Notes under the pieces: generated by a model
The model's input: the letters and a program-made list of their open reading frames with translations, nothing else
Told to the model about the DNA's origin: nothing
The model's database searches: none
Shown here: positions 1 through 64,000 of the stretch, piece by piece
Layout: the number at the start of each line of letters is the position of its first letter
Position numbering within the stretch: the first letter of the stretch is position 1
Position numbers and translations under genes: made by a program
Assembly (NCBI RefSeq): GCF_003634315.1
Contig: NZ_RBXL01000001.1
Span: 1-64,000, forward strand
Length of the DNA stretch: 64,000 nt
DNA from: Thiocapsa rosea
GTDB taxonomy: Bacteria; Pseudomonadota; Gammaproteobacteria; Chromatiales; Chromatiaceae
Direction: 5' to 3'

Positions 1-285
1 CTGAGCGCGCTCCGGGGCCTCGACACCGAGCAGCTTTTCAATGGCTCGAACATAGCCATGCTCGTTGCACATCATGGACATATAGTCGAGCCGGTCCATG
101 TAACCGATGCTCTGGTTGAACGGCTTGGACTCGGCGAGCTTCTCGGTCGCGCGATGCAGCAAACCGATGTGCGGATCGGCTCGCTCGATGACCTCGCCGT
201 CCATCTCGAGCACCAAGCGCAACACGCCGTGGGCCGAGGGGTGCTGAGGGCCGAAGTTCAGGGTGTAGTTACGAATCTCAGGCAT
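1..285 (-). CDS. nuoD: NADH-quinone oxidoreductase subunit D, N-terminal part
   Basis: The first 95 residues of NuoD are present and the gene runs off the left edge. NuoD is the 49-kDa-type subunit of the peripheral arm of complex I and helps form the quinone site. The protein begins [20 protein letters not shown], with the family's GPQHPSAHG motif, followed by [12 protein letters not shown]. The ATG at 285 overlaps the nuoC stop by 8 bases, as expected in a translationally coupled nuo operon. Identity is seen directly from these motifs. Confidence 0.96.
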
Positions 286-991
286 CGGCGGACTCCGAGC
301 TTGCGCCCGTTTGCACATACCGGCTGTCGGAGCGAATCACGCGCGGCACCAGAACACGCGGCGGGATCGAGACCGGCTCGTAGATGACGCGACCTTGCTC
401 CGGGTCGTAGCGCATCTCGACATGCCCGGAAAGGGGGAAATCCTTCCGGAAAGGGTGTCCGACAAAGCCGTAGTCGGTGAGGATTCGGCGCAGATCCGGA
501 TGACCCCGGAAGAGGATCCCGAAGAGATCGAATGCCTCGCGCTCGAACCAATTAGCCGCCGCCCAAACCGGGACGATCGAGTCGACCATCGGCTGACTGC
601 TCCCCGCATAGACCCGCAAGCGAACCCGCCGATTGTGTACCAGCGACAGGAGATGATAGACGACAGCGAAACGCTTGGGGTCATCGAGCGCAAGCTCTTG
701 ATCGCGGTCGACACCGCGGCCAAAACCCGTCGTGGACGCCTCTTCGGTCGCCCACTCGGATTTGCCGTAAGCGGCATAGTCGACGCCGCAGAGGTCGATC
801 AGCTGCTCGAAGCGCAGTTGCGGATGGTCCCGCAAAATCCACGCCACGTCGGTCAAGCGCCCCGACGGCACGATCAAGGTGACCTCGCCGAGGTCGGTGA
901 TGGTCTCGCACCCCTGGCCGACCAACGCCTCCCCGAGTGCATCGACGAGCGCGGTCAACCTGGCGGGGTTGGACAGGATGTCTTTTGCCAT
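278..991 (-). CDS. nuoC: NADH-quinone oxidoreductase subunit C
   Basis: A 237-residue NuoC (30-kDa subunit) of the complex I peripheral arm. The central block around residues 120-190 contains the family signature: [20 protein letters not shown], then RILTDYGF and HPFRKDFPL. It lies 16 bases after nuoB and overlaps nuoD. It is the separate nuoC form rather than the fused nuoCD of enterobacteria, because nuoD has its own start at 285. Confidence 0.97.
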
Positions 992-1007
992 TGGAATTGG
1001 GTACGAC

Positions 1008-1484
1008 TCAGCGAGCGATGGTATTGGTACGGCGAATCTTATTCTGCAACTGCAGGATGCCGTAAAGCAGGGCCTCGGCAGTTGGAGGGCATCCCGGCAC
1101 GTAAACGTCTACCGGAACAATCCGATCACAACCGCGCACCACCGCATAGGAATAGTGGTAATAGCCGCCGCCGTTCGCACAAGACCCCATCGAGATCACC
1201 CAACGCGGCTCGGCCATCTGGTCATAGACCTTGCGCAGCGCCGGGGCCATCTTGTTGACCAGGGTACCCGCAACGATCATGACGTCGGATTGGCGAGGAC
1301 TGGGTCGAAACACGATCCCGAAACGGTCCAGGTCGTAGCGTGCTGCACCGGCGTGCATCATCTCGATCGCACAGCAGGCCAAGCCGAAGGTCATGGGCCA
1401 CAAGGACCCCGTCCGCGCCCAGTTGATGAGCTTGTCGGCCGTGGTTGTGACGACTCCTTCTTCGAGGATGCCCTCTATTCCCAT
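1008..1484 (-). CDS. nuoB: NADH-quinone oxidoreductase subunit B
   Basis: A 158-residue NuoB, the subunit that carries the terminal iron-sulfur cluster N2 and passes electrons to quinone. Visible ligand motifs are the adjacent cysteines in [11 protein letters not shown], then [10 protein letters not shown] and VPGCPP. An upstream in-frame ATG at 1505 would add seven residues. ATG 1484 (MGIEG) gives the usual family length and a short overlap with the end of nuoA, so it is preferred. Confidence 0.96.
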
Positions 1485-1831
1485 TCCAGCGCCCCCTTCT
1501 TCCACTCGTAGATGAAGCCGACCACCAGGATCCCCAGGAAGATGAACATGGCCCAGAACCCGTACATACCGAGCTCATCGAGCACCACCGCCCAGGGGAA
1601 GAGGAAGGCGATCTCCAGATCGAAGACGATGAAGAGGATCGCCACCAAGTAGTAGCGCACGTCGAACTTTAAACGCGCACTCTCGAAGGCCGCAAACCCA
1701 CATTCATAAGGGGAGTCTTTCTCCGCGTCCGGGCGGCGAGGTCCCAAAAAGTAACCCAAAACGAGCGGGCCGACGCCAACCAAGATCCCGACGATGATAA
1801 AAATCAGGATCGGCAGATAATTGTCGAGCAT
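1475..1831 (-). CDS. nuoA: NADH-quinone oxidoreductase subunit A
   Basis: A 118-residue membrane subunit of complex I with three hydrophobic helices, near residues 5-30, 60-80 and 90-110. The loop motif [14 protein letters not shown] and the following [18 protein letters not shown] are diagnostic of NuoA. It is the first gene of the nuo operon. About 130 bases separate its start from the terminator of the upstream tRNA gene, so the operon promoter should lie there. Confidence 0.96.
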
Positions 1832-1963
1832 CAGTCCTCCCGAATCTACTTATTCTCTGACGTCGTTCCGGACCGTGAGTCTAGTTCAGGCGTCACGACA
1901 GTGTCAACCTAAGGGCCAATTCAAATCATTAGGTCTTTCAAACCTTTGCGCCCATCATCGCGC

Positions 1964-2001
1964 AAAAAAAACGGCATGCCACATTAATGGCATGCCGTTT
2001 G
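1964..2001 (-). terminator. Rho-independent terminator after tRNA-Leu
   Basis: Read on the minus strand, a 12-bp perfect stem (AAACGGCATGCC with its complement) closes an 8-base loop. It is followed by a run of eight T. It lies just downstream of tRNA-Leu and would end the tpiA-secG-tRNA transcript before nuoA. Confidence 0.85.
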
Positions 2002-2013
2002 CTTTACCGCAGA

Positions 2014-2098
2014 TGGTGCCGACGGCCAGACTCGAACTGGCACGGCTTACGCCACTACCCCCTCAAGATAGCGTGTCTACCAATTTCACCACGTCGGC
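2014..2098 (-). tRNA. tRNA-Leu (anticodon GAG)
   Basis: An 85-nt class II tRNA. The acceptor stem starts GCCGACG, the anticodon stem CTATC/GGTAG closes the loop TTGAGGG with GAG at positions 34-36, there is a long variable arm, and the T-arm contains GTTCGAGTC. The 3' CCA is encoded. It sits between secG and nuoA, the arrangement common in gammaproteobacteria. Confidence 0.95.
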
Positions 2099-2100
2099 GT

Positions 2101-2652
2101 TTACTCTTTACTCGGGGCCGCCGAATCACCGGCGTCCCCTTCATTTTGCTCTTCGACCGGGCTCCCGTCGAGTATCACCTCGGTCGTTTGAGCTTCGATC
2201 GTGCCATCGGCCGATTCCTCGACGACCTCTTCCTCGACAATCGCACCACCCGGCGCTTCGCCTTCGGGCGCCAACCCGACCGGCACATCGGATTGGACAT
2301 CGCTCCGCCCTTCAGCCTCGACGCCCGGAATGGCCGGAATGTCCGAGGTAGGCGCGGCTGCAGGCGGCGGGACGACGATGGTACGCTCGTCCACCCGATC
2401 CATGATCGTCACCGGCTCCGACCCCTTGGTCGCATAATACGCCAAAGCCATGCTGGTAAGGAAGAACATCGTCGCCATGATGCCCGTCGTGCGCGTCAGG
2501 AACGAACCCGAACCGCGAGACCCGAACACGGTCGCCGATGCACCACTCCCGAAAGCGGCACCTGCATCAGCGCCCTTCCCGTGCTGGATCAGGATCAACC
2601 CGATCAAGCCGAGCGACAGGAAGACCTGCATGACGGTCAAAATGGTTTGCAT
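2101..2652 (-). CDS. secG: Preprotein translocase subunit SecG
   Basis: SecG is the small accessory subunit of the SecYEG export channel. The first 75 residues show the family pattern: helix 1 (MQTILTVMQVFLSLGLIGLI), then LIQHGKGADAGAAFGSG, an ASATVFGSRGSGSFLTR loop and helix 2. The total of 183 residues is long, because an acidic, Pro/Ala-rich tail of about 100 residues follows. Such tails are common in related gammaproteobacteria. It follows tpiA by 21 bases. Confidence 0.95.
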   Translation of the reverse strand: MQTILTVMQVFLSLGLIGLILIQHGKGADAGAAFGSGASATVFGSRGSGSFLTRTTGIMATMFFLTSMALAYYATKGSEPVTIMDRVDERTIVVPPPAAAPTSDIPAIPGVEAEGRSDVQSDVPVGLAPEGEAPGGAIVEEEVVEESADGTIEAQTTEVILDGSPVEEQNEGDAGDSAAPSKE

Positions 2653-2673
2653 GAGTCTCTCGTTGCTGCAGCT

Positions 2674-3438
2674 TTAGGCTGCGAGCTGTTCTCCGGCTAG
2701 AGAAATCGCTAGAAAATCATCGGCGTTCAGCGATGCGCCGCCGATCAGACCGCCATCGATATCCGGCTGCGCCAGCAACTCGGCGGCGTTGCCGGGCTTC
2801 ATACTTCCTCCGTAGAGGATGCGCAGCTTCTCGGCGATCGTAGCGTTCAGTGCAGCGATCCGACCGCGAATATAGGCATGAACGGCCTGCGCCTGCTCGG
2901 GCGTCGCCGTCATTCCGGTGCCGATCGCCCAAACCGGTTCATACGCGATCTCGATCCCGGCGAAGGCATCGATCCCGATGCGCTCGACCACGCCGTCGAT
3001 CTGAGCGGCAATCACCGACTCCATCTCGCCCGCCTCGCGCTGCTGCAGCGTCTCGCCGACACACAGAATCGGGGTCAGGCCGCTCTCGGTCGCGCGCGCC
3101 AGCTTCTGCGCGATGGATGCCTCGTCCTCGCCGTAGTACTCGCGACGTTCGGAATGACCGCAAATGACATAGTGACATCCGAAATCGGCCAACATCAAGC
3201 CCGACACCTCGCCGGTATAGGCGCCGCCGGTTTCGGTACAGAGGTTTTGAGCACCGAGCCGTACCGAGCTACCGGCAAGCAACTGCTCGCCGAGATAGAG
3301 ATACGGAAAGGGCACGCACACAGCGATCTCGGTCTTCGAGAGAGCACCGGACCCGGCCACGACGCCGTTCAACAGTGCCTCGGCACTGGACTTGCTGCCG
3401 TTCATTTTCCAGTTTCCGGCGATCAGCGGCTGGCGCAT
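2674..3438 (-). CDS. tpiA: Triosephosphate isomerase
   Basis: A 254-residue TIM-barrel enzyme that interconverts dihydroxyacetone phosphate and glyceraldehyde 3-phosphate in glycolysis, gluconeogenesis and the Calvin cycle. Visible catalytic motifs are GNWKMN (Lys), CGHSERR (His) and AYEPVWAIGTG (Glu). The phosphate-binding end reads LYGGSMKPGN and GGLIGGASL. ATG 3438 is chosen because it follows a GGAGGGG Shine-Dalgarno and gives the standard MRQPLIAGNWKMN N-terminus. An in-frame start 30 bases upstream adds residues not typical of the family. Confidence 0.97.
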   Translation of the reverse strand: MRQPLIAGNWKMNGSKSSAEALLNGVVAGSGALSKTEIAVCVPFPYLYLGEQLLAGSSVRLGAQNLCTETGGAYTGEVSGLMLADFGCHYVICGHSERREYYGEDEASIAQKLARATESGLTPILCVGETLQQREAGEMESVIAAQIDGVVERIGIDAFAGIEIAYEPVWAIGTGMTATPEQAQAVHAYIRGRIAALNATIAEKLRILYGGSMKPGNAAELLAQPDIDGGLIGGASLNADDFLAISLAGEQLAA

Positions 3439-3514
3439 CGGACCCCTCCAGGTAAGTCGAGCCCGCAAATCTAGCCGTCCTCGGTGCGGAAATCAAGCCT
3501 CGTTTGATTTACAC

Positions 3515-3603
3515 TTTGAAATGCGTCCGGTGCTTCGTGTCTTGTCCGAGCCCGTTGGCCATGGTCGGAGCCACCGACGAGCGCCGTCCAGACGCATTTC
3601 AAA
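3515..3603. repeat. 89-bp imperfect palindrome between tpiA and smpB
   Basis: A 13-bp perfect inverted repeat, TTTGAAATGCGTC (3515-3527) and GACGCATTTCAAA (3591-3603), encloses 63 bases that can also pair around CCGTTGGCCATGG. It resembles the nearby 82-85 bp family in length and layout but has different ends. It may be a relative of that family or the bidirectional regulatory region of the divergent genes tpiA and smpB. Confidence 0.55.
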
Positions 3604-3625
3604 CGATCTGCTCTTACCAATTCTT

Positions 3626-3710
3626 GAACCGCGTCAGGTACGAGGCCCGCGTGTGGCTAACCAGACCGGCCTCAGATCCAACGACGGTTTTGACTTCCGG
3701 GACGCGGTTC
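3626..3710. repeat. 82-85 bp dispersed repeat, copy 1 (abuts smpB start)
   Basis: An 85-bp unit bounded by GAACCGCGTC and GACGCGGTTC. Its last base is one base before the smpB ATG, so the 5' untranslated end of smpB mRNA lies inside the repeat. Confidence 0.75.
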
Positions 3711-3711
3711 A

Positions 3712-4188
3712 ATGGCAAAAGGAAAGAAGAAGAACGATGGTGGCTCGACGATCGCGCTCAACAAGAAGGCCGGGCACGAGTATTTCATCGAGCAACGCAT
3801 CGAGGCCGGTCTCGTGCTGGAAGGCTGGGAGGTCAAGAGCCTGCGCGCCGGTCGCCTTCAGCTCAAGGAAGGATACGTCAAGATCCTCCACGGCGAGGCA
3901 TTCCTGATCGGTGCGCACATCTCCGCCTTGGCCGCCGCCTCCACCCACGTCAACCCGGACCCAACCCGCAGCCGCAAGCTGCTGCTCAAACGCAGCGAGA
4001 TCAGCCGCCTGATCGGCCAAACCGAGCGCGCCGGCTACACCCTGGTCCCTACGGCCATGTACTGGAAGCGCGGCAAGGCCAAGCTCGAAATCGGGCTCGC
4101 CAAGGGGAAAAAGCAGCACGACAAGCGCGACACGGAGAAGGACCGCGACTGGCAGCGCGACAAGGAACGCCTCTTCAAGACCGGCTGA
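3712..4188 (+). CDS. smpB: SsrA-binding protein SmpB
   Basis: A 158-residue tmRNA-binding protein. SmpB carries alanyl-tmRNA to stalled ribosomes in trans-translation. Visible features are the N-terminal [38 protein letters not shown] in the OB fold, and the basic tail [20 protein letters not shown], which reads as the mRNA-channel helix. It lies 46 bases before ssrA, its RNA partner. No good purine-rich Shine-Dalgarno is seen, because the sequence before the ATG belongs to a dispersed repeat. Confidence 0.97.
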
Positions 4189-4234
4189 GCTTGCCGCGGA
4201 ACCGCGGTTCCTCTAGAGTGTCGTACTGATACCT

Positions 4235-4878
4235 GGGGGCGACATGGTTTCGACGTGGGTCGCAAAACCTAAGGTGCATGCCGAGGTGCGGGTGACCTCG
4301 TAAATCCAACCGCAAATCTATAGTTGCCAACGACGACAACTACGCTCTCGCGGCTTAGGCCAGCGAGCCTCTGACCGTTCCCTGCCTATGGGGGGCGGAT
4401 TCCAGGGGTAACATTACATGGGATCGCGGTGACGGGGGCTCGGACCTGATCCGCTAAAACCTAATTCGAGATCGCCGACTGATCGCCCTGCCCCTCGGGC
4501 GGCGGAAGGCTAAAAATAATAGAACGGGCTAAGCATGTAGGACCAAGGGCGGAGGGCTTGCGGACGCGGGTTCGATCAACGCACAGGTCGCCTTTGCTCG
4601 TAAGGGCAAAGTGAAAACGGGGCTCACATCGGCGAACCCTGCAGTCGGCTCAGACCGACACGGCAACGCCGAGGGGTAGGAAGAGGGCCAACCTCAGACC
4701 TGCCCTGTAGAGACTCATAGAGACGCTGATCCGGCAACGGTGGAGCGTCCACTAGGATCCGCGGCAACGCGGATAATACGCTCCGCATCCGGACCCATCG
4801 GGTCGTATCCGATCCGGATGAAGGCATAGTCCAGGCCTCACCGAAAGGTGGGGAATCACTGTCCCGCCGCCTCCACCA
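4235..4878 (+). ncRNA. ssrA: tmRNA gene, interrupted by a group I intron
   Basis: The 5' end GGGGGCGACATGGTTTCGAC and 3' end CCGCCGCCTCCACCA form the tRNA-like domain. The tag frame at 4326-4358 reads ANDDNYALAA followed by TAG, a variant of the proteobacterial degradation tag. The gene spans 644 bases, far above the usual 350-400. The excess is a 285-base insertion in the T-loop. Joining 4235-4576 to 4862-4878 gives a 359-nt RNA with a normal T-arm (GCGGG, loop TTCGATT, CCCGC). Splicing is therefore needed for a functional acceptor domain. Confidence 0.95.
4577..4861 (+). other. Group I self-splicing intron in the tmRNA T-loop
   Basis: The 285-nt intron sits after U of ...GGTTCGAT and ends in G, the group I rule. 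P1 is the exon end CGAUC paired with GGUCG (4587-4591 region), with U.G at the splice site. A P2 hairpin is CTTTGC/GCAAAG (4592-4611). The P7 strands are GACT (4712-4715) and AGTC (4828-4831), the latter inside AAGGCATAGTCC, close to the conserved S element. A P9 hairpin with a GAAA tetraloop lies near 4838-4850. Exact ends come from restoring the tmRNA T-arm. There is no reading frame inside. The subgroup is not assigned. Confidence 0.9.
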
Positions 4879-4887
4879 ATCAGCGGG

Positions 4888-4920
4888 CCTTGGAGTACAC
4901 TCCAAGGTCCGTTTTCTTTT
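4888..4920 (+). terminator. Rho-independent terminator of ssrA
   Basis: A perfect 20-base palindrome, CCTTGGAGTACACTCCAAGG, is followed by TCCGTTTTCTTTTT. It starts ten bases after the encoded CCA of tmRNA. Confidence 0.88.
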
Positions 4921-4921
4921 T

Positions 4922-5371
4922 GTGTTCGGCAAGTCTGTGGCAAACTATCGTAAAGTCAACGCGCTGAGCGACATCGACGCAGCCTATATCGCCGGTTTGA
5001 TCGACGGCGAGGGCACCGTTTCCCTGCTGCGGAAGCACAAACAGGACAACCGCCAGGTCGTCGTCTCCATTTCCAACACAGACCGCCCGTTGATCAACTA
5101 CCTGCTCGAAACCATCGGAGCCGGCAAGGCGACAGGCAAGCGCACCTATTCCGACCGGCATACGCCGAGTTTCACGTACGCCATCACCAACCGTCACGCA
5201 CTCGATCTGCTTCGGCAGGTCTCCCCGTACCTTCGGACCTACAAAGCCCGGCGAACCGAGCTGCTCCTTGCCGACTACATCAGGCTCACCCCGCGCAATG
5301 GCCGATACTCCCTGGCCGGAGCATTGGAAAGGGCTGCCTTTATCGAAGCATTCTTCGCAATCGAGCCGTAG
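4922..5371 (+). CDS. LAGLIDADG homing endonuclease (single motif)
   Basis: A 149-residue protein with one LAGLIDADG motif at residues 22-31 (YIAGLIDGEG), followed by a beta-rich core. One motif implies action as a homodimer. The start is a GTG at 4922 within the T-run of the ssrA terminator, or a GTG at 4937; neither has a strong Shine-Dalgarno. It lies 44 bases past the end of ssrA, on the same strand, outside the intron. It is probably the mobility partner of the ssrA intron, but that link is inferred from position only. Confidence 0.85.
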   Translation: MFGKSVANYRKVNALSDIDAAYIAGLIDGEGTVSLLRKHKQDNRQVVVSISNTDRPLINYLLETIGAGKATGKRTYSDRHTPSFTYAITNRHALDLLRQVSPYLRTYKARRTELLLADYIRLTPRNGRYSLAGALERAAFIEAFFAIEP

Positions 5372-5447
5372 TTTTCAGGAGAGCGACTTAGCCCGATCCG
5401 TAACGACCCCTTCGCAGTGCGCCAGACGTGGGCACGTCATTGATGTC

Positions 5448-6480
5448 TCAGAGAGACGTGTCCGGCGAACATTTGGCAATCGCCGCCCACTTACTGCTGG
5501 TGAGCTTGCCTTCGAATCCGTCGAGCAGCCGATTGAACAGCTTCACCTGTCGTTCGTTCAATGGCGTGATCGCCCAGTGCTGCCAGAACCCTGTCTTGAC
5601 GAGCACGTTGTCGAGGGTGTGCTGTGCCTGGTCGACGGCGAGATGGAGTGTGTCGAGGAACCAAGCCAGCCACTCGGTGACATCCATCGATCGCTTCTGG
5701 GTCCGTTCCAGAATGTCGTAGTACCCCCTGCGCTCCCGCTGGATCTGCGCCGACAGGCTGTAGAAGCGTTGCGGACTGCCGTCGGCGCGCGCCAGCAGCA
5801 GATCGCCGATAGCTCGGGGGATACGGCCATTGCCGTCGTCGAAGGGGTGCAGGGTGACGAACCACAAATGGCCGAGCCCAGCCTTGATGAGCGGAGGGTC
5901 GTTCGAGGCGTCATTGACCCAATCGAGGAATCGACGCGTCTCTGCGTCCAGACGTCCCGCCGGCGGTGCCTCGAAATGGACACGCTGTCGGCCGATCGGG
6001 CCGGACACGACCTGCATCGGACCGTTACGATCCTCGCGCCAAGTTCCGACCTTGATCTTGGATAGACCTGAGTAGCCGGTGGGGAAACAGCGCGGCGTGC
6101 CAGCCGAATAACCGCTCGCGCGTCACCGGCGCATCGCAGTTGGCGGTGGCATCAAGCACCATCTCGACCAGGCCTTCGACGTGACGATCAACCGGGGCCA
6201 GCGCGCCGATGTCCACGCCAAGACGACGGGCGATGGACGAACGCACGGATTCGACATCGAGCTGCTCACCCTCGATCTCACTGGTCTTCACCACATCCTC
6301 GGTGAGCGCGCCAAGGCTGGCCTGATCGCGCAGCGCCATGCCGACATCGGCCAAGCGGCCCATCAAGAGATCCTGGGCGCGACTCACGTCCGCCATCGGA
6401 CCGGCCAATGTCGCCAGGTCAAAACGCCAGTTCGGCCAGTCGTTGGTCTGCCAGATGTACTTGCAATCACCGCTGTTCAT
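5448..6480 (-). pseudogene. Fic family AMP-transferase, frameshifted
   Basis: Two reading frames together form one Fic protein. The N-terminal part (from ATG 6480, MNSGDCKYIWQ) has the DUF4172-type domain and the TSEIEGE helix typical of an inhibitory alpha-inh segment. The C-terminal part contains the catalytic HPFDDGNGRIPR (HPFx[D/E]GNGRxxR). The frames join at a run of four G at 6081-6084 (plus strand). Removing one base restores LFPTGYSGLSKIKVG across the junction. Fic enzymes transfer AMP from ATP to target proteins. This may be a recent mutation or a sequencing error. Confidence 0.8.
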
Positions 6481-6761
6481 GCGGAGATTATGGGCCGGAT
6501 TCTCCGCATCGGGCAATTTAGTCGCATTCAGCCGCGAGGACAATCGCGTCACAAACGGCGAAGCCGCATCAAGCTGATCGGGGCCAGCCGCAAAACCGGG
6601 GATAACAGCTCAAACCAGGGGCTCGACCGTTGACCCGGCGTCAGAACGCGCCCGATACTTCAACTAACGCAGCAGTGGCGATGTTGGGCCACCAGCGCAG
6701 AACCGCGACCGGTCGAGTCATCGCTCTGCCGACAACCCAACGCCCCCCGGGAGATCGCCAG

Positions 6762-7136
6762 GTGTCTAGCCCCAAGCTTTTGAAAGCCCTCTTCGCCTCG
6801 ACACTCTTCGCTGTGTCGCTCACGACCCAGGCGGAACTACCCGAATGGCTGCCCAGCGCGATCCAACTGCCCGTGCCCCATGAAATCGTCATGGATCAAG
6901 CCCTGGGCACACGGACCCATATCCTGCAAATCCAGCTACCCAGTGATCCCGCACCTCACTTTGCCGACTGGGGTTCGGCCCTGACCGAGCAGGGCTACAC
7001 GGTCGACGAGAGCATGTTGTTCGATGGCCGGTTACTGTTTTCGGGCAAGGATATCGAGAGCGGTCAGATTGCGATCCTGCCCTCGGATCAAGGTGAATTC
7101 ATCCTGCAGGTCGATGTCTCTCGGCTGACGCCCTGA
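6762..7136 (+). CDS. Putative exported protein of unknown function
   Basis: A 124-residue protein from a GTG at 6762 with GGGAG just upstream. Residues 1-25 look like a signal peptide (KLLKALFASTLFAVSLTTQA), with cleavage expected after AQA or TQA. The mature part of about 100 residues has no motif I recognise. A start at 6630 would place the hydrophobic stretch internally, so the GTG is preferred. Confidence 0.55.
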   Translation: MSSPKLLKALFASTLFAVSLTTQAELPEWLPSAIQLPVPHEIVMDQALGTRTHILQIQLPSDPAPHFADWGSALTEQGYTVDESMLFDGRLLFSGKDIESGQIAILPSDQGEFILQVDVSRLTP

Positions 7137-7510
7137 GCCTCGTCGCCACGGACGGAAGTGACCAACCGGAGATCGACAAGGCCGCGTCGCAAGGCCACTC
7201 ACGGCGCCCGAGATCACTGCAGGCGCCTGTGCCTTGGCCAAAGCGGTCGGGATGCCCAAGAGGCTCGGCATCAACCATCCTTTCGTGGTAGGGAACCACG
7301 CGTGTCGCCTTTGCCGCTATCAACGTGTTTCTGCGCATCGACCGACGGCACGTAGCCCTGTTGCCTCACCCGGCCTGTACACAAAAAGGTTTCCGCGCAT
7401 GGAGCGCGGAGAGCATTTCCACAACCGCCGCTCCCGACATCTCGCGCGACCCGAGCAATTGGCATATGCTGGCGCGTATGTCTTCGCCCTACCCGTCGGA
7501 TCGATCTCCT
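7137..7510. other. Intergenic region before vapB
   Basis: No convincing gene is present. Two short hairpins are visible: CGTGGTAGGGAACCACG near 7285, and CCGCGC/GCGCGG near 7395, the latter about 100 bases before vapB. No clear promoter is recognised. Confidence 0.4.
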
Positions 7511-7753
7511 ATGCACCCTGAACGCCACGTCCGCCTCTTTCGCAACGGTCGCAATCAAGCTTTACGCATCCCGAGGGAGCTCGAGCTGGACGCCGACGAG
7601 GCGATTATCCGCAAGGACGGCGAGCGTCTGATCGTCGAGCCGGTGAAGCGCCGGCCGGACCTCGCCACGCTACTCGCCGGATGGGAGCCGCTGGACGAGA
7701 CCCTCCCCGACGTCGACGAAGGGCTATTGCCTTTGGACGACATCCGACTCTAA
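7511..7753 (+). CDS. VapB-type antitoxin (AbrB fold)
   Basis: An 80-residue protein. The N-terminal swapped-hairpin DNA-binding part reads VRLFRNGRNQALRIPRELEL and EAIIRKDGERLIVEPV, typical of VapB antitoxins. The acidic tail (LDETLPDVDEGLLPLDDIRL) would bind the toxin. ATG 7511 gives the usual N-terminus; an in-frame ATG at 7478 is possible. The stop TAA forms the first bases of a dispersed repeat that separates this gene from its vapC. Confidence 0.85.
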   Translation: MHPERHVRLFRNGRNQALRIPRELELDADEAIIRKDGERLIVEPVKRRPDLATLLAGWEPLDETLPDVDEGLLPLDDIRL

Positions 7754-7833
7754 ACCGCGTCCAGAGCGAGATGCTGATTTTCGAGTGAGCTCGACGTTTG
7801 GTGCACCCACAGCCGTTAGCGGGGACGCGGTTT
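7752..7833. repeat. 82-85 bp dispersed repeat, copy 2 (type A)
   Basis: Bounded by AAACCGCGTC and GACGCGGTTT. The interior (CCAGAGCGAGATGCTGATTT ...) is nearly identical to copies at 33241 and 34780. The vapB stop codon overlaps its left end. Confidence 0.85.
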
Positions 7834-7859
7834 AAAATGATCTGTTTTCTAAATCTCTT

Positions 7860-7942
7860 AAACCGCGCCGACTCCGGCGGTCGTCAAGTCCGCCGGAGCC
7901 GATCCCATCGAAAAACATCGCATACCGCGCCGGGCGCGGTTT
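7860..7942. repeat. 82-85 bp dispersed repeat, copy 3
   Basis: Bounded by AAACCGCGCC and GGCGCGGTTT, with an internal hairpin around CTCCGGCGG / CCGCCGGAG. It lies 26 AT-rich bases after copy 2 and ends 7 bases before the vapC ATG. The pair can fold into one long hairpin. Confidence 0.8.
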
Positions 7943-7949
7943 AAGTGCC

Positions 7950-8387
7950 ATGGCAAACATTGCGGGCCTGCGCTACCTGCTCGACACCAACATCCTCTCC
8001 GCGCTGATTCGTCAACCCCGGGGACCGGTGGCCGGGACGCTTGCTCGGCGCGGCTACGGGAGTGTCTGTACCAGCATCGTCGTGGCCGCCGAGCTGCGTT
8101 TCGGTGCCCGTAAGCTCGGCTCCAAGTCCCTGACCGACAAGGTCGACGACCTATTGGCCTCGCTGCCCGTGCTGCCCTTGGACTCCGAAGCCGATCGGAC
8201 CTACGCGGACATACGACTTCGGCTGGAGCGAGCCGGGACGCCCATCGGACCCAACGACCTGCTGATCGCGGCGCATGCTCTGGAGTCCGGTCTGATCCTC
8301 GTGACCGACAATGTGGAAGAATTCGTGCGAGTCGCCGGGCTGCGAGTGGAGAATTGGCTGAACAGCCCGGCGTCCGAGGCGAAATGA
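7950..8387 (+). CDS. VapC-type PIN-domain ribonuclease toxin
   Basis: A 145-residue PIN protein. The acidic active-site positions are visible in YLLDTNILSALI, AAELRFGA, PIGPNDLLIAAHA and LVTDNVEEF. It is the expected toxin partner of the VapB at 7511-7753, but 196 bases filled by two repeats separate the two genes instead of the usual overlap. No Shine-Dalgarno is visible before ATG 7950, since the upstream sequence is repeat. Confidence 0.88.
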   Translation: MANIAGLRYLLDTNILSALIRQPRGPVAGTLARRGYGSVCTSIVVAAELRFGARKLGSKSLTDKVDDLLASLPVLPLDSEADRTYADIRLRLERAGTPIGPNDLLIAAHALESGLILVTDNVEEFVRVAGLRVENWLNSPASEAK

Positions 8388-8680
8388 TTCTCCGGACAGT
8401 CCGGCTTCGGTGCAGTCAGCGGCGCCGGGTAGAGAATTGTCTGCGTTAGGGCGGCCAGCAGGCACCTAAATGCAGCCCGTCTTGCCTCGATGGCAAAAGG
8501 AAAGACTCGACCCCTCGACGGCACGGCCTGGTGCACCTGAATCGCAGCCCGGCTACCCGCTCCGTGCGCCCCGAGGCGCTGGCGACCGAGTTCCTGGTCG
8601 TGCTCGATTGATGGACAAAGAACAATGATTGAAACCAAAAATGGCGCCGCCCGCACAACGACCGCCGTCAGGACTCGTAA

Positions 8681-10840
8681 ATGAGCGCCAACTTCCAACA
8701 ACTCGCCAACTTCATCTGGTCCGTGGCCGATCTGCTGCGCGGACCTTACCGCCCGCCGCAGTACGAGCGCGTGATGCTGCCGCTCACCGTGCTAAGGCGC
8801 TTCGATGCCGTGCTGGCGCCCAGCAAGGAGGCCGTGCTCAAGCGCCATGCCGAGCTGCGCAGCAAGGGCATCCCCAACATCGACGCCATCCTCAACAACC
8901 GGGCCTTGGGCGACGACGGTAAGCCGCTGGGCTTCCACAACCACAGCCAGCTCGATTTCCAGAAGCTCAAGGGCGACCCGGACAACATCGGCCGCCACCT
9001 GGCCGATTACATCAACGGCTTCTCCGAGAACATCCGCAAGATCTTCGAGCGCTTCGAGTTCGACAAGGAGATCGAAAAGCTCGAAGAATCCAATCGGCTC
9101 TACCAGGTGGTCGCCCAGTTCGCCGAGATCGACCTGCACCCGCGCAAGGTCGACAACATCACCATGGGCCTGGTCTTCGAGGACCTGATCCGCCGCTTCA
9201 ACGAAGCCGCCAACGAAACGGCCGGCGATCATTTCACGCCGCGCGAAGTGATTCAGCTCATGGTCAACCTGCTGCTGGAGCCCGACACCCGGGTGCTCAC
9301 GCAGGCCGGCATCATCGTCACCATCTGCGATCCGGCCTGCGGCACCGGCGGCATGCTGGCCGAGGCACAGAACTGGATTCGCGCCCACAACGAGCAGGCC
9401 ACGGTCAAGGTCTTCGGGCAGGACTACAACCCACGCTCCTACGCCGTAGCCGCCTCCGACCTCTTGATCAAGGGCCACAAGGATGGTCAGGTGGTGCTGG
9501 GCAACACCCTCACCGACGACCCGTTTCCGGATCACCGCTTCGACTACTTGCTGGCCAACCCGCCGTTCGGCGTGGACTGGAAGGCGGAGAAAAAGATCAT
9601 CGACCGCTGGCCCAATTTCCGTGGCTATAACGGCAAACTGCCGCGCATCAACGACGGCGCCCTGCTGTTCCTGCTCTACATGATGAGCAAGTTCCAGGAC
9701 TACACAGCGGGCGACCGCGACAGGCCCGGCTCGCGCACCGCCATCGTCTTCAACGGTTCGCCCTTGTTCACCGGCGGAGCCGGCAGCGGCGAGAGCGAGA
9801 TCCGGCGCTGGATCATCGAGCGCGACCGGCTCGAAGCCATCGTCGCCCTGCCCGAGCAGATGTTCTACAACACCGGCATCGGCACCTTCATCTGGGTCGT
9901 CACCAACCGCAAGGCCGCCCACCGCAAGGGCAAGATCCAGCTCATCGACGCCCGCGAGCGCTACACGCCGATGAAGCGCAGCCTCGGCGACAAACGCCGC
10001 TATCTTGATCAGACCGCCATCGACGCCATCACCCGCGAACACGGCGCGCTTGAGAGCAGCAAGACCAGTCGCGTCTTCGACAACACCGACTTCGGCTACC
10101 GCCGCATCAGCGTGCTGCGCCCGCTACGCCTGCGCTTCGAGTTGACGGACGAAGCCCGCGAGCGTTTCCTCAACACCTGCCCGGAATTGTTCGATGCCCT
10201 GCAGTCGGTGCAGGAACAGCTCGGCAGTGAACCGCACCTGGACTGGAACCGCGTCTGGGATGACGTGCAGCAGGTGTTCAAGACCCTGCCCGATAACGTC
10301 GACGGTTGGGCTAAGGGCGCCAAAGGCACGGCGCAGAAGAAGATCTTCCGCGAGTGCTTCACCTGCGTGGACCCCGAGGCCGCACCGGTGATCGCCAAGA
10401 TCCACAAGATCGAGGCGCTGGACCGCGCCGACCTGTTCCCCGACCAGACCCTACCCGACGAACTCGCAAAGGACGATCTCTACGCCTTGCTTGGCCTCTT
10501 CAAACTCCCCTCTCCCCCACGCGGGAGAGGGGCCGGGGGAGAGGGGGTCTTCATCGAGTACGAATCCGACCCTGCCCTGAAGGACGCCGAGAACATCCCG
10601 CTGAAAGAGGACATCGTCAGCTACGTGCTGCGCGAAGTGCGCCCCTATGTCGCCGATGCCTGGATCGACCGCACCACCCTTGACGAGCAGGACGGCGGCA
10701 TCGGCAAGATCGGCTACGAGATCAACTTCAACCGCGTGTTCTTCCAGTACCAGCCGCCGCGCCCGCTGCATGAAATCGATGCGGAACTCGCCGGTGTGGA
10801 GCAGCGGATCCTGGAGTTGTTGCGGGAGGTGACGGAGTGA
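8681..10840 (+). CDS. hsdM: Type I restriction-modification methyltransferase subunit
   Basis: A 719-residue N6-adenine methyltransferase. The N-terminal HsdM bundle covers about residues 5-140. AdoMet motif I, DPACGTGGML, is near residue 217 and catalytic motif IV, NPPFGVDW, near 293. It modifies host DNA with HsdS. It is long for the family, partly because about 14 residues (LPSPPRGRGAGGEG) come from a repeat inserted in frame at 10506-10549. The stop overlaps the GTG start of the next gene (GTGA). The 293 bases upstream carry no recognised gene. It reads as intact. Confidence 0.92.
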   Translation: MSANFQQLANFIWSVADLLRGPYRPPQYERVMLPLTVLRRFDAVLAPSKEAVLKRHAELRSKGIPNIDAILNNRALGDDGKPLGFHNHSQLDFQKLKGDPDNIGRHLADYINGFSENIRKIFERFEFDKEIEKLEESNRLYQVVAQFAEIDLHPRKVDNITMGLVFEDLIRRFNEAANETAGDHFTPREVIQLMVNLLLEPDTRVLTQAGIIVTICDPACGTGGMLAEAQNWIRAHNEQATVKVFGQDYNPRSYAVAASDLLIKGHKDGQVVLGNTLTDDPFPDHRFDYLLANPPFGVDWKAEKKIIDRWPNFRGYNGKLPRINDGALLFLLYMMSKFQDYTAGDRDRPGSRTAIVFNGSPLFTGGAGSGESEIRRWIIERDRLEAIVALPEQMFYNTGIGTFIWVVTNRKAAHRKGKIQLIDARERYTPMKRSLGDKRRYLDQTAIDAITREHGALESSKTSRVFDNTDFGYRRISVLRPLRLRFELTDEARERFLNTCPELFDALQSVQEQLGSEPHLDWNRVWDDVQQVFKTLPDNVDGWAKGAKGTAQKKIFRECFTCVDPEAAPVIAKIHKIEALDRADLFPDQTLPDELAKDDLYALLGLFKLPSPPRGRGAGGEGVFIEYESDPALKDAENIPLKEDIVSYVLREVRPYVADAWIDRTTLDEQDGGIGKIGYEINFNRVFFQYQPPRPLHEIDAELAGVEQRILELLREVTE
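10506..10549. repeat. GC-rich palindromic repeat inside hsdM
   Basis: CTCCCCTCTCCCCCACGCGG is followed by its near-complement GAGAGGGGCCGGGGGAGAGG. This hairpin type is widely dispersed in proteobacterial genomes. Here it is read in frame as LPSPPRGRGAGGEG without breaking hsdM. Confidence 0.65.
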
Positions 10841-12306
10841 GTATTCGCCGCCCAGAAGACGCAATGCTCGGCATCTTAGCCGAGCTGCGCAAACTGCCTC
10901 GCGAAACCGAATGGGTCGAGTTCAAGCATAACCGCGCTGATCCGGAGGATATCGGCGAATACCTTTCTGCCCTTGCGAACTCCGCCGCGCTGGCTGGCAA
11001 GGTCAGCGCTTGGTCGGTATGGGGTTTGGATGACACCAGCCACGATATTCTCGGCACCACCTTCGACCCGGCATCCGTCAAGATCGGCAATGAGGAGCTG
11101 GAAAGCTGGCTGCTGCGCCTGCTCTCACCCAAGATCAACTTCCGCTTCCACGGACTGCAGGCGGAAGGCGCAAGCGTGGTGCTATTGGAGATCGGCGCGG
11201 CGTTCCGTCATCCGGTGCAGTTCAAGGGCACCGAGTTTATCCGTGTTGGCTCCTATAAGAAGAGACTGAAGGACTTTCCGGAGAAAGAGCGGGAGCTGTG
11301 GCGTGTGTTCGACCGCATCCCGTTCGAACGGGAGATCGCCGCCGACGACGTTGCCGCCGAAGAGGTGCTCCGACTGCTGGACTACCCGGCCTATTTCGAC
11401 TTGCTTTCCCTGCCGCTTCCCGAGGGACGGGATGCCATCCTATCGGCTTTGGAGGCCGACACCCTCATCGCACGCGGCAACGCCGGCGGATGGAATATCA
11501 CCAATTTAGGTGCCGTGCTGTTCGCCAAGCGCCTAGCCGACTTCCGCGTTCTGGCGCGTAAGGCGGTGCGGATAGTGCTCTATAGGGGTGAAACGCGGGT
11601 CGAAACCGTGCGCGAGCAGGAAGGCAGCAAGGGGTACGCGGTCGGTTTTGATGAGCTGATTGGCTTCATTACCCAGCTGCTGCCCAGCAACGAGGTTATC
11701 GGCCGGGCCCTACGTAGGCAGGTGCCCATGTTCCCCGAGCTAGCGATCCGCGAGCTTGTGGCCAACGCACTGATCCACCAGGATTTCCACCTGACCGGCA
11801 CCGGTCCCATGGTGGAAATTTTCGCGAGCCGCATGGAAGTCACCAATCCCGGTTTACCGCTGGTTCAGACCGACCGCTTTCTCGACAGCCCGCCACGCTC
11901 CCGCAACGAGGCACTGGCCTCCTTCATGCGCCGCATCGGCGTTTGCGAGGAGCGTGGCAGTGGCGTGGACAAGGTGGTCTCCCAGACCGAGTTCTACCAG
12001 CTCCCCGCCCCCTTGTTCGAAACCACGGAGGAACATACCCGCGCCGTGCTGTTTTCCCACCGGGAGTTCAAGGCAATGGACAAGGCCGATCGCATCCGCG
12101 CCAGCTACCTGCATGCCTGTCTGCGCTACGTCCAGCGGGACTATATGACAAACACCACCCTGCGCGAGCGCTTCGGCATCGACGAAAAGAACAGCTCCAT
12201 GGTCTCCCGCATCATCAGGGACACCCTCGCAGCCGGTTTGATTTGCTGCCACGACGACACCGTGGGCAGCCGCGCTCGAAAATACCTGCCGAGGTGGGCG
12301 CGATGA
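10837..12306 (+). CDS. AlbA_2 / divergent AAA_4 ATP-binding protein
   Basis: A 489-residue protein. The N-terminal AlbA_2 (Schlafen-like) domain includes ETEWVEFKHN and FIRVGSYKKRL. A middle GHKL-type ATP-binding region contains AIRELVANALIHQDF and EERGSGVDKVV. A C-terminal winged-helix part follows. Such proteins are often lodged in restriction loci and are thought to be regulators or effectors; the role here is not known. The GTG start overlaps the hsdM stop. It separates hsdM from hsdS and is followed by a second copy of the hsdM tail. Confidence 0.8.
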   Translation: MSIRRPEDAMLGILAELRKLPRETEWVEFKHNRADPEDIGEYLSALANSAALAGKVSAWSVWGLDDTSHDILGTTFDPASVKIGNEELESWLLRLLSPKINFRFHGLQAEGASVVLLEIGAAFRHPVQFKGTEFIRVGSYKKRLKDFPEKERELWRVFDRIPFEREIAADDVAAEEVLRLLDYPAYFDLLSLPLPEGRDAILSALEADTLIARGNAGGWNITNLGAVLFAKRLADFRVLARKAVRIVLYRGETRVETVREQEGSKGYAVGFDELIGFITQLLPSNEVIGRALRRQVPMFPELAIRELVANALIHQDFHLTGTGPMVEIFASRMEVTNPGLPLVQTDRFLDSPPRSRNEALASFMRRIGVCEERGSGVDKVVSQTEFYQLPAPLFETTEEHTRAVLFSHREFKAMDKADRIRASYLHACLRYVQRDYMTNTTLRERFGIDEKNSSMVSRIIRDTLAAGLICCHDDTVGSRARKYLPRWAR

Positions 12307-12479
12307 CCGTGGCCTTGTTGCTTGACCGATGCTTGACAGAACCGCCCAGTCCGACACGGAGTACGCCTTTTTTATCTCAATATCAGTCGCTTGATCGTGA
12401 TGGATTGCTTGACTGTTGCTTGACTGGGCGTCGCGCGGAACCTGCCGGCCCGCAGCCCCGCATGACCGGGGACGGGATC

Positions 12480-12653
12480 GACCGCGAGACGCTCGACGAG
12501 CCGGACGGACTCCTAGGCAAGGTGGGCTATGAGATCAACTTCAACCGCGTGTTCTTCCGGTACCAGCCGCCGAGGCCGCTGGCCGAGATCGATTCCGAGC
12601 TAGCCGAGGTGGACAAGCGGATTCTGGCGTTGTTGCGGGAGGTGACGGAGTGA
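12480..12653 (+). pseudogene. Duplicated 3' tail of hsdM
   Basis: This stretch repeats hsdM 10667-10840 at an offset of 1813 bases. The end YEINFNRVFFRYQPPRPL ... ILALLREVTE matches the true HsdM C-terminus (YEINFNRVFFQYQPPRPL ... ILELLREVTE), with roughly 80% base identity by eye. A short ORF from ATG 12462 could be translated (63 residues). It carries the GGGAGGTGACGGAGTGA signal, so hsdS starts with the same GTGA overlap as the inserted gene. The bases from 12307 to 12461 hold several GCTTGAC repeats and no gene. Confidence 0.85.
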
Positions 12654-13374
12654 GCGGTGTTGATCCACTCCCGGAGGGTTGGGAAACCATCCCGCTGCGC
12701 TACGTGTGCGAATTGTATCCGTCGGTAACTTTCGACGTCTTTGATGAGAATGATGACCTCACGTTTCTGCCAATGGACAGGGTGAAGAGCGGATACTTCA
12801 TTCCGAATACGGAGAAATTTTCGAAATATGGTTCTTCATACGCTGCCTTTGAGGACGGCGACATTGTTTTAGCTAAGGTCACGCCGTGCTTTGAGAATGG
12901 CAACATTGCAATAGCCGAGAGCCTTATAGGAGGTAAAGGGTTCGGCAGCTCTGAATTGTTCGTCATCCGTCCGACAGCGGCTGAGGGTAGGTTTCTCTTC
13001 TACTACTTCCAATCGTCGACGTTCAAACAGGACGGCGAGGCATCCATGACAGGTGCAGGCGGCCTCAAGCGAGTATCCCCCGATGTCATCCGCCGGCATC
13101 CTTTGCCCTTTCCAAGTCGTGGTGTTCAGCGCCTTATCGCTGACTACCTTGACCGCGAAACCGCTCGCATCGACGGGCTGACTGCCGAGAAGGAACGTAT
13201 GCTGGCGCTACTGGAAGAAAAGCGCACCGCCCTCATCAGCCAGGTCGTCACCCGCGGCCTCGACCCCGACGCCCCGCTCAAACCCTCCGGCCAGGAATGG
13301 CTGGGCGAGATTCCGGCGCATTGGGAGCCTTGCCGTATCAAGTTCGTCGCTGCCGCATTAGATCAAGGCAGTTC
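12650..13374 (+). pseudogene. hsdS: Type I restriction specificity subunit, 5' part (IS-disrupted)
   Basis: This is the N-terminal 240 residues of HsdS: the first target recognition domain (MSGVDPLPEGWETIPLRYVC ...) and the first conserved helix (YLDRETARIDGLTAEKERML). The second domain has just begun (WLGEIPAHWEPCRIKFVAAA) when an ISL3 element interrupts it at 13374. HsdS selects the DNA target for methylation and cleavage. The reading frame continues cleanly after the element, so the IS insertion is the only visible lesion. Confidence 0.88.
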
Positions 13375-14867
13375 GGCTCTCCCGGATCTCAGGGAACGCC
13401 AAGTTTAGTAAAATCAGTGTTCTACGCAGCCAATCTTGGTAAACTTCCATTCGAACGCTTTTAACTCAATGGAAAACCGATGATTGACCAGAGCCAACTC
13501 CTGCGCCTGCTCGGACTGCCGCAGATCGCCATCGACCGCGTCGAGATCACGGACGCCGCTGTGCTGGAAATTCATGTGCACAGCACCGAGGAGGGCACGC
13601 AGTGCCGGAGCTGCGGCCGACGCATCACTGAGCCGCATGGACTCGGTGAAGAACGGCGGTTGCGCCATCTGTCGATCTTCGAGCATCGCACCGAAATTCT
13701 CATTCGTCCCAAACGGTATCGCTGCCCCGATTGCCGGGATCATCCCACCACCACCCAACGGGTGGACTGGTACGACCCGCGCAGCGGCTTCACCCGTGCG
13801 TTCGAACACAGCCTGATGCGCGCCCTGATCAACAGCACCCTGGAAGACGTCGCGCACAAGGAGGCCGTCACCCCGGAGCACCTCGACGGTATTCTCGATC
13901 GGTGCGTCCCGAGCCAGATCGACTGGACGACGCTCACGGCGCTGCCCGTGCTCGGGCTCGACGAGATCGCCTTGACCAAAGGCCACGGCAATTTCGTGGT
14001 GATCGTCAGCGCCAGGGTCGAGGACACCCTGAGCATCCTCGCCGTGCTCAAGGACCGTAAGCGCGCGACCATCGAGGCGTTTTTGCGCACGATCCCAAAA
14101 TCCTTGCGGCGCACCGTTCGCGTCGTGTGCACCGACCTGTACAGCGGCTTCATCGGTGCGGCCAAGGCCGTCTTCGGCACGCACGTCGCCATCTGCGCCG
14201 ATCGCTTCCATGTCGCGCGTTTGTATCGCGACGCCGTGGAGACGTTGCGCAAGACAGAACTGCGCCGGCTCAAGCGCGACCTGTCGAAAACCGAGTACGG
14301 CGGGCTCAAGAACGTCCATTGGATCCTGCGCAAGCGCGAATCCGACTTGAGCGCCGAGGAACGGCGGATCCGCGCCCGGTTGTTCGCCTATTCCCCGCAA
14401 CTCGCGCAAGCTCATGCCCTCAGCCAAGCCCTCACCGAGGTCTACGACATGCCCCTGTCCAAAGGTCAGGCCAAGCGCAAACTCAGTGGCTGGATGCGAC
14501 GGGTCAAGAACGCCGAGATGACGTGTTTTCAATCCTTCCTGAAAACGTTGCGCCGTCATTGGGACGAGATCACCAATTATTTTACCGAACGACACACGAG
14601 CGGTTTCGTCGAAGGTCTCAACAACAAGATCAAAGTATTAAAACGGCGGTGCTATGGCTTGAGCAACCTGCGCCGGCTCTACCAGAGGGTGTACCTCGAT
14701 CTGTGCGGTTATCGGGTTTTCGCGCGCTGATCAATGAAAAACAACCGCTTAAAAATGGCTTGGACGGGGTGCGTCCAGCGATATTTTCAACCAACGTGTT
14801 CGGTCAAAATGACTACAACGTCATGTTTTTAAATATTTTAGCGCTTTCCCTGAATTCCGGGAGAGCC
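13375..14867 (+). mobile_element. ISL3-family insertion sequence, copy 1
   Basis: A 1493-bp element. The terminal inverted repeats are GGCTCTCCCGGATCTCAGGG (left) and GGCTCTCCCGGAATTCAGGG (right end, complement). It is flanked by an 8-bp target duplication, GGCAGTTC, at 13367-13374 and 14868-14875. One transposase gene is inside. The second copy at 20639-22131 has the same length and an identical transposase translation. Confidence 0.96.
13480..14730 (+). CDS. ISL3-family transposase
   Basis: A 416-residue transposase. An N-terminal zinc-binding region (CRSCGRRITEPHG ... CPDCRDH) precedes the DDE core, in which LGLDEIALTKGHGNF, VVCTDLYSGFIGAAK and the late SGFVEGLNNKIKVLKRRCYG are typical of ISL3 proteins. 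It reads as intact, so the element may be active. Confidence 0.94.
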   Translation: MIDQSQLLRLLGLPQIAIDRVEITDAAVLEIHVHSTEEGTQCRSCGRRITEPHGLGEERRLRHLSIFEHRTEILIRPKRYRCPDCRDHPTTTQRVDWYDPRSGFTRAFEHSLMRALINSTLEDVAHKEAVTPEHLDGILDRCVPSQIDWTTLTALPVLGLDEIALTKGHGNFVVIVSARVEDTLSILAVLKDRKRATIEAFLRTIPKSLRRTVRVVCTDLYSGFIGAAKAVFGTHVAICADRFHVARLYRDAVETLRKTELRRLKRDLSKTEYGGLKNVHWILRKRESDLSAEERRIRARLFAYSPQLAQAHALSQALTEVYDMPLSKGQAKRKLSGWMRRVKNAEMTCFQSFLKTLRRHWDEITNYFTERHTSGFVEGLNNKIKVLKRRCYGLSNLRRLYQRVYLDLCGYRVFAR

Positions 14868-15455
14868 GGCAGTTCGCCGATCGCTGCCAACATCCCAGCG
14901 AGTTCAGACGAACTCGGCATCTTGAAACTAAGCGCAGTTTCAAAAGGTCGATTCAAGCGAGAAGAGAATAAGGCGCTCCGTGAAGCGGATGACCAGGAGC
15001 AGGCGTTCGCACTTCGCGCGGGTGATGTGCTCATTACTCGCAGTAATACGCCCGGACTCGTGGCTGATGTTGCATGTGTCCCGGTCGATGAGCCAACGCT
15101 TTTGCTCCCCGACCTCATCTACAGACTTCGGGTTCAAGAGGCGAAAGTTCTCCCCGAGTATCTCACCTATTTCCTGGCTACAGCAGCAGCTCGCGTTCAG
15201 ATTCGTCGTGACGCAAGAGGTTCAAGTGGTTCGATGGTTAAGGTTTCGCAAGGCCACGTATTGGATTGGTTGACGCTATTGCCTCCCGTTTCTGAGCAGG
15301 CTGAGATTGTGCGCCACCTTCAGCGCGCAGAAGAGCGACTTCGCTCAATCTCAAGGGATGTCTCTTCTTCGTTGTCTCTGCTATCGGAACGCCGTGCCGC
15401 CCTGATCACCGCCGCCGTCACTGGCCAGATCCCGCTGGAGACGATGCGCGCATGA
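14868..15455 (+). pseudogene. hsdS: Type I restriction specificity subunit, 3' part
   Basis: The rest of HsdS continues from the second copy of the 8-bp target duplication. In frame with the 5' part it reads ...DQGSSPIAANIPASSDELG..., then the second recognition domain (LRAGDVLITRSNTPGLVADV) and the second conserved helix ([20 protein letters not shown]). The stop overlaps the ATG of the zeta-like gene. Together with 12650-13374 the gene would encode about 430 residues. Confidence 0.87.
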
Positions 15456-16027
15456 CGCCCATCTGCTGGATCATCGCCGGTCCCAACGGCGCGGGCAAAA
15501 CGACCTTTGCACTCGAATACCTGCCCAGGGTGGCGGGCTGCTCCCATTTCATCAATGCCGACCTGATTGCCGCCGGGCTCGCGCCGCTCGCCCCGGAGCG
15601 GGAGTTGCTGGCCGCCAGCCGTCTCTTCCTGCGAGAAATGGAAGCCCGGGTCGCCGCCCGCGAAAACTTCGCGTTCGAGACCACCCTTGCAGGACGCACC
15701 TATCTGCGGCTGATCGAGAGGCTGCGCCGCGACGACTGGTGCGTCGAGTTGATCTATCTGGCGCTGCCCAGCGCCGAGATGTCAAAACTGCGAGTCGCCG
15801 AGCGGGTTTCCCACGGCGGACACGCCATTCCGTTGCCGGATATCGAGCGGCGCTTTCCTCGCAGCCTGCGCCACCTGCTGGATGATTTCAGTCATCGGGT
15901 CGATCGCTGCACCTGTTTCATGAACGATGGAGAAAGCCCGGTGCTGGTCTTTGAACAGCGGGGAGAAAACCGCGATATTTTGCACGAGGCTTATTATCAG
16001 CTTCTGATCGAGGAGGCCCAACGATGA
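15452..16027 (+). CDS. Zeta-toxin-like P-loop kinase
   Basis: A 191-residue P-loop protein. Walker A is [10 protein letters not shown] at residues 10-19. Next come [13 protein letters not shown] and [10 protein letters not shown], a pattern shared with zeta toxins and related kinases that phosphorylate UDP-N-acetylglucosamine. It overlaps hsdS upstream and a small gene downstream, each by ATGA, so it is translated as part of the restriction operon. Genes of this type recur in chromosomal operons, and whether this one is toxic is not shown by sequence. Confidence 0.8.
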
Positions 16028-16266
16028 ACGCCACACGAAAGACGAGTCCATCCGCCGAGGGGCAAAGGCAACTGGATGCGCTCCGGCAGGCCGTCGGCAA
16101 GACGCTGGAGAAAAAGCGGCGACTGGGCCAGTACGCGGTCACCTGGAAGGGCGGCAGACCGGTGGTGACCGGCGACGATGCGCCGGGCATGGGCCTCACA
16201 TCATCGGAGCCTACCGATGCTGCGCGAGCGTGTTCAGCCGAAGCGGATCATGAGCGAGGCCGGTGA
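16024..16266 (+). CDS. Small protein paired with the zeta-like gene
   Basis: An 80-residue, basic, helix-rich protein ([20 protein letters not shown], then [12 protein letters not shown]). It overlaps the zeta-like gene by four bases. It may be the antitoxin or a cofactor of that protein. The last 25 residues lack the character of the rest and may be run-through into debris of the next fragment. I do not recognise the family. Confidence 0.5.
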
Positions 16267-16579
16267 CTCCGTACATAAGCCGGGTGACTCCCTACATAAG
16301 GCCGGTGACATCGTACATAGCGACGTTCTACTGACGATCGCCGCCCCCGCCAGAAACCAGCAGCGTCTGCAACCCGATGAAATGGAGAAAATTATTCTGG
16401 AACTCTGCCGGGGTCGTTGGCTGACCCGAAACCAACTGGCGGAACTGCGTGACAGAAACCCCGACGGACTGAGATCACGTTTTTTGACTCCCATAGTGGC
16501 CCACGGCCGCTTGCGGTTGCGCTATCCCGACAAGCCCAACCGGGTGGATCAGGCTTATAGCAATGAAGCTATGGATTGA
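16250..16579 (+). pseudogene. C-terminal fragment of an AlbA_2 / AAA_4 ATP-binding protein
   Basis: An open frame of 109 residues. It has three heptad-like repeats ([20 protein letters not shown]), then a winged-helix end (IILELCRGRWLTRNQLAELR ... LRLRYPDKPNRVDQAY). This is the usual tail of AlbA_2/AAA_4 proteins, but the N-terminal domains are absent. It is not the tail of the complete AlbA_2 gene at 10837, which ends differently. Most likely it is the remnant of a second such gene. Confidence 0.6.
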
Positions 16580-16629
16580 GAACACACCCTTTCTTTGACC
16601 AGGCAACCAGAAACGCAAAGGATGCAGCG

Positions 16630-19600
16630 ATGAAAACCACCAGCGAAGCCGCCTTCGAAACCGCCATAGAGTCCGTCTTGCTGGCCGACGGTTACCTGCG
16701 GCTCGATGCCAAGGGCTTCGACCGCGAGCGGGCGATCTTCCCGGATGAGGCGCTGGCCTTTATCCGCACCACCCAGGGCAAGGTGTGGGAGAAGCTGGAG
16801 ACACTGCACGGCGAGCAAACCGGCGCGCGGGTGCTGGAATCGCTGTGCAAATGGCTGGACACCCATGGCACGCTGGCCACCCTGCGCCACGGCTTCAAAT
16901 GTTTCGGCAAGACGCTGCGGATTGCCCTCTTCCGCCCGGCCCATGGCCTGAATCCGGACCTGGAGGCGCGCTATAAGGCCAATCGCCTGGGGCTGACGCG
17001 GCAACTGCATTTCAGCCTGCACTCGGAGCAATCGCTGGATGTGGTGCTGTCGGTCAACGGCATCCCGGTGGTGACGCTGGAGCTCAAGAACCCGCTCACT
17101 GGCCAGACCGCGGCCAACGCCATCCACCAGTACCGCCACGACCGCGACCCGCGCGAGCCGATCTTCGCCTTCACCAAGCGCACCCAGGTGCATTTCGCGG
17201 TGGACACCGAAGAAGCGCATATGACGACGCGGCTGGCTGGTTCCGCGACCTACTTCCTGCCCTTCAACCGGGGAATGGACGGTGGCGCCGGCAATCCGCC
17301 CGACCGCGACGGGCGCAACTACAGGACAGCCTACCTGTGGGAAGAGGTCTTGCAGCGCGACAGTCTGCTCGATCTGCTCGCACGTTTTCTTCACGTGGAC
17401 GTGCAGGAGAAGGTCACCGAGGACGGCAAGAAGGTGCGCAAGGAGAGCCTGATCTTTCCGCGCTATCACCAGTTGCAGGCGGTGCGCCAAATGGTGGCGG
17501 CGGCAGCCCGCGAGGGCGTGGGGCATAACTACCTGGTTGAGCACTCGGCCGGCAGCGGCAAGAGCAACACCATCGCCTGGCTGGCGCATCGGCTGTCCAG
17601 CCTGCACAACGCACGCGACGAGCGCCTGTTCGACAGCGTCGTGGTCATCACCGATCGTGTTGTGCTGGACCGCCAGTTGCAGAACACCATCTACCAGTTC
17701 GACCACCGTCAAGGCGTGGTGCAGAAGATCGACGCGGACTCGCGTCAGCTCGCCGAAGCGCTGGAAGCCGGGGTGCCGATCATCATCACGACGTTGCAGA
17801 AGTTTCCCTTCGTGTCCGGGCAATTGGCCAAGCTGAGCGAGGAGCGCGGCGACGCTGCGAAGAGCCACCTGCCGACCCGCAAGTACGCGGTGATCATCGA
17901 CGAGGCCCACAGCTCGCAATCGGGCGAGACGGCGACGGAGCTCAAGGGCGTGCTGGGAGGCGCCGAATTGCGCCGCAAGGCTCAAGAGATGGCCGAGGAG
18001 GAAGGCGAAGTCGAGCTTGAGCGCCTGTTCCGCGCCATGGCCAAGCGCGGCCGGCAGCCGAACATGAGTTTCTTCGCCTTCACCGCCACGCCGAAGCACA
18101 AGACGCTGGCGATCTTCGGCCGCGATGGCGAGCCCTTCCACCGCTACACCATGCGCCAGGCCATCGATGAAGGCTTCATCGAGGATGTTCTGAAGAACTA
18201 CGTCACCTACAAGACCTACTACAAGCTGATCAAGAAGGCCGAGGACGACCCCAACGTCGAGCGCAAGAAGGCGGCCAAGGCGCTGGCCCGCTTCATGCGC
18301 TTACACCCGCACAACATCGGGCAGAAGACCGAGGTGATGGTCGAGCATTTCCAGCACTTCACCCGCCACAAGATCGGCGGTCACGCCAAGGCGATGGTGG
18401 TCACCGGCTCGCGGCTGGAGGCCGTGCGTTACAAACAGGCGTTCGACCACAGGATTCAGGAGAAGGGCTACCCGATCAAGACCCTGGTCGCCTTCTCGGG
18501 CACGGTGGAAGACGACAAGACGCCGGAGAAGACCTACACGGAAGTGGAGATGAACGGCGGGGTGAAGGAGAAAGAGCTGCCCGACACCTTCTCCAAGCCT
18601 GATTAACGCGTGCTGCTGGTCGCGGAGAAGTACCAGACGGGCTTCGACCAGCCGGTGCTGCACACGATGTATGTCGACAAGCGCCTGGCGGGGATTCAGG
18701 CGGTCCAGACGCTCTCCAGGCTCAACCGCACCCACCCCTTGAAGGAGGACACCTTCGTGTTGGATTTCGTGAATGACCCCGCCGAAATCCAGGACGCCTT
18801 CCGCCAGTATTACGAAGGCTCGGTCATGGGCGAGCAGGTCGATCCGGACAAGCTCTACGAGGTCAAGGCGGAACTCGATGCCTCGGGCATCTATCTGCAG
18901 ACCGAAGTGACCGAGTTTGCTCGCGTGTTCTTCGCGCCGAAGCGCCGGCAAAGCCCAGGCGATCACAAGGCGATGAATGCCGTTCTGGACCAGGCGGTCG
19001 CACGCTTCGCACGGATGCAGAACGCGGAAGAGGAGGAGGCCGAGCTTTGGCGCGGCAAACTGCATGCCTTCCGCAACCTCTACAGCTTTCTGAGTCAGGT
19101 GATTCCCTACCAGGACAGCGACCTCGAAAAGCTCTTCACCTATCTGCGCCATCTCGCGCTCAAGCTACCCAAGCGCAAGAACGGACCCGGCTATCAGTTC
19201 GATGAAGACGTCGAGCTCGACTACTACCGATTACAGAAGATCAGCGAAGGCTCGATCAGCCTGAACGAAGGCTATGCCAAACCGCTGGACGGGCCGCGTG
19301 AGGTAGGGTCCGGAATCGTGCGTGAGGAACATGTTTCGCTGTCACGTCTGATCGACATCATCAACGAACGCTTCGGCGGCGAGCTCAACGAAGCGGATCA
19401 GTTGTTCTTCGATCAGATCGCCGAGGCAGCCAGCCAAAACGAGTCTCTACAGAAGGCCGCCGAAGTCAACTCGCTCGATAAGTTCCAGCTGGTGTTCCGG
19501 CAGGTACTGGAATCGCTCTTCATCGAGCGGATGGAGCTGAACGAAGAGCTGTTTACGGAGTACATGGGCAAGCCGGATCTGCAGGAGCTGATCTCCAAAT

Positions 19601-19674
19601 GGCTCGGCAGCCAAGTGTACGGCCGCCTGTCTCCGGGAAAGCCAATTATGAACGAACATGAGCAGACAGGATGA
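16630..19674 (+). pseudogene. hsdR: Type I restriction enzyme R subunit, nonsense codon
   Basis: HsdR is the ATP-driven translocase-nuclease of the type I complex. From ATG 16630 (MKTTSEAAFETAIESVLL) the protein has the nuclease region (VVTLELKNPLTGQ), Walker A HSAGSGKSNT near residue 305, the helicase box IIDEAHSSQSGE near residue 424, and FFAFTATPKHKTL. An in-frame TAA at 18604-18606 replaces what is probably a tyrosine codon (FSKPD-stop-RVLLVAEKYQTGFDQP). The frame is then open to 19674. The halves are 658 and 355 residues. No other lesion is seen. Confidence 0.88.
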
Positions 19675-20638
19675 ACAAGACCCGCTGACGACCCTGCGCG
19701 CCGAGAACACCCGCCTGATCTCGCTGCTCGAGCAACACGGCATTGATTGGCGCGTATCGGCCGAGCCTTCGCCGTCGGCTCCCGATCGCGAGCCATCACG
19801 CCTGTCGACCGCCAACAAGATCGCCCTTTTTCGCCGCCTCTTTCGCGGGCGAACGGATGTCTACCCGGTCCGCTGGGAGAGCCCGCGCACCGGCAGGTCG
19901 GGTTACACGCCGGCCTGTGCAAACGAATGGCGTCCGGGTGTCTGCGAGAAGCCGCGCATCAAGTGCTCGGACTGCGGCCATCGCCGGCTGATCCCGCTAT
20001 CCGATAAGGTGATTCATGACCATCTGACCGGTAAGGACACGGTCGGCGTCTATCCCCTGTTGGACGACGGCACCTGCTACTTTCTGGCCGTCGATTTCGA
20101 TGACGAGGACTGGGACAAGGATGCCCGTGCCTTCGTCCGGTCATGTGACGAGCTCGGCGTGCCGGTCACGCTTGAGATTTCTCGCTCCGGTCAGGGCGCG
20201 CATGCGTGGCTCTTCTTCTCCGACAAGGTGTCGGCGCGCGATGCCCGCCGCTTGGGCACCGCCATCATCAGCCACACCTGCGGCCGAACACGGCAGCTCA
20301 CGCTGAAATCCTACGACCGATTGTTTCCCAATCAAGACCGAATGCCATCGTGTTCGCCGTGAAGAGCGCGTTCGACCGAGGACGCAAAGTCTTGGTGTTG
20401 ACCCAGCGCACGGCTCACCTCGACGCGATCTTAGCCGCCCTTCACGACAAGGGCTTGGACCCAATCGTCCTGCACGGCCGAATGTCGAGAAAGCAACGTG
20501 GCGATCGGATCGCAGAGCTCGGTACGCTGCCGCAAGATGAACCGCGCATCCTTTTGGCAACGGGAAAGTTGGTCGGCGAAGGCTTCGACCACCCACCGTT
20601 GGATACCCTGGTCTTGGCGATGCCGATCTCGTGGAAAG

Positions 20639-22131
20639 GGCTCTCCCGGAATTCAGGGAAAGCGCTAAAATATTTAAAAACATGACGTTGTAGTCATTTT
20701 GACCGAACACGTTGGTTGAAAATATCGCTGGACGCACCCCGTCCAAGCCATTTTTAAGCGGTTGTTTTTCATTGATCAGCGCGCGAAAACCCGATAACCG
20801 CACAGATCGAGGTACACCCTCTGGTAGAGCCGGCGCAGGTTGCTCAAGCCATAGCACCGCCGTTTTAATACTTTGATCTTGTTGTTGAGACCTTCGACGA
20901 AACCGCTCGTGTGTCGTTCGGTAAAATAATTGGTGATCTCGTCCCAATGACGGCGCAACGTTTTCAGGAAGGATTGAAAACACGTCATCTCGGCGTTCTT
21001 GACCCGTCGCATCCAGCCACTGAGTTTGCGCTTGGCCTGACCTTTGGACAGGGGCATGTCGTAGACCTCGGTGAGGGCTTGGCTGAGGGCATGAGCTTGC
21101 GCGAGTTGCGGGGAATAGGCGAACAACCGGGCGCGGATCCGCCGTTCCTCGGCGCTCAAGTCGGATTCGCGCTTGCGCAGGATCCAATGGACGTTCTTGA
21201 GCCCGCCGTACTCGGTTTTCGACAGGTCGCGCTTGAGCCGGCGCAGTTCTGTCTTGCGCAACGTCTCCACGGCGTCGCGATACAAACGCGCGACATGGAA
21301 GCGATCGGCGCAGATGGCGACGTGCGTGCCGAAGACGGCCTTGGCCGCACCGATGAAGCCGCTGTACAGGTCGGTGCACACGACGCGAACGGTGCGCCGC
21401 AAGGATTTTGGGATCGTGCGCAAAAACGCCTCGATGGTCGCGCGCTTACGGTCCTTGAGCACGGCGAGGATGCTCAGGGTGTCCTCGACCCTGGCGCTGA
21501 CGATCACCACGAAATTGCCGTGGCCTTTGGTCAAGGCGATCTCGTCGAGCCCGAGCACGGGCAGCGCCGTGAGCGTCGTCCAGTCGATCTGGCTCGGGAC
21601 GCACCGATCGAGAATACCGTCGAGGTGCTCCGGGGTGACGGCCTCCTTGTGCGCGACGTCTTCCAGGGTGCTGTTGATCAGGGCGCGCATCAGGCTGTGT
21701 TCGAACGCACGGGTGAAGCCGCTGCGCGGGTCGTACCAGTCCACCCGTTGGGTGGTGGTGGGATGATCCCGGCAATCGGGGCAGCGATACCGTTTGGGAC
21801 GAATGAGAATTTCGGTGCGATGCTCGAAGATCGACAGATGGCGCAACCGCCGTTCTTCACCGAGTCCATGCGGCTCAGTGATGCGTCGGCCGCAGCTCCG
21901 GCACTGCGTGCCCTCCTCGGTGCTGTGCACATGAATTTCCAGCACAGCGGCGTCCGTGATCTCGACGCGGTCGATGGCGATCTGCGGCAGTCCGAGCAGG
22001 CGCAGGAGTTGGCTCTGGTCAATCATCGGTTTTCCATTGAGTTAAAAGCGTTCGAATGGAAGTTTACCAAGATTGGCTGCGTAGAACACTGATTTTACTA
22101 AACTTGGCGTTCCCTGAGATCCGGGAGAGCC
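20639..22131 (-). mobile_element. ISL3-family insertion sequence, copy 2 (inverted)
   Basis: A 1493-bp element in the opposite orientation to copy 1, with the same terminal inverted repeats. It has its own 8-bp target duplication, GTGGAAAG, at 20631-20638 and 22132-22139. The different duplications show two independent insertions rather than one composite transposon. The near-perfect identity of the copies points to recent transposition. Confidence 0.96.
20776..22026 (-). CDS. ISL3-family transposase (second copy)
   Basis: A 416-residue protein identical in translation to the transposase at 13480-14730, with the same N-terminal zinc-binding cysteines and DDE core. It reads as intact. Confidence 0.94.
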   Translation of the reverse strand: MIDQSQLLRLLGLPQIAIDRVEITDAAVLEIHVHSTEEGTQCRSCGRRITEPHGLGEERRLRHLSIFEHRTEILIRPKRYRCPDCRDHPTTTQRVDWYDPRSGFTRAFEHSLMRALINSTLEDVAHKEAVTPEHLDGILDRCVPSQIDWTTLTALPVLGLDEIALTKGHGNFVVIVSARVEDTLSILAVLKDRKRATIEAFLRTIPKSLRRTVRVVCTDLYSGFIGAAKAVFGTHVAICADRFHVARLYRDAVETLRKTELRRLKRDLSKTEYGGLKNVHWILRKRESDLSAEERRIRARLFAYSPQLAQAHALSQALTEVYDMPLSKGQAKRKLSGWMRRVKNAEMTCFQSFLKTLRRHWDEITNYFTERHTSGFVEGLNNKIKVLKRRCYGLSNLRRLYQRVYLDLCGYRVFAR

Positions 22132-22384
22132 GTGGAAAGGCATGTTGCAGCAGTACGCCGGCAGACTGCATCGCGAGCATGCCACCAAAACCGACGTGCG
22201 GATCCACGATTTCGTCGACACCGGACACCCGGTCCTGCTGCGCATGTGGGATCGGCGACGGCAGGGCTATCGGGCGATGGGTTATCGGATTGCGGAAGGA
22301 GATCGCGTGAGCTGATCCGAGATCCCCACCCTCGATCCATCAAAGGTCGCAGCCGATCCGGTCCTGAGGCATGATCGTCGGATC

Positions 22385-23839
22385 ATGGACTTCGCCACCC
22401 TCGACACCCTGCGCACCCACCACCCCGCGTGGCGGCTGTTGCGCTCGGATCATGCCCCGCTGGTGGCAAGCTTTCTGAACCGCGTCTTCGTGCAGCCCAA
22501 TGTTCGGGTGATGGCGGCGGCGGATCTGGCCGAGGCGCTCGAAGACGAGTTGTATGCACTACGCGAGCGTCTCGGCGAGGGCAGCTTCCCCAAGTCGGCG
22601 TTGGACTATCTCAACGATTGGGCCGGCCCGGACAAGGGCTGGCTGCGCAAGTTCTACGCCCGTGACTCGGACGAGCCGCAATTCGATCTGACACCGGCGA
22701 CCGAGAAGGCGATCGCCTGGCTCGGCACCCTCTCGGAACGCAGCTTCGTGGGGACAGAGTCGCGGCTCTTGACCCTGTTCGAGCTGCTCAAGCAGATGAG
22801 CGAGGGCAGCGAGGCCGATCCCGAGAAGCGCATCGCGGAGCTCGTCAAGCGGCGCGACGAGATCGATGCCGAGATCGCGCGGGTGCTGGGCGGCGACGTG
22901 CCGCTGCTGGACGACACGGCGCTGAAGGATCGCTTCCAGCAGTTTATGCAGTTGGCGCGCGAGCTGTTGACCGATTTCCGCGAGGTGGAGCACAACTTCC
23001 GTCTGCTCGATCGGCGGGTGCGCGAGCGAATCGCGCTCTGGGAGGGGGCGAAGGGCGCGCTCCTGGAAGAGATCATGGGCGAGCGCGACGCCATCGCCGA
23101 CTCCGACCAAGGGCGCAGCTTCCGGGCCTTTTGGGATTTCCTCATGTCCAGTCGCCGGCAGGAGGAGCTGACCGAGCTGTTGGACCGGGTGCTCGCCCTG
23201 CCCCCGGTCGCGGAGCTGAAGCCGGATGCGCGCACCCGCCGGGTGCATTACGACTGGCTCGAGGCCGGCGAGCACACACAACGCACGGTCGCGCAGCTCT
23301 CACAGCAACTGCGGCGCTTTCTTGACGATCAGGCGTGGCTGGAGAACCGGCGCATCATGGACATCCTGCACGGGATCGAGGCGAAGGCGCTGGCCCTGCG
23401 CGAGCACCAGCCGAGCGGCGAGGTGATGCGCATCGCCGAGTCCGCCGCCGCGGTCGAGCTGCCGATGGAGCGTCCGCTCTACACCCCGCCCCTGAAGCCG
23501 GTGATCGCGGATCTGGAGCTGCAGGCGGGCGACGCCGATCTGGACGCCGATGCGCTCTATGCGCAGGTCGTGGTCGACCGCGCGCAGCTTGCGCGCCACA
23601 TCCGCCACGCCTTGCAGGATCGCTCCCAGGTCACGCTGCGCGAGCTGACCGAGCTGCGGCCCTTGACGCAGGGCCTCGCGGAGCTCGTGGCCTATCTTCA
23701 GTTGGGCAGCGACGCCTTCAAGACGACGCTGGACGAGACGACCCCGGAGGTGATTGTCTGGGAGGCGCACGCGAGCGACGGCCTGGCGGTCCGAAAGACC
23801 GCCCGACTGCCCCGCGTCATCTTTGTCAGAGAGAGGTGA
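22385..23839 (+). CDS. jetA: Wadjet subunit JetA (DUF3375)
   Basis: A 484-residue DUF3375 protein, the kleisin-like subunit of the Wadjet (JetABCD / MksBEFG-type) anti-plasmid system. The N-terminus (LDTLRTHHPAWRLLRSDHAP, LVASFLNRVF) and the long helical middle are typical. In Wadjet, JetA joins the heads of the JetC SMC dimer. It starts the four-gene set jetABCD, 70 bases after the broken TOTE gene. It reads as intact. Confidence 0.9.
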   Translation: MDFATLDTLRTHHPAWRLLRSDHAPLVASFLNRVFVQPNVRVMAAADLAEALEDELYALRERLGEGSFPKSALDYLNDWAGPDKGWLRKFYARDSDEPQFDLTPATEKAIAWLGTLSERSFVGTESRLLTLFELLKQMSEGSEADPEKRIAELVKRRDEIDAEIARVLGGDVPLLDDTALKDRFQQFMQLARELLTDFREVEHNFRLLDRRVRERIALWEGAKGALLEEIMGERDAIADSDQGRSFRAFWDFLMSSRRQEELTELLDRVLALPPVAELKPDARTRRVHYDWLEAGEHTQRTVAQLSQQLRRFLDDQAWLENRRIMDILHGIEAKALALREHQPSGEVMRIAESAAAVELPMERPLYTPPLKPVIADLELQAGDADLDADALYAQVVVDRAQLARHIRHALQDRSQVTLRELTELRPLTQGLAELVAYLQLGSDAFKTTLDETTPEVIVWEAHASDGLAVRKTARLPRVIFVRER

Positions 23840-23841
23840 GG

Positions 23842-24492
23842 ATGGACGACGACCAAGGACAGGCGCGGGACACCCCGGCGGTCCCGGCCGGGGCGGAGCT
23901 GTCCGCGCTGGTAATCGGTCTGCTCAAAGGGGTCCTCTATCGCGAGGGCGACGAGCGACTCTGGGGCACGCTGCTCGATCTGCAGGCGCGGGTGCGGGAC
24001 TATGTGTCGGTGCTCGGACTGGAACTGGTGCTCGACGAGGCGGAAGGGTACGCGTTCCTCAAAAGCCGCGCCGAGACCGCCGAGGACGAGGCCGCGCCCA
24101 AGCTGCCGCGTCTGGTCGCGCGTCGGCCGCTGTCGTTTCCGGTCAGCCTCTTGCTGGCCTTGCTGCGCAAGAAGCTCGCCGAGTTCGATGCGGGCGGGGC
24201 CGAAACGCGCCTCGTGCTCTCGCGCGACGAGATCGTCGAGCTGGTACGGGTCTTCCTGCCCCAAAGCAGCAACGAGGCGAGACTCATCGACCAGATCGAG
24301 ACCCACGTCAACAAGGTCGTCGAGCTGGGCTTCCTGCGCCGGCTCAAGACAGCCGGCGGCTCCGCCCGCGGCCCAGACAGCTACGAAGTGCGGCGGATCC
24401 TGAAGGCTTTCGTCGATGCCCAATGGTTGGCGGACTTCGACGCACGGCTGGCGGTCTATCGGGCGCAGGTCGATCCGGACAAAAGCGCTTGA
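23842..24492 (+). CDS. jetB: Wadjet subunit JetB (DUF4194)
   Basis: A 216-residue DUF4194 protein, the winged-helix KITE-like partner of JetA. Typical segments are VIGLLKGVLYREGDERLWGT, RPLSFPVSLLLALLRKKL and LVLSRDEIVELVRVFLP. ATG 23842 follows AGAGAGGTGAGG and lies two bases after the jetA stop, so the two are coupled. The protein in this frame could be read further upstream, but that part overlaps jetA. Confidence 0.9.
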   Translation: MDDDQGQARDTPAVPAGAELSALVIGLLKGVLYREGDERLWGTLLDLQARVRDYVSVLGLELVLDEAEGYAFLKSRAETAEDEAAPKLPRLVARRPLSFPVSLLLALLRKKLAEFDAGGAETRLVLSRDEIVELVRVFLPQSSNEARLIDQIETHVNKVVELGFLRRLKTAGGSARGPDSYEVRRILKAFVDAQWLADFDARLAVYRAQVDPDKSA

Positions 24493-24873
24493 GCTGTCAG
24501 GGGCGACGGCCTCGATCATCGTTTCGACCACCTCGGCAGTGTCAAGATCGCCGCACGGCGGACTGAAGTCCGCCTCCCCGGGGGCCGACTGAAGTCGGCG
24601 GACCCGCGCGTGCGGCCGGAGTTTGGCATCCGGTCGGAGAACCCGAGAGGCCTGGACGACAGGATGGCCAAAGCCGGGGCGACGAAGGCAAAGGGTTGAA
24701 ACGATTCGGCAATCGCGTGACGATGTGGGGATCATTCAACGCAAAGGGTGCGAGGCGATTCATGACACCTCTTTACGAGCAGGATTTTTCCGAACTTCAG
24801 GCCGCACGGGAGATCGGCGTCGAGGAGACGCAGTTTCCCGCCGTATGCCCTTTCACCGTCGAACAGATACTGG
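24493..24873. other. Gap between jetB and jetC
   Basis: 380 bases, unlike the tight spacing elsewhere in the operon. It holds two small hairpins, GGCGGACTGAAGTCCGCC (24557-24574) and GCCGACTGAAGTCGGC (24584-24599). It also holds a GATCATCGTTT motif shared with 45256, and a 46-residue ORF (24762-24902, [20 protein letters not shown]) that overlaps the start of jetC. The ORF faintly recalls the start of DUF29 proteins. I cannot confirm that it is a gene. Confidence 0.4.
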
Positions 24874-27800
24874 ATGATCACTGGCCCGATGCCGCCGCTT
24901 GAATCGCTCGACCTGGACTTCGTCGCTGACGACCGCCTGTCCGGCTTTCGTCTGTCGCGCCTGGAGGTCTTCAACTGGGGCACCTTCGACAGCCGCGTCT
25001 GGACCCTGTCGCTCGACGGCAAGAACGGGCTGCTGACCGGCGATATCGGCTCGGGCAAGTCGACCCTGGTGGATGCCGTAACGACCCTTTTGGTCCCGGC
25101 TCAGCGCATCGCCTACAACAAGGCCGCGGGTGCGGACAGCAAGGAGCGCACCTTGCGCTCCTACGTGCTCGGGCATTACAAATCCGAGCGTAACGAGGTG
25201 ACCGGGGCGGCCAAGCCCGTGAGTCTGCGCGATCACAACAACTACTCCGTCATCCTCGGCGTCTTCCACAACGCCGGCTATGACCAGACCGTCACGCTCG
25301 CCCAGGTCTTCTGGATGAAGGAGGCGCAGGGTCAGCCGGCCCGCTTCTTCGTCTGCGCCGAGCGTGATCTCTCGATCGCGACCGACTTCTCCCGGTTCGG
25401 GACCGACATCGCCCAACTGCGCAAGAAGCTGCGCGGGCTCGGTGCCGAGATCGAGGACGGCTTCCCCAAATACGGAGCCTGGTTCCGGCGCCGGCTGGGC
25501 ATCGACAGCGAGCAGGCGCTCGAGCTCTTTCATCAGACGGTCTCGATGAAGTCCGTCGGCAACCTCACCGATTTCGTGCGCGGACACATGCTGGAGCCCT
25601 TCGCGGTGGAGACCCGCATCAAGGCGCTGATCGTACACTTCGACGATCTCAACCGCGCGCACGAGGCGGTGCTCAAGGCCAAGCGCCAGGTTGAAATGCT
25701 CACGCCCTTGGTGGCGGACTGCGCACGTCACGCCGGCCTGACACGAGAGGTCGAGGATCTCAGAGGCTGCCGCGACGGGTTGCGTGTCCACTTCGCGGGT
25801 TTGAAACTGGCGCTGCTCGGGAAACGTCTGGCGCACCTGCAGGAGGACCGGGAGCGCGTCGATGCCCTGGTCAAGCGCCTGGAGGGCCGTCGCGAGGAGC
25901 AAGGCAACCAGGTCTACGAACTCAAGCGCGCCGTGGCCGAAAACGGCGGGGACAGGCTCGAACGCCTGGCCGCCGAGATCAAGAAGCTGGAGGCGCTGCG
26001 CAACACCCGACAGGCCAAGGCACAACGCTATGCCGAGCTGACGGCCGGTCTCGACGAGAGCCCGGCCGCGGACGAAACGGCCTTCCTCGCGCAACGGCGT
26101 CGGCTCGCGGAGATGCGGGAGGGTTTGCAGGCGCGCGACATCGATCTGCAGAACGCGGTGACCGAGCACAGCGTGACCCTGCGCCAAGGCCAGCTCGAGC
26201 ACGACGCACTCCAGGCCGAGATCGAGAGCCTGAAGCGTCGCCGCAGCAATATCGACGACCAGCAGATCCGAATCCGTGCCGCGCTCTGCGAGGCCCTGGG
26301 CCTTGCGGAGGAGTCGATGCCCTTCGCGGGCGAGCTGCTGCAGGTGCGCGACGAGGAGCGCGACTGGGAAGGTGCGGCCGAGCGGCTGATGCGCGGCTTC
26401 GGCCTGTCCCTGTTGGTACCGGACACGGCCTACAAGACGGTCGCCGAGTGGGTCGACAGCGCCCATCTGCGCGGTCGGCTCGTCTATTTCCATGTACGTG
26501 CCGCAGTGAGCACCCGAGGCCGGGGCGACCTGCCCGACCTGCACCGTGACTCGCTGGTCCGCAAGATCGCCGTCAAACCCGACTCGCCCTTCTACGACTG
26601 GCTCGAGCGCGAGCTGGCGCATCGGTTCGACGTGGCCTGTTGCATCACGCAGGAGCAGTTCAGGCGCGAGACCCGCGCCATCACACGCGCCGGCCAGATC
26701 AAGGACCCGACCGGACGTCACGAGAAGGACGACCGTCACCGCATCGACGACCGCAGCCGCTATGTCCTGGGCTGGACCAACGCGGCCAAGATCGAAACAC
26801 TGGAGGCCAAGCGTCGCCGGCTCGAGGCCCATCTCGCCGAGATCGGCGCACTGACGGCCAAACTCGTGTCCGAGCGACAGGCGCTCGGTGCCCGCCTGAA
26901 CGCACTGACGCGACTGGAAGAGTTTGTCGACTTCACCGAGCTGGATTGGGCCTCGGTCGCGACCGAGGTCGCCGCACTGATCGACGAGCGGCAACGCTTG
27001 GAATCAGCATCCGATCTGCTCAAGCAGCTCAATCAGCGCCTGGTGGAGGCCGTCCAAGCGCTTGCGCTCATCGAGGGCGAGCTGGAAGAGGCCAAAGCGA
27101 AGCGGGCCAAGACCGAGCAAAAGCAGGAGGATGCCGAGGCGCTCCAAGCACAGACCCAAGCGATCCTCGCGCCGAGCGCGGACGCTTCCCAACCCGCGCC
27201 CTCGACCGAGCTGACCGAGCGGCTAGAGGCCATGCGCGCCGAGGCGCTCGGCGAGCATCAATTGACCGTGGAGTCCTGCGACAACCGCGAGCAGGACATG
27301 CGCGCCTGGCTCCAGAACCGGATCAACAACGAAAGCGGCAAGATCAATACCCTGCTCAACCGGATCATCTCCGCGATGGTGGCCTACAAGAACGCCTTCG
27401 AGCTCGAAACCCGGGAGCTCGACGCCAACGTCGAGGCGGCCTTCGAGTACCGACAACAGCTCGACCAGTTGGGACGCGACGACCTGCCCCGCTTCGAGGC
27501 GCGCTTCAAGGAGCTGTTGAACGTCAACACCATCAACGAGATCGCCAACTTCAATGCCCAGCTCGCCCGCGAACGCGAGACCATCAAGGAGCGCATCGGG
27601 CGCATCAACGAGTCGCTCACCCAGATCGACTACAACCCGGGGCGCTATATCGCGCTCGAATCCCAGATCAGCCCGGACGCCGAGATCCGCGACTTCCAGT
27701 CCGAGCTGCGCGCCTGCACCGAGGGTGCACTGACCGGCTCCGAGGATGCACAGTATTCCGAGGCCAAATTTCTGCAGGTCAAGACCATCATCGAGCGCTT

Positions 27801-28311
27801 CCGGGGACGCGAGGGTCAGACCGACCAGGACAGGCGTTGGACCGCCAAGGTCACCGACGTGCGCAACTGGTTCCTGTTCGCCGCGAGCGAGCGCTGGCGC
27901 GAGGACGGGACAGAGTTCGAGCACTACTCGGACTCGGGCGGCAAATCCGGCGGTCAGAAGGAAAAGCTCGCCTACACCATCCTGGCCGCCAGCCTCGCCT
28001 ACCAATTCGGGCTGGAATGGGGCGCGGTGCGCTCGCGATCCTTCCGCTTCGTCGTGATCGACGAGGCCTTCGGGCGCGGCTCGGACGAGTCGGCCCAGTA
28101 CGGTCTGCGGCTCTTCCAACAGCTCAACCTGCAGCTGCTGATCGTCACGCCGCTGCAGAAGATCCACATCATCGAGCCCTTCGTCTCGGCCGTGGGTTTC
28201 GTGCACAACGAAGGCGGTCGCGAGTCCAAGCTGCGCAACCTGACGATCGAGGAGTATCGCGAGGAGTCCAGAGCCCGCAAGGCCGAGCCGAGTGCGAGCG
28301 TGCCGGCATGA
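24874..28311 (+). CDS. jetC: Wadjet subunit JetC (SMC-like ATPase)
   Basis: A 1145-residue SMC/MukB-like ATPase. Walker [10 protein letters not shown] is at residues 56-64, followed by long coiled coils (about residues 270-460 and 640-800). Near the C-terminus are the signature [18 protein letters not shown] and Walker [18 protein letters not shown]. JetC is the motor that extrudes DNA loops to detect small circular plasmids. ATG 24874 is used; ATG 24889 ([11 protein letters not shown]) is also possible. The stop overlaps jetD as ATGA. It reads as intact. Confidence 0.93.
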
Positions 28312-29585
28312 GCTGGACGACGGCGGCGGATCTCAAGGCGCAACTGAACCGACTCTGGGATCGCGGCGAGCTGCTGCGCCCGCTGGTCGCCGACGACGTG
28401 GCCGGCACAAGCGGATTCCCGCTGCGTCTGCGATTGAAGGGACCCGGCTCCGCAGATCTGGCCGATCGGTTCGAAGCGGTGCGGGCCTGGATCGCCGAGC
28501 TGACGGCCGTCCCGCGTCTGCGCATCGGATGGCGCGCGGTCAATCATCGCGTGCTCGGCCCTCAGCGTCTGCCCGAGGCCATCTGGGTCGACACGCTCGA
28601 CGACGCGCTCGCCCTGATCGGCCGACGGGGCGATGCGGCCCGGTTCGCCCAATCCGCGGAGATGACCCGATCACGACAACCGGCACTGCTCGACTGGCTC
28701 GGCAGGCGTCCCTTGCAGACCATCGCACTGGCCGACGATTGGGAGCGCCTGCTGGCCGTGGTGGACTGGCTGAGCCACCACCCGCGCCCGGGGGTCTACA
28801 TCCGGCAGGTCGACATCCCCGGCATCCACAGCAAGTTCATCGAGGCGCATCGCCGCGTCCTCTCGGAGCTTTTTGATCTTGTCCTGCCGGCGGAGGCGGT
28901 CGATGCCGATCGCGTCGGCGTCGATGGGTTCGCCGCCCGCTACGGGTTTCTCGACAAGCCCAACCGGATCCGGTTTCGCCTGCTCGACGACGCCGTTCCC
29001 GTGCTGCCCGGACCGCTGCGAGCCGATGTCACCCTGGATGCGGAGAGCTTCGCCCGGCTTGCGATCCCGGTCGATCACGTCTTCATCACCGAGAACGAGA
29101 CCAACTTTCTCGCCTTCCCGGACGCGGCCGCCTCGCTTGTCGTCTTCGGCGCCGGCTATGGCTGGGATGCATTGGCCCGGGCCGAGTGGCTCGGGACCTG
29201 CACCCTGCACTACTGGGGCGACATCGACACCCACGGCTTCGCCATCCTCGACCAGCTCCGCAGCCGGTTCGGCCAAGTTGCCTCCTTCCTGATGGATCGC
29301 GCCACCCTCATGGCGCACGAGACTCTCTGGGGCGAGGAGCCCGGTCAGGTCATGCACGACCTGCCCCGGCTCACCGCGTCGGAACATGCCTTATTCGACG
29401 ACCTGCGCGACAACCGCATCCGCAAAGGCTTGCGTCTAGAGCAGGAGCGGATCGGGTTCCGGTGGGTGGAGACTGCGCTTGCGGATGCGCTGCTCGACAA
29501 CAGCGGTGATCTTGGCCGCCCTACACGACAAGATCTCCTGCAAGCGATGGTTTATCGGGACGCGGAAGAGAGTCGCACGGTATGA
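28308..29585 (+). CDS. jetD: Wadjet nuclease subunit JetD
   Basis: A 425-residue protein with an N-terminal DUF3322 region and a C-terminal DUF2220 Toprim nuclease domain. The Toprim acidic residues are visible in [13 protein letters not shown] and [13 protein letters not shown]. JetD cleaves plasmid DNA once JetABC has stalled on a closed circle. It overlaps jetC by four bases and ends 24 bases before a pair of dispersed repeats. It reads as intact, so all four Wadjet genes are present. Confidence 0.92.
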
Positions 29586-29609
29586 CCGGAGCCCCGTGCC
29601 GCCGAATTT

Positions 29610-29693
29610 AAACCGCGTCCGGTGCGATATGCGTCGTGTGTTGGATTGGCTTGGCCGCGCCAGATCCGACGACCGTCGGAGCGGGCGCGGTTT
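29610..29693. repeat. 82-85 bp dispersed repeat, copy 4 (type B)
   Basis: Bounded by AAACCGCGTC and a GGCGCGGTTT-type right end. The interior CCGGTGCGATATGCGTC ... is shared with the copy at 34589-34672. Confidence 0.85.
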
Positions 29694-29719
29694 AGAGCAT
29701 TAAAAAAGCTAAAAGTTTT

Positions 29720-29800
29720 AAACCGCGTCTCGCCAAGATCAAGGGAGTCTCCGACGCTAAACACAACATGAAAACGACGCATGTCGCTCCGGACGCGGTT
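29720..29800. repeat. 82-85 bp dispersed repeat, copy 5 (type C)
   Basis: Bounded by AAACCGCGTC and GGACGCGGTT, it lies 26 bases after copy 4. Its right end is the reverse complement of copy 4's left end (GCGTCCGG.GCGA.ATGCGTC), so the pair forms a palindrome of about 190 bases. It ends 7 bases before the stop codon of the DUF945 gene. Confidence 0.85.
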
Positions 29801-29807
29801 CAGGCAT

Positions 29808-31205
29808 TTACCGAAGCGGCACCGTCTTGCCGTTGATGGTCAAGAGCCCGTCGCCTAGGCGTAATGCAGAGGAGACCCTGTTGGCGCGCCGCGTGACCCA
29901 ACCATCGCGGATCCACCCGCCGAGCAGGGTCTGCGCCTCTTGCCTCGCGATTTGTTCGGCCGTCGGCGCCGATATCGGCAGAAACTCGTCCTCGAAGCCG
30001 GGTTCGAGCGAGCGCGCGATCCAGTCCAGCGCGACCGACTCCGGAAGCTCCAGATCGCCGTCGGCCCGCAGCAGGATCACCCAATCGACGACCCCCGAGG
30101 TCAGCCCGCTCGGTGCATCGGTGCCCGGGTCGAAACGCAGATCGAGCCGCCCCAATGCAAGTCCGTCGGGGGTCTCGATGCGAATCGGCTCGACGCCGAT
30201 CCGTGTCGCGCTTTCGATGAAACGCGGGGCGAGACTCGCGATCAGGCCGGCCGTGACCAGGCCCCGCATCTCCTGCGCGACCTGGTCAGTGGCCAGCAGG
30301 CGGATGCCCTCGCCCAGGTCGGCGAGCGCCTCGGCGTCCAGACGCTCGCCCGAAAGGCCGAGCTCCGATCGACCGTAGGTCATGGAATCGGTGGCGAGCT
30401 GCTTCGCGGAGAGCCCGAGACGCAGATCCAGGAGACCATCGCGAAGCGCTCGCGACAGGGTCGCCGAGAGGCCCTCGATCCGCAGCGACGGCGGTGCGGG
30501 TGTCGCCGAGCCAACCGCGCCCGCGGTGTCCTCGACCTCGACCAACGCCACCTGCAAGCGACCCGTGCCGGTGGAATCGTCGGGCTGATCGGCCTCGAAT
30601 TGAAGATCGGACAGGCGCGCGAGTGGCCCCGTCGGTGTCGTCAGCGCGGCTTCGGGGAGCGTCAGCCGAACCTCGACGGCCTCCTGCCCGGCGGACACCA
30701 CCAGCTCGCCGTCGAGCGGCCCGTGTCGCAACCCCATCACCTGCGTCGTCGGCAGGGTCTCGCCCGGCGGCACCCGCAGATCCATCCGGCCGGAGCCGTC
30801 CGCATACAGATCGATGGTCATCGGCAGCACAGGAAGGGCGACGGGGAACCCCTGAACCTCGAGCCGGGTGTGGACACGGCCGAGAACGGGCGGAAAGCGC
30901 GTTGTGAGCCAGATCCCGGGCCCTTGCTCGATGCGACTCTCCAGTCGAATCCGGGTGGGCGGCAGCGTCGTTTGCAGCGCCGAATCGGGGTTGATCAGCA
31001 CCTCGAACGCGGCGCTGGAGGCGAACCAGCCTCGATTGTAGCTGTTCTCCAGGATCTCCCGGTCCGGCAGATCCTCGATGAGATCAGCCAGGAGATCCTC
31101 GTAGCCGACCTTGGCAAGGTATCCGAGCGCGAGAGGCGCGGCCGCGAGGACCAGGCCGAGGAGGATCGCGATCGTCAGGACCGCACCGCCGAGAAATCGC
31201 CTCAT
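29808..31205 (-). CDS. DUF945 (YdgA-like) family protein
   Basis: A 465-residue protein with an N-terminal membrane anchor or uncleaved signal ([20 protein letters not shown]) and a large periplasmic beta-rich region. YdgA-like features include [18 protein letters not shown] near residue 55 and the C-terminal short hydrophobic stretch. The function of the family is not established. The start overlaps the end of dxs by four bases, so the two genes are co-translated, though no functional link is known. Confidence 0.8.
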
Positions 31206-33187
31206 GCGGCGCCGGCGCCCTGGTGTCTGACCCGGACGCCGTCCGCGGATCCAGCGTCCGCGACCATCGAAAGGTCACGATCGGGGAACCGAAGCCCGTA
31301 GACGTCGCGCACGGAGGCGAGGATACCGTCGGCGTCCAGACCACAGGCGGCGAGCTGTTGGGCATGCTCGGCATGATCGATATAGCGATCCGGCAGCCCG
31401 AGATGCACGCAGTGGACCTCGATGCCTTCGGCGGCCAACCACTCGGCCACGCCGCTCCCGGCGCCGCCGGCGATGCTGTTCTCCTCGACGGTCACCAGCA
31501 GGTCATGCCCCTCGGCCAGCGCCCGGATCAGCGGACCGTCGAGCGGTTTGACGAAGCGCATGTTGGCCACCGTCGCATCCAAGGTCTCCGCTGCCGTCAA
31601 TGCAGGCGTGACCATGCTGCCGAAGGCGAGCAGCGCCACCCGACTCCCCTGCCGGAGGACCTCGCCGCGCCCGATCGGCAGAGCCGGCGCCTCGGGGTCG
31701 ATCGCCACGCCTGGCCCGCCGCCGCGCGGATAACGAACCATCGCCGGACCCGGATATTCGTAGGCGGTCCGAAGCATGGCGCGACACTCGTTCTCGTGGG
31801 CCGGCGCCATGATGACGAGCTGGGGCAGCGGCCGGCTGAAGCTCAGATCGAAACTGCCGGCATGGGTCGCCCCGTCCGCGCCGACCAGGCCGCCGCGGTC
31901 GACCGCGAAGGTCACGTCCAACCCTTGAAGGCAGACGTCGTGGATCAGTTGATCGTAGGCACGCTGCAGAAAACTCGAATAGATGGCGACGACGGGTTTG
32001 ACGCCCTCGCAGGCCATGCCCGCCGCCAAGGTCACCGCGTGCTGCTCGGCGATCCCGACGTCGAAGAAGCGCTCCGGGAAGCGTTTGGAGAAGACCGTCA
32101 GGCCGGACCCCTCGCACATCGCCGGCGTGATGCCGACCAGGCGTGGATCCGCCTCGGCCGTGTCGCAGAGCCAACTGCCGAAGATCTGCGTGTAGGTCGG
32201 GCCTTTGGAGGCGCCCTTGCGCAGCTCGCCGGTGCGTCGATCGAACGGCGTGACGCCGTGATAGGTCACCGGCTGGCCCTCGGCAGGCTCGTAGCCGTGG
32301 CCCTTCTGGGTCACTACATGGAGGAAGCGCTGACCGCGCATCTCCTTGATGTTGCGCAACGTCTTGACCACGGAATGCACATCGTGGCCGTCGATGGGGC
32401 CGATGTAGTTGAACCCGAGCTCCTCGAACAGGGTGCTCGGCATCAACATGCCCTTCATGTGCTCTTCCCAGCGCCCGACCAGATGACGCAGTTGCGGCAT
32501 GCCGCGTAAGGCGGTCTTGCTGCCCTCGCGCATGGTCGTGTAGATCTTGCCCGACAGCAGCCGCGCAAGATGGTTGGTAATGGCCCCGACGGGCGGGGAG
32601 ATGGACATCTCGTTGTCGTTGAGGATGACGACCAGATCGATATCCATCGAGCCCGCGTGGTTGAGCGCCTCGAACGCCATGCCGGCACTCAAGGCCCCGT
32701 CGCCGATGATGGCGACGGCATCGCGGTGTTCGCCTTGTTGTCTCGCGGCCAAAGCCATGCCGAGCGCGGCACTGATGGAGGTGCTGGAATGGCCGACGCC
32801 GAAGCAGTCGTAGTCGCTCTCGCAGCGCTTAGGAAAGCCGGAGAGTCCGTCTTTCTGGCGCAAGGTGGGCATACGATCGCGCCGCCCGGTCAGAATCTTA
32901 TGCGGGTAGGCCTGGTGGCCGACGTCCCAGACCAGCCGGTCGGCGGGGGTGTCGAAGACGTAGTGCAGTCCGACCGTCAACTCGACCACGCCGAGGCCGG
33001 CAGCAAGATGACCGCCGGTTTGCGAGACGGTGTCGACGAGATAGCCCCGCAGCTCGTTGACGACAGAAGGCAGCAGATGCTCCGGCAAGGCGCGAAGATC
33101 CGCCGGGGAGTTGATAGAAGCCAGCAACGGATAGCGGTGCAGGGTGATACCGGTGTCACTCGAAGGGCGGTCGGGCATGGTCGGCAT
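31202..33187 (-). CDS. dxs: 1-deoxy-D-xylulose-5-phosphate synthase
   Basis: A 661-residue thiamine-diphosphate enzyme. It condenses pyruvate and glyceraldehyde 3-phosphate in the first step of the MEP isoprenoid pathway, which feeds carotenoids, quinones and bacteriochlorophyll tails. Visible motifs are [40 protein letters not shown] with [10 protein letters not shown] (cofactor binding), [17 protein letters not shown] (catalytic Glu) and [18 protein letters not shown]. An in-frame ATG nine bases downstream (MPDRPS) is an alternative start. Confidence 0.97.
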
Positions 33188-33240
33188 TCGCGCATAGCTG
33201 AGACGGTGCGCTAGTTTAGACGAATCGCCGCGCGGCTGCT

Positions 33241-33292
33241 AAACCGCGTCCAGAGCGAGATGCTCACTTTCGCGTGAGTTCGACGTTTGGTG
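33241..33292. repeat. 82-85 bp dispersed repeat, half copy (type A)
   Basis: The left 52 bases of a type A unit (AAACCGCGTCCAGAGCGAGA ...) match 7752 and 34780 but stop at TTTGGTGC. The right 29 bases lie in the coding sequence of the next gene and encode its last residues. Confidence 0.8.
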
Positions 33293-34577
33293 CGATGACG
33301 GCCGTCGCCCCGAGCGCAAAGAGCAGCAGAAGGACACCGACCCCGGGGTGCACGAGCAGCTCGGGCGCCAGCAGCATCACCCCGCCGAGTCCCAGCATCA
33401 TCAGACCCGAGAGGAGCTTGAGGATCCGCCCCTGACGCTCGGTGAGTTTTTTCGCCCCCAGCGTGAAGGTGAAGACCAGCACGATGGCCAGAAGCGGCAG
33501 GACGTAGATCAGATTGTAGAGGGCCAGGTAGCCGTAATAGGCCGGCGCCGAGAGCTCGTGCAGCGTCAGCACCCGGGTGTAGACCATCGGGAAACCCGCG
33601 GTGCAGAGCAGCTCGTAGCTGTTCGCCGCCAACGCCAGGACGAGCGTTCCGATCAACATGGCCCCGAGACGGTCGGCCGCGAGCAGGGCGCGCATCCGCG
33701 CGAAGAGTCCGGGTTTCGCATGGTCGGGGATCGAGAGGCTCGGTCCGCGACGAAAGAAAAAATAATCCTTCACGTTCAGCCCGCCGACCAGGAGCGCGAC
33801 CAGCCCGGCGACCGTCGTCACCGCCGCCGCCCCGCCGACGACCAGGAAAAGGTTCAGCCATGCGGCCATGAACAAGAAATAGACCAACCCGGAAAAGAGC
33901 ACGAAGGTGCCGCCGATCAACAGCATCCGCGCCCGACTGCGGGCATGCACCATCAAACTCAGCAGGAAGAAGAGGACGAAGAAGGCGCAGGGATTGAAGG
34001 CATCGAGCCCGGCCAGCACCAGCGTGAAGACCGGCAGCGAGATGGCCTCTGGGTCCATCGCCCCCAAGAGCGGCAACCGGATGCCCTCCGGCGAAGGCGG
34101 CGCCGAGACCTCGGCACCCGGTGCGTCACCCTGCCTCGCGACCTGACGACAGAACCGCGCCAGACCAAGCAATTGCGCCCCGACTCCTTCGGCATCGTCG
34201 AAACCGGTCAGCATCCGCCCGCAGACGAAGAAGGCCGGAACCGAGCGGGCCTCCTCGCCCAGCGCGCGAGCCATCGCGACATAGCGCGCGACATGCGCGC
34301 GATCGGCAGCCAACTCGTAGGACCGCACCTGGATCCAGGGCTGCGCTTCGCCCAGGCCCTCCAGAAAATCCAGCGCCACCGTACAATGCGGACAGGTCCT
34401 GGACCAGAAAACGTAGAGCGGAACCCTGATCTCACCCTCGACGTCGGTCAGGACCCAATCCGGAGCCTGCTCGGGCCGCGGATCGGCGAAGTGATCGGAG
34501 GATGCGGCGAGGACGAAGGCGGAGGACACCAAGAGCACGGCGAGAATTAGGCTCCGCAAGACGTTCAACAGCGCCAT
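33264..34577 (-). CDS. Thioredoxin-like/DsbD-like membrane fusion protein
   Basis: A 437-residue protein. A signal sequence (residues 1-25) is followed by a thioredoxin-fold domain with CxxC (WSRTCPHC near residue 60). After a linker there are six or seven transmembrane helices from about residue 175, with DAFNPCAFFVLFF and a second cysteine in LLCTAGFP, as in CcdA/DsbD electron carriers. It probably moves reducing power across the membrane for periplasmic thiol chemistry. ATG 34577 follows AGGAGG. The last nine residues, APNVELTRK, and the stop are encoded by a dispersed repeat. Confidence 0.78.
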   Translation of the reverse strand: MALLNVLRSLILAVLLVSSAFVLAASSDHFADPRPEQAPDWVLTDVEGEIRVPLYVFWSRTCPHCTVALDFLEGLGEAQPWIQVRSYELAADRAHVARYVAMARALGEEARSVPAFFVCGRMLTGFDDAEGVGAQLLGLARFCRQVARQGDAPGAEVSAPPSPEGIRLPLLGAMDPEAISLPVFTLVLAGLDAFNPCAFFVLFFLLSLMVHARSRARMLLIGGTFVLFSGLVYFLFMAAWLNLFLVVGGAAAVTTVAGLVALLVGGLNVKDYFFFRRGPSLSIPDHAKPGLFARMRALLAADRLGAMLIGTLVLALAANSYELLCTAGFPMVYTRVLTLHELSAPAYYGYLALYNLIYVLPLLAIVLVFTFTLGAKKLTERQGRILKLLSGLMMLGLGGVMLLAPELLVHPGVGVLLLLFALGATAVIAPNVELTRK

Positions 34578-34588
34578 CATCACCTCCT

Positions 34589-34672
34589 AAACCGCGCCCG
34601 GAGCGGTATGCGTCATTTGCTGGCATGGCTTGGCCGTGCCAGCTCCTACGACTGTCGGAGCTGGCGCGGTTT
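34589..34672. repeat. 82-85 bp dispersed repeat, copy 6 (type B)
   Basis: Bounded by AAACCGCGCC and GGCGCGGTTT. It lies directly against the AGGAGG Shine-Dalgarno (34583-34588 complement) of the DsbD-like gene. Confidence 0.85.
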
Positions 34673-34697
34673 AAAGCATTGAAAAAGATTAACTTTT

Positions 34698-34779
34698 AAA
34701 CCGCGCATCACTGAGATCCAGGATATCTCCAAAACCAAACGCAAGGTGAAAATGACGCATATCGCTCTGGACGCAGTTT
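34698..34779. repeat. 82-85 bp dispersed repeat, copy 7 (type C)
   Basis: Bounded by AAACCGCGC and GACGCAGTTT. It pairs with copy 6 as copy 5 does with copy 4, with the same 25-base AT-rich linker (GCATTGAAAAAGATTAAC). Confidence 0.85.
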
Positions 34780-34861
34780 AAACCGCGCCCAGAGCGAAAT
34801 ACTCGTTTTCGAGTGAGTTCGGCGTTTGGTGCATCCACGCCCCTTAGCGGGGACGCGGTTT
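34780..34861. repeat. 82-85 bp dispersed repeat, copy 8 (type A), plus a fragment
   Basis: Bounded by AAACCGCGCC and GACGCGGTTT, directly joined to copy 7. It is followed by the same AT-rich linker as at 7834. A truncated AAACCGCCCC end at 34887 supplies the cbbR stop codon. Confidence 0.83.
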
Positions 34862-34884
34862 AAAATCATATCTTTTTTAATCTC

Positions 34885-35811
34885 TTAAACCGCCCCGGCC
34901 CCGAGAAAGATCGGCGGAGCAATCACTGCGGCCTCCGTCAAAACGAACTCCCGAAAGGCGTTGGCCGCCGGCGAGAGACGCTTGCCTCGGCGATAGACCA
35001 GATACCACTGGCGCTGGTCGGGGAATCCTTCGACATCCAAGGTGACGAGTCGGCGCGTCTCGAGCTCCAGCTCGATCGTGTGCATCGACACGACGCTGAG
35101 GCCCAGCCCTGAGCGAACCGCCTGCTTCACGGCCTCGTTGCGGGTCATCTGCATCCCGTGACGGATGGCCAGACCGCGCTCGCCGAAGAAGCGCTCCATC
35201 GTCTGCCGCGTGCCTGAGCCGGGCTCGCGCATCACGAAGACCTCCTCGGCCAACCGCGCGAGACCGATCGCCCGCTCGCCCACGAGTGGATGATCGGGCG
35301 GCGCGATCACCACCAGCGGATTCGCCATGAACGCCTCGGACTCGACCTCCATGTCCGTCGGCGGCACGCCCATCAGCACCAGATCGACCGTATTGTCGTA
35401 CAGCATGCGCACCAGCTGCTCGCGATTGGTGACGTCGAGCTGCAGACCGATCCCCGGATAGCGCTGCTGGAAGATCGCCAAGAGGCGCGGCGCGAAATAG
35501 TTGACCGTGCTCGCGACCGCGAGATGCAGCCGACCGCGGCTGACCCCTTTCAGTGACTCGAGCACCTCTTCCATCTCCTGCAGGGCGCTGTTGACGGTAC
35601 GGCCATAGTCGTAGACCTCCCGACCGGCCTCGGTCAACAAAATGCGATTGCCGAGACGCTCGAACAGCGGCAGTCCGGCCTCCTCCTCAAGCTGACGCAC
35701 CTGCATCGAGACGGCGGGTTGAGTGAGATGCAGCTCCTCGGCCGCTCGCGTGTAACTGAGGTGGCGCGCGACGGCATCGAAGACCTTGAGCTGTCGGAGT
35801 GAGACATGCAC
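34885..35811 (-). CDS. cbbR: LysR-type regulator of the Calvin-cycle operon
   Basis: A 308-residue LysR-type regulator. The helix-turn-helix is in residues 1-60 (LRQLKVFDAVARHLSYTRAA, LTQPAVSMQVRQLEEEAG). The effector-binding domain follows (LHLAVASTVNYFAPRLLAIF). The family, and its divergent position to cbbL, identify it as CbbR, which activates cbb genes in response to metabolites. The GTG at 35811 (VHVSLRQLKVF) is chosen; the frame stays open upstream only because a heptamer tandem repeat there lacks stops. The final codon and stop lie in a repeat fragment. Confidence 0.9.
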   Translation of the reverse strand: MHVSLRQLKVFDAVARHLSYTRAAEELHLTQPAVSMQVRQLEEEAGLPLFERLGNRILLTEAGREVYDYGRTVNSALQEMEEVLESLKGVSRGRLHLAVASTVNYFAPRLLAIFQQRYPGIGLQLDVTNREQLVRMLYDNTVDLVLMGVPPTDMEVESEAFMANPLVVIAPPDHPLVGERAIGLARLAEEVFVMREPGSGTRQTMERFFGERGLAIRHGMQMTRNEAVKQAVRSGLGLSVVSMHTIELELETRRLVTLDVEGFPDQRQWYLVYRRGKRLSPAANAFREFVLTEAAVIAPPIFLGAGAV

Positions 35812-35850
35812 GAGCGTGGGTCCTCTTTCTTCTGAGCCGCCGGCCGCCAG

Positions 35851-35927
35851 CCTCCTGCCTCCTGCCTCCTGCCTCCTGCCTCCTGCCTCCTGCCTCCTGT
35901 CTCCTGCCTCCTGTCTCCTGCCTCCGG
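35851..35927. repeat. Heptamer tandem repeat upstream of cbbR
   Basis: Eleven consecutive 7-bp units of CCTCCTG (variants TCTCCTG, last unit CCTCCGG). They lie 40 bases before the cbbR start in the shared cbbR-cbbL regulatory region. The copy number is likely to vary. Low-complexity GGCTGATGGCTGGTGGCCGG follows at 35958-35997. Confidence 0.9.
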
Positions 35928-36007
35928 CTGTCAACTATCAGACTTCATCCTTTAGCTGATGGCTGATGGCTGGTGGCCGGCGACCGGCGGCCGGCGGCTA
36001 AACCATA

Positions 36008-36029
36008 GACATAAGTCTATACTTATGTC
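36008..36029. promoter_or_regulatory. Likely CbbR operator, inner palindrome
   Basis: A perfect inverted repeat, GACATAAG and CTTATGTC, separated by TCTATA. It contains a TAAG-N6-CTTA core like LysR-family sites and lies between divergent cbbR and cbbL in an AT-rich patch. The assignment to CbbR is inferred from context. Confidence 0.6.
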
Positions 36030-36031
36030 GA

Positions 36032-36060
36032 CTATAAGCAATATTAACTAGTAATTATAG
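36032..36060. promoter_or_regulatory. Likely second CbbR half-site / cbbL promoter region
   Basis: An imperfect inverted repeat, CTATAA ... TTATAG, two bases from the first palindrome and about 115 bases before cbbL. LysR activators usually bind two adjacent sites, the second near the promoter -35. The promoter boxes cannot be fixed by eye. Confidence 0.4.
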
Positions 36061-36176
36061 GGTTTTTGAATATACTGCCGCACCAGGTTCCAAGCGCGCA
36101 GCGCACCGAGCGGGACTGCGGACCAGCACAGATCTGGACCGGCGAATTTCTTCACTATTTCCGAGGACAAGCGAAC

Positions 36177-37595
36177 ATGGCAAAGACCTACAGCGCGGGC
36201 GTCAAAGAGTATCGCGAAACATACTGGATGCCGGATTACACCCCGTCGGACACCGACCTCCTGGCCTGTTTCAAGATCACTCCGCAAGCAGGCGTTCCGC
36301 GTGAAGAAGCCGCTGCCGCTGTCGCCGCCGAGTCCTCCACCGGCACTTGGACGACGGTCTGGACCGACCTCCTGACCGATATGGACCACTACAAGGGCCG
36401 CGCCTACGCCATCGAGGATGTCCCGGGCAACGACGACGCCTTCTACGCCTTCATCGCCTACCCGATCGACCTGTTCGAAGAAGGCTCGGTCGTCAACGTC
36501 TTCACCTCGCTGGTCGGCAACGTCTTCGGGTTCAAGGCCGTACGCGCGCTGCGTCTGGAAGATGTCCGTTTCCCGATCGCCTATGTCATGACCTGCAACG
36601 GCCCGCCGCACGGCATCCAGGTCGAGCGCGACATCATGAACAAGTACGGTCGCCCGATGCTCGGCTGCACCATCAAGCCGAAGCTGGGTCTGTCCGCCAA
36701 GAACTACGGCCGTGCCGTCTACGAATGTCTGCGCGGCGGTCTGGACTTCACCAAGGACGACGAGAACGTCAACTCACAGCCCTTCATGCGCTGGCGTCAA
36801 CGCTTCGACTTCGTCATGGACGCGATCGACAAGGCCGAGCGCGAGACCGGCGAGCGTAAGGGTCACTACCTGAACGTCACCGCGCCGACCCCGCACGAGA
36901 TGTTCAAGCGTGCCGAGTACGCCAAGGAGATCGGCGCGCCGATCATCATGCACGACTACATCACCGGCGGCTTCTGCGCCAACACCGGTCTGGCCCAGTG
37001 GTGTCGCGACAACGGCGTGCTCCTGCACATCCACCGTGCGATGCACGCCGTGCTCGACCGCAACCCGAACCACGGCATCCATTTCCGTGTGCTGACCAAG
37101 ATCCTGCGTCTGTCCGGCGGCGACCATCTGCACACCGGCACCGTCGTCGGCAAGCTCGAAGGCGACCGCGAGTCGACCCTCGGCTGGATCGACCTGCTCC
37201 GTGAGTCCTACATCAAGGAAGACCGCTCGCGCGGCATCTTCTTCGACCAAGACTGGGGCTCCATGCCCGGCGCCTTCGCGGTCGCCTCCGGCGGTATCCA
37301 CATCTGGCACATGCCCGCGCTGGTGAACATCTTCGGCGACGACGCCGTCCTGCAGTTCGGCGGCGGCACCCTGGGCCATCCCTGGGGCAACGCGGCCGGC
37401 GCCGCGGCCAACCGTGTCGCGCTCGAAGCCTGTGTGGAGGCGCGCAATCAGGGTGTCGCGATCGAGAAGGAAGGCAAGGAGATCCTCACCAACGCCGCCA
37501 AGCACAGCCCCGAGCTCAAGATCGCCATGGAGACCTGGAAGGAGATCAAGTTCGAGTTCGATACCGTCGATAAGCTCGACGTTTCGCACAAGTAA
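36177..37595 (+). CDS. cbbL: RuBisCO large subunit, form IA
   Basis: A 472-residue large subunit that carboxylates ribulose 1,5-bisphosphate. Active-site motifs are TIKPKLGLS (catalytic Lys), [20 protein letters not shown] (carbamylated Lys with metal-binding Asp and Glu), IHRAMHAV and [14 protein letters not shown]. Sequence style and neighbours cbbS-cbbQ-cbbO point to the non-carboxysomal form IAq. ATG 36177 ([12 protein letters not shown]) follows GAGGAC. It is the first gene of the cbb operon, about 365 bases from cbbR. Confidence 0.98.
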
Positions 37596-37682
37596 GCTGT
37601 CAGCCATCAGCTGTCAGCGATCAGCCATGGGCGATCGGCGCGAAGCGCCGGCCTGTTGCTGAGAGCTGACGGCTGAAAGCTC
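37596..37682. repeat. Low-complexity spacer between cbbL and cbbS
   Basis: AGCTGTCAGCCATCAGCTGT-type motifs recur in direct and inverted orientation (GCTGAGAGCTGACGGCTGAA at the far end). They can form a large hairpin. Similar strings occur before cbbR and cbbO. Confidence 0.6.
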
Positions 37683-37741
37683 AACGCCAGCGACGCTTAC
37701 GATCGATTTTCACCACGAACCCAGTTTCGGAGTAACACCCC

Positions 37742-38098
37742 ATGAGCACCATGCAGGACTATCAATCCAGCCTCGACGATCCGAGCAGCCGCAAGTTCGA
37801 GACCTTCTCCTATCTGCCCGAGATGGATCAGGCCCGCATTCGCAAGCAGGTCGAGTACATCGTCGCCAAGGGCTGGAACCCGGCTATCGAGCACAGCGAG
37901 CCGGAAAACGCCTTCGATCACTACTGGTACATGTGGAAGCTGCCGATGTTCGGCGAGACCGACGTGGACACCATCCTGGCCGAGGCGGAAGCCTGCCACA
38001 AGGCGCACCCGGATAACCATGTGCGTCTCGTCGGCTACGACAACTACGCTCAGTCCAAGGGCGCCGAGATGGTCGTTTTCCGCGGCAAGCCGGTCTGA
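37742..38098 (+). CDS. cbbS: RuBisCO small subunit
   Basis: A 118-residue small subunit that caps the L8S8 enzyme. Typical segments are [50 protein letters not shown] and [23 protein letters not shown] 37742 follows GGAG. It is 146 bases after cbbL; the spacer is a low-complexity palindromic repeat. Confidence 0.98.
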
Positions 38099-38100
38099 CG

Positions 38101-38128
38101 ATCGGTTTTCGCTTGGGCGAAAACCGAT
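38101..38128 (+). terminator. Hairpin after cbbS (stabiliser or partial terminator)
   Basis: A 12-bp perfect stem (ATCGGTTTTCGC) with loop TTGG lies two bases after the cbbS stop. It has no T-run, so it may protect the abundant cbbLS mRNA. Confidence 0.6.
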
Positions 38129-38152
38129 GATCTAACAAACAGGGATTGACGG

Positions 38153-38192
38153 AAAAAGCCCCTGTCCTGGCGTGCGGGGCAGGGGCTTTTTG
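38153..38192 (+). terminator. Rho-independent terminator between cbbS and cbbQ
   Basis: The stem AAAAAGCCCCTG / CAGGGGCTTTTT is followed by T-rich sequence. It lies 30 bases before cbbQ. It would lower transcription of cbbQ-cbbO relative to cbbLS. Confidence 0.85.
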
Positions 38193-38223
38193 GTCATCGG
38201 CTTGTGAACGAGAGAGCAATGAG

Positions 38224-39030
38224 ATGAGCGAAATCGACCGCGACCAATATCTGATCAAGGACGAGCCCTACTACCGCCCCGTGCAGAACGAAGTCGTCAT
38301 GTACGAGGCGGCGTACGACGCCCGCATGCCGGTGATGCTCAAAGGGCCGACCGGCTGCGGTAAATCGCGCTTCGTCGAGTACATGGCTTGGAAGATCGGT
38401 GCACCACTCATCACGGTTGCCTGCAACGAAGACATGACCGCGTCCGACCTAGTCGGACGTTTTCTGCTCGACATCAACGGCACCAAGTGGCAAGACGGTC
38501 CGCTCACGGTGGCCGCGCGCATCGGCGCCATCTGTTATCTGGACGAGGTCGTGGAGGCCCGCCAGGACACCACGGTCGTCATCCATCCGCTGACGGACCA
38601 TCGCCGCCAGCTGCCGCTCGAAAAAAAGGGCGAGCTGATTCACGCTCACCCCGATTTTCAGATCGTCATCTCCTACAACCCCGGCTATCAGAGCCTGATG
38701 AAGGATCTGAAGCAGTCGACCAAACAGCGTTTCGGTGCCCTGGACTTCGACTACCCGTCCGCCGACATCGAAACCGAGATCGTCGCCCACGAGGGCCACA
38801 TCGACAAGGAGACCGCCGAGAAGCTGGTCCAGGTCGCCCAGCGCAGCCGCAACCTCAAGGGTCACGGGCTCGACGAAGGCATGTCCACCCGCCTACTGGT
38901 GTATGCCGCCCAACTCATCGGCAAGGGTATTGATCCGCAATCCGCCTGTCGGATGGCGCTGGTGCGGCCGCTGACGGATGATCCGGATATGCGCGATACG
39001 CTGGATGCGGCGGTGAATACGTATTTTTAG
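38224..39030 (+). CDS. cbbQ: RuBisCO activase subunit CbbQ (MoxR-type AAA+)
   Basis: A 268-residue AAA+ ATPase. Walker A GPTGCGKS is near residues 41-48, Walker B is ICYLDEV near 105, and the sensor region is [12 protein letters not shown]. With CbbO it forms the CbbQO remodeller that frees inhibited RuBisCO active sites. ATG 38224 ([15 protein letters not shown]) is chosen. It is separated from cbbO by an inserted small gene. Confidence 0.95.
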
Positions 39031-39033
39031 CGG

Positions 39034-39591
39034 CCTGCCTCCAGCCACCTGCCTCCAGCGACGCATCGATGAAGGACTATCGGCGGCTTGATGTCTGGGC
39101 GAAGGCACATGCGCTGACCTTGTCCGTTTATCGCGAAACCCTATCGTTTCCCTCCGATGAGCGCTTTGGATTGACAAGTCAGATCCGCCGGGCAGCAGTC
39201 TCCGTCCCGTCCAATATCGCCGAAGGTCGAGGACGCTCCAGTGATGCTGAATTTGCGCGGTTCCTGCACATCGCCGCTGGCTCGCTGAACGAACTGGAGT
39301 ACCAATGCATACTCTCCAAAGAACTCGGTTATCTGGCGCTCGAATCAGCCGATCGGCTTCTTCATCAATGCTCAGATGTCCGTCGCATGCTCGCAGGCCT
39401 TCTCCAATCCCTGTCCCGATGAACCGGGAAGAGGCCAGCGGATTTCCGATTGCGGCCGACCGGCCCTCGCAACATTCTCGGCAGGCGCTGGCCAGACCCA
39501 CAGGCAACCGGAGACCGCAAACTGGAAACAACCGCAAGCTGGCGGCCGGAGGCCGGCGGCTGGAGGCTGAAAGCTGGCGGCTGGAGGCAGG
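39034..39591. repeat. Inverted repeats flanking the four-helix-bundle gene
   Basis: CCTGCCTCCAGCC at 39034-39046 and GGCTGGAGGCAGG at 39579-39591 form a 13-bp perfect inverted repeat around the small gene between cbbQ and cbbO. The right side sits in low-complexity GGCTGGAGGCTGAAAGCTGG sequence (39533-39603). The left side is repeated once more (CCTGCCTCCAGC). Confidence 0.6.
39069..39422 (+). CDS. Four-helix-bundle protein (23S rRNA intervening-sequence type)
   Basis: A 117-residue all-helical protein. The family pattern is KDYRRLDVWAKAHALTLSVY, FGLTSQIRRAAVSVPSNIAE, GRGRSSDAEFARFLHIAAGS and LNELEYQCILSKELGYL. This family (TIGR02436-like) was first seen in 23S rRNA intervening sequences and is scattered through genomes; its function is unknown. 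It interrupts the usual cbbQ-cbbO adjacency and is flanked by inverted repeats, which suggests mobility. Confidence 0.88.
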   Translation: MKDYRRLDVWAKAHALTLSVYRETLSFPSDERFGLTSQIRRAAVSVPSNIAEGRGRSSDAEFARFLHIAAGSLNELEYQCILSKELGYLALESADRLLHQCSDVRRMLAGLLQSLSR

Positions 39592-39609
39592 AAGCTGGAG
39601 GCTCCCCAA

Positions 39610-41991
39610 ATGAGCATCGACTTCACCGAATACCTCTCCTGCCTCAAGGCCGACGCGGATCATCCGCACACCCAAGCGTTGGACGCGAGCTACCACGAGG
39701 CGGCGCGCATCATGTCGCCGCGCGGGCTGGAGCATTACCTCACCGGCATCAAGGCGATGTGCGGCCTGAACAAGGGCGTCGATCTGGTCCTGACCTATGT
39801 GCAGGAGATGCCGCGGGTCGCCAAGGAGGTGGGCGAGGACATTATCCCCGAGGTGGTGAGCGCTCTGATGAAGCTCGCCTCGCACACCTCGGGGACCGTC
39901 GTGGCACTGATTATGTCCAGTATGCCGCTGGCCGCGAGCAGACTCGGGGATGCGGAGGTGCTGCGCGGTTATCTCAATCTGCTGCATCAGTTGTCGGGCA
40001 AATCGCCGCGCGGCCTGCGCCCGATGATGGAGAACATGGACGAGCTGCTCTCCAAGCTCACGCTCGGCGGTCTGCGCCGCTGGGCGCTCTGGGGTGCTCA
40101 GGCCCATGCACGCGATCTCGACGGCCAGATGGCCTATTTCGGGCTTCAGACGGAGTCTTCGCGTGCCGTCCTGCAGAAGGAACGCCGCGGGACCCTGTTC
40201 GTCGACAATCAACGCAAGCTCAACTTCTATCTGCGTGCGCTCTGGGCACGCTCCTTCTTCATGCGCCCGACCTCGGGCGACTACGAGTCCCGCCAAGGTC
40301 TGCGCCCCTTCATCGAAGACTTCCAGATCCACCTGCCGGACGCCTTCGATCGCTTCCGCGGCATTTCCGGAATCGAAACCTACCGCGCCGCCGCGGCCCA
40401 TTGCGCGGCCCATATGGTCTACGGCACCAACGCCATCAGCGCCGAGCAACTGATGCCCGCGCAGATGAAGCTGATCGAGATGTTCGAGGATGCGCGCGTC
40501 GAGGCGCTGGCGGTCCGCGATTTTCCGGGGCTCAGAAAGCTCTGGCTGTCCTTCTTTACGGCGCAGCTCGGGCCGATGGACGACGCCGTCGATCTGCATC
40601 CGATGATGGATCTGATGCAGCGCCAAGCGCGCGCCCTGCTGGACCCCGACTATATCGACGGACTCGCGCTGATCGACGACACCGCTGTCGCCTTCCGCGC
40701 GGCGCTGGCCGAGCGCCCGCACGACAACCGAATCAGTTGGGACGCCGGCGTGACCTTCTACAACCAGGCCATCAAGACCGTGGCGCTGCCGAACCTGCGT
40801 ATCCTCGAAAACTGGCCGATCCCCTATCGCGACGACAACCGCTATGTCTGGGACTGCGGCGAGAACCTCTTCCTGACTCGCGGCGTGGACTATCTGCCCG
40901 CCTCGCAGCAACAGGTGCGCAAGTATGTGTCGGCCATCGAGATGGCCAACGAGGTCGATGTCGAAACCGCGGGCGACGACGCACAAGAGATCTGGGTCTG
41001 CGCCACCGAGTTCTTCCCTTACGAGGACGAAGGCATCTCATTCAACGCGATGGAAGGCAAGGAGCCCGTCTCGGACCCCTATCACTATCAGGAGTGGGAC
41101 TATCAGGTCCAACTCTTCCGCCCGGACTGGGCGACCGTCATCGAGCGTCGCCAAGGCCGCGGCGATCCGGCGCTGATGGACGAGATCCTCGTCAAGCACA
41201 AGCCGGTCGCGAGCCGCATCCGCCGTCTGATCGACGCACTCCAGCCGCAAGGCATCGTGCGCCGACGCGGCTACGAGGAAGGCGAGGAGCTGGATCTGAA
41301 CGCCGCCGTGCGGGCCATGATCGACGTGCGCCGCGGCACCATGCCGGATCCGCGCATCAACATCCGCATCACGCGTCAGATCCGCGATCTCGCCATCGTG
41401 GTGCTCATGGACCTGTCCGAATCGACCAACGAAAAGGTCGGCGTCAAGAAAGACGATCCCGGTTATGACGAAGCCCCGAGCATCCTCAGCCTGACCCGCG
41501 AGGCCACCGGGTTGTTGGCTTGGGCGATCGACGGCATCGGCGACCGCTTCGCCGTGCATGGCTTCGCCTCCGACGGCCGACACGATGTCCAATACTTCCG
41601 TTTCAAGGACTTCGATCAAGCCTACGACGACAACGCCAAGTCACGCATGGCAGGCATGAAGGGCGGACTTTCGACCCGCATGGGTGCGGCACTGCGCCAC
41701 GCCGGCTGGCATCTCACCCGGCAACCCGCCCAAAAGCGCCTGGTCCTGGTGATCACCGACGGCGAGCCGGCGGACATCGACGAGCGCGATCCTCAATACC
41801 TGCGCCACGATAGCAAGAAGGCGGTCGAGGAGCTGCGCATGCAGGGCATCCACAGCTACTGTCTCACGCTCGATCCGCAGGCCGACCGTTATGTGGCACG
41901 CATCTTCGGCGAGAACCAGTATTCCATCGTCGACCATGTCGAGCGCCTGCCCGAGCGGCTCCCGGCGGTCTTTGCCGCGCTGACCGGATAG
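39610..41991 (+). CDS. cbbO: RuBisCO activase adaptor CbbO (vWA domain)
   Basis: A 793-residue protein. The N-terminal two-thirds is the helical CbbO region. A C-terminal von Willebrand A domain of about 200 residues has the MIDAS motif DLSEST (VVLMDLSESTNEKV) and then LVLVITDGEPADIDERD. CbbO links the CbbQ hexamer to RuBisCO, with the vWA domain contacting the substrate. The start ATG 39610 lies just after the low-complexity GGCTGGAGGC sequence, so its Shine-Dalgarno (GGAGGC) comes from that repeat. Confidence 0.94.
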   Translation: MSIDFTEYLSCLKADADHPHTQALDASYHEAARIMSPRGLEHYLTGIKAMCGLNKGVDLVLTYVQEMPRVAKEVGEDIIPEVVSALMKLASHTSGTVVALIMSSMPLAASRLGDAEVLRGYLNLLHQLSGKSPRGLRPMMENMDELLSKLTLGGLRRWALWGAQAHARDLDGQMAYFGLQTESSRAVLQKERRGTLFVDNQRKLNFYLRALWARSFFMRPTSGDYESRQGLRPFIEDFQIHLPDAFDRFRGISGIETYRAAAAHCAAHMVYGTNAISAEQLMPAQMKLIEMFEDARVEALAVRDFPGLRKLWLSFFTAQLGPMDDAVDLHPMMDLMQRQARALLDPDYIDGLALIDDTAVAFRAALAERPHDNRISWDAGVTFYNQAIKTVALPNLRILENWPIPYRDDNRYVWDCGENLFLTRGVDYLPASQQQVRKYVSAIEMANEVDVETAGDDAQEIWVCATEFFPYEDEGISFNAMEGKEPVSDPYHYQEWDYQVQLFRPDWATVIERRQGRGDPALMDEILVKHKPVASRIRRLIDALQPQGIVRRRGYEEGEELDLNAAVRAMIDVRRGTMPDPRINIRITRQIRDLAIVVLMDLSESTNEKVGVKKDDPGYDEAPSILSLTREATGLLAWAIDGIGDRFAVHGFASDGRHDVQYFRFKDFDQAYDDNAKSRMAGMKGGLSTRMGAALRHAGWHLTRQPAQKRLVLVITDGEPADIDERDPQYLRHDSKKAVEELRMQGIHSYCLTLDPQADRYVARIFGENQYSIVDHVERLPERLPAVFAALTG

Positions 41992-42089
41992 GCCGCAGGT
42001 CGGCATCCCAACGTCGACCGGGATGCCCGTCAGGGCGCCGCGAAATAGTCCTACCTGGCTCAGGGGCCGCGAGATAGTCGTTTCGCGCT

Positions 42090-42167
42090 GTAGGGACAAG
42101 CGAAAGCGCAGCCCACCAGCGCCGGCGCGGGGTTCGGTGGACTGCGCTTTCGCTTGTCCACCCTACA
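42090..42167. repeat. GTGGAC...GTCCAC dispersed repeat, copy 1
   Basis: GTAGGGACAAGCGAAAGCGC ... CCACC and GGTGGACTGCGCTTTCGCTT...CACCCTAC form a 28-bp imperfect inverted repeat around AGCGCCGGCGCGGGGTTC. Related units lie at 54619-54649 (half) and 57435-57510. The remaining bases from 41992 to 42282 hold nothing I recognise. Confidence 0.75.
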
Positions 42168-42282
42168 TGCCTATTGTCGTGTGCATAATTTCGGCTGTGG
42201 AGAATGGATCGCGCGCAAATCGTCCAGCAGACATCAAAATCGCGACGTACGCGCAGCGACAAGACTCCCGGCCCGCACGAGG

Positions 42283-42918
42283 CTACCCGAGCCGCGCTGC
42301 GAACGACGCGACGGCATCCGCCGCCATGCTCAGATTCTGTTCCGGGGTGAATCCGGACGCCCGACGCGGCTTGAAGCTGTGCTCCCCGTCCGCGATCCAA
42401 ACGATCTCGATCGACGGGCTCAGGACGTAGCCGGCAACCTCCTCCCGGTTCCCGAAAGGATCGCGTTCGCCTTGGCAGATCACCGTCGGCGTGCGCAGCC
42501 TCGACAGATGCGCGACACGCGTGCGCTCCGGCCGACCCGGCGGATGAAAGGGATACCCCAGACAGACCAGGCCGTCGACGCCCGCCTCGTCCGCAATCAA
42601 ACTGGCGATACGCCCGCCCATCGACTTGCCTCCGATCAACAGGCGTTTCCTCGCACCATGGGCTGCACGCTGCTCGGCGATGACCCGCAGCCAAGTCTCG
42701 ATCAGAATGGGCTCACGGTCGGGAGGACGCCTTCTTCCCTCGCTCTCGCTTCGCACCATATAGGGAAACGAGAAGCGCACGACGCGCAAGCCGGCGGCCA
42801 CCAAGGCATGTGCAACCGCGCTCATGAAGGGGGAGTCGGCGCCCTGCCCTGCCCCATGTGCCAAGATCAGATGGCAACGCGCATCGGCCCGACCATCGAT
42901 CAGCAGAGGATCCATCAT
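42283..42918 (-). CDS. Alpha/beta hydrolase of the KANL3/Tex30 type
   Basis: A 211-residue alpha/beta hydrolase. Typical features are the early LILAHGAGQGADSPFM, the nucleophile elbow IGGKSMGGRIASL (GxSxG) and a late GEHSFKPR with the catalytic His. The substrate is not known. The ATG pair at 42918/42915 overlaps the ATG of the divergent DUF2177 gene by two to four bases. Confidence 0.82.
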   Translation of the reverse strand: MMDPLLIDGRADARCHLILAHGAGQGADSPFMSAVAHALVAAGLRVVRFSFPYMVRSESEGRRRPPDREPILIETWLRVIAEQRAAHGARKRLLIGGKSMGGRIASLIADEAGVDGLVCLGYPFHPPGRPERTRVAHLSRLRTPTVICQGERDPFGNREEVAGYVLSPSIEIVWIADGEHSFKPRRASGFTPEQNLSMAADAVASFAARLG

Positions 42919-43330
42919 GCAAGCCCTCTTCTTCGCAAAGCTCTATCTTCTGACCGTCCCGGTCTTCTTCGCCATCGATCTGCTCTGGTTGGGCGTCGTC
43001 GCCAAGACCTTCTATCGCGACAACCTCGCCCACGTCCTGAGCCCGACGGTGAACTGGCCGGCTGCACTGAGCTTCTACCTCATCTATATCGCCGGCATCC
43101 TCTATTTTGCCGTCGCACCCGCACTCGCGCAGGACTCGCTCGGCCGCGCCTTGCTCAACGGCGCACTTTTCGGCTTCTTCACCTACATCACCTACGAGCT
43201 GACCAACATGGCCACGCTCCCGAACTGGCCTCTGAAGGTGGTGATCGTGGATACGCTCTGGGGCATCGCACTCTGCACCAGCGTCGCCGCCGGCAGCTTC
43301 ATGATCGGGAAATGGCTCGGCGGGGTTTGA
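42917..43330 (+). CDS. DUF2177 integral membrane protein
   Basis: A 137-residue protein with four predicted transmembrane helices. The pattern FAIDLLWLGVVAKTFYRDNL, LIYIAGILYFAVAPAL, FGFFTYITYELTNMATLPNW and TLWGIALCTSVA defines DUF2177, a family of unknown function. ATG 42917 (MQALFFAKLYLL) is used. The last 196 bases have a second copy at 44210-44405. Confidence 0.9.
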   Translation: MQALFFAKLYLLTVPVFFAIDLLWLGVVAKTFYRDNLAHVLSPTVNWPAALSFYLIYIAGILYFAVAPALAQDSLGRALLNGALFGFFTYITYELTNMATLPNWPLKVVIVDTLWGIALCTSVAAGSFMIGKWLGGV

Positions 43331-43337
43331 TGGTCCA

Positions 43338-43380
43338 ACCGAGCGCACAGCGCCGCCTTCGAACGCCCGCTCGGTCTTTG
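43338..43380 (+). terminator. Probable terminator of the DUF2177 gene
   Basis: The stem ACCGAGCG / CGCTCGGT encloses a 22-base loop and is followed by CTTTGCTCTT. It lies eight bases after the stop codon. The T-run is weak. Confidence 0.5.
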
Positions 43381-43483
43381 CTCTTCGCCACACTGCAGCG
43401 CCACGAGGATACACTGGAATCAACTCAAGGCTTTCAAACTGAGGCGCTGTAAGTAGGTTGCCCGGAGAACTTCGACAATCCTG

Positions 43484-43870
43484 TCACCAAATCACCTCCA
43501 CGTCATAAGGCCCCATAGCCGCATCAGCGGTGACCAGCGCCATGCCTTCGAACTGAGCCTGAGCAATCAGCATCCGGTCGAAAGGATCGCCATGATGCAT
43601 CGGGAGTTGGCCGAGTTGCACGATATGGGTCAGAGAAACCGGCAATATCCGCAAGTCATTTTGCGCCTGTTGCACATTCAACATCTGTTGCCAGGGTACC
43701 TTGAGATCGAGCTTGCCCAGCTGGTGTTTGATCTGGATCTCCCACAGGGAGATCAAGCTGAGAAACAGCGGGTTTTCCGGATTTCGGCAGGCGTTCAACG
43801 ACACGGCGCCGAGCTTTTCAGGCTGACCGTTGAGCCAGAGAAAGCAATGGGTGTCGAGCAAGAGCCTCAT
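43484..43870 (-). CDS. VapC-type PIN-domain toxin (second pair)
   Basis: A 128-residue PIN protein of the type found with PHD/DUF-like antitoxins. Active-site acids are in MRLLLDTHCFLWL, SLWEIQIKHQLG, HHGDPFDRMLIAQA and LVTADAAMG. It overlaps its antitoxin gene by four bases (ATGA). Both read as intact. Confidence 0.9.
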   Translation of the reverse strand: MRLLLDTHCFLWLNGQPEKLGAVSLNACRNPENPLFLSLISLWEIQIKHQLGKLDLKVPWQQMLNVQQAQNDLRILPVSLTHIVQLGQLPMHHGDPFDRMLIAQAQFEGMALVTADAAMGPYDVEVIW

Positions 43871-44136
43871 GGATGGCCTCCCAGCCAGAAGTCATCCGGC
43901 AAGGGCGCATCGAAGTCATCGCTCATCCAGATCTGGCTGCGAAACTGACCGAATTCCCTGGATGACTTGGTGACATCGTGTTGAGTCGGCATGTCCCCGA
44001 CGGTCGCAGACTCGGCCTCCTCATACAGCACCACGACCCTGGCCTTGCGCGCCCGGATCGCCTCCGGCAGTTTCAGGCGGATCTCGTGGTTTTCGTCGAT
44101 TTCGGTCTCTAGTTCGATGGCTTGCATGGCATTCAC
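43867..44136 (-). CDS. Antitoxin partner of the second PIN toxin
   Basis: An 89-residue protein upstream of and overlapping the toxin gene. The N-terminus ETEIDENHEIRLKLPEAIRA is AbrB/DUF2281-like, and a toxin-binding tail (SQIWMSDDFDAPLPDDFWLG) follows. Its family is assigned mainly from position and layout. Confidence 0.75.
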   Translation of the reverse strand: MNAMQAIELETEIDENHEIRLKLPEAIRARKARVVVLYEEAESATVGDMPTQHDVTKSSREFGQFRSQIWMSDDFDAPLPDDFWLGGHP

Positions 44137-44209
44137 TCCACTGGGTTGGTTGGCGGCCGACCGAGAGAATCGGCAGAAAACCAGGGGCAGAACACGGTTT
44201 CCTGCAGGG

Positions 44210-44405
44210 CTCGCTCGGCCGCGCCCTGCTCAACGATGCACTCTTCGGTTTCTTCACCTACATCACCTACGAGCCGACCAACATGGCCACGCTCCCGAAC
44301 TGGCCCATCAAGGTCGTGATCGTGGATACACTCTGGGGCATCGCACTCTGCGCCAGCGTCGCCGCCGGCAGCTTTATGATCGGGAAATGGCTCGGCGGGG
44401 TTTAA
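44210..44405 (+). pseudogene. Duplicated 3' fragment of the DUF2177 gene
   Basis: 196 bases match 43135-43330 at over 90% by eye and end in the same MIGKWLGGV (TAA here, TGA in the parent). It lacks a start. It lies on the far side of the toxin-antitoxin pair, so the pair sits between the gene and its duplicated tail. Confidence 0.88.
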
Positions 44406-44649
44406 TATCCCCGCTCCCGAGCACAGTGAAGCCGAAAGTGGATGGCGACGACCGCTGCCTTCTGCCGGGAAGGTTTCGCCGCTCGCGCCTACGGGGCAGC
44501 ATGTCCGCGTAGTCGAAGCGCGTCGCACACGTCCAGCAAACCCTGTAGTCGAGGAAGGTGATCATCGCGCGGCATCGTGACTGGAAAGACCGGAAAGCCG
44601 GTCGCGGAACGCTACGTGTTCTTCCGTCTCGGCGCCGAGTTGCCAACGC

Positions 44650-44894
44650 TTATCGTCGGGGATCGACAGCCGCCCCCTCGCAACCTATATCGAAGATCTG
44701 CCGCAACTCCACCGCCCACGGGTTGCGCTGGGAGTCCGGCAGATCCCACCACGCCTCAAAGAGCGCACCCGGCGCCCATCCTTCTTGAGCGTGAAATCGA
44801 GATCGGCGGACAGAGCTTGGGCCTAAAAGTACAACGCCAGCAAGGCGTTCGGCATCTGACGGAACAGATTCTTGATAGAGTAGTAGCGAGCCAT
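44650..44894 (-). pseudogene. Degraded small gene of unknown function
   Basis: From ATG 44894 (preceded by GGAGGTAGGG) it reads MARYYSIKNLFRQMPNALLA, then a TAG stop, DLDFTLKKDG and a frameshift into ALFEAWWDLPDSQRN ... VELRQIFDIGCEG. Together these segments look like one small protein of about 90 residues now broken by a stop and a frameshift. I recall similar hypothetical proteins in accessory regions but cannot name the family. Confidence 0.55.
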
Positions 44895-45255
44895 CCCTAC
44901 CTCCTTGACGTGTACGAAAGCCAATCCGTTGGATGGTACTGGCTTTTGCTGTACCTTGCAGTCCGACCGTCGCCCGCCGCTGAGTCGGGCCATGGACGGC
45001 AAATGGACCGACCCCGCGTTGAAGCAGCGCTACCCGCAGCGGCACGGTGGGGGCCATCGCCCCGGCAACATGGTCACGCTATTGGTCCGCGGTTACCTCG
45101 GGGCAATCTCGTTGCGATTTCAGAACAAGCCGAACCACAGATACAAAAAAAAAGATGCGAGCGCCAGAAAGAGAAACAACGGTACGAGCGAGAAATGAAT
45201 CCATCGATTCGATACGACTGATGGCACTGAATTCACCAAGGATGTCGCAGGCCTC

Positions 45256-45375
45256 GATCATCGTTTGGTCCACCTAGCCGGCGAGAGTACGGCGCCCAAG
45301 CGTAAGATTCTGATTTGCAAGCCAAGACCGCAGCTATTCTCGCTCTTGCGCTGGGTTTTGGACCAAACGATGATC
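45256..45375. repeat. 120-bp element with 17-bp terminal inverted repeats
   Basis: GATCATCGTTTGGTCCA at 45256-45272 and its perfect complement at 45359-45375 enclose 86 bases without a gene. A related GATCATCGTTTCGACCACC follows jetB near 24516. It could be a small non-autonomous element. Confidence 0.55.
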
Positions 45376-45388
45376 AAGGCCATGTCGC

Positions 45389-45622
45389 ATGACTACGCTC
45401 ATTGATAAAGGGCTCGAAAAAGGTTTCATCGCCTTTGATGCAGAACAAAAAAACATCACCTATATCATTCAGAACAAGCGGCTTCGTTTCAATGACTCGG
45501 AAGAAAAGGTTCGGGCAAATGGGCCCAGCTGGCCACGCACCTTGAGGTCGTGGAAATCGATGGCCTCCTCCATCTTGATAGTGGTGCTGAGATTCATGAT
45601 ATGCGTATCGATCCGGCCCTAA
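45389..45622 (+). pseudogene. Remnant with a restriction-enzyme-like N-terminus
   Basis: The first 43 residues (MTTLIDKGLEKGFIAFDAEQ ... ITYIIQNKRLRFNDSEEKVR) resemble the N-terminus of type I-like restriction proteins. The rest of the frame is low-quality sequence. In another frame 45521-45640 reads WAQLATHLEVVEIDGLLHLD, which I do not recognise. Probably two unrelated fragments fused by deletion. Confidence 0.4.
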
Positions 45623-45632
45623 GGGCGGACAG

Positions 45633-45794
45633 TCAAAGCGACCAGTCTTCGACGGTGAGGCCGGGTAGCTTGGTGAAGTGGTCGGTGTTGCAGGTGACGA
45701 CAATTCGGCCGTGGGCCAGCGCGATGCCTGCGATCAGGGTATCCATGTCGTCGACGGGCGTGCCGGCCTTGCGTGTCTCGGCGTAGAGCTCCGA
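45633..45794 (-). pseudogene. C-terminal fragment of a PIN toxin
   Basis: The last 53 residues of a VapC-like protein: SELYAETRKAGTPVDDMDTL, IAGIALAHGRIVVTCNTDHF and LPGLTVEDWSL. The N-terminal half with the first catalytic Asp is missing. It is joined out of frame to the antitoxin fragment upstream, consistent with a deletion. Confidence 0.75.
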
Positions 45795-46003
45795 CGCTCG
45801 CCCAGCTCGACCTCGAATCCGTCCGGATCCTCCATGTCCTCCCAGGCGCCGGCGAAACGCATGACGTCGGAAACGGTTTTCGGAGGCTCGCGCTCCAAGC
45901 CGAGTCGGAAGAAATGAATGATGTCGAACACCTCTTGTAAGTGCGAATCCGGAAGCTTCCGGATCTCGTCCCGCAGTTTGTTGCGCAGCTCGCTGGTCGT
46001 CAT
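45794..46003 (-). pseudogene. Antitoxin fragment upstream of the PIN remnant
   Basis: From ATG 46003, MTTSELRNKLRDEIRKLPDS, then LQEVFDIIHFFRLGLEREPP and DPDGFEVELGER, about 70 residues with a DUF2281-like look. After this the frame runs into the PIN fragment in the wrong phase. Its ATG overlaps the stop of the HsdR-like fragment upstream (ATGA). Confidence 0.65.
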
Positions 46004-46226
46004 GGTTCGAACCTCGCAGATCGGGTCTTGGCCGTGTCGCGATACAGTTGATGCTCCAGATCGGTGAGGGCCTCGGTAAACTTGTCGGGCCCGCCGAGGA
46101 CCCGGCGCCGAATCTGTGTTTTGCTGCCGAGCCGGCTGAAAGGCGGTAGCTCCGACACCTTGGGGTCTTCGATCTCGGTGATGCCGCGGTCGGCATACTT
46201 GTCCAGCAGGGCATCCAGGGTGAGCA
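46000..46226 (-). pseudogene. C-terminal fragment of a type I restriction R subunit
   Basis: An open frame without start: LTLDALLDKYADRGITEIED, PKVSELPPFSRLGSKTQIRR, VLGGPDKFTEALTDLEHQLY, then a stop. This matches the conserved C-terminal end (EcoEI_R_C type) of some HsdR proteins. It differs from the hsdR at 16630-19674. It marks a second, nearly lost restriction locus. Confidence 0.7.
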
Positions 46227-46275
46227 GTCCCGAAACGCGGAGCGAGATACAAGGGTGGCTCGGGCCCGATTAGCG

Positions 46276-46300
46276 CCGGGCGGCCCAAGGCCGCCCGGTA
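46276..46300 (-). terminator. Hairpin downstream of the Gly/Tyr-rich gene
   Basis: A 10-bp perfect stem (CCGGGCGGCC / GGCCGCCCGG) with a 3-base loop lies five bases past the stop codon. It has no T-run on the minus strand. Confidence 0.5.
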
Positions 46301-46304
46301 AGAC

Positions 46305-46975
46305 TTAGTTCTTGTCGCCGCCGAACATCTGCATCGGGTTCGGCATCATCTTCATCGGGTTCATGCCGCTTCCCCCGCGATCCTCGTCGCCGGGTCCGTA
46401 GCCGGGTCCGTAGCCGGGTCCGTAGCCGGGTCCGTAGTCAGGGCCATAACCTTGCCCGTAGCCCGGTCCGTATCCTTGCCCGACGCCGGGGGGCGGAGCA
46501 TAGCCTTGGTCATATCCTTGACCGTATCCTTGTCCGTAACCTGGCCCGTAACCCTGGCCGTAGGCGGGAGCGGGCGGATAGCCTTCCGCAGTGCCCGCTC
46601 CGTACCCCGGAGCCTGGCCGTACCCCGGCGCGCCGCCGTATCCCTGTGGGGGCATTTGTTGCATCGGAGCGCCGCCCGTTTGCGGATCCATGTAACCGGG
46701 CGGAGGCCCGTAGCCTTGGCCGGGTACCCCCCATACCCCGGTTGCGGGGCTCCGTAGCCGGGTGCCGCTCCGTATCCCGGCGCACCGCCGTATCCGGGTG
46801 CGCCCTGCGGGTAGTAGCCCGGCGGCGGCGGATAATCACCCTCCCCGCGGCGGTCCTTGTTGCCGCCCATCCATTTGGATGGATTCATCATGTCGCCCAT
46901 GTCCACTGCGAATGCCGGTCCGCTCAGGACCAGGCTCGCAATCCCGGCTGTCAGTACTGCCTTCATGGTGCTCAT
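46305..46975 (-). pseudogene. Gly/Tyr/Pro-rich exported protein, frameshifted in a G run
   Basis: From ATG 46975 there is a signal peptide (MSTMKAVLTAGIASLVLSGP, AFA cleavage) and then MMNPSKWMGGNKDR. The protein continues as PGYG repeats, and after the frameshift as GYGQGYGPGY repeats, ending MNPMKMMPNPMQMFGGDKN. The two frames join at six C (plus strand) at 46727-46732; one more base restores ...GYGGVPGQGYGPPPGYMDPQ. The composition recalls sulfur globule envelope proteins of Chromatiaceae, but identity is not established. The MNP(S/M)xW/M-GG motif at both ends is a distinctive feature. Confidence 0.6.
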
Positions 46976-47232
46976 AACGCTTCGATGTGCTCCTCGTCTG
47001 TTGTCACGATGTTGTCCTCCCGCAAGAAGAGTATGGACCCTGCGAGACGGGATACCATCATCCATCCATCAACTGTGCACGGATGACGCAGCCGTCATGA
47101 TGCGACTCGCGGGCCGCTGGGTTACGATTGCCGCGGCCGAAAAGGCAGCGAAGAACGCCCTGGCCCGGCCCCGCTCGAGATGCCGGCTCAAGACACCATC
47201 GACCGAATCGATTCACCGGAGGATCCGACGAC

Positions 47233-48306
47233 ATGACGAATGCAATGAGCGGTTTCAGTCCACCTGCCCGTGGCCTCCTCGTCGCGGGCGCCTTCGCGCT
47301 CGTCATCGGCCTCATGAAGCTTTCGGCCCCCATCCTCGTACCGCTCCTGCTGGCTGTGTTCATCGCGATCATCGCCACCCCGGCACTCAAATGGATGCGG
47401 CGGCGCGGCGTGCCCAAGTGGGGCGCGCTCGCGGTGATCATCTTTGTGCTCCTCGATATCGGGAGTCTCCTGGCGCTGGTCACCACGGGCGCGCTGGAGG
47501 GGTTCAGAGATAGCCTGCCGACCTATCAGGAGCGCTTCCTGATGCTGAGCGATCAGCTCGGGGGCTGGATGGAAGGTGTGGGCGTCGGCGGCTCGCGCGA
47601 GGCCATCCCGGATCTCCTGGACCCCAACAAGGTTGCGGTCGCTGTGCGGTATCTTTTGTCGAATGCCAGCGGTTTCTTCGCCACCGGACTCCTGGTACTG
47701 CTCGCCGTCACCTTCATCCTGCTTGAGGCGAATACGCTGCCCGCCAAGCTGAAGGTCGCCTTCCGGATGACGGAGGCGGGTGATGCGCGCATGAAGCGCC
47801 TGCTGGACTCGATCAAGCGTTATATGCTGATCAAGAGCCTCACCAGTCTCGGTACGGCCGTGTGCGTGTGGCTCTGGCTGTGGTTTCTCGGCATCGACTT
47901 CGCCGTGCTTTGGGCGGTGCTGGCCTTCTTCCTGAACTTCATCCCCGTCGTCGGCAACATCGTGATGATGATCCCGGCGGTCCTGCTTGCGCTGGTGCAG
48001 GTGGATGTGTCGACCGCGATCTGGGTGGCGGTCGGTTATCTCGTCATCAACACGGTTATCGGCAATGTCCTGGAGCCCCGGATCATGGGTAAAGGGCTGG
48101 GCATCTCGACGCTGGCCGTCTTCATCGCGTTGCTGTTCTGGGGATGGCTGTTCGGCACGGTGGGGATGTTCCTGGCGGTGCCGCTCACGGCCGCCCTGAT
48201 CATCGGGTTGGACGCGAGCCCGCATACGCGCCCGATCGCGATCTTGCTCGGACCGGCAATCGAGCCCGAGCCGGAACCCGTGCCCGAGCTCGAATCCAAA
48301 CAATAG
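47233..48306 (+). CDS. AI-2E family permease
   Basis: A 357-residue membrane protein with about eight helices, of the PerM/YdiK/TqsA family. Typical parts are LSAPILVPLLLAVFIAIIAT, FLNFIPVVGNIVMMIPAVLL, VIGNVLEPRIMGKGLGIS and LFWGWLFGTVGMFLAVPLTA. Family members include exporters of autoinducer-2 and ion transporters, so the substrate is uncertain. ATG 47233 (MTNAMSGFSPP) is chosen over upstream starts that overlap non-coding sequence. It ends in an acidic Pro-Glu tail. Confidence 0.88.
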   Translation: MTNAMSGFSPPARGLLVAGAFALVIGLMKLSAPILVPLLLAVFIAIIATPALKWMRRRGVPKWGALAVIIFVLLDIGSLLALVTTGALEGFRDSLPTYQERFLMLSDQLGGWMEGVGVGGSREAIPDLLDPNKVAVAVRYLLSNASGFFATGLLVLLAVTFILLEANTLPAKLKVAFRMTEAGDARMKRLLDSIKRYMLIKSLTSLGTAVCVWLWLWFLGIDFAVLWAVLAFFLNFIPVVGNIVMMIPAVLLALVQVDVSTAIWVAVGYLVINTVIGNVLEPRIMGKGLGISTLAVFIALLFWGWLFGTVGMFLAVPLTAALIIGLDASPHTRPIAILLGPAIEPEPEPVPELESKQ

Positions 48307-48362
48307 TGCGCCGGACGCCTCGGAGTACGCCGCGTACGCTCGGTCTGTTCAGGCCACCCGAA

Positions 48363-49781
48363 TCAGGGCACCCGAACCGCATGAAACATGCGCCCGTCGC
48401 CCCGCTGGACCAGAATTGCAACGGACCGACCCGACTGGATGGCATCGAGGATCCGATTGAAACCGACCAGATCCTGAACCGGCTGGTTGTCGAGCATCAG
48501 GATCACGTCGCCCGCAATCAACCCCGCCTGCTCCGCGGGTCCGGGCTCGACCCCTTCGACCAGCACACCGCCGGCGACGACGGCCAACTGCTCGCGCTGC
48601 TCCGGCGTGATCTCGCCCACGAAGAGGCCGATCCGATTCGCGGACACCTTCTCCGGCTCGCCGGGGCGCGCCGCGATCTGATCCTCTTCCGGTAGCTCGC
48701 CGATCTCGATGCCGAGATCGACCAGCTCGCCGACCCTGAGCACTTGCATCTGCACGCGCTCGCCGACCGGTGTCATTCCGACCATCGGCGGCAAGGCGCT
48801 CGAGGTCGGGATCTCACGTCCGTTGAAGGTCACAATGATATCGCCCGGCCGGACCTTCGCGGCCTCGGCCGGACTGCCCGGCAAGACCTGTGCGACCAAT
48901 GCCCCGCGCGGCTGCTTCATCCCGAAGGATTCGGCAAGCTCCCGGGTCACGTCCTGAATCAACACGCCCAGCCAGCCGCGGCTGACGCGGCCCGTGGTCT
49001 GCAACTGACCGACCACATCCATCACCACATCGATCGGGATCGCGAACGAGAGTCCCATGAAGCCGCCCGTACGGCTGTAGATCTGACTGTTGACGCCGAC
49101 CACCTCGCCGTCGAGGTTGAACAGCGGCCCGCCCGAGTTGCCGGGATTGATCGCCACGTCGGTTTGGATGAAGGGGATGTAGTTTTCGCTCGGGAGACTG
49201 CGGCCTTTTGCGCTCACGATGCCCGCAGTGGCGGAGGACTCGAAGCCGAAGGGCGAGCCGATCGCCAGCACCCACTCGCCGACCTTGAGGTCCTGAGAGA
49301 CGCCGATCTTGACCGCCGGGAGCCCCTCGCCCTCGATCTTCAGGAGTGCGATGTCGCTGCGCTTATCGGTGCCGACCACGGTGGCCACGAACTCGCGCCG
49401 ATCACTGGTGCGTACGACGATCTCCTCCGCACCTTCCACGACGTGGGCGTTGGTCAGCACGGATCCATCGGTCGAGATGATGAAACCAGACCCGAGCGAG
49501 CGCGATTGGAGGCTATCGTCCGGAAGGGTGCCGTCTTCGCCGAAGAAATGCCGAAAGAAATCCTGAAGAGGACTGTCCTCCGGGAGATCCGGAACGGAGA
49601 ACTCAGGCAACTGCGTGGCCGCGACCGGGGCCTGCTTGGTGCTGATATTGACCACCGAGGGGCCGTTCTCGGCGACGAGATCCACGAAGTCCGGAAGCAT
49701 CCGGCTGGCCGCAAGACCGGGCAGAAACGCGCCGCAGACCAATGCCACGAGGGCGAAGGAGAAGATCGGGATGGGACGCAT
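48363..49781 (-). CDS. degP: Periplasmic serine protease DegP/HtrA-like
   Basis: A 472-residue Do-type protease. A signal peptide (MRPIPIFSFALVALVCGAFL) precedes the trypsin-like domain, whose triad is visible in LTNAHVVEGAE (His), RSDIALLKIEG (Asp) and NPGNSGGPLFN (Ser). Two PDZ domains follow (about residues 265-360 and 380-465). It degrades misfolded periplasmic proteins and is usually under RpoE control. Its place directly downstream of rseC in the rpoE block fits this. ATG 49781 is chosen because it begins the signal peptide. Confidence 0.94.
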   Translation of the reverse strand: MRPIPIFSFALVALVCGAFLPGLAASRMLPDFVDLVAENGPSVVNISTKQAPVAATQLPEFSVPDLPEDSPLQDFFRHFFGEDGTLPDDSLQSRSLGSGFIISTDGSVLTNAHVVEGAEEIVVRTSDRREFVATVVGTDKRSDIALLKIEGEGLPAVKIGVSQDLKVGEWVLAIGSPFGFESSATAGIVSAKGRSLPSENYIPFIQTDVAINPGNSGGPLFNLDGEVVGVNSQIYSRTGGFMGLSFAIPIDVVMDVVGQLQTTGRVSRGWLGVLIQDVTRELAESFGMKQPRGALVAQVLPGSPAEAAKVRPGDIIVTFNGREIPTSSALPPMVGMTPVGERVQMQVLRVGELVDLGIEIGELPEEDQIAARPGEPEKVSANRIGLFVGEITPEQREQLAVVAGGVLVEGVEPGPAEQAGLIAGDVILMLDNQPVQDLVGFNRILDAIQSGRSVAILVQRGDGRMFHAVRVP

Positions 49782-49956
49782 GGATGCTCCAAGATGAACG
49801 GGTTCAATCGGGCGGCCGCGTCGGCCGCAGCAATGCGGACGTTGCGATATCGCGTTGGGGGACTGCCGAAACCGCGTCGGCCGCTTGATAGGCTCGTCCT
49901 GACGGGCGGCTTCGCCGGAAGGTCGCCCTATAAGGATCGGATTGCAACGACCTGAA

Positions 49957-50436
49957 TCAGGTCGCCGTTGGAATCCCGACCGGCACGCCCCGCTCGACCC
50001 GACAGACCACCGCCTGCTGCTCAGGACGATTCCGTGAACGCGCACTGTAGCCGCGCAGCCAGAGCAGCGCCAGAGCGAAGCCGATCACCGCACCGAGAAG
50101 CGCCGCCACATCGGCAAAGCCACCTTCGGCGATCCCGGCAAGTGCGTCTCCCGCAAGCGCACCGCCGAGCAGGCCCGCCAGCGGTGCAAAGTAAACCGCA
50201 AAAGAGGCCGAAAGCAGACCCTGCTCGGAGATCCCGAGCATGACCCGCTCGCCGACCGACGCCTGCGCCTGATTCAATGCATCGACATGAATCGCGCCGC
50301 GCCCGAAGAAGCGCTCGATCAGCGATGTTCCGCAGGCGCCGTTCGCAGCGCAACCCCCGCAGACCGTGCGCCGCTCGATCCGCACCCGAGCATAGGAACC
50401 ATCGATCGAGACCACGACACCGGATTCCTCGATCAT
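49957..50436 (-). CDS. rseC: RseC family regulator
   Basis: A 159-residue inner-membrane protein. The N-terminal domain has four cysteines (TVCGGCAANGACG). Two transmembrane helices lie at about residues 75-95 and 100-125, followed by a basic tail. RseC modulates RpoE and is linked to SoxR reduction. ATG 50436 (MIEESGVVVSIDG) lies eight bases before the rseB stop, within the operon rpoE-rseA-rseB-rseC. Confidence 0.93.
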   Translation of the reverse strand: MIEESGVVVSIDGSYARVRIERRTVCGGCAANGACGTSLIERFFGRGAIHVDALNQAQASVGERVMLGISEQGLLSASFAVYFAPLAGLLGGALAGDALAGIAEGGFADVAALLGAVIGFALALLWLRGYSARSRNRPEQQAVVCRVERGVPVGIPTAT

Positions 50437-50443
50437 CGGCGAA

Positions 50444-51415
50444 CTACTCCGGCGTTCTCTCGACATGCCGAGCACCGCGCACGGCGGCTTCGACGGTCGC
50501 GGACGGGACCTCGCCGACAGCGGTAATCTGGTAGCCGTCGACTTGCCGACCGGCCGCATGCACGGCGCCGATGTGGGTCGATCCGCTCAGGCCGTCGCGT
50601 GTATCGTCTTCGATATAAACGGAATACGCTGAAAGTCTGTCGGTAAAGAGAAAGTGCTCCACCGCCGCACCGCTCGGGTGGTCCATTACGCCGTGGCTGA
50701 CCAATTGGAAGCCGAGCGGGCGCTCGTCGAAACGCCAGCGGCCCTCCTCCCGGGCTGCCGGGGCGCCGCGCAGCCCGGCGGCCGCATCAAGACTTGCAGG
50801 CACGGCCGGAGCATCGGTATCGATCGTAATGGCGGTGAACATCAGCTGCTCCAGCGAAGAGCCATTGCTGTCGATCAGATCGGACTTCAGCGGAAGGAAG
50901 GTCTCTTGATCGAGATAGAAGCGGTACCCGTACCTCAGGTCATCGCGTGGGATGATCCCGACCACCTCCGTGTCGCGCCCGGCAACCCGCGCGACCCCTT
51001 GGATCTCGATGCGATAATGATCGCCGAGCTGCTCCGGGGCGATGCCGTCGGTGTTCAAAAGCCCGCCGGCTCCGGACGGCCGTTTAACGGAAATCGGATG
51101 TCCGTCGGGCAGCACACACATCACCCGATCGCGCTCGCGCGTCACGGCCTTGACCGGACCGCTCAGGGAGAGTAACCGCTCCTGGACCTGTCCCTTCTCG
51201 TAGCGATGCACCAGGTGCAGCGCCTCGAGACGATTGTCGTGGGAATAAACCAGTGTACCCTCGTAATTGAGCGACCTCAGTGCCTCTGACATGCGCTGAA
51301 GAAGGTCGCTCGCGCGTTGGGTCACCTCATCGGCAAGGCTTGCCTGGGCCAACAGCGAGAGTACGAGGAACAGGCCCAGCCGGGCCGGACAACAGGGATT
51401 AACGGCCCGCTTCAT
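50444..51415 (-). CDS. rseB: Periplasmic sigma-E regulator RseB/MucB
   Basis: A 323-residue periplasmic protein with a signal peptide (LFLVLSLLAQASLA). The MucB/RseB region has LLQRMSEALRSLNYEGTLVY and LHLVHRYEKGQVQERLLSLS. RseB shields RseA from proteolysis. The start ATG 51415 (MKRAVNP) overlaps the end of rseA by 17 bases. Confidence 0.94.
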   Translation of the reverse strand: MKRAVNPCCPARLGLFLVLSLLAQASLADEVTQRASDLLQRMSEALRSLNYEGTLVYSHDNRLEALHLVHRYEKGQVQERLLSLSGPVKAVTRERDRVMCVLPDGHPISVKRPSGAGGLLNTDGIAPEQLGDHYRIEIQGVARVAGRDTEVVGIIPRDDLRYGYRFYLDQETFLPLKSDLIDSNGSSLEQLMFTAITIDTDAPAVPASLDAAAGLRGAPAAREEGRWRFDERPLGFQLVSHGVMDHPSGAAVEHFLFTDRLSAYSVYIEDDTRDGLSGSTHIGAVHAAGRQVDGYQITAVGEVPSATVEAAVRGARHVERTPE

Positions 51416-51959
51416 AGCCAACGAAGGTCGCATAAGGCAGCATGCCCTTGGCCCCGGTCGTCGGGGCGGTCTCTTGATGGGTCACGAGGTAGAGATCCAG
51501 TTTGTTGGCCAGCTCGGGATGGTCCAGATCCCAACGCTTCGCGGGGATCGCAACGGCAGCCGGCTGCGCAGCAAAGGTCGGCGCCGTAGCGGGAACATTC
51601 GGCAGCGAGCCGACGCCGTCGAAGAGACTGGGAACCACGAATACCGCAAGAAAGGCGGCCGCTGCAGCCAGCGCAATCCCGGCGATCGGGCGCCTGGCTC
51701 TGCGCCGACCGGGCTCCTGGAGGCGTGGAGCAAGGATGACGGGCTCATGGGCGATCCGCTCGCGAACCGCATCGGCAACCCCGCGATAGGATCCTTGGAC
51801 GGACTCGCCGCGAATCGCCGAACCGATGGCGTGAAAGCGCTCCCACGTACCCCGCAGGTCGGGGTCGTGCACCATCGCATCGACGAGGCGCGCGGTACCG
51901 GCGGAATCGAGCACGCCGTCCTGAAGCTCGGAAATGCGTTGTCGTAGCTCGTCGCTCAT
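51399..51959 (-). CDS. rseA: Anti-sigma-E factor RseA
   Basis: A 186-residue membrane-spanning anti-sigma factor. The N-terminal cytoplasmic domain (ELRQRISELQDGVLDSAGTA, DLRGTWERFHAIGSAIRG) binds the sigma factor. One transmembrane helix (IAGIALAAAAAFLAVFVV) and a periplasmic tail follow. ATG 51959 (MSDELRQRI) gives the family N-terminus. Confidence 0.92.
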   Translation of the reverse strand: MSDELRQRISELQDGVLDSAGTARLVDAMVHDPDLRGTWERFHAIGSAIRGESVQGSYRGVADAVRERIAHEPVILAPRLQEPGRRRARRPIAGIALAAAAAFLAVFVVPSLFDGVGSLPNVPATAPTFAAQPAAVAIPAKRWDLDHPELANKLDLYLVTHQETAPTTGAKGMLPYATFVGYEAGR

Positions 51960-52107
51960 TGCTGCATGCCTGGGCTGAGAATTCGTGTGTTGGATGGCCG
52001 GCACCGCGGGAACAACTCAAGCGCCGCGGTCGGTCGATGAAGCCGCCGAACGGATCCTGCTTCCCATGACGCAGACCGCTCGCTGCCGTTTTGACGCCTA
52101 AGAGCCG

Positions 52108-52686
52108 TCATGGTTCGAGGAGCGGCCTCAACCGCTTGTCGATTGCATCGCGGGCACGGAAGATTCGCGAGCGCACGGTGCCGATCGGGCAGGCCATCGC
52201 GGTCGCGATCTCCTCGTAGCTCATGCCCTCGAGTTCGCGCAAGACAATCGCCGTGCGCAGATCCTCAGGGAGGTCGTCGAGCGCACGCTGCACGGTCTGC
52301 GCGATCTCGTCGGTCAGGGCAAGACGCTCGGGGGTGCCCGAATCGCGAAGGCGAACGCCCATATCCATCTGCTCGGCGACCTCGGCCTCGACATCGTCCC
52401 CCGGAGGACGGCGTCCCTGAGCCACCAGGTGGTTCTTCACCGTGTTCACTGCGATGCGATAGAGCCATGTGTAAAACGCACTCTCGCCACGAAATGCCGG
52501 AAGCGCGCGGTAAGCCTTCAAAAAGGCATCCTGGCTGACGTCCATCACCTCGCTCGGATCACGAATATAGCGGGAGATCAGATTCGCCACCTTTTGCTGA
52601 TACTTCAACACCAGGAGGTCGAACGCGCGCTTGTCGCCGTTCTGGGCGCGCGCAACGAGCACCTGATCGGCGGTGCGCTCAGACAT
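52108..52686 (-). CDS. rpoE: RNA polymerase sigma factor RpoE/AlgU
   Basis: A 192-residue ECF sigma factor. Region 2 is QNGDKRAFDLLVLKYQQKVA ... VMDVSQDAFLKAYRALPAFR and region 4 is LPEDLRTAIVLRELEGMSYE ... GTVRSRIFRARDAIDKRL. The sequence is close to the RpoE/AlgU group. It heads the rpoE-rseABC-degP set for envelope stress. Confidence 0.96.
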   Translation of the reverse strand: MSERTADQVLVARAQNGDKRAFDLLVLKYQQKVANLISRYIRDPSEVMDVSQDAFLKAYRALPAFRGESAFYTWLYRIAVNTVKNHLVAQGRRPPGDDVEAEVAEQMDMGVRLRDSGTPERLALTDEIAQTVQRALDDLPEDLRTAIVLRELEGMSYEEIATAMACPIGTVRSRIFRARDAIDKRLRPLLEP

Positions 52687-52728
52687 GGACGCAAGCCCTG
52701 GCGCTGCTGACCAGCAATTCCGTTGGCA

Positions 52729-52754
52729 TGGACAATTCCCCGATTCGGAAGTTC
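52729..52754 (-). promoter_or_regulatory. Possible sigma-E autoregulatory promoter of rpoE
   Basis: On the minus strand, GAACTT is followed after 15 bases by GTCCA, 43 bases before the rpoE ATG. The -35 box matches the RpoE consensus GGAACTT in six bases. The -10 box is only similar to the consensus. Confidence 0.35.
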
Positions 52755-52954
52755 GTGAGCCCCCTCACGTGCGGCCGAGGCCCCCTAAATAAAGCGACAA
52801 ACCTTGATCCCGCCCATGAAATGGGTGAGTTTACGGCGAACCGCCCCGATCGCCCAACTCAACCGCAGAGAACGCGGTCGAGAGCATCGCGAAGGGATCG
52901 AACCTCAACCCGCCCGCCCCCAACGCCCGTGCGCCCCAAACGAAGGTTCCCAAC

Positions 52955-54583
52955 ATGCCAGCCACGCCTCATCGCTACGACGTCCTGATCCTCGGCAGCG
53001 GCGCCGCCGGATTAAGCCTCGCGCTGCGCCTGCACGAAGACCTTTCGGTCGCCGTGATCTCCAAGCGCGAGCTCAGGGAAGGCAGCACACTCTATGCGCA
53101 AGGCGGCATCTCGGCCGTGCTGGATGCGACGGACTCGATCGAATCCCACGTCCAAGACACCCTGAAGGCCGGCGCCGGGCTCTGTGACCGTCGCGTGGTC
53201 AAGCACATCGTGGAGCGCGGACCGGACAACATCCGCTGGCTGCTCGATCAAGGCGTGGAGTTTACACGCGACGAGGCGAGCGCATCGACAGGCGGTTATC
53301 ACCTCACCCGCGAAGGCGGTCACACCCATCGCAGAGTCATCCACGCCGCCGACGCAACCGGCCGCGCCGTGGCAACGACGCTCGAAGCACAGGTGCGCGG
53401 CAAGCCGAACGTGACCCTGTTCGAGCAGCACATCGCCGTCGACCTCATTACCTCCAAGCATCGCCCCGGCAAGAAAGACCATCGCTGCCTCGGTGCCTAC
53501 ATCTTGGATTTGGGCACGGGACAGGTCGAAGTCTACCTTGCACGTTTTGTCGTCTTGGCGACCGGGGGTGCCAACAAGGTCTATCTCTACACCAGCAACC
53601 CGGACGTCTCCACCGGCGACGGCATCGCGATGGCGTGGCGGGCCGGGTGTCGGGTGGCGAACATGGAGTTCATGCAATTTCACCCGACCTGCCTCTATCA
53701 CCCGGAGGCGCGATCCTACCTGATTACGGAGGCGTTGCGCGGAGAAGGTGCGCGTCTGTTGCTGCCCGACGGCGAGCGCTTCATGCCTCGGTTCGATCCA
53801 CGTGCCGAGCTCGCCCCGCGCGACATCGTGGCCCGCGCCATCGACCACGAGATGAAGCGCCTCGGTACCGCTTGCGTTTATCTCGACATCTCGCACCGGC
53901 CGGCCGACTTCGTCATCGAGCATTTCCCGACCATTTACCAGCGCTGCCTGGAGCTCGGAATCGACATCACCACGGATCCCATCCCGGTGGTCCCGGCGGC
54001 ACATTACACGTGCGGCGGCGTGATGGTGGATGACCGAGCCCGCACCGATCTGCCCGGCCTCTACGCAAGCGGCGAGACCGCGTACACGGGTCTGCACGGA
54101 GCGAACCGGATGGCGAGCAACTCCCTTCTCGAGTGCCTGGTGTACTCCGAGCTCGCGGCGAAAGACATCGCAAGCCTGACGAACGAGATTCCGCACCCGC
54201 CCGAGGTGATGCCCTGGGACGAGAGCCGAGTGACCGAGCCGGACGAAGAAGTGGTGGTGACACACAACTGGGACGAGCTGCGTCGTTTCATGTGGGACTA
54301 TGTCGGCATCGTGCGCACCAACAAGCGCCTGCGCCGCGCCAAACGCCGTGCAGATCTACTCCAACAGGAGGTCATCGAGTACTACAGCAAATTCCGAATC
54401 AGCAACGACCTGATCGAGCTGCGCAACCTGCTCGAGGTGGCGGACCTGATCATCCAATCGGCGCTGCGCCGGCGCGAGAGCCGCGGGCTGCATTACACCC
54501 TGGATTATCCGGACAAGGACGCGACCCAGCGTACCCCGACCATCCTGATCCCGGACAGCTACCGACCACGCAGCGGCGACTGA
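52955..54583 (+). CDS. nadB: L-aspartate oxidase
   Basis: A 542-residue flavoprotein that oxidises aspartate to iminoaspartate in NAD synthesis. The FAD-binding start is [17 protein letters not shown]. The succinate-dehydrogenase-like motifs [44 protein letters not shown] and [20 protein letters not shown] are all present. It is divergent from rpoE, with 268 bases between the starts, as in many gammaproteobacteria. Confidence 0.96.
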
Positions 54584-54937
54584 GCCTGCACCGTTTCGAG
54601 CCCGAGCGGCTTCGGCTCGGTGGACTTTGCGCTCGCGCGTCCACCCTACCGGCGGAGATGACGAGCAACACGCGGAAAACAATACTCAAGATTGACTTAG
54701 ACCGAAGGCGACCATTTTCGAAGTAGGTTATATTGCCGCGTTACGTCGGAGCGCTTACGGAGATCTTTGCGGGCATCAGTGCGCTATCCGATTCGATGCG
54801 TCGCCCGACCCGACCGTCGCGCACCTGCGGCACAACGGCACCGCCCCGGTTCCGCCCGCCTCCGATCGCCTCCGATCGGTTCCGCCCGGCTCCGATCGGT
54901 CCCGCCCGACATCCCCCGCAATTGGAGAACGATCAAG
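54584..54937. other. Intergenic region nadB to ppsA
   Basis: No gene is seen. It holds a half copy of the GTGGAC...GTCCACCCTAC repeat (54619-54649). Just before ppsA there are tandem TCCGATCGGTTCCGCC-like units (54848-54905). Confidence 0.5.
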
Positions 54938-57316
54938 ATGACCGACTATGTCCGCTGGCTGAGCGAGCTCGGAATGGACGACGTCCCCGTCGTCGGCGGC
55001 AAGAACGCGTCGCTCGGCGAGATGATCCAGAACCTCACCGACGTGGGTGTTCAGGTGCCGGGCGGATTCGCGACGACCGCCGACGCCTACCGTGAGTTTC
55101 TCGCCAAAGACGGACTGGACGAGCGCATCCAAGCGGTTCTCGACGCACTGGACGTCGACGATGTCACGGCGCTCTCCCAAGCCGGTCCGCGCATCCGCGG
55201 CTGGGTCATGGAGCAGCCCTTCCCGGCGGCACTGGACGCGGCGATCGACGATGCCTTCGCCCGCCTGACCGCCGAGGCCGGCACGGCTGCGGTCTCCTGG
55301 GCCGTGCGCTCCTCGGCCACTGCCGAGGATCTGCCCGACGCCTCCTTCGCCGGCCAGCAAGAGACCTTCCTCAACGTCGAGGGTCTGGACAATATCAAGC
55401 ACCGGATCAAGGAGGTCTTCGCCTCCCTATTCAACGACCGGGCCATCTCATACCGCGTGCACCAGGGCTTCGAGCACCGCAATGTCGCCCTCTCGGCCGG
55501 CATCCAGCGCATGGTGCGCAGCGATCTCGCCGCATCCGGCGTCATGTTTACCCTGGATACCGAATCAGGCTTTCGCGACGCCGTCTTCATCACCTCGAGC
55601 TACGGGCTCGGCGAGATGGTCGTGCAGGGCGCAGTCAACCCGGACGAGTTCTATGTCCATAAGCCGACGCTCGCCGCCGGCCGTCCCGCCATCCTGCGCC
55701 GCAGCGTGGGCGACAAGGCGATCCGCATGGTCTACGACGGTACCGCGGGCACCAAGAGCCCGGTGCGCACCGAGGACGTCCCGGAGGCCGATCGCCTGCT
55801 GTTCAGCATCACGGATGCCGAGATCGAGCAGCTCGCACGCCAGGCTGTGCTGATCGAGCAGCACTACGGCCGTCCGATGGACATCGAATGGGCGAAGGAC
55901 GGCAACGACGGCAAGCTCTATGTCGTCCAGGCGCGTCCCGAGACCGTGCAGAGCCGCTCGGGCAACGTGATCGAGCGCTATGTGCTGCGCGAGAAGGGTC
56001 CGGTGCTCACCACCGGGCGCAGCATCGGCAGCCGCATCGGCGCCGGCGCGGCCAAGATCGTCTCGAGCATCGCCGACATGCACCGTGTCGAGGCCGGCGA
56101 CGTCCTCATCACCGACATGACGGATCCGGATTGGGAACCGGTGATGAAGCGCGCGGCGGCCATCGTCACCAACCGCGGGGGCCGCACCTGTCACGCCGCC
56201 ATCATCGCCCGCGAGCTGGGCGTGCCCGCGGTGGTGGGCTGCAACAATGCGACCGATGTGGTGAAGGACGGCCAGCTCGTCACCGTGAGTTGCGCCGAGG
56301 GCGACACGGGTCTCATCTACGACGGCAAGCTGGCGTTCGACTACAAGACCGTCGAACTCTCGGCCATGCCCGAGATCCCGGTGAAGATCATGATGAACGT
56401 CGGTAACCCGGACCGCGCCTTCGCCTTCGCGGCGACACCGAACGCCGGTATCGGTCTGGCGCGTCTGGAATTCATCATCAACAACATGATCGGGATCCAC
56501 CCGAAGGCGCTGCTCGAATTCGACCAGCTCCCGGCGGATCTGAAGGCGCAGATCATGCCGCGCATCGCCGCCTACACGAGCCCACGCGAGTTCTACATCG
56601 CCAAGCTCGCCGAGGGCATCTCGACCCTGGCCGCCGCCTTCGCGCCCAACACGGTCATCGTGCGCATGTCGGATTTTAAGTCCAACGAGTATGCCAATCT
56701 GATCGGCGGCAAGCGCTACGAGCCGGAAGAAGAAAACCCCATGATCGGCTTCCGCGGCGCCGGGCGCTACGTGGCACCGGACTTCAAGGCATGCTTCGAG
56801 CTCGAATGCGAGGCGCTCAAGCGCGTGCGCAACGACATGGGCCTGACCAATGTCGAGATCATGATCCCCTTCGTGCGGACCCTCAAACAGGCCAAGGCGG
56901 TCGTCGAGGCGCTCGCCGAGCAGGGACTGGAGCGCGGCAAGAATGGGCTGCGGCTCATCATGATGTGCGAGCTGCCCTCCAACGCCGTGCTGGCCGAGGA
57001 GTTCTTGGAATACTTCGACGGCTTCTCCATCGGCTCCAACGACATGACCCAGCTCACGCTGGGACTGGACCGCGACTCGAGCCTGGTCGCCGAGAGCTTC
57101 GACGAGCGCGATCCCGCCGTGAAGAAGATGCTCTCGATGTCGATCGCCGCCTGCCGCGCCCAAGGCAAGTATGTCGGCATTTGCGGGCAGGGCCCGTCGG
57201 ACCACAAGGATTTCGCCGACTGGCTGCTCAAGCAGGGGATCACCAGCATCTCGCTCAATCCGGATACCGTCATCGATACCTGGATCTATCTGGCGGAGCA
57301 AGCGAAGACGCTCTGA
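54938..57316 (+). CDS. ppsA: Phosphoenolpyruvate synthase
   Basis: A 792-residue enzyme that makes PEP from pyruvate and ATP, opening gluconeogenesis. The nucleotide-binding domain starts [18 protein letters not shown] and includes [20 protein letters not shown]. The phosphohistidine domain has [20 protein letters not shown] with the catalytic His. The PEP-binding domain ends with [19 protein letters not shown] and [18 protein letters not shown] 54938 ([13 protein letters not shown]) follows TTGGAGAAC. Confidence 0.97.
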
Positions 57317-57320
57317 GGCT

Positions 57321-57403
57321 GAACCGCGTCCCCGCGCGTGCTTGCGGGTGCCGGGGTCAACATGCCTTCGGTCACTTCCGGCGCGGTTGTAGGGACGCGG
57401 TTC
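57321..57403. repeat. 82-85 bp dispersed repeat, copy 9
   Basis: Bounded by GAACCGCGTC and GACGCGGTTC, four bases after the ppsA stop. The interior (CCCGCGCGTGCTTGCGGGTG) differs from types A-C. Confidence 0.75.
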
Positions 57404-57434
57404 AGAACATCAGGTCATCGAGTGGACAAGCGCC

Positions 57435-57510
57435 GTAGGGTGGACAAGCGCAGCGCAGTCCACCAGCGCCGGAGCAGGGTTCGGTGGACTTCGCGTTCGC
57501 TCGTCCACCG
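57435..57510. repeat. GTGGAC...GTCCAC dispersed repeat, copy 2
   Basis: GTAGGGTGGACAAGCGCAGC ... GTCCACC and GGTGGACTTCGCGTTCGCTC...CACC form an inverted repeat around AGCGCCGGAGCAGGGTTC. The centre matches the unit at 42090-42167. Confidence 0.75.
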
Positions 57511-57545
57511 GACAGAAGTCCCCGGCCGCATGACGAATAGGTCGG

Positions 57546-58235
57546 TCACCTACGAGACCGCACCTCGACCTTGACCAGCGGATGGGCCGCCCCGTCGCGT
57601 ACAACGGCTCGGTTCCAGGGCACCAAGGCCGTTTGAACGACCTCGCGAAATCGCGCGCACGCAGAGTCGTCCAAACCCACGGTGATCAGACAGCGATAGC
57701 CACGAATCCCGAAGCCATCGTCCGCGCGCACCTTCAGGTCGTAACCTGCCGCCGGAATGCACTCTTCCCTCAGGCAGTCATCCATGACCTTACCAACACA
57801 GGCCGTCATCGTCTCGATGCCCGGGTCGGCGACGTAACGCGAGCCGGTCCAGCCGAGCCGCCTCAAGCGAATCGCTTCGTCGGGCGCCGCGAGGAGCTGC
57901 TGCCGCCGTTGCGTGATCCAATCCCCCGCCACAAGCTGCAAGGCCACCGAGGCCACGGACTCGGATGGAAAGCGCTGACCGGCCAGCGCGACGACCGGGC
58001 GAGGAACAAAGGTGCCATAGAGGCGCATCGTCCGATCCATGCATGACGCCCCTGACGAACGATCGGCAAGCGCATACCAGCGCCGCGCCTCGGCCATCGC
58101 ATGCGTATCGCGCACAGACACCTCGCCGTCCCCGCCCAGCACCCAGCCGTCGGGCCAGAGCGCGACCTGATAGGCCGGTAAGGCCGCAACGACACGGACG
58201 GCCCCATCCGGCAGGCTTGCGGCGTTTGCGTCCAT
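57546..58235 (-). CDS. Protein of unknown function
   Basis: A 229-residue soluble protein from ATG 58235 (MDANAASLPDGAVRVVAALP). It has no signal peptide or membrane segment, and I recognise no family. It contains four cysteines (SCMDR, ACVGKVMDDCLREEC, RCLI). It lies between ppsA and pckG, downstream of pckG on the same strand with 82 bases between them, so it may share that transcript. Confidence 0.55.
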   Translation of the reverse strand: MDANAASLPDGAVRVVAALPAYQVALWPDGWVLGGDGEVSVRDTHAMAEARRWYALADRSSGASCMDRTMRLYGTFVPRPVVALAGQRFPSESVASVALQLVAGDWITQRRQQLLAAPDEAIRLRRLGWTGSRYVADPGIETMTACVGKVMDDCLREECIPAAGYDLKVRADDGFGIRGYRCLITVGLDDSACARFREVVQTALVPWNRAVVRDGAAHPLVKVEVRSRR

Positions 58236-58317
58236 GACCGATCGCTTAAGCCGCAATGACGACAGGGACGCAAGCAGTCTCGACGGACCGGCCGCGAAGG
58301 ATCGGTTCGGCACCCGA

Positions 58318-60180
58318 TCAGATCCTCTTGGTGCTGGACAGATCCCAGAGCGCCGGCGAGTGAAAGAGCCGGGCCAGCTGAAGCTCGCGCTCGCTTTCCA
58401 ACTCGCGCGGCATGTGATCGCCGAAGCGCGTGAAGAGCTCCTCCTGATCATGGGTCTCCAGTCGCGCCGCCTCGCGCTCGATGTTCATGATCGAGTAGAA
58501 ACGCTCGCGATCGAAATCCAGCCCGTCCCAGTTGAAGGCATCGTAGTCCGGGATCCAGCCGATCGGGCTCTCCACGGCCGAGCCGCTGTCGCTGCAGCGT
58601 TTGACGATCCACTCGAGCACCCGCATGTTCTCGCCGAAACCGGGCCAGACGAAACGCCCATGTTCGTCCTTGCGGAACCAATTGACGCGGAAGATCCGCG
58701 GCGGGGTGGAGACGCAGCGCCGGCCGATCCGCAGCCAATGCCGCCAATAATCGGCCATGTTGTAGCCGCAGAAGGGCAGCATGGCCATGGGGTCGCGCCG
58801 CACGGCCGCCTGCCCGATCGCCGCGGCGGTGGCCTCCGAACCCATGGTGGCGGCCAGATAGACCCCGTGCTCCCAGTTGTAACTCTGGAACGCCAGCGGG
58901 AAATGCCGACTGACCCGCCCGCCGAACAGGAAGGCACTGATGGGCACGCCCTTGGGGTTCTCCCATTCCGGATCGATCGAGGGACAGGCCGATGCGGGCG
59001 CGGTGAAGCGCGCGTTCGGATGGGCCGCAGGCCGACCGCAACCCGGCGTCCAGTCCTCGCCCTTCCAATCGATCAGATGATCGGGTGGCTCCCTGGTCAT
59101 GCCCTCCCACCAGACGGCGCCGTCGTCGGTGAGTGCGCAGTTGGTGAAGATGGCATTGGCGCGCAGCGCCGCCATGGCGTTGGGATTGGAGTCGTCGTTC
59201 GTGCCGGGTGCCACACCGAACAGGCCGTATTCGGGATTGATCGCGTAGAAGCGCCCGTCGGCGGGATTGGGCTTGATCCAGGCGATGTCGTCGCCGACCG
59301 TGGTGATCGTCCAGCCCTCGAAGCCCTTGGGCGGAATCAGCATGGCGAAGTTGGTCTTACCGCAGGCGCTCGGGAAGGCGGCGGCGACATAGCGCTTCTC
59401 GTGCTCGGGCGACTCCACGCCCATCACCAGCATATGCTCCGCCAGCCAACCCTCGTCGCGCGCCATCACCGAGGCGATGCGCAGCGCGAAGCACTTCTTG
59501 CCGAGCAGGGCGTTGCCGCCGTAACCGCTGCCGAACGACCAGATCTCGCGGGTCTCGGGGAAATGGGCGATGTATTTGTCCTCGATGTTGTTCGCACAGG
59601 GCCAGGGCACGTCTTGCTCGCCGGGTTGCAGGGGCGCGCCGACCGAATGCACGCAGGGGACGAAATCCCCGTGTTCGCCCAGGGTATCCAGCACGCGCTG
59701 CCCCATCCGGGTCATGATCCGCTGATTCACCACGACATAGGGCGAGTCGGTGATCTGTACACCGATATGCGCGATCGGCGAGCCGATCGGGCCCATGCTG
59801 AAGGGGATGACGTAGAGCGTGCGCCCGCACATGCAGTCCTTGAACAGACCCTTGAGCAGGGCCTTCGCCTTGCGCGGCTCGAGCCAGTTGTTGGTCGGAC
59901 CCGCATCTTCCTCGCGCAGCGAGCAGATGAAGGTTCTGTCCTCGACCCGCGCCACGTCGCTCGGATGAGAGCGTGCGAGGAAGCAGTTGGGATGCTTCTC
60001 CGCATTGAGCCGGACGAAGGCACCGGCATGAACCATTTCGGCGCAGAGTCGGTCGTACTCCTCTTGAGAACCGTCGCACCAATAAACGCGATCGGGTCGG
60101 CACAGCTCGGCCAACTCCGTCACCCAATCCAGGAGATGACGATTTTGCGTACGGGTCTCCCCGTCGTGCCTGGTGGTCAT
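58318..60180 (-). CDS. pckG: Phosphoenolpyruvate carboxykinase (GTP)
   Basis: A 620-residue GTP-dependent PEPCK that converts oxaloacetate to PEP and CO2. Key motifs are the kinase-1 loop [13 protein letters not shown], kinase-2 VGDDIAWIK, the substrate-binding [18 protein letters not shown] and the late [23 protein letters not shown] 60180 ([13 protein letters not shown]) follows GAGGAGCCCGGC. Upstream in-frame sequence lacks PEPCK character. Confidence 0.97.
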
Positions 60181-60507
60181 GCCGGGCTCCTCATCGTGAT
60201 CGTTGAAGGGTGCGCTGAACGGCTGTGCTACGGAAGAGAATACATTCGGGACGATCACGGCGCATCGTCGAGCGCTCGCCACCCGCTCGGCCGGATTCCT
60301 GCGCGCGGCGCCTCGCGGATTCGGCGGCGGTCCTGCTCCGACACAGGCCGATGCTCGGCGTGGATGCTGGAACCCGGTGATGAGCGCGCGTAAGATCGTC
60401 CTCGATAGCGGCGATTTCCCGACGTCTCTCCCCATGGCCGGCCTCTGTTGTGTCGAGGACACCAACGACATCCGAAGGCCGAAACATCACGGCAATCAGG
60501 ATGCGAC
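60181..60507. other. Intergenic region between pckG and the cytochrome cluster
   Basis: 327 bases between divergent genes. No gene, tRNA or clear hairpin-terminator is seen. Promoters for both directions are expected here but are not identified. Confidence 0.4.
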
Positions 60508-61563
60508 ATGAATGCCTCACGCGACCGGGCGGCCCGACAGGGAGCCCAATTTCACTCCGATGACCCGCGCCGGACCCCGACAGGTGGACCCGGATCGACG
60601 CCGGCCCGCGTCGTCCGCTTCGGCTGGTCTCTTGCGCTCTGGCTCTGTCTCTTCGCGTTCGGGGCAAGCGCCGAGCAGGCCGCCGCGGCGATCACCGAGC
60701 CGGTCGGCGACGCCGTCGACAGGCAGCTCGCCGACGCCGCGGCGGATCGACACACCTGCCTGCGCTGCCATGCCATGCCCACCCTCGCCTACCGTAACCC
60801 TGAAAACGGCGACATCGTCGATCTGTCGATCGATCGCGAGGGGCTCGCGCACTCGGTCCACGGCGAGCTGGCCTGCATCGACTGTCATCGCCGCAGCTAT
60901 CGGCGCTATCCGCATCCGGACCGACCGGCTCCGGGGGATCTGGACTGTATCGGCTGTCACGAGGACGAAGACAACAATCTGAGCCGGGGTTGGGTCGACA
61001 TCGATGCCGAGTTCAAGCGCAGCGTCCACGCGATCTCGGACTCGCAGGAGGCCGCTGACTTTAGTTGCCACTCCTGTCACGACCCGCATCGCTTCCGCCC
61101 GGCCGCGGTCGGAGAGCCGCTCGTTCAGATCGTGCGGAACCACAACGCGGTGTGCGTGTCTTGCCATGAGGAGTTGGTCGCACCCTTCAGCACGAGCCAT
61201 GACTGGCTGCCGAATCGCGACGCCCACTGGGGCTCGGTGCGGTGTGTCGACTGTCACACACCCGTCGCACTCTTCGCGAACCACGAGATTCTTCCGGCCG
61301 AGGAAAGCGAGAAGAATTGCGTGAGCTGTCACTCCGCCGACGCGCAGCTCCTCGCACGTCTCTATCAGTTCCGCTCCGAGGAAGATATCGCCCGCAGCGG
61401 CTTGCTCGCCAAGGCCATCTTCAACGAGGCCTATGTCGTCGGCATGAGCAAGAGCCCGGCGCTGGACCGACTCAGCTTGATCATTATGGGACTGATGGTC
61501 CTGCTGCTGGCCGCGCATGGCGTCGGTCGCTATCTCGCCCGCCGGGCGAACAGGAGGGCATGA
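60508..61563 (+). CDS. Seven-heme membrane-anchored cytochrome c
   Basis: A 351-residue protein with seven CxxCH sites: CLRCH, CIDCH, CIGCH, CHSCH, CVSCH, CVDCH and CVSCH. An N-terminal signal (LALWLCLFAFGASAEQAAAA) and a C-terminal transmembrane helix (LIIMGLMVLLLAAHGVGRYL) place it in the periplasm, anchored to the inner membrane. It overlaps the cytochrome b gene, with which it probably exchanges electrons. The exact family is not recognised. Confidence 0.82.
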   Translation: MNASRDRAARQGAQFHSDDPRRTPTGGPGSTPARVVRFGWSLALWLCLFAFGASAEQAAAAITEPVGDAVDRQLADAAADRHTCLRCHAMPTLAYRNPENGDIVDLSIDREGLAHSVHGELACIDCHRRSYRRYPHPDRPAPGDLDCIGCHEDEDNNLSRGWVDIDAEFKRSVHAISDSQEAADFSCHSCHDPHRFRPAAVGEPLVQIVRNHNAVCVSCHEELVAPFSTSHDWLPNRDAHWGSVRCVDCHTPVALFANHEILPAEESEKNCVSCHSADAQLLARLYQFRSEEDIARSGLLAKAIFNEAYVVGMSKSPALDRLSLIIMGLMVLLLAAHGVGRYLARRANRRA

Positions 61564-62228
61564 TGACATCGCTGTATCTCTATCCGGTCTGGCTGCGGCT
61601 CTGGCACTGGATCAACGCGCTCTTGTTCCTGACCCTGATCGCCTCCGGGGTCAGCATGCATTACGCCGGCGCCGATTGGTTGATGCCCTTTGCCACCGCG
61701 CGGGTCGTGCACAATACCGCCGGGATCTTGCTGACCATCGCTTGGATCGGCTTCGTCGTCGTCAATGCCAAGAGCGCGAATGCGCGCCACTATCGCATCC
61801 GATTTCGTACACTCATCGGAGATTTGACCGCCCAAACACGCTACTACATGGTCGGAATCTTTCGGCTCGAGCCGCATCCGTTCCATGTCACCGAGGCCAT
61901 GAAGTTCAACACACTTCAACAACTGAGCTACCTCGGCGTCATGTACGGCCTGATGCCGATCCTCATCCTCAGCGGATGGGCCTTTCTCTATTCGGTCTAT
62001 CTGCCGGAGACCCTCTTCGGCCTCGGCAGCGTTTGGGTCGTCGCCATGACCCATGTCGTCGTCAGCTATCTTCTGGCCCTCTTCCTTTTGGTGCACATGT
62101 ATATCATCACCACCGGCGATACGGTCTTTTCGAATCTCCGCGCCATGATCACCGGTTGGCATCGCGAATCCGACCCGCCCCGTACCGAGACTTCGACCCC
62201 GGCTCCGGCCCCGCGTGAGACGCCATGA
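61563..62228 (+). CDS. Di-heme cytochrome b (b561/hydrogenase-type)
   Basis: A 221-residue membrane protein with four helices. Histidines suited to heme b occur in LRLWHWINALLF, ARVVHNTAGILL, AMTHVVVSYLL and FLLVHMYIIT. It probably moves electrons between the quinone pool and the periplasmic cytochromes. A strong AGGAGG precedes the ATG pair at 61560/61563. It overlaps both neighbours. Confidence 0.82.
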   Translation: MTSLYLYPVWLRLWHWINALLFLTLIASGVSMHYAGADWLMPFATARVVHNTAGILLTIAWIGFVVVNAKSANARHYRIRFRTLIGDLTAQTRYYMVGIFRLEPHPFHVTEAMKFNTLQQLSYLGVMYGLMPILILSGWAFLYSVYLPETLFGLGSVWVVAMTHVVVSYLLALFLLVHMYIITTGDTVFSNLRAMITGWHRESDPPRTETSTPAPAPRETP

Positions 62229-64000
62229 ACGCATTCGCCAAAACCCTGCTGACACCCAAGAACGCACGTCGGCTTCTCATCACGTTCGCGGTGGGGCTGC
62301 TCGTCCTCTTCGTCCTCTACAAGGTGGTCTATCCGATCGCTTTCGACGCTTACGTGGGGAAATCAAACGCGCCTTTGACCTATGCCAACAGTCGGCCGAT
62401 CACGGAGCAGGAGCTCGAGGCGATGGCGACCGAGCTCTCGCTGAGTGCGCGCCGCACGGCCGCCGAGGCGATCGTCGGACCCGACGAGAATGCCTTCGCC
62501 CGTCGGGTCAAGGTCGAAATGCTCATGAACACGCAGTCCTTCATGCGCAAGCACGAGCCGACGCATATCAAATATTTTCGTGATGCGAAGATCCTGCAGT
62601 ACGAAGGCCCCAAGACCTGCCTGCAGTGTCACGCCACCATCCAAGTCCGGCATCACGACGGGCGTACCTCCGAGGTCGACACGCTCGACGACATCGTCAA
62701 CTCGGTGCATTTCAAGTTCCAGAGCGATGCCGGAGGCGGCTTCTCGACCTACGGCTACGACGGACGCCAAGTGAACGCCGAGGGCAGCCGTCCGATCCCG
62801 GTCGGCAAGATCAACCGGGCCTGCGGCATCCCCGGCAGCTTTTCCTGGACCGGCTGGGCAGCGCTGGTGGAGAGTCGACCTGAATCGACGCATGGCGAGG
62901 TCGCGTTACGCAGCGAAGGCTGCGGCCAATGCCATATTGGCGGCAACTATCACCCGGCGACCGAAAAGATGATGCCGATCGGTGATGTGCCCGCTGTCGC
63001 CAAACAGGGCATCGACTGTCTGATCTGTCATTCCGCCGAATACGATATGAATCAGCGGTACGTGATCGAAGATCGTGTCGGGCTGCGCTGGAATCAGGAT
63101 CGCACGATGCGCGCCGCCCTCACCGTAGGGCGCTCGACGACCAAGAACTGCCTCAACTGCCATCAGCACAACATGGGCGGGGATGCCTATCTGCACAACG
63201 ACGCAGCAAAGGCGCTCGGGGAGAAGCACCAGCGCCTCCTCCATACCGGCGCCAAGCGCGGCAATCCTTTCAGCCCGCAGGACGACGTCCATGCCGCGGC
63301 GGGTCTGCAATGCACCGATTGTCATGTCCCGGAAGGCCACAAGATTCCGCGCGGTCGGATGGGTGTCGATCTCGTCGCCAACGATCTGCCGGATGTCGAG
63401 GTCTCGTGCGTGACCTGTCACAGCATCGCACCGCACAACCGCTCCGAGCACAAGGCGTTGCTCAACGGGCATCTCGATCGGATCGCCTGCGAGACTTGTC
63501 ATATTAGGGAGCTTCAGGACAACAACGTCGTGCTCCGCGATTGGGTTCACCCGACCTGGGATGCGGAGGAAGGCATTTTCACACCCACCGACATCTATCG
63601 CTCCGGCGAGGTCAACAAGGGGTTCACCTTCCTCTGGTTCAACGGCAACGGAACCTTCCTGGCAAACGCCTTGGGCAACAATCCGAACGGCTCGACCGAA
63701 TACGACCCGCTGATGCAGCAACTGGCCCGCATCGATGATCCGGAGATCGTCGCCGCCGTGCGCGAGAAGGCGATCGAGCTGAAAAAGACCTACCCCGACA
63801 TCGACGTGGATGCCTACGTCGAGGCCGCGACCGACCCGCTTTCCCAGCTCACGCCCGAGCAATTGGAGGAGCGGCGCCGGATGCTGGATCAAAACCTGCG
63901 TGCGCACATGAACGACGGGGAAAGCCGCATCTATCCCTTCAAGCTCTTCAACGCCATGATGTACGAAGACATGGGGAATCAAGGTCCGTTCGGCGCCATG
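62225..64000 (+). CDS. Large multiheme cytochrome c, partial
   Basis: At least 592 residues, open to the right edge. An N-terminal membrane anchor (LLITFAVGLLVLFVLYKVVY) is followed by a periplasmic part with at least seven CxxCH sites: CLQCH, CGQCH, CLICH, CLNCH, CTDCH, CVTCH and CETCH. Other cysteine and histidine pairs may be unusual. It recalls octaheme-type cytochromes, but the family is not certain. The ATG overlaps the cytochrome b stop, making a three-gene operon. Confidence 0.82.
   Translation, partial: MNAFAKTLLTPKNARRLLITFAVGLLVLFVLYKVVYPIAFDAYVGKSNAPLTYANSRPITEQELEAMATELSLSARRTAAEAIVGPDENAFARRVKVEMLMNTQSFMRKHEPTHIKYFRDAKILQYEGPKTCLQCHATIQVRHHDGRTSEVDTLDDIVNSVHFKFQSDAGGGFSTYGYDGRQVNAEGSRPIPVGKINRACGIPGSFSWTGWAALVESRPESTHGEVALRSEGCGQCHIGGNYHPATEKMMPIGDVPAVAKQGIDCLICHSAEYDMNQRYVIEDRVGLRWNQDRTMRAALTVGRSTTKNCLNCHQHNMGGDAYLHNDAAKALGEKHQRLLHTGAKRGNPFSPQDDVHAAAGLQCTDCHVPEGHKIPRGRMGVDLVANDLPDVEVSCVTCHSIAPHNRSEHKALLNGHLDRIACETCHIRELQDNNVVLRDWVHPTWDAEEGIFTPTDIYRSGEVNKGFTFLWFNGNGTFLANALGNNPNGSTEYDPLMQQLARIDDPEIVAAVREKAIELKKTYPDIDVDAYVEAATDPLSQLTPEQLEERRRMLDQNLRAHMNDGESRIYPFKLFNAMMYEDMGNQGPFGAM

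Follow-up and report, generated by a model that had tools for sequence, protein, structure and literature searches.

The window, the whole 64,000-nt stretch of Thiocapsa rosea DNA analyzed here, carries smpB and, downstream of it, a tmRNA gene (ssrA) that is split in its T-loop by a 285-nt insert; past the end of ssrA come a terminator-like hairpin and a gene for a single-LAGLIDADG homing endonuclease (Table 1). The insert sits directly ahead of the last T-loop base, between bases 6 and 7, and this site (TTCGAT followed by T) is position 7 in the tmRNA intron numbering as we read it in PMC11915505. The Rfam tmRNA model RF00023 matched positions 4243 to 4578 (173.4 bits), its alignment ending within the T-loop. 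ARAGORN detected no tmRNA in the window and none in the 644-nt form of the gene, and it called one 359-nt tmRNA with the tag ANDDNYALAA once positions 4577 to 4861 were removed. The same behavior was seen in four of four intron-bearing relatives tried, in which a tmRNA was called after removal of the intron. ssrA is the sole tmRNA match above the cutoff in the 6.1-Mb genome, with seven weaker matches below it.

An initial annotation of this DNA had proposed that an insert with these bounds splits the T-loop and that its removal restores the T-arm and a 359-nt tmRNA. Both proposals were borne out, by ARAGORN on the joined exons and by the comparison with related ssrA genes that the annotation had suggested along with the tmRNA model. 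Among 11 Thiocapsa genomes, including that of the window, five had the intron, four had an uninterrupted T-arm, and two lacked an ssrA match. In the two empty alleles compared (genomes G117 and G129), homology to the window ended precisely at base 4576, and the empty alleles thereby gave the exact bounds of the insert.

Farther downstream, positions 5448 to 12306 of the window hold defense-like cargo: Fic and DUF4172 pieces, a PIN-domain protein, HsdM, and an AlbA/HATPase protein. The corresponding place in G129 is occupied by a gene pair that was identified by eye as ParD/RelE-like.

Table 1. Features of the ssrA locus, in window coordinates
Feature	Position	Strand	Basis
smpB, tmRNA partner protein	3712-4188	+	PF01668, 3.8e-58
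ssrA with insert, 644 nt	4235-4878	+	
ssrA 5' exon, to T-loop base 6 of 7	4235-4576	+	RF00023; ARAGORN on joined exons; end of empty-allele homology
Tag reading frame, ANDDNYALAA plus stop	4326-4358	+	ARAGORN
Group I intron, 285 nt, no sense-strand ORF of its own seen	4577-4861	+	Empty alleles; helices; covariation
P1: 4573-4577 with 4586-4590, U-G pair at 5' splice site	4573-4590	+	Helices and covariation alignment
P3: 4618-4623 with 4780-4785	4618-4785	+	2 of 6 pairs changed on both sides among homologues
P4: 4629-4634 with 4667-4672; P5: 4644-4648 with 4655-4659; P6: 4674-4680 with 4699-4705; P6a: 4683-4686 with 4692-4695	4629-4705	+	Helices and covariation alignment
P7: 4712-4715 with 4828-4831, encloses P7.1, P7.2, and P8; invariant	4712-4831	+	Helices and covariation alignment
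P7.1: 4722-4727 with 4744-4749; P7.2: 4757-4763 with 4768-4774; P8: 4786-4792 with 4814-4820	4722-4820	+	12 pairs changed on both sides
P9, GAAA loop	4836-4853	+	5 of 7 pairs changed on both sides
ssrA 3' exon: last T-loop base, T-stem, acceptor strand, CCA	4862-4878	+	Empty alleles; ARAGORN
Terminator-like hairpin between ssrA and endonuclease gene	4882-4913	+	14 pairs, then T run
Single-LAGLIDADG homing endonuclease gene, 149 aa, outside intron, start codon uncertain	4922-5371	+	PF14528; I-MsoI; I-CreI fold
Right end of block absent from empty G129 allele	5372-5431	+	Homology to G129 resumes at 5432

Anatomy of the ssrA insert

All features by which the initial annotation had recognized a group I intron were located: a U preceding the 5' splice site, a G at the end of the insert (position 4861), P1, P7, the S-like element AAGGCATAGTCC, and a P9 capped by GAAA. 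The presence of both P7.1 and P7.2 suggests that the intron belongs to subgroup IA. We aligned 10 distinct introns, of which five are near-identical and come from one genus. In this set, 27 of the 70 pairs had both sides changed and 96.0% of the cells were paired. Shuffles gave 13.4 such pairs, none of 500 reaching 27, and sliding the partners by 1 to 3 columns gave 3 to 10. P7 was invariant across the homologues and thus contributed no covariation, and P1 varied on one side only. When folded without constraints, the complete 644-nt RNA was more stable than its shuffles (z = -3.4, 20 shuffles) and contained most of the helices.

The Rfam group I model RF00028 gave no match in the insert at E ≤ 1 and none across the whole genome, and its gathering threshold was not reached. 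When four homologous intron-bearing loci were scanned, the tmRNA model alone exceeded its threshold in all four and RF00028 was not reported; because the same miss recurred in each, we take it as a limit of the model. The insert is not a member of family RF00028. A search with a group I covariance model, which the initial annotation had put forward as a check, thus came out with the result that it had formally listed against its own reading, whereas the homologues, the empty alleles, and the covariation support an intron. Supported by exact empty alleles, by covariation, and by homologues that share the site, the identification of the ssrA T-loop insert as a group I intron is in our judgment virtually certain. 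In this organism the intron is presumably removed from the tmRNA by splicing, and unspliced tmRNA, with its T-arm split, would probably not be charged.

The endonuclease gene and its distribution

The more novel part of the locus is the gene neighboring ssrA, which the initial annotation had not noticed. It begins 44 nt past the CCA end of ssrA, beyond the terminator-like hairpin (three terminator-like sites were found in the region versus 1.2 expected). Its product matched PF14528 (1.2e-6, over the cutoff) and I-MsoI (1.3e-9, or 7.7e-15 by profile). The monomer is predicted to have an I-CreI-type fold: the best eight structure matches of its AlphaFold2 model (pLDDT 89.6) were I-CreI or variants, with TM scores of 0.70 to 0.73. 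The Thiocapsa endonuclease, known here from its sequence and predicted fold, is thus like I-CreI and I-MsoI in fold, length, and GLIDGEG motif but differs from them in sequence (17 to 20% identity) and in not being intron encoded. Residue D28 of DGEG, which we take to be the catalytic acid of the LAGLIDADG motif, was invariant in 13 of 13 aligned rows and aligned with the D of DGDG in I-MsoI. The gene is under purifying selection, with dN/dS values of 0.13 to 0.17 in three Thiocapsa pairs. In several relatives the ATG is preceded by a purine-rich stretch resembling a ribosome-binding site; the copy of G184 has a clear start. For the Thiocapsa gene, we could not recognize a clear start codon accompanied by a ribosome-binding site, and a scan of positions 4100 to 5500 found no sigma-70-type promoter. 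NCBIfam held no family for any of three endonucleases searched.

We first scanned 84,980 species genomes from a public set with a pattern-based method and a five-row profile, and eight loci were confirmed: two in Thiocapsa, one each in Thiohalobacter and Sedimenticola, three in gammaproteobacterial metagenome-assembled genomes (MAGs), and one in a Nitrospirae MAG. All eight endonuclease genes were located 43 to 92 nt 3' of an intron-bearing ssrA. The tmRNA of the Nitrospirae MAG carries a T-stem of its own and the tag ANTELALAA, and the host of this locus is uncertain, since the MAG contig measures 3.3 kb.

We then evaluated a class sample of 369 Gammaproteobacteria, the genome of the window among them. 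A covariance model made from the 3' half of the intron matched 23 genomes, two of which (G317 and G528) were excluded because RF00028, not the tmRNA model, matches their loci, leaving 21 intron genomes. A 13-row endonuclease profile run on the same 369 genomes matched 20. The endonuclease family or its remains occurred in 17 of the 21 intron genomes versus 3 of the 348 without intron (Fisher P = 7.8e-23), and every one of the 20 copies, measured from the first part that survives where the gene is decayed, started 42 to 173 nt past the end of ssrA. The three copies in genomes without intron (G279, G213, and G321) were all broken. As for the four intron genomes without a profile match, G501 retains a short remnant, and no trace of an endonuclease was found in G290, G281, and G231. 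The remnants in G105 and G501 fell below the profile threshold, and neither is counted among the 17.

Narrower and wider samples were also searched. Among 210 genomes of the same order there were nine endonuclease loci, seven adjoining an intron-bearing ssrA and two being remnants (G084 and G127). The order of G506 (20 genomes) added three more intron genomes, with the endonuclease intact in one and broken in two. No endonuclease was found in two intron genomes of the family sample, G065 and G130. A phylum-wide draw of 299 genomes, searched with the intron model under stricter filters, returned only the window's own genome.

Some loci deserve separate mention. Those of G317 (L078) and G528 (L079) hold a different group I intron, with RF00028 scores of 83 to 85 bits and a weak match to the tmRNA intron model. 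In G084 (L056) and G127 (L120), an uninterrupted ssrA is followed by other genes and then, 8 to 9 kb downstream, by a C-terminal endonuclease remnant; the intervening genes of G084 are Wadjet-like (DUF3375, MksE-like, SbcC-like, and JetD), and those of G127 look alike by eye. In G213, the ssrA 3' end with an endonuclease remnant occurs twice, 8.4 kb apart (C29:150574 and 158969; L097 and L101). Shortly past the endonuclease gene, the ssrA 3' end recurs as an exact 26-nt copy in G244 (L065) and G384 (L073) and as a decayed copy in G529 (L060) and G184 (L046); these copies resemble an att site or the footprint of an insertion.

Over all distinct genomes, 17 intact and 13 broken copies (G508, G531, G358, G384, G255, G392, G501, G075, G023, G138, G105, G860, and G844) accompanied an intron, and three broken copies did not, the distant remnants of G084 and G127 being left out of the latter. 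"Intact" here denotes a single open frame across the profile and does not imply a start codon. The endonuclease of G234 is divided over two contigs and was counted as present, neither intact nor broken. States were set by hand from a separate reading of the loci for G244 and G384 (both with a second ssrA 3' end) and for G392, and the remnants of G105 (sequences and alignments) and G501 were read individually. Decay of the endonuclease beside a retained intron is evident in G105, where most of the gene was lost between short repeats. No intact-looking copy was seen beside an uninterrupted ssrA in the sampled genomes, and the contrast between intact state and intron presence is by itself not significant (Fisher P = 0.10). 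The state of the copies points, indirectly, in the direction expected if an active enzyme cannot coexist with an uncut empty site.

Phage relatives and known systems

Searches of mobile elements gave the following picture. With intron DNA as the query, blastn found nothing in phage and plasmid collections, and no endonuclease was found in plasmids. Phage records yielded 27 distant endonuclease matches, 15 of them listed at 31 to 33% identity over 68 to 79% of the protein. The first profile confirmed no endonuclease in the viral_contigs set, but a later pattern scan did find phage relatives, with related introns in eight IMG/VR contigs, all eight matched by the intron model. Three of these introns (in L127, at 3164 to 3595, L132, and L134) enclose, in antisense orientation, a LAGLIDADG frame of 144 codons that belongs to the same family (77.7 to 81.0 bits); the endonuclease family thus occurs both inside and outside tmRNA introns. 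The three phage introns share with that of the window the T-loop site, the match to the intron model R1, and the endonuclease family but differ from it in that the frame lies inside the intron, in antisense orientation.

Other phage contigs were unusual in another respect. L128 and L131 (the same sequence where printed) and L129 have T-loop group I introns, of 281 nt in L128 and 236 nt in L129, in apparently permuted tmRNA genes. RF04321 scored 47.9 bits in L128 and L131 (threshold, 47), and ARAGORN reported a permuted tmRNA in L128 and L129 only with the intron removed; L128 also yielded a second, standard tmRNA. In Table 3 of PMC11915505, permuted forms and intron forms have separate entries, and no combined form is listed.

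The T-loop tmRNA intron is an already known type. A survey published in 2025 reports 883 intron-form tmRNA sequences from 21 phyla (PMC11915505), and its position-7 introns resemble that of the window in site, in the U before the 5' splice site, the 3' G, and the U-G pair of P1, in length (∼290 nt), and in the P7.1 region. LAGLIDADG genes lie inside 36 of the 883 introns (4.1%, a share that the survey calls low), after P9 or in P7.1. The endonuclease of the window lies outside the intron, 3' of ssrA, and the accessible part of the survey makes no mention of flanking genes. The outboard arrangement of the endonuclease is therefore the variant. We found no description of an endonuclease of this kind at ssrA in the open-access literature, and an earlier mention is possible.

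A comparable arrangement is found in cyanophage S-PM2, in which the free-standing endonuclease gene F-CphI likewise lies beside a gene, psbA, that is split by an endonuclease-less intron (PMC6083498, PMC3984707). This endonuclease cleaves the version of the gene that lacks the intron, and presence of the intron prevents self-cleavage; such phage pairs are described as collaborative homing (PMC6083498, PMC3984707). The two systems differ in that the phage case concerns a protein gene and an endonuclease of the Endo VII type, whereas the Thiocapsa case concerns a chromosomal bacterial RNA gene and a LAGLIDADG protein whose cleavage activity we infer. The hallmark of collaborative homing, an endonuclease gene adjoining the split gene and lying outside its intron, was found in the window, in all eight loci of the first scan, and in 17 of the 21 intron genomes.

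Proposed collaborative homing and competing explanations

We consider it probable that the intron and the outboard endonuclease, taken as a whole, form a collaborative-homing pair. We infer its steps, namely, splicing in this organism, dimerization, the cleavage site, protection, and co-conversion, as follows. The gene-less group I intron that interrupts the tmRNA T-loop would be spliced out, restoring the T-arm, the acceptor stem, and charging. The single-LAGLIDADG endonuclease, encoded past the ssrA terminator, would work as a homodimer, cleaving an ssrA without intron in the T-arm or close to it. The T-arm reads GCGGGTTCGATTCCCGC, and its flanks are inverted repeats, as would befit an enzyme made of two identical subunits. 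The intron would split the cleavage site and so protect the donor, and repair of a cut empty allele would copy the intron and co-convert the 3' exon, the terminator, and the endonuclease gene, the last because its start lies ∼60 nt from the insertion point.

Allele comparisons bear on the final step. Compared with the empty allele of G129, the window is changed over positions 4577 to 5431, from the first intron base to 60 nt beyond the endonuclease stop, and the 17-nt 3' exon is common to both. Between G129 and G125, the changed block measures 1,002 versus 128 bases, and a stretch of ∼96 bases close to its right end matches sequence located farther along in G129. The changed blocks would fit a single event that brought the intron, the 3' exon, the terminator, and the endonuclease gene, and they are no proof of one.

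A tight co-phylogeny of intron and endonuclease would have been expected and was not found. The introns fall into two subtypes (nine A and eight B among 17 compared). In 17 loci, consisting of 16 of the 17 intact ones (G125 omitted) and G138, the endonuclease distance was 0.42 within intron subtypes and 0.43 between them, and Mantel correlations of the endonuclease were 0.26 with the intron and 0.44 with the tmRNA exon (0.29 and 0.32, respectively, without the Nitrospirae row). From these values, intron and endonuclease are not strictly co-inherited. Since the partners track each other so loosely, the main rival is an ordinary free-standing endonuclease that targets the 3' end or flank of ssrA and carries only itself, the intron moving independently, for example, by reverse splicing, and both sharing the locus because it is conserved. 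In favor of this rival, the endonuclease follows neither intron subtype, its correlation with the exon is no weaker than that with the intron, and remnants of it adjoin an uninterrupted ssrA in G279, G213, and G321. However, this explanation accounts neither for the strong association with the intron (17/21 versus 3/348) nor for the absence, in this sample, of intact copies without intron, and we regard it as unlikely, though the most serious competitor of collaborative homing.

The endonuclease gene might instead be passenger cargo of islands that integrate at the ssrA 3' end. The cargo downstream of ssrA varies, and a copy of the ssrA 3' end follows the endonuclease at P < 0.01 in 4 of the 21 loci tested (23 loci in all). 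Yet the other 17 tested loci have no such copy at this level (G305 at 0.03), the endonuclease gene is invariably the first one past ssrA, with the remaining cargo varying between loci, and at L050 no ORF of at least 120 aa in the 4 kb past the copy was recognized as an integrase (one ORF scanned), so that we hold this origin to be improbable. Still less credible is that the protein serves as a maturase aiding the splicing of the adjacent intron. Certain LAGLIDADG proteins do act as maturases, and the profile matches a solved one, 2ab5 (1.6e-6), but 13 introns adjoin broken copies, the helices still pair in the aligned introns of G075, G105, G023, and G138, and self-splicing is cited for a tmRNA intron from a different species (PMC2729099). 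That the split gene is an assembly artifact or a dead ssrA, a suspicion to which the failure of RF00028 to recognize the insert might lend itself, can be dismissed, because independent genomes carry the same insert (four other Thiocapsa) or related ones (other genera), and this ssrA, the only tmRNA match above the cutoff in its genome, has an intact tag and adjoins smpB.

Returning to collaborative homing, we lean toward a more general proposal, held with less assurance than the pairing itself: most gammaproteobacterial tmRNA introns may be one half of a conserved chromosomal collaborative-homing cassette. An I-CreI-like homodimer would read the near-palindromic T-arm, the intron would split and shield this site, and all parts would be co-converted, occasionally across phyla, with phages carrying the inside arrangement.

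A practical consequence is that an ssrA gene with this intron is missed by ARAGORN. Should the outboard gene prove to be the mobility partner, then most gammaproteobacterial tmRNA introns have, or recently had, an endonuclease, and collaborative homing, if it operates here, would extend to bacterial chromosomes and to the gene for ribosome rescue. The genus Thiocapsa alone offers natural empty, intact, and decayed alleles, which makes direct tests possible.
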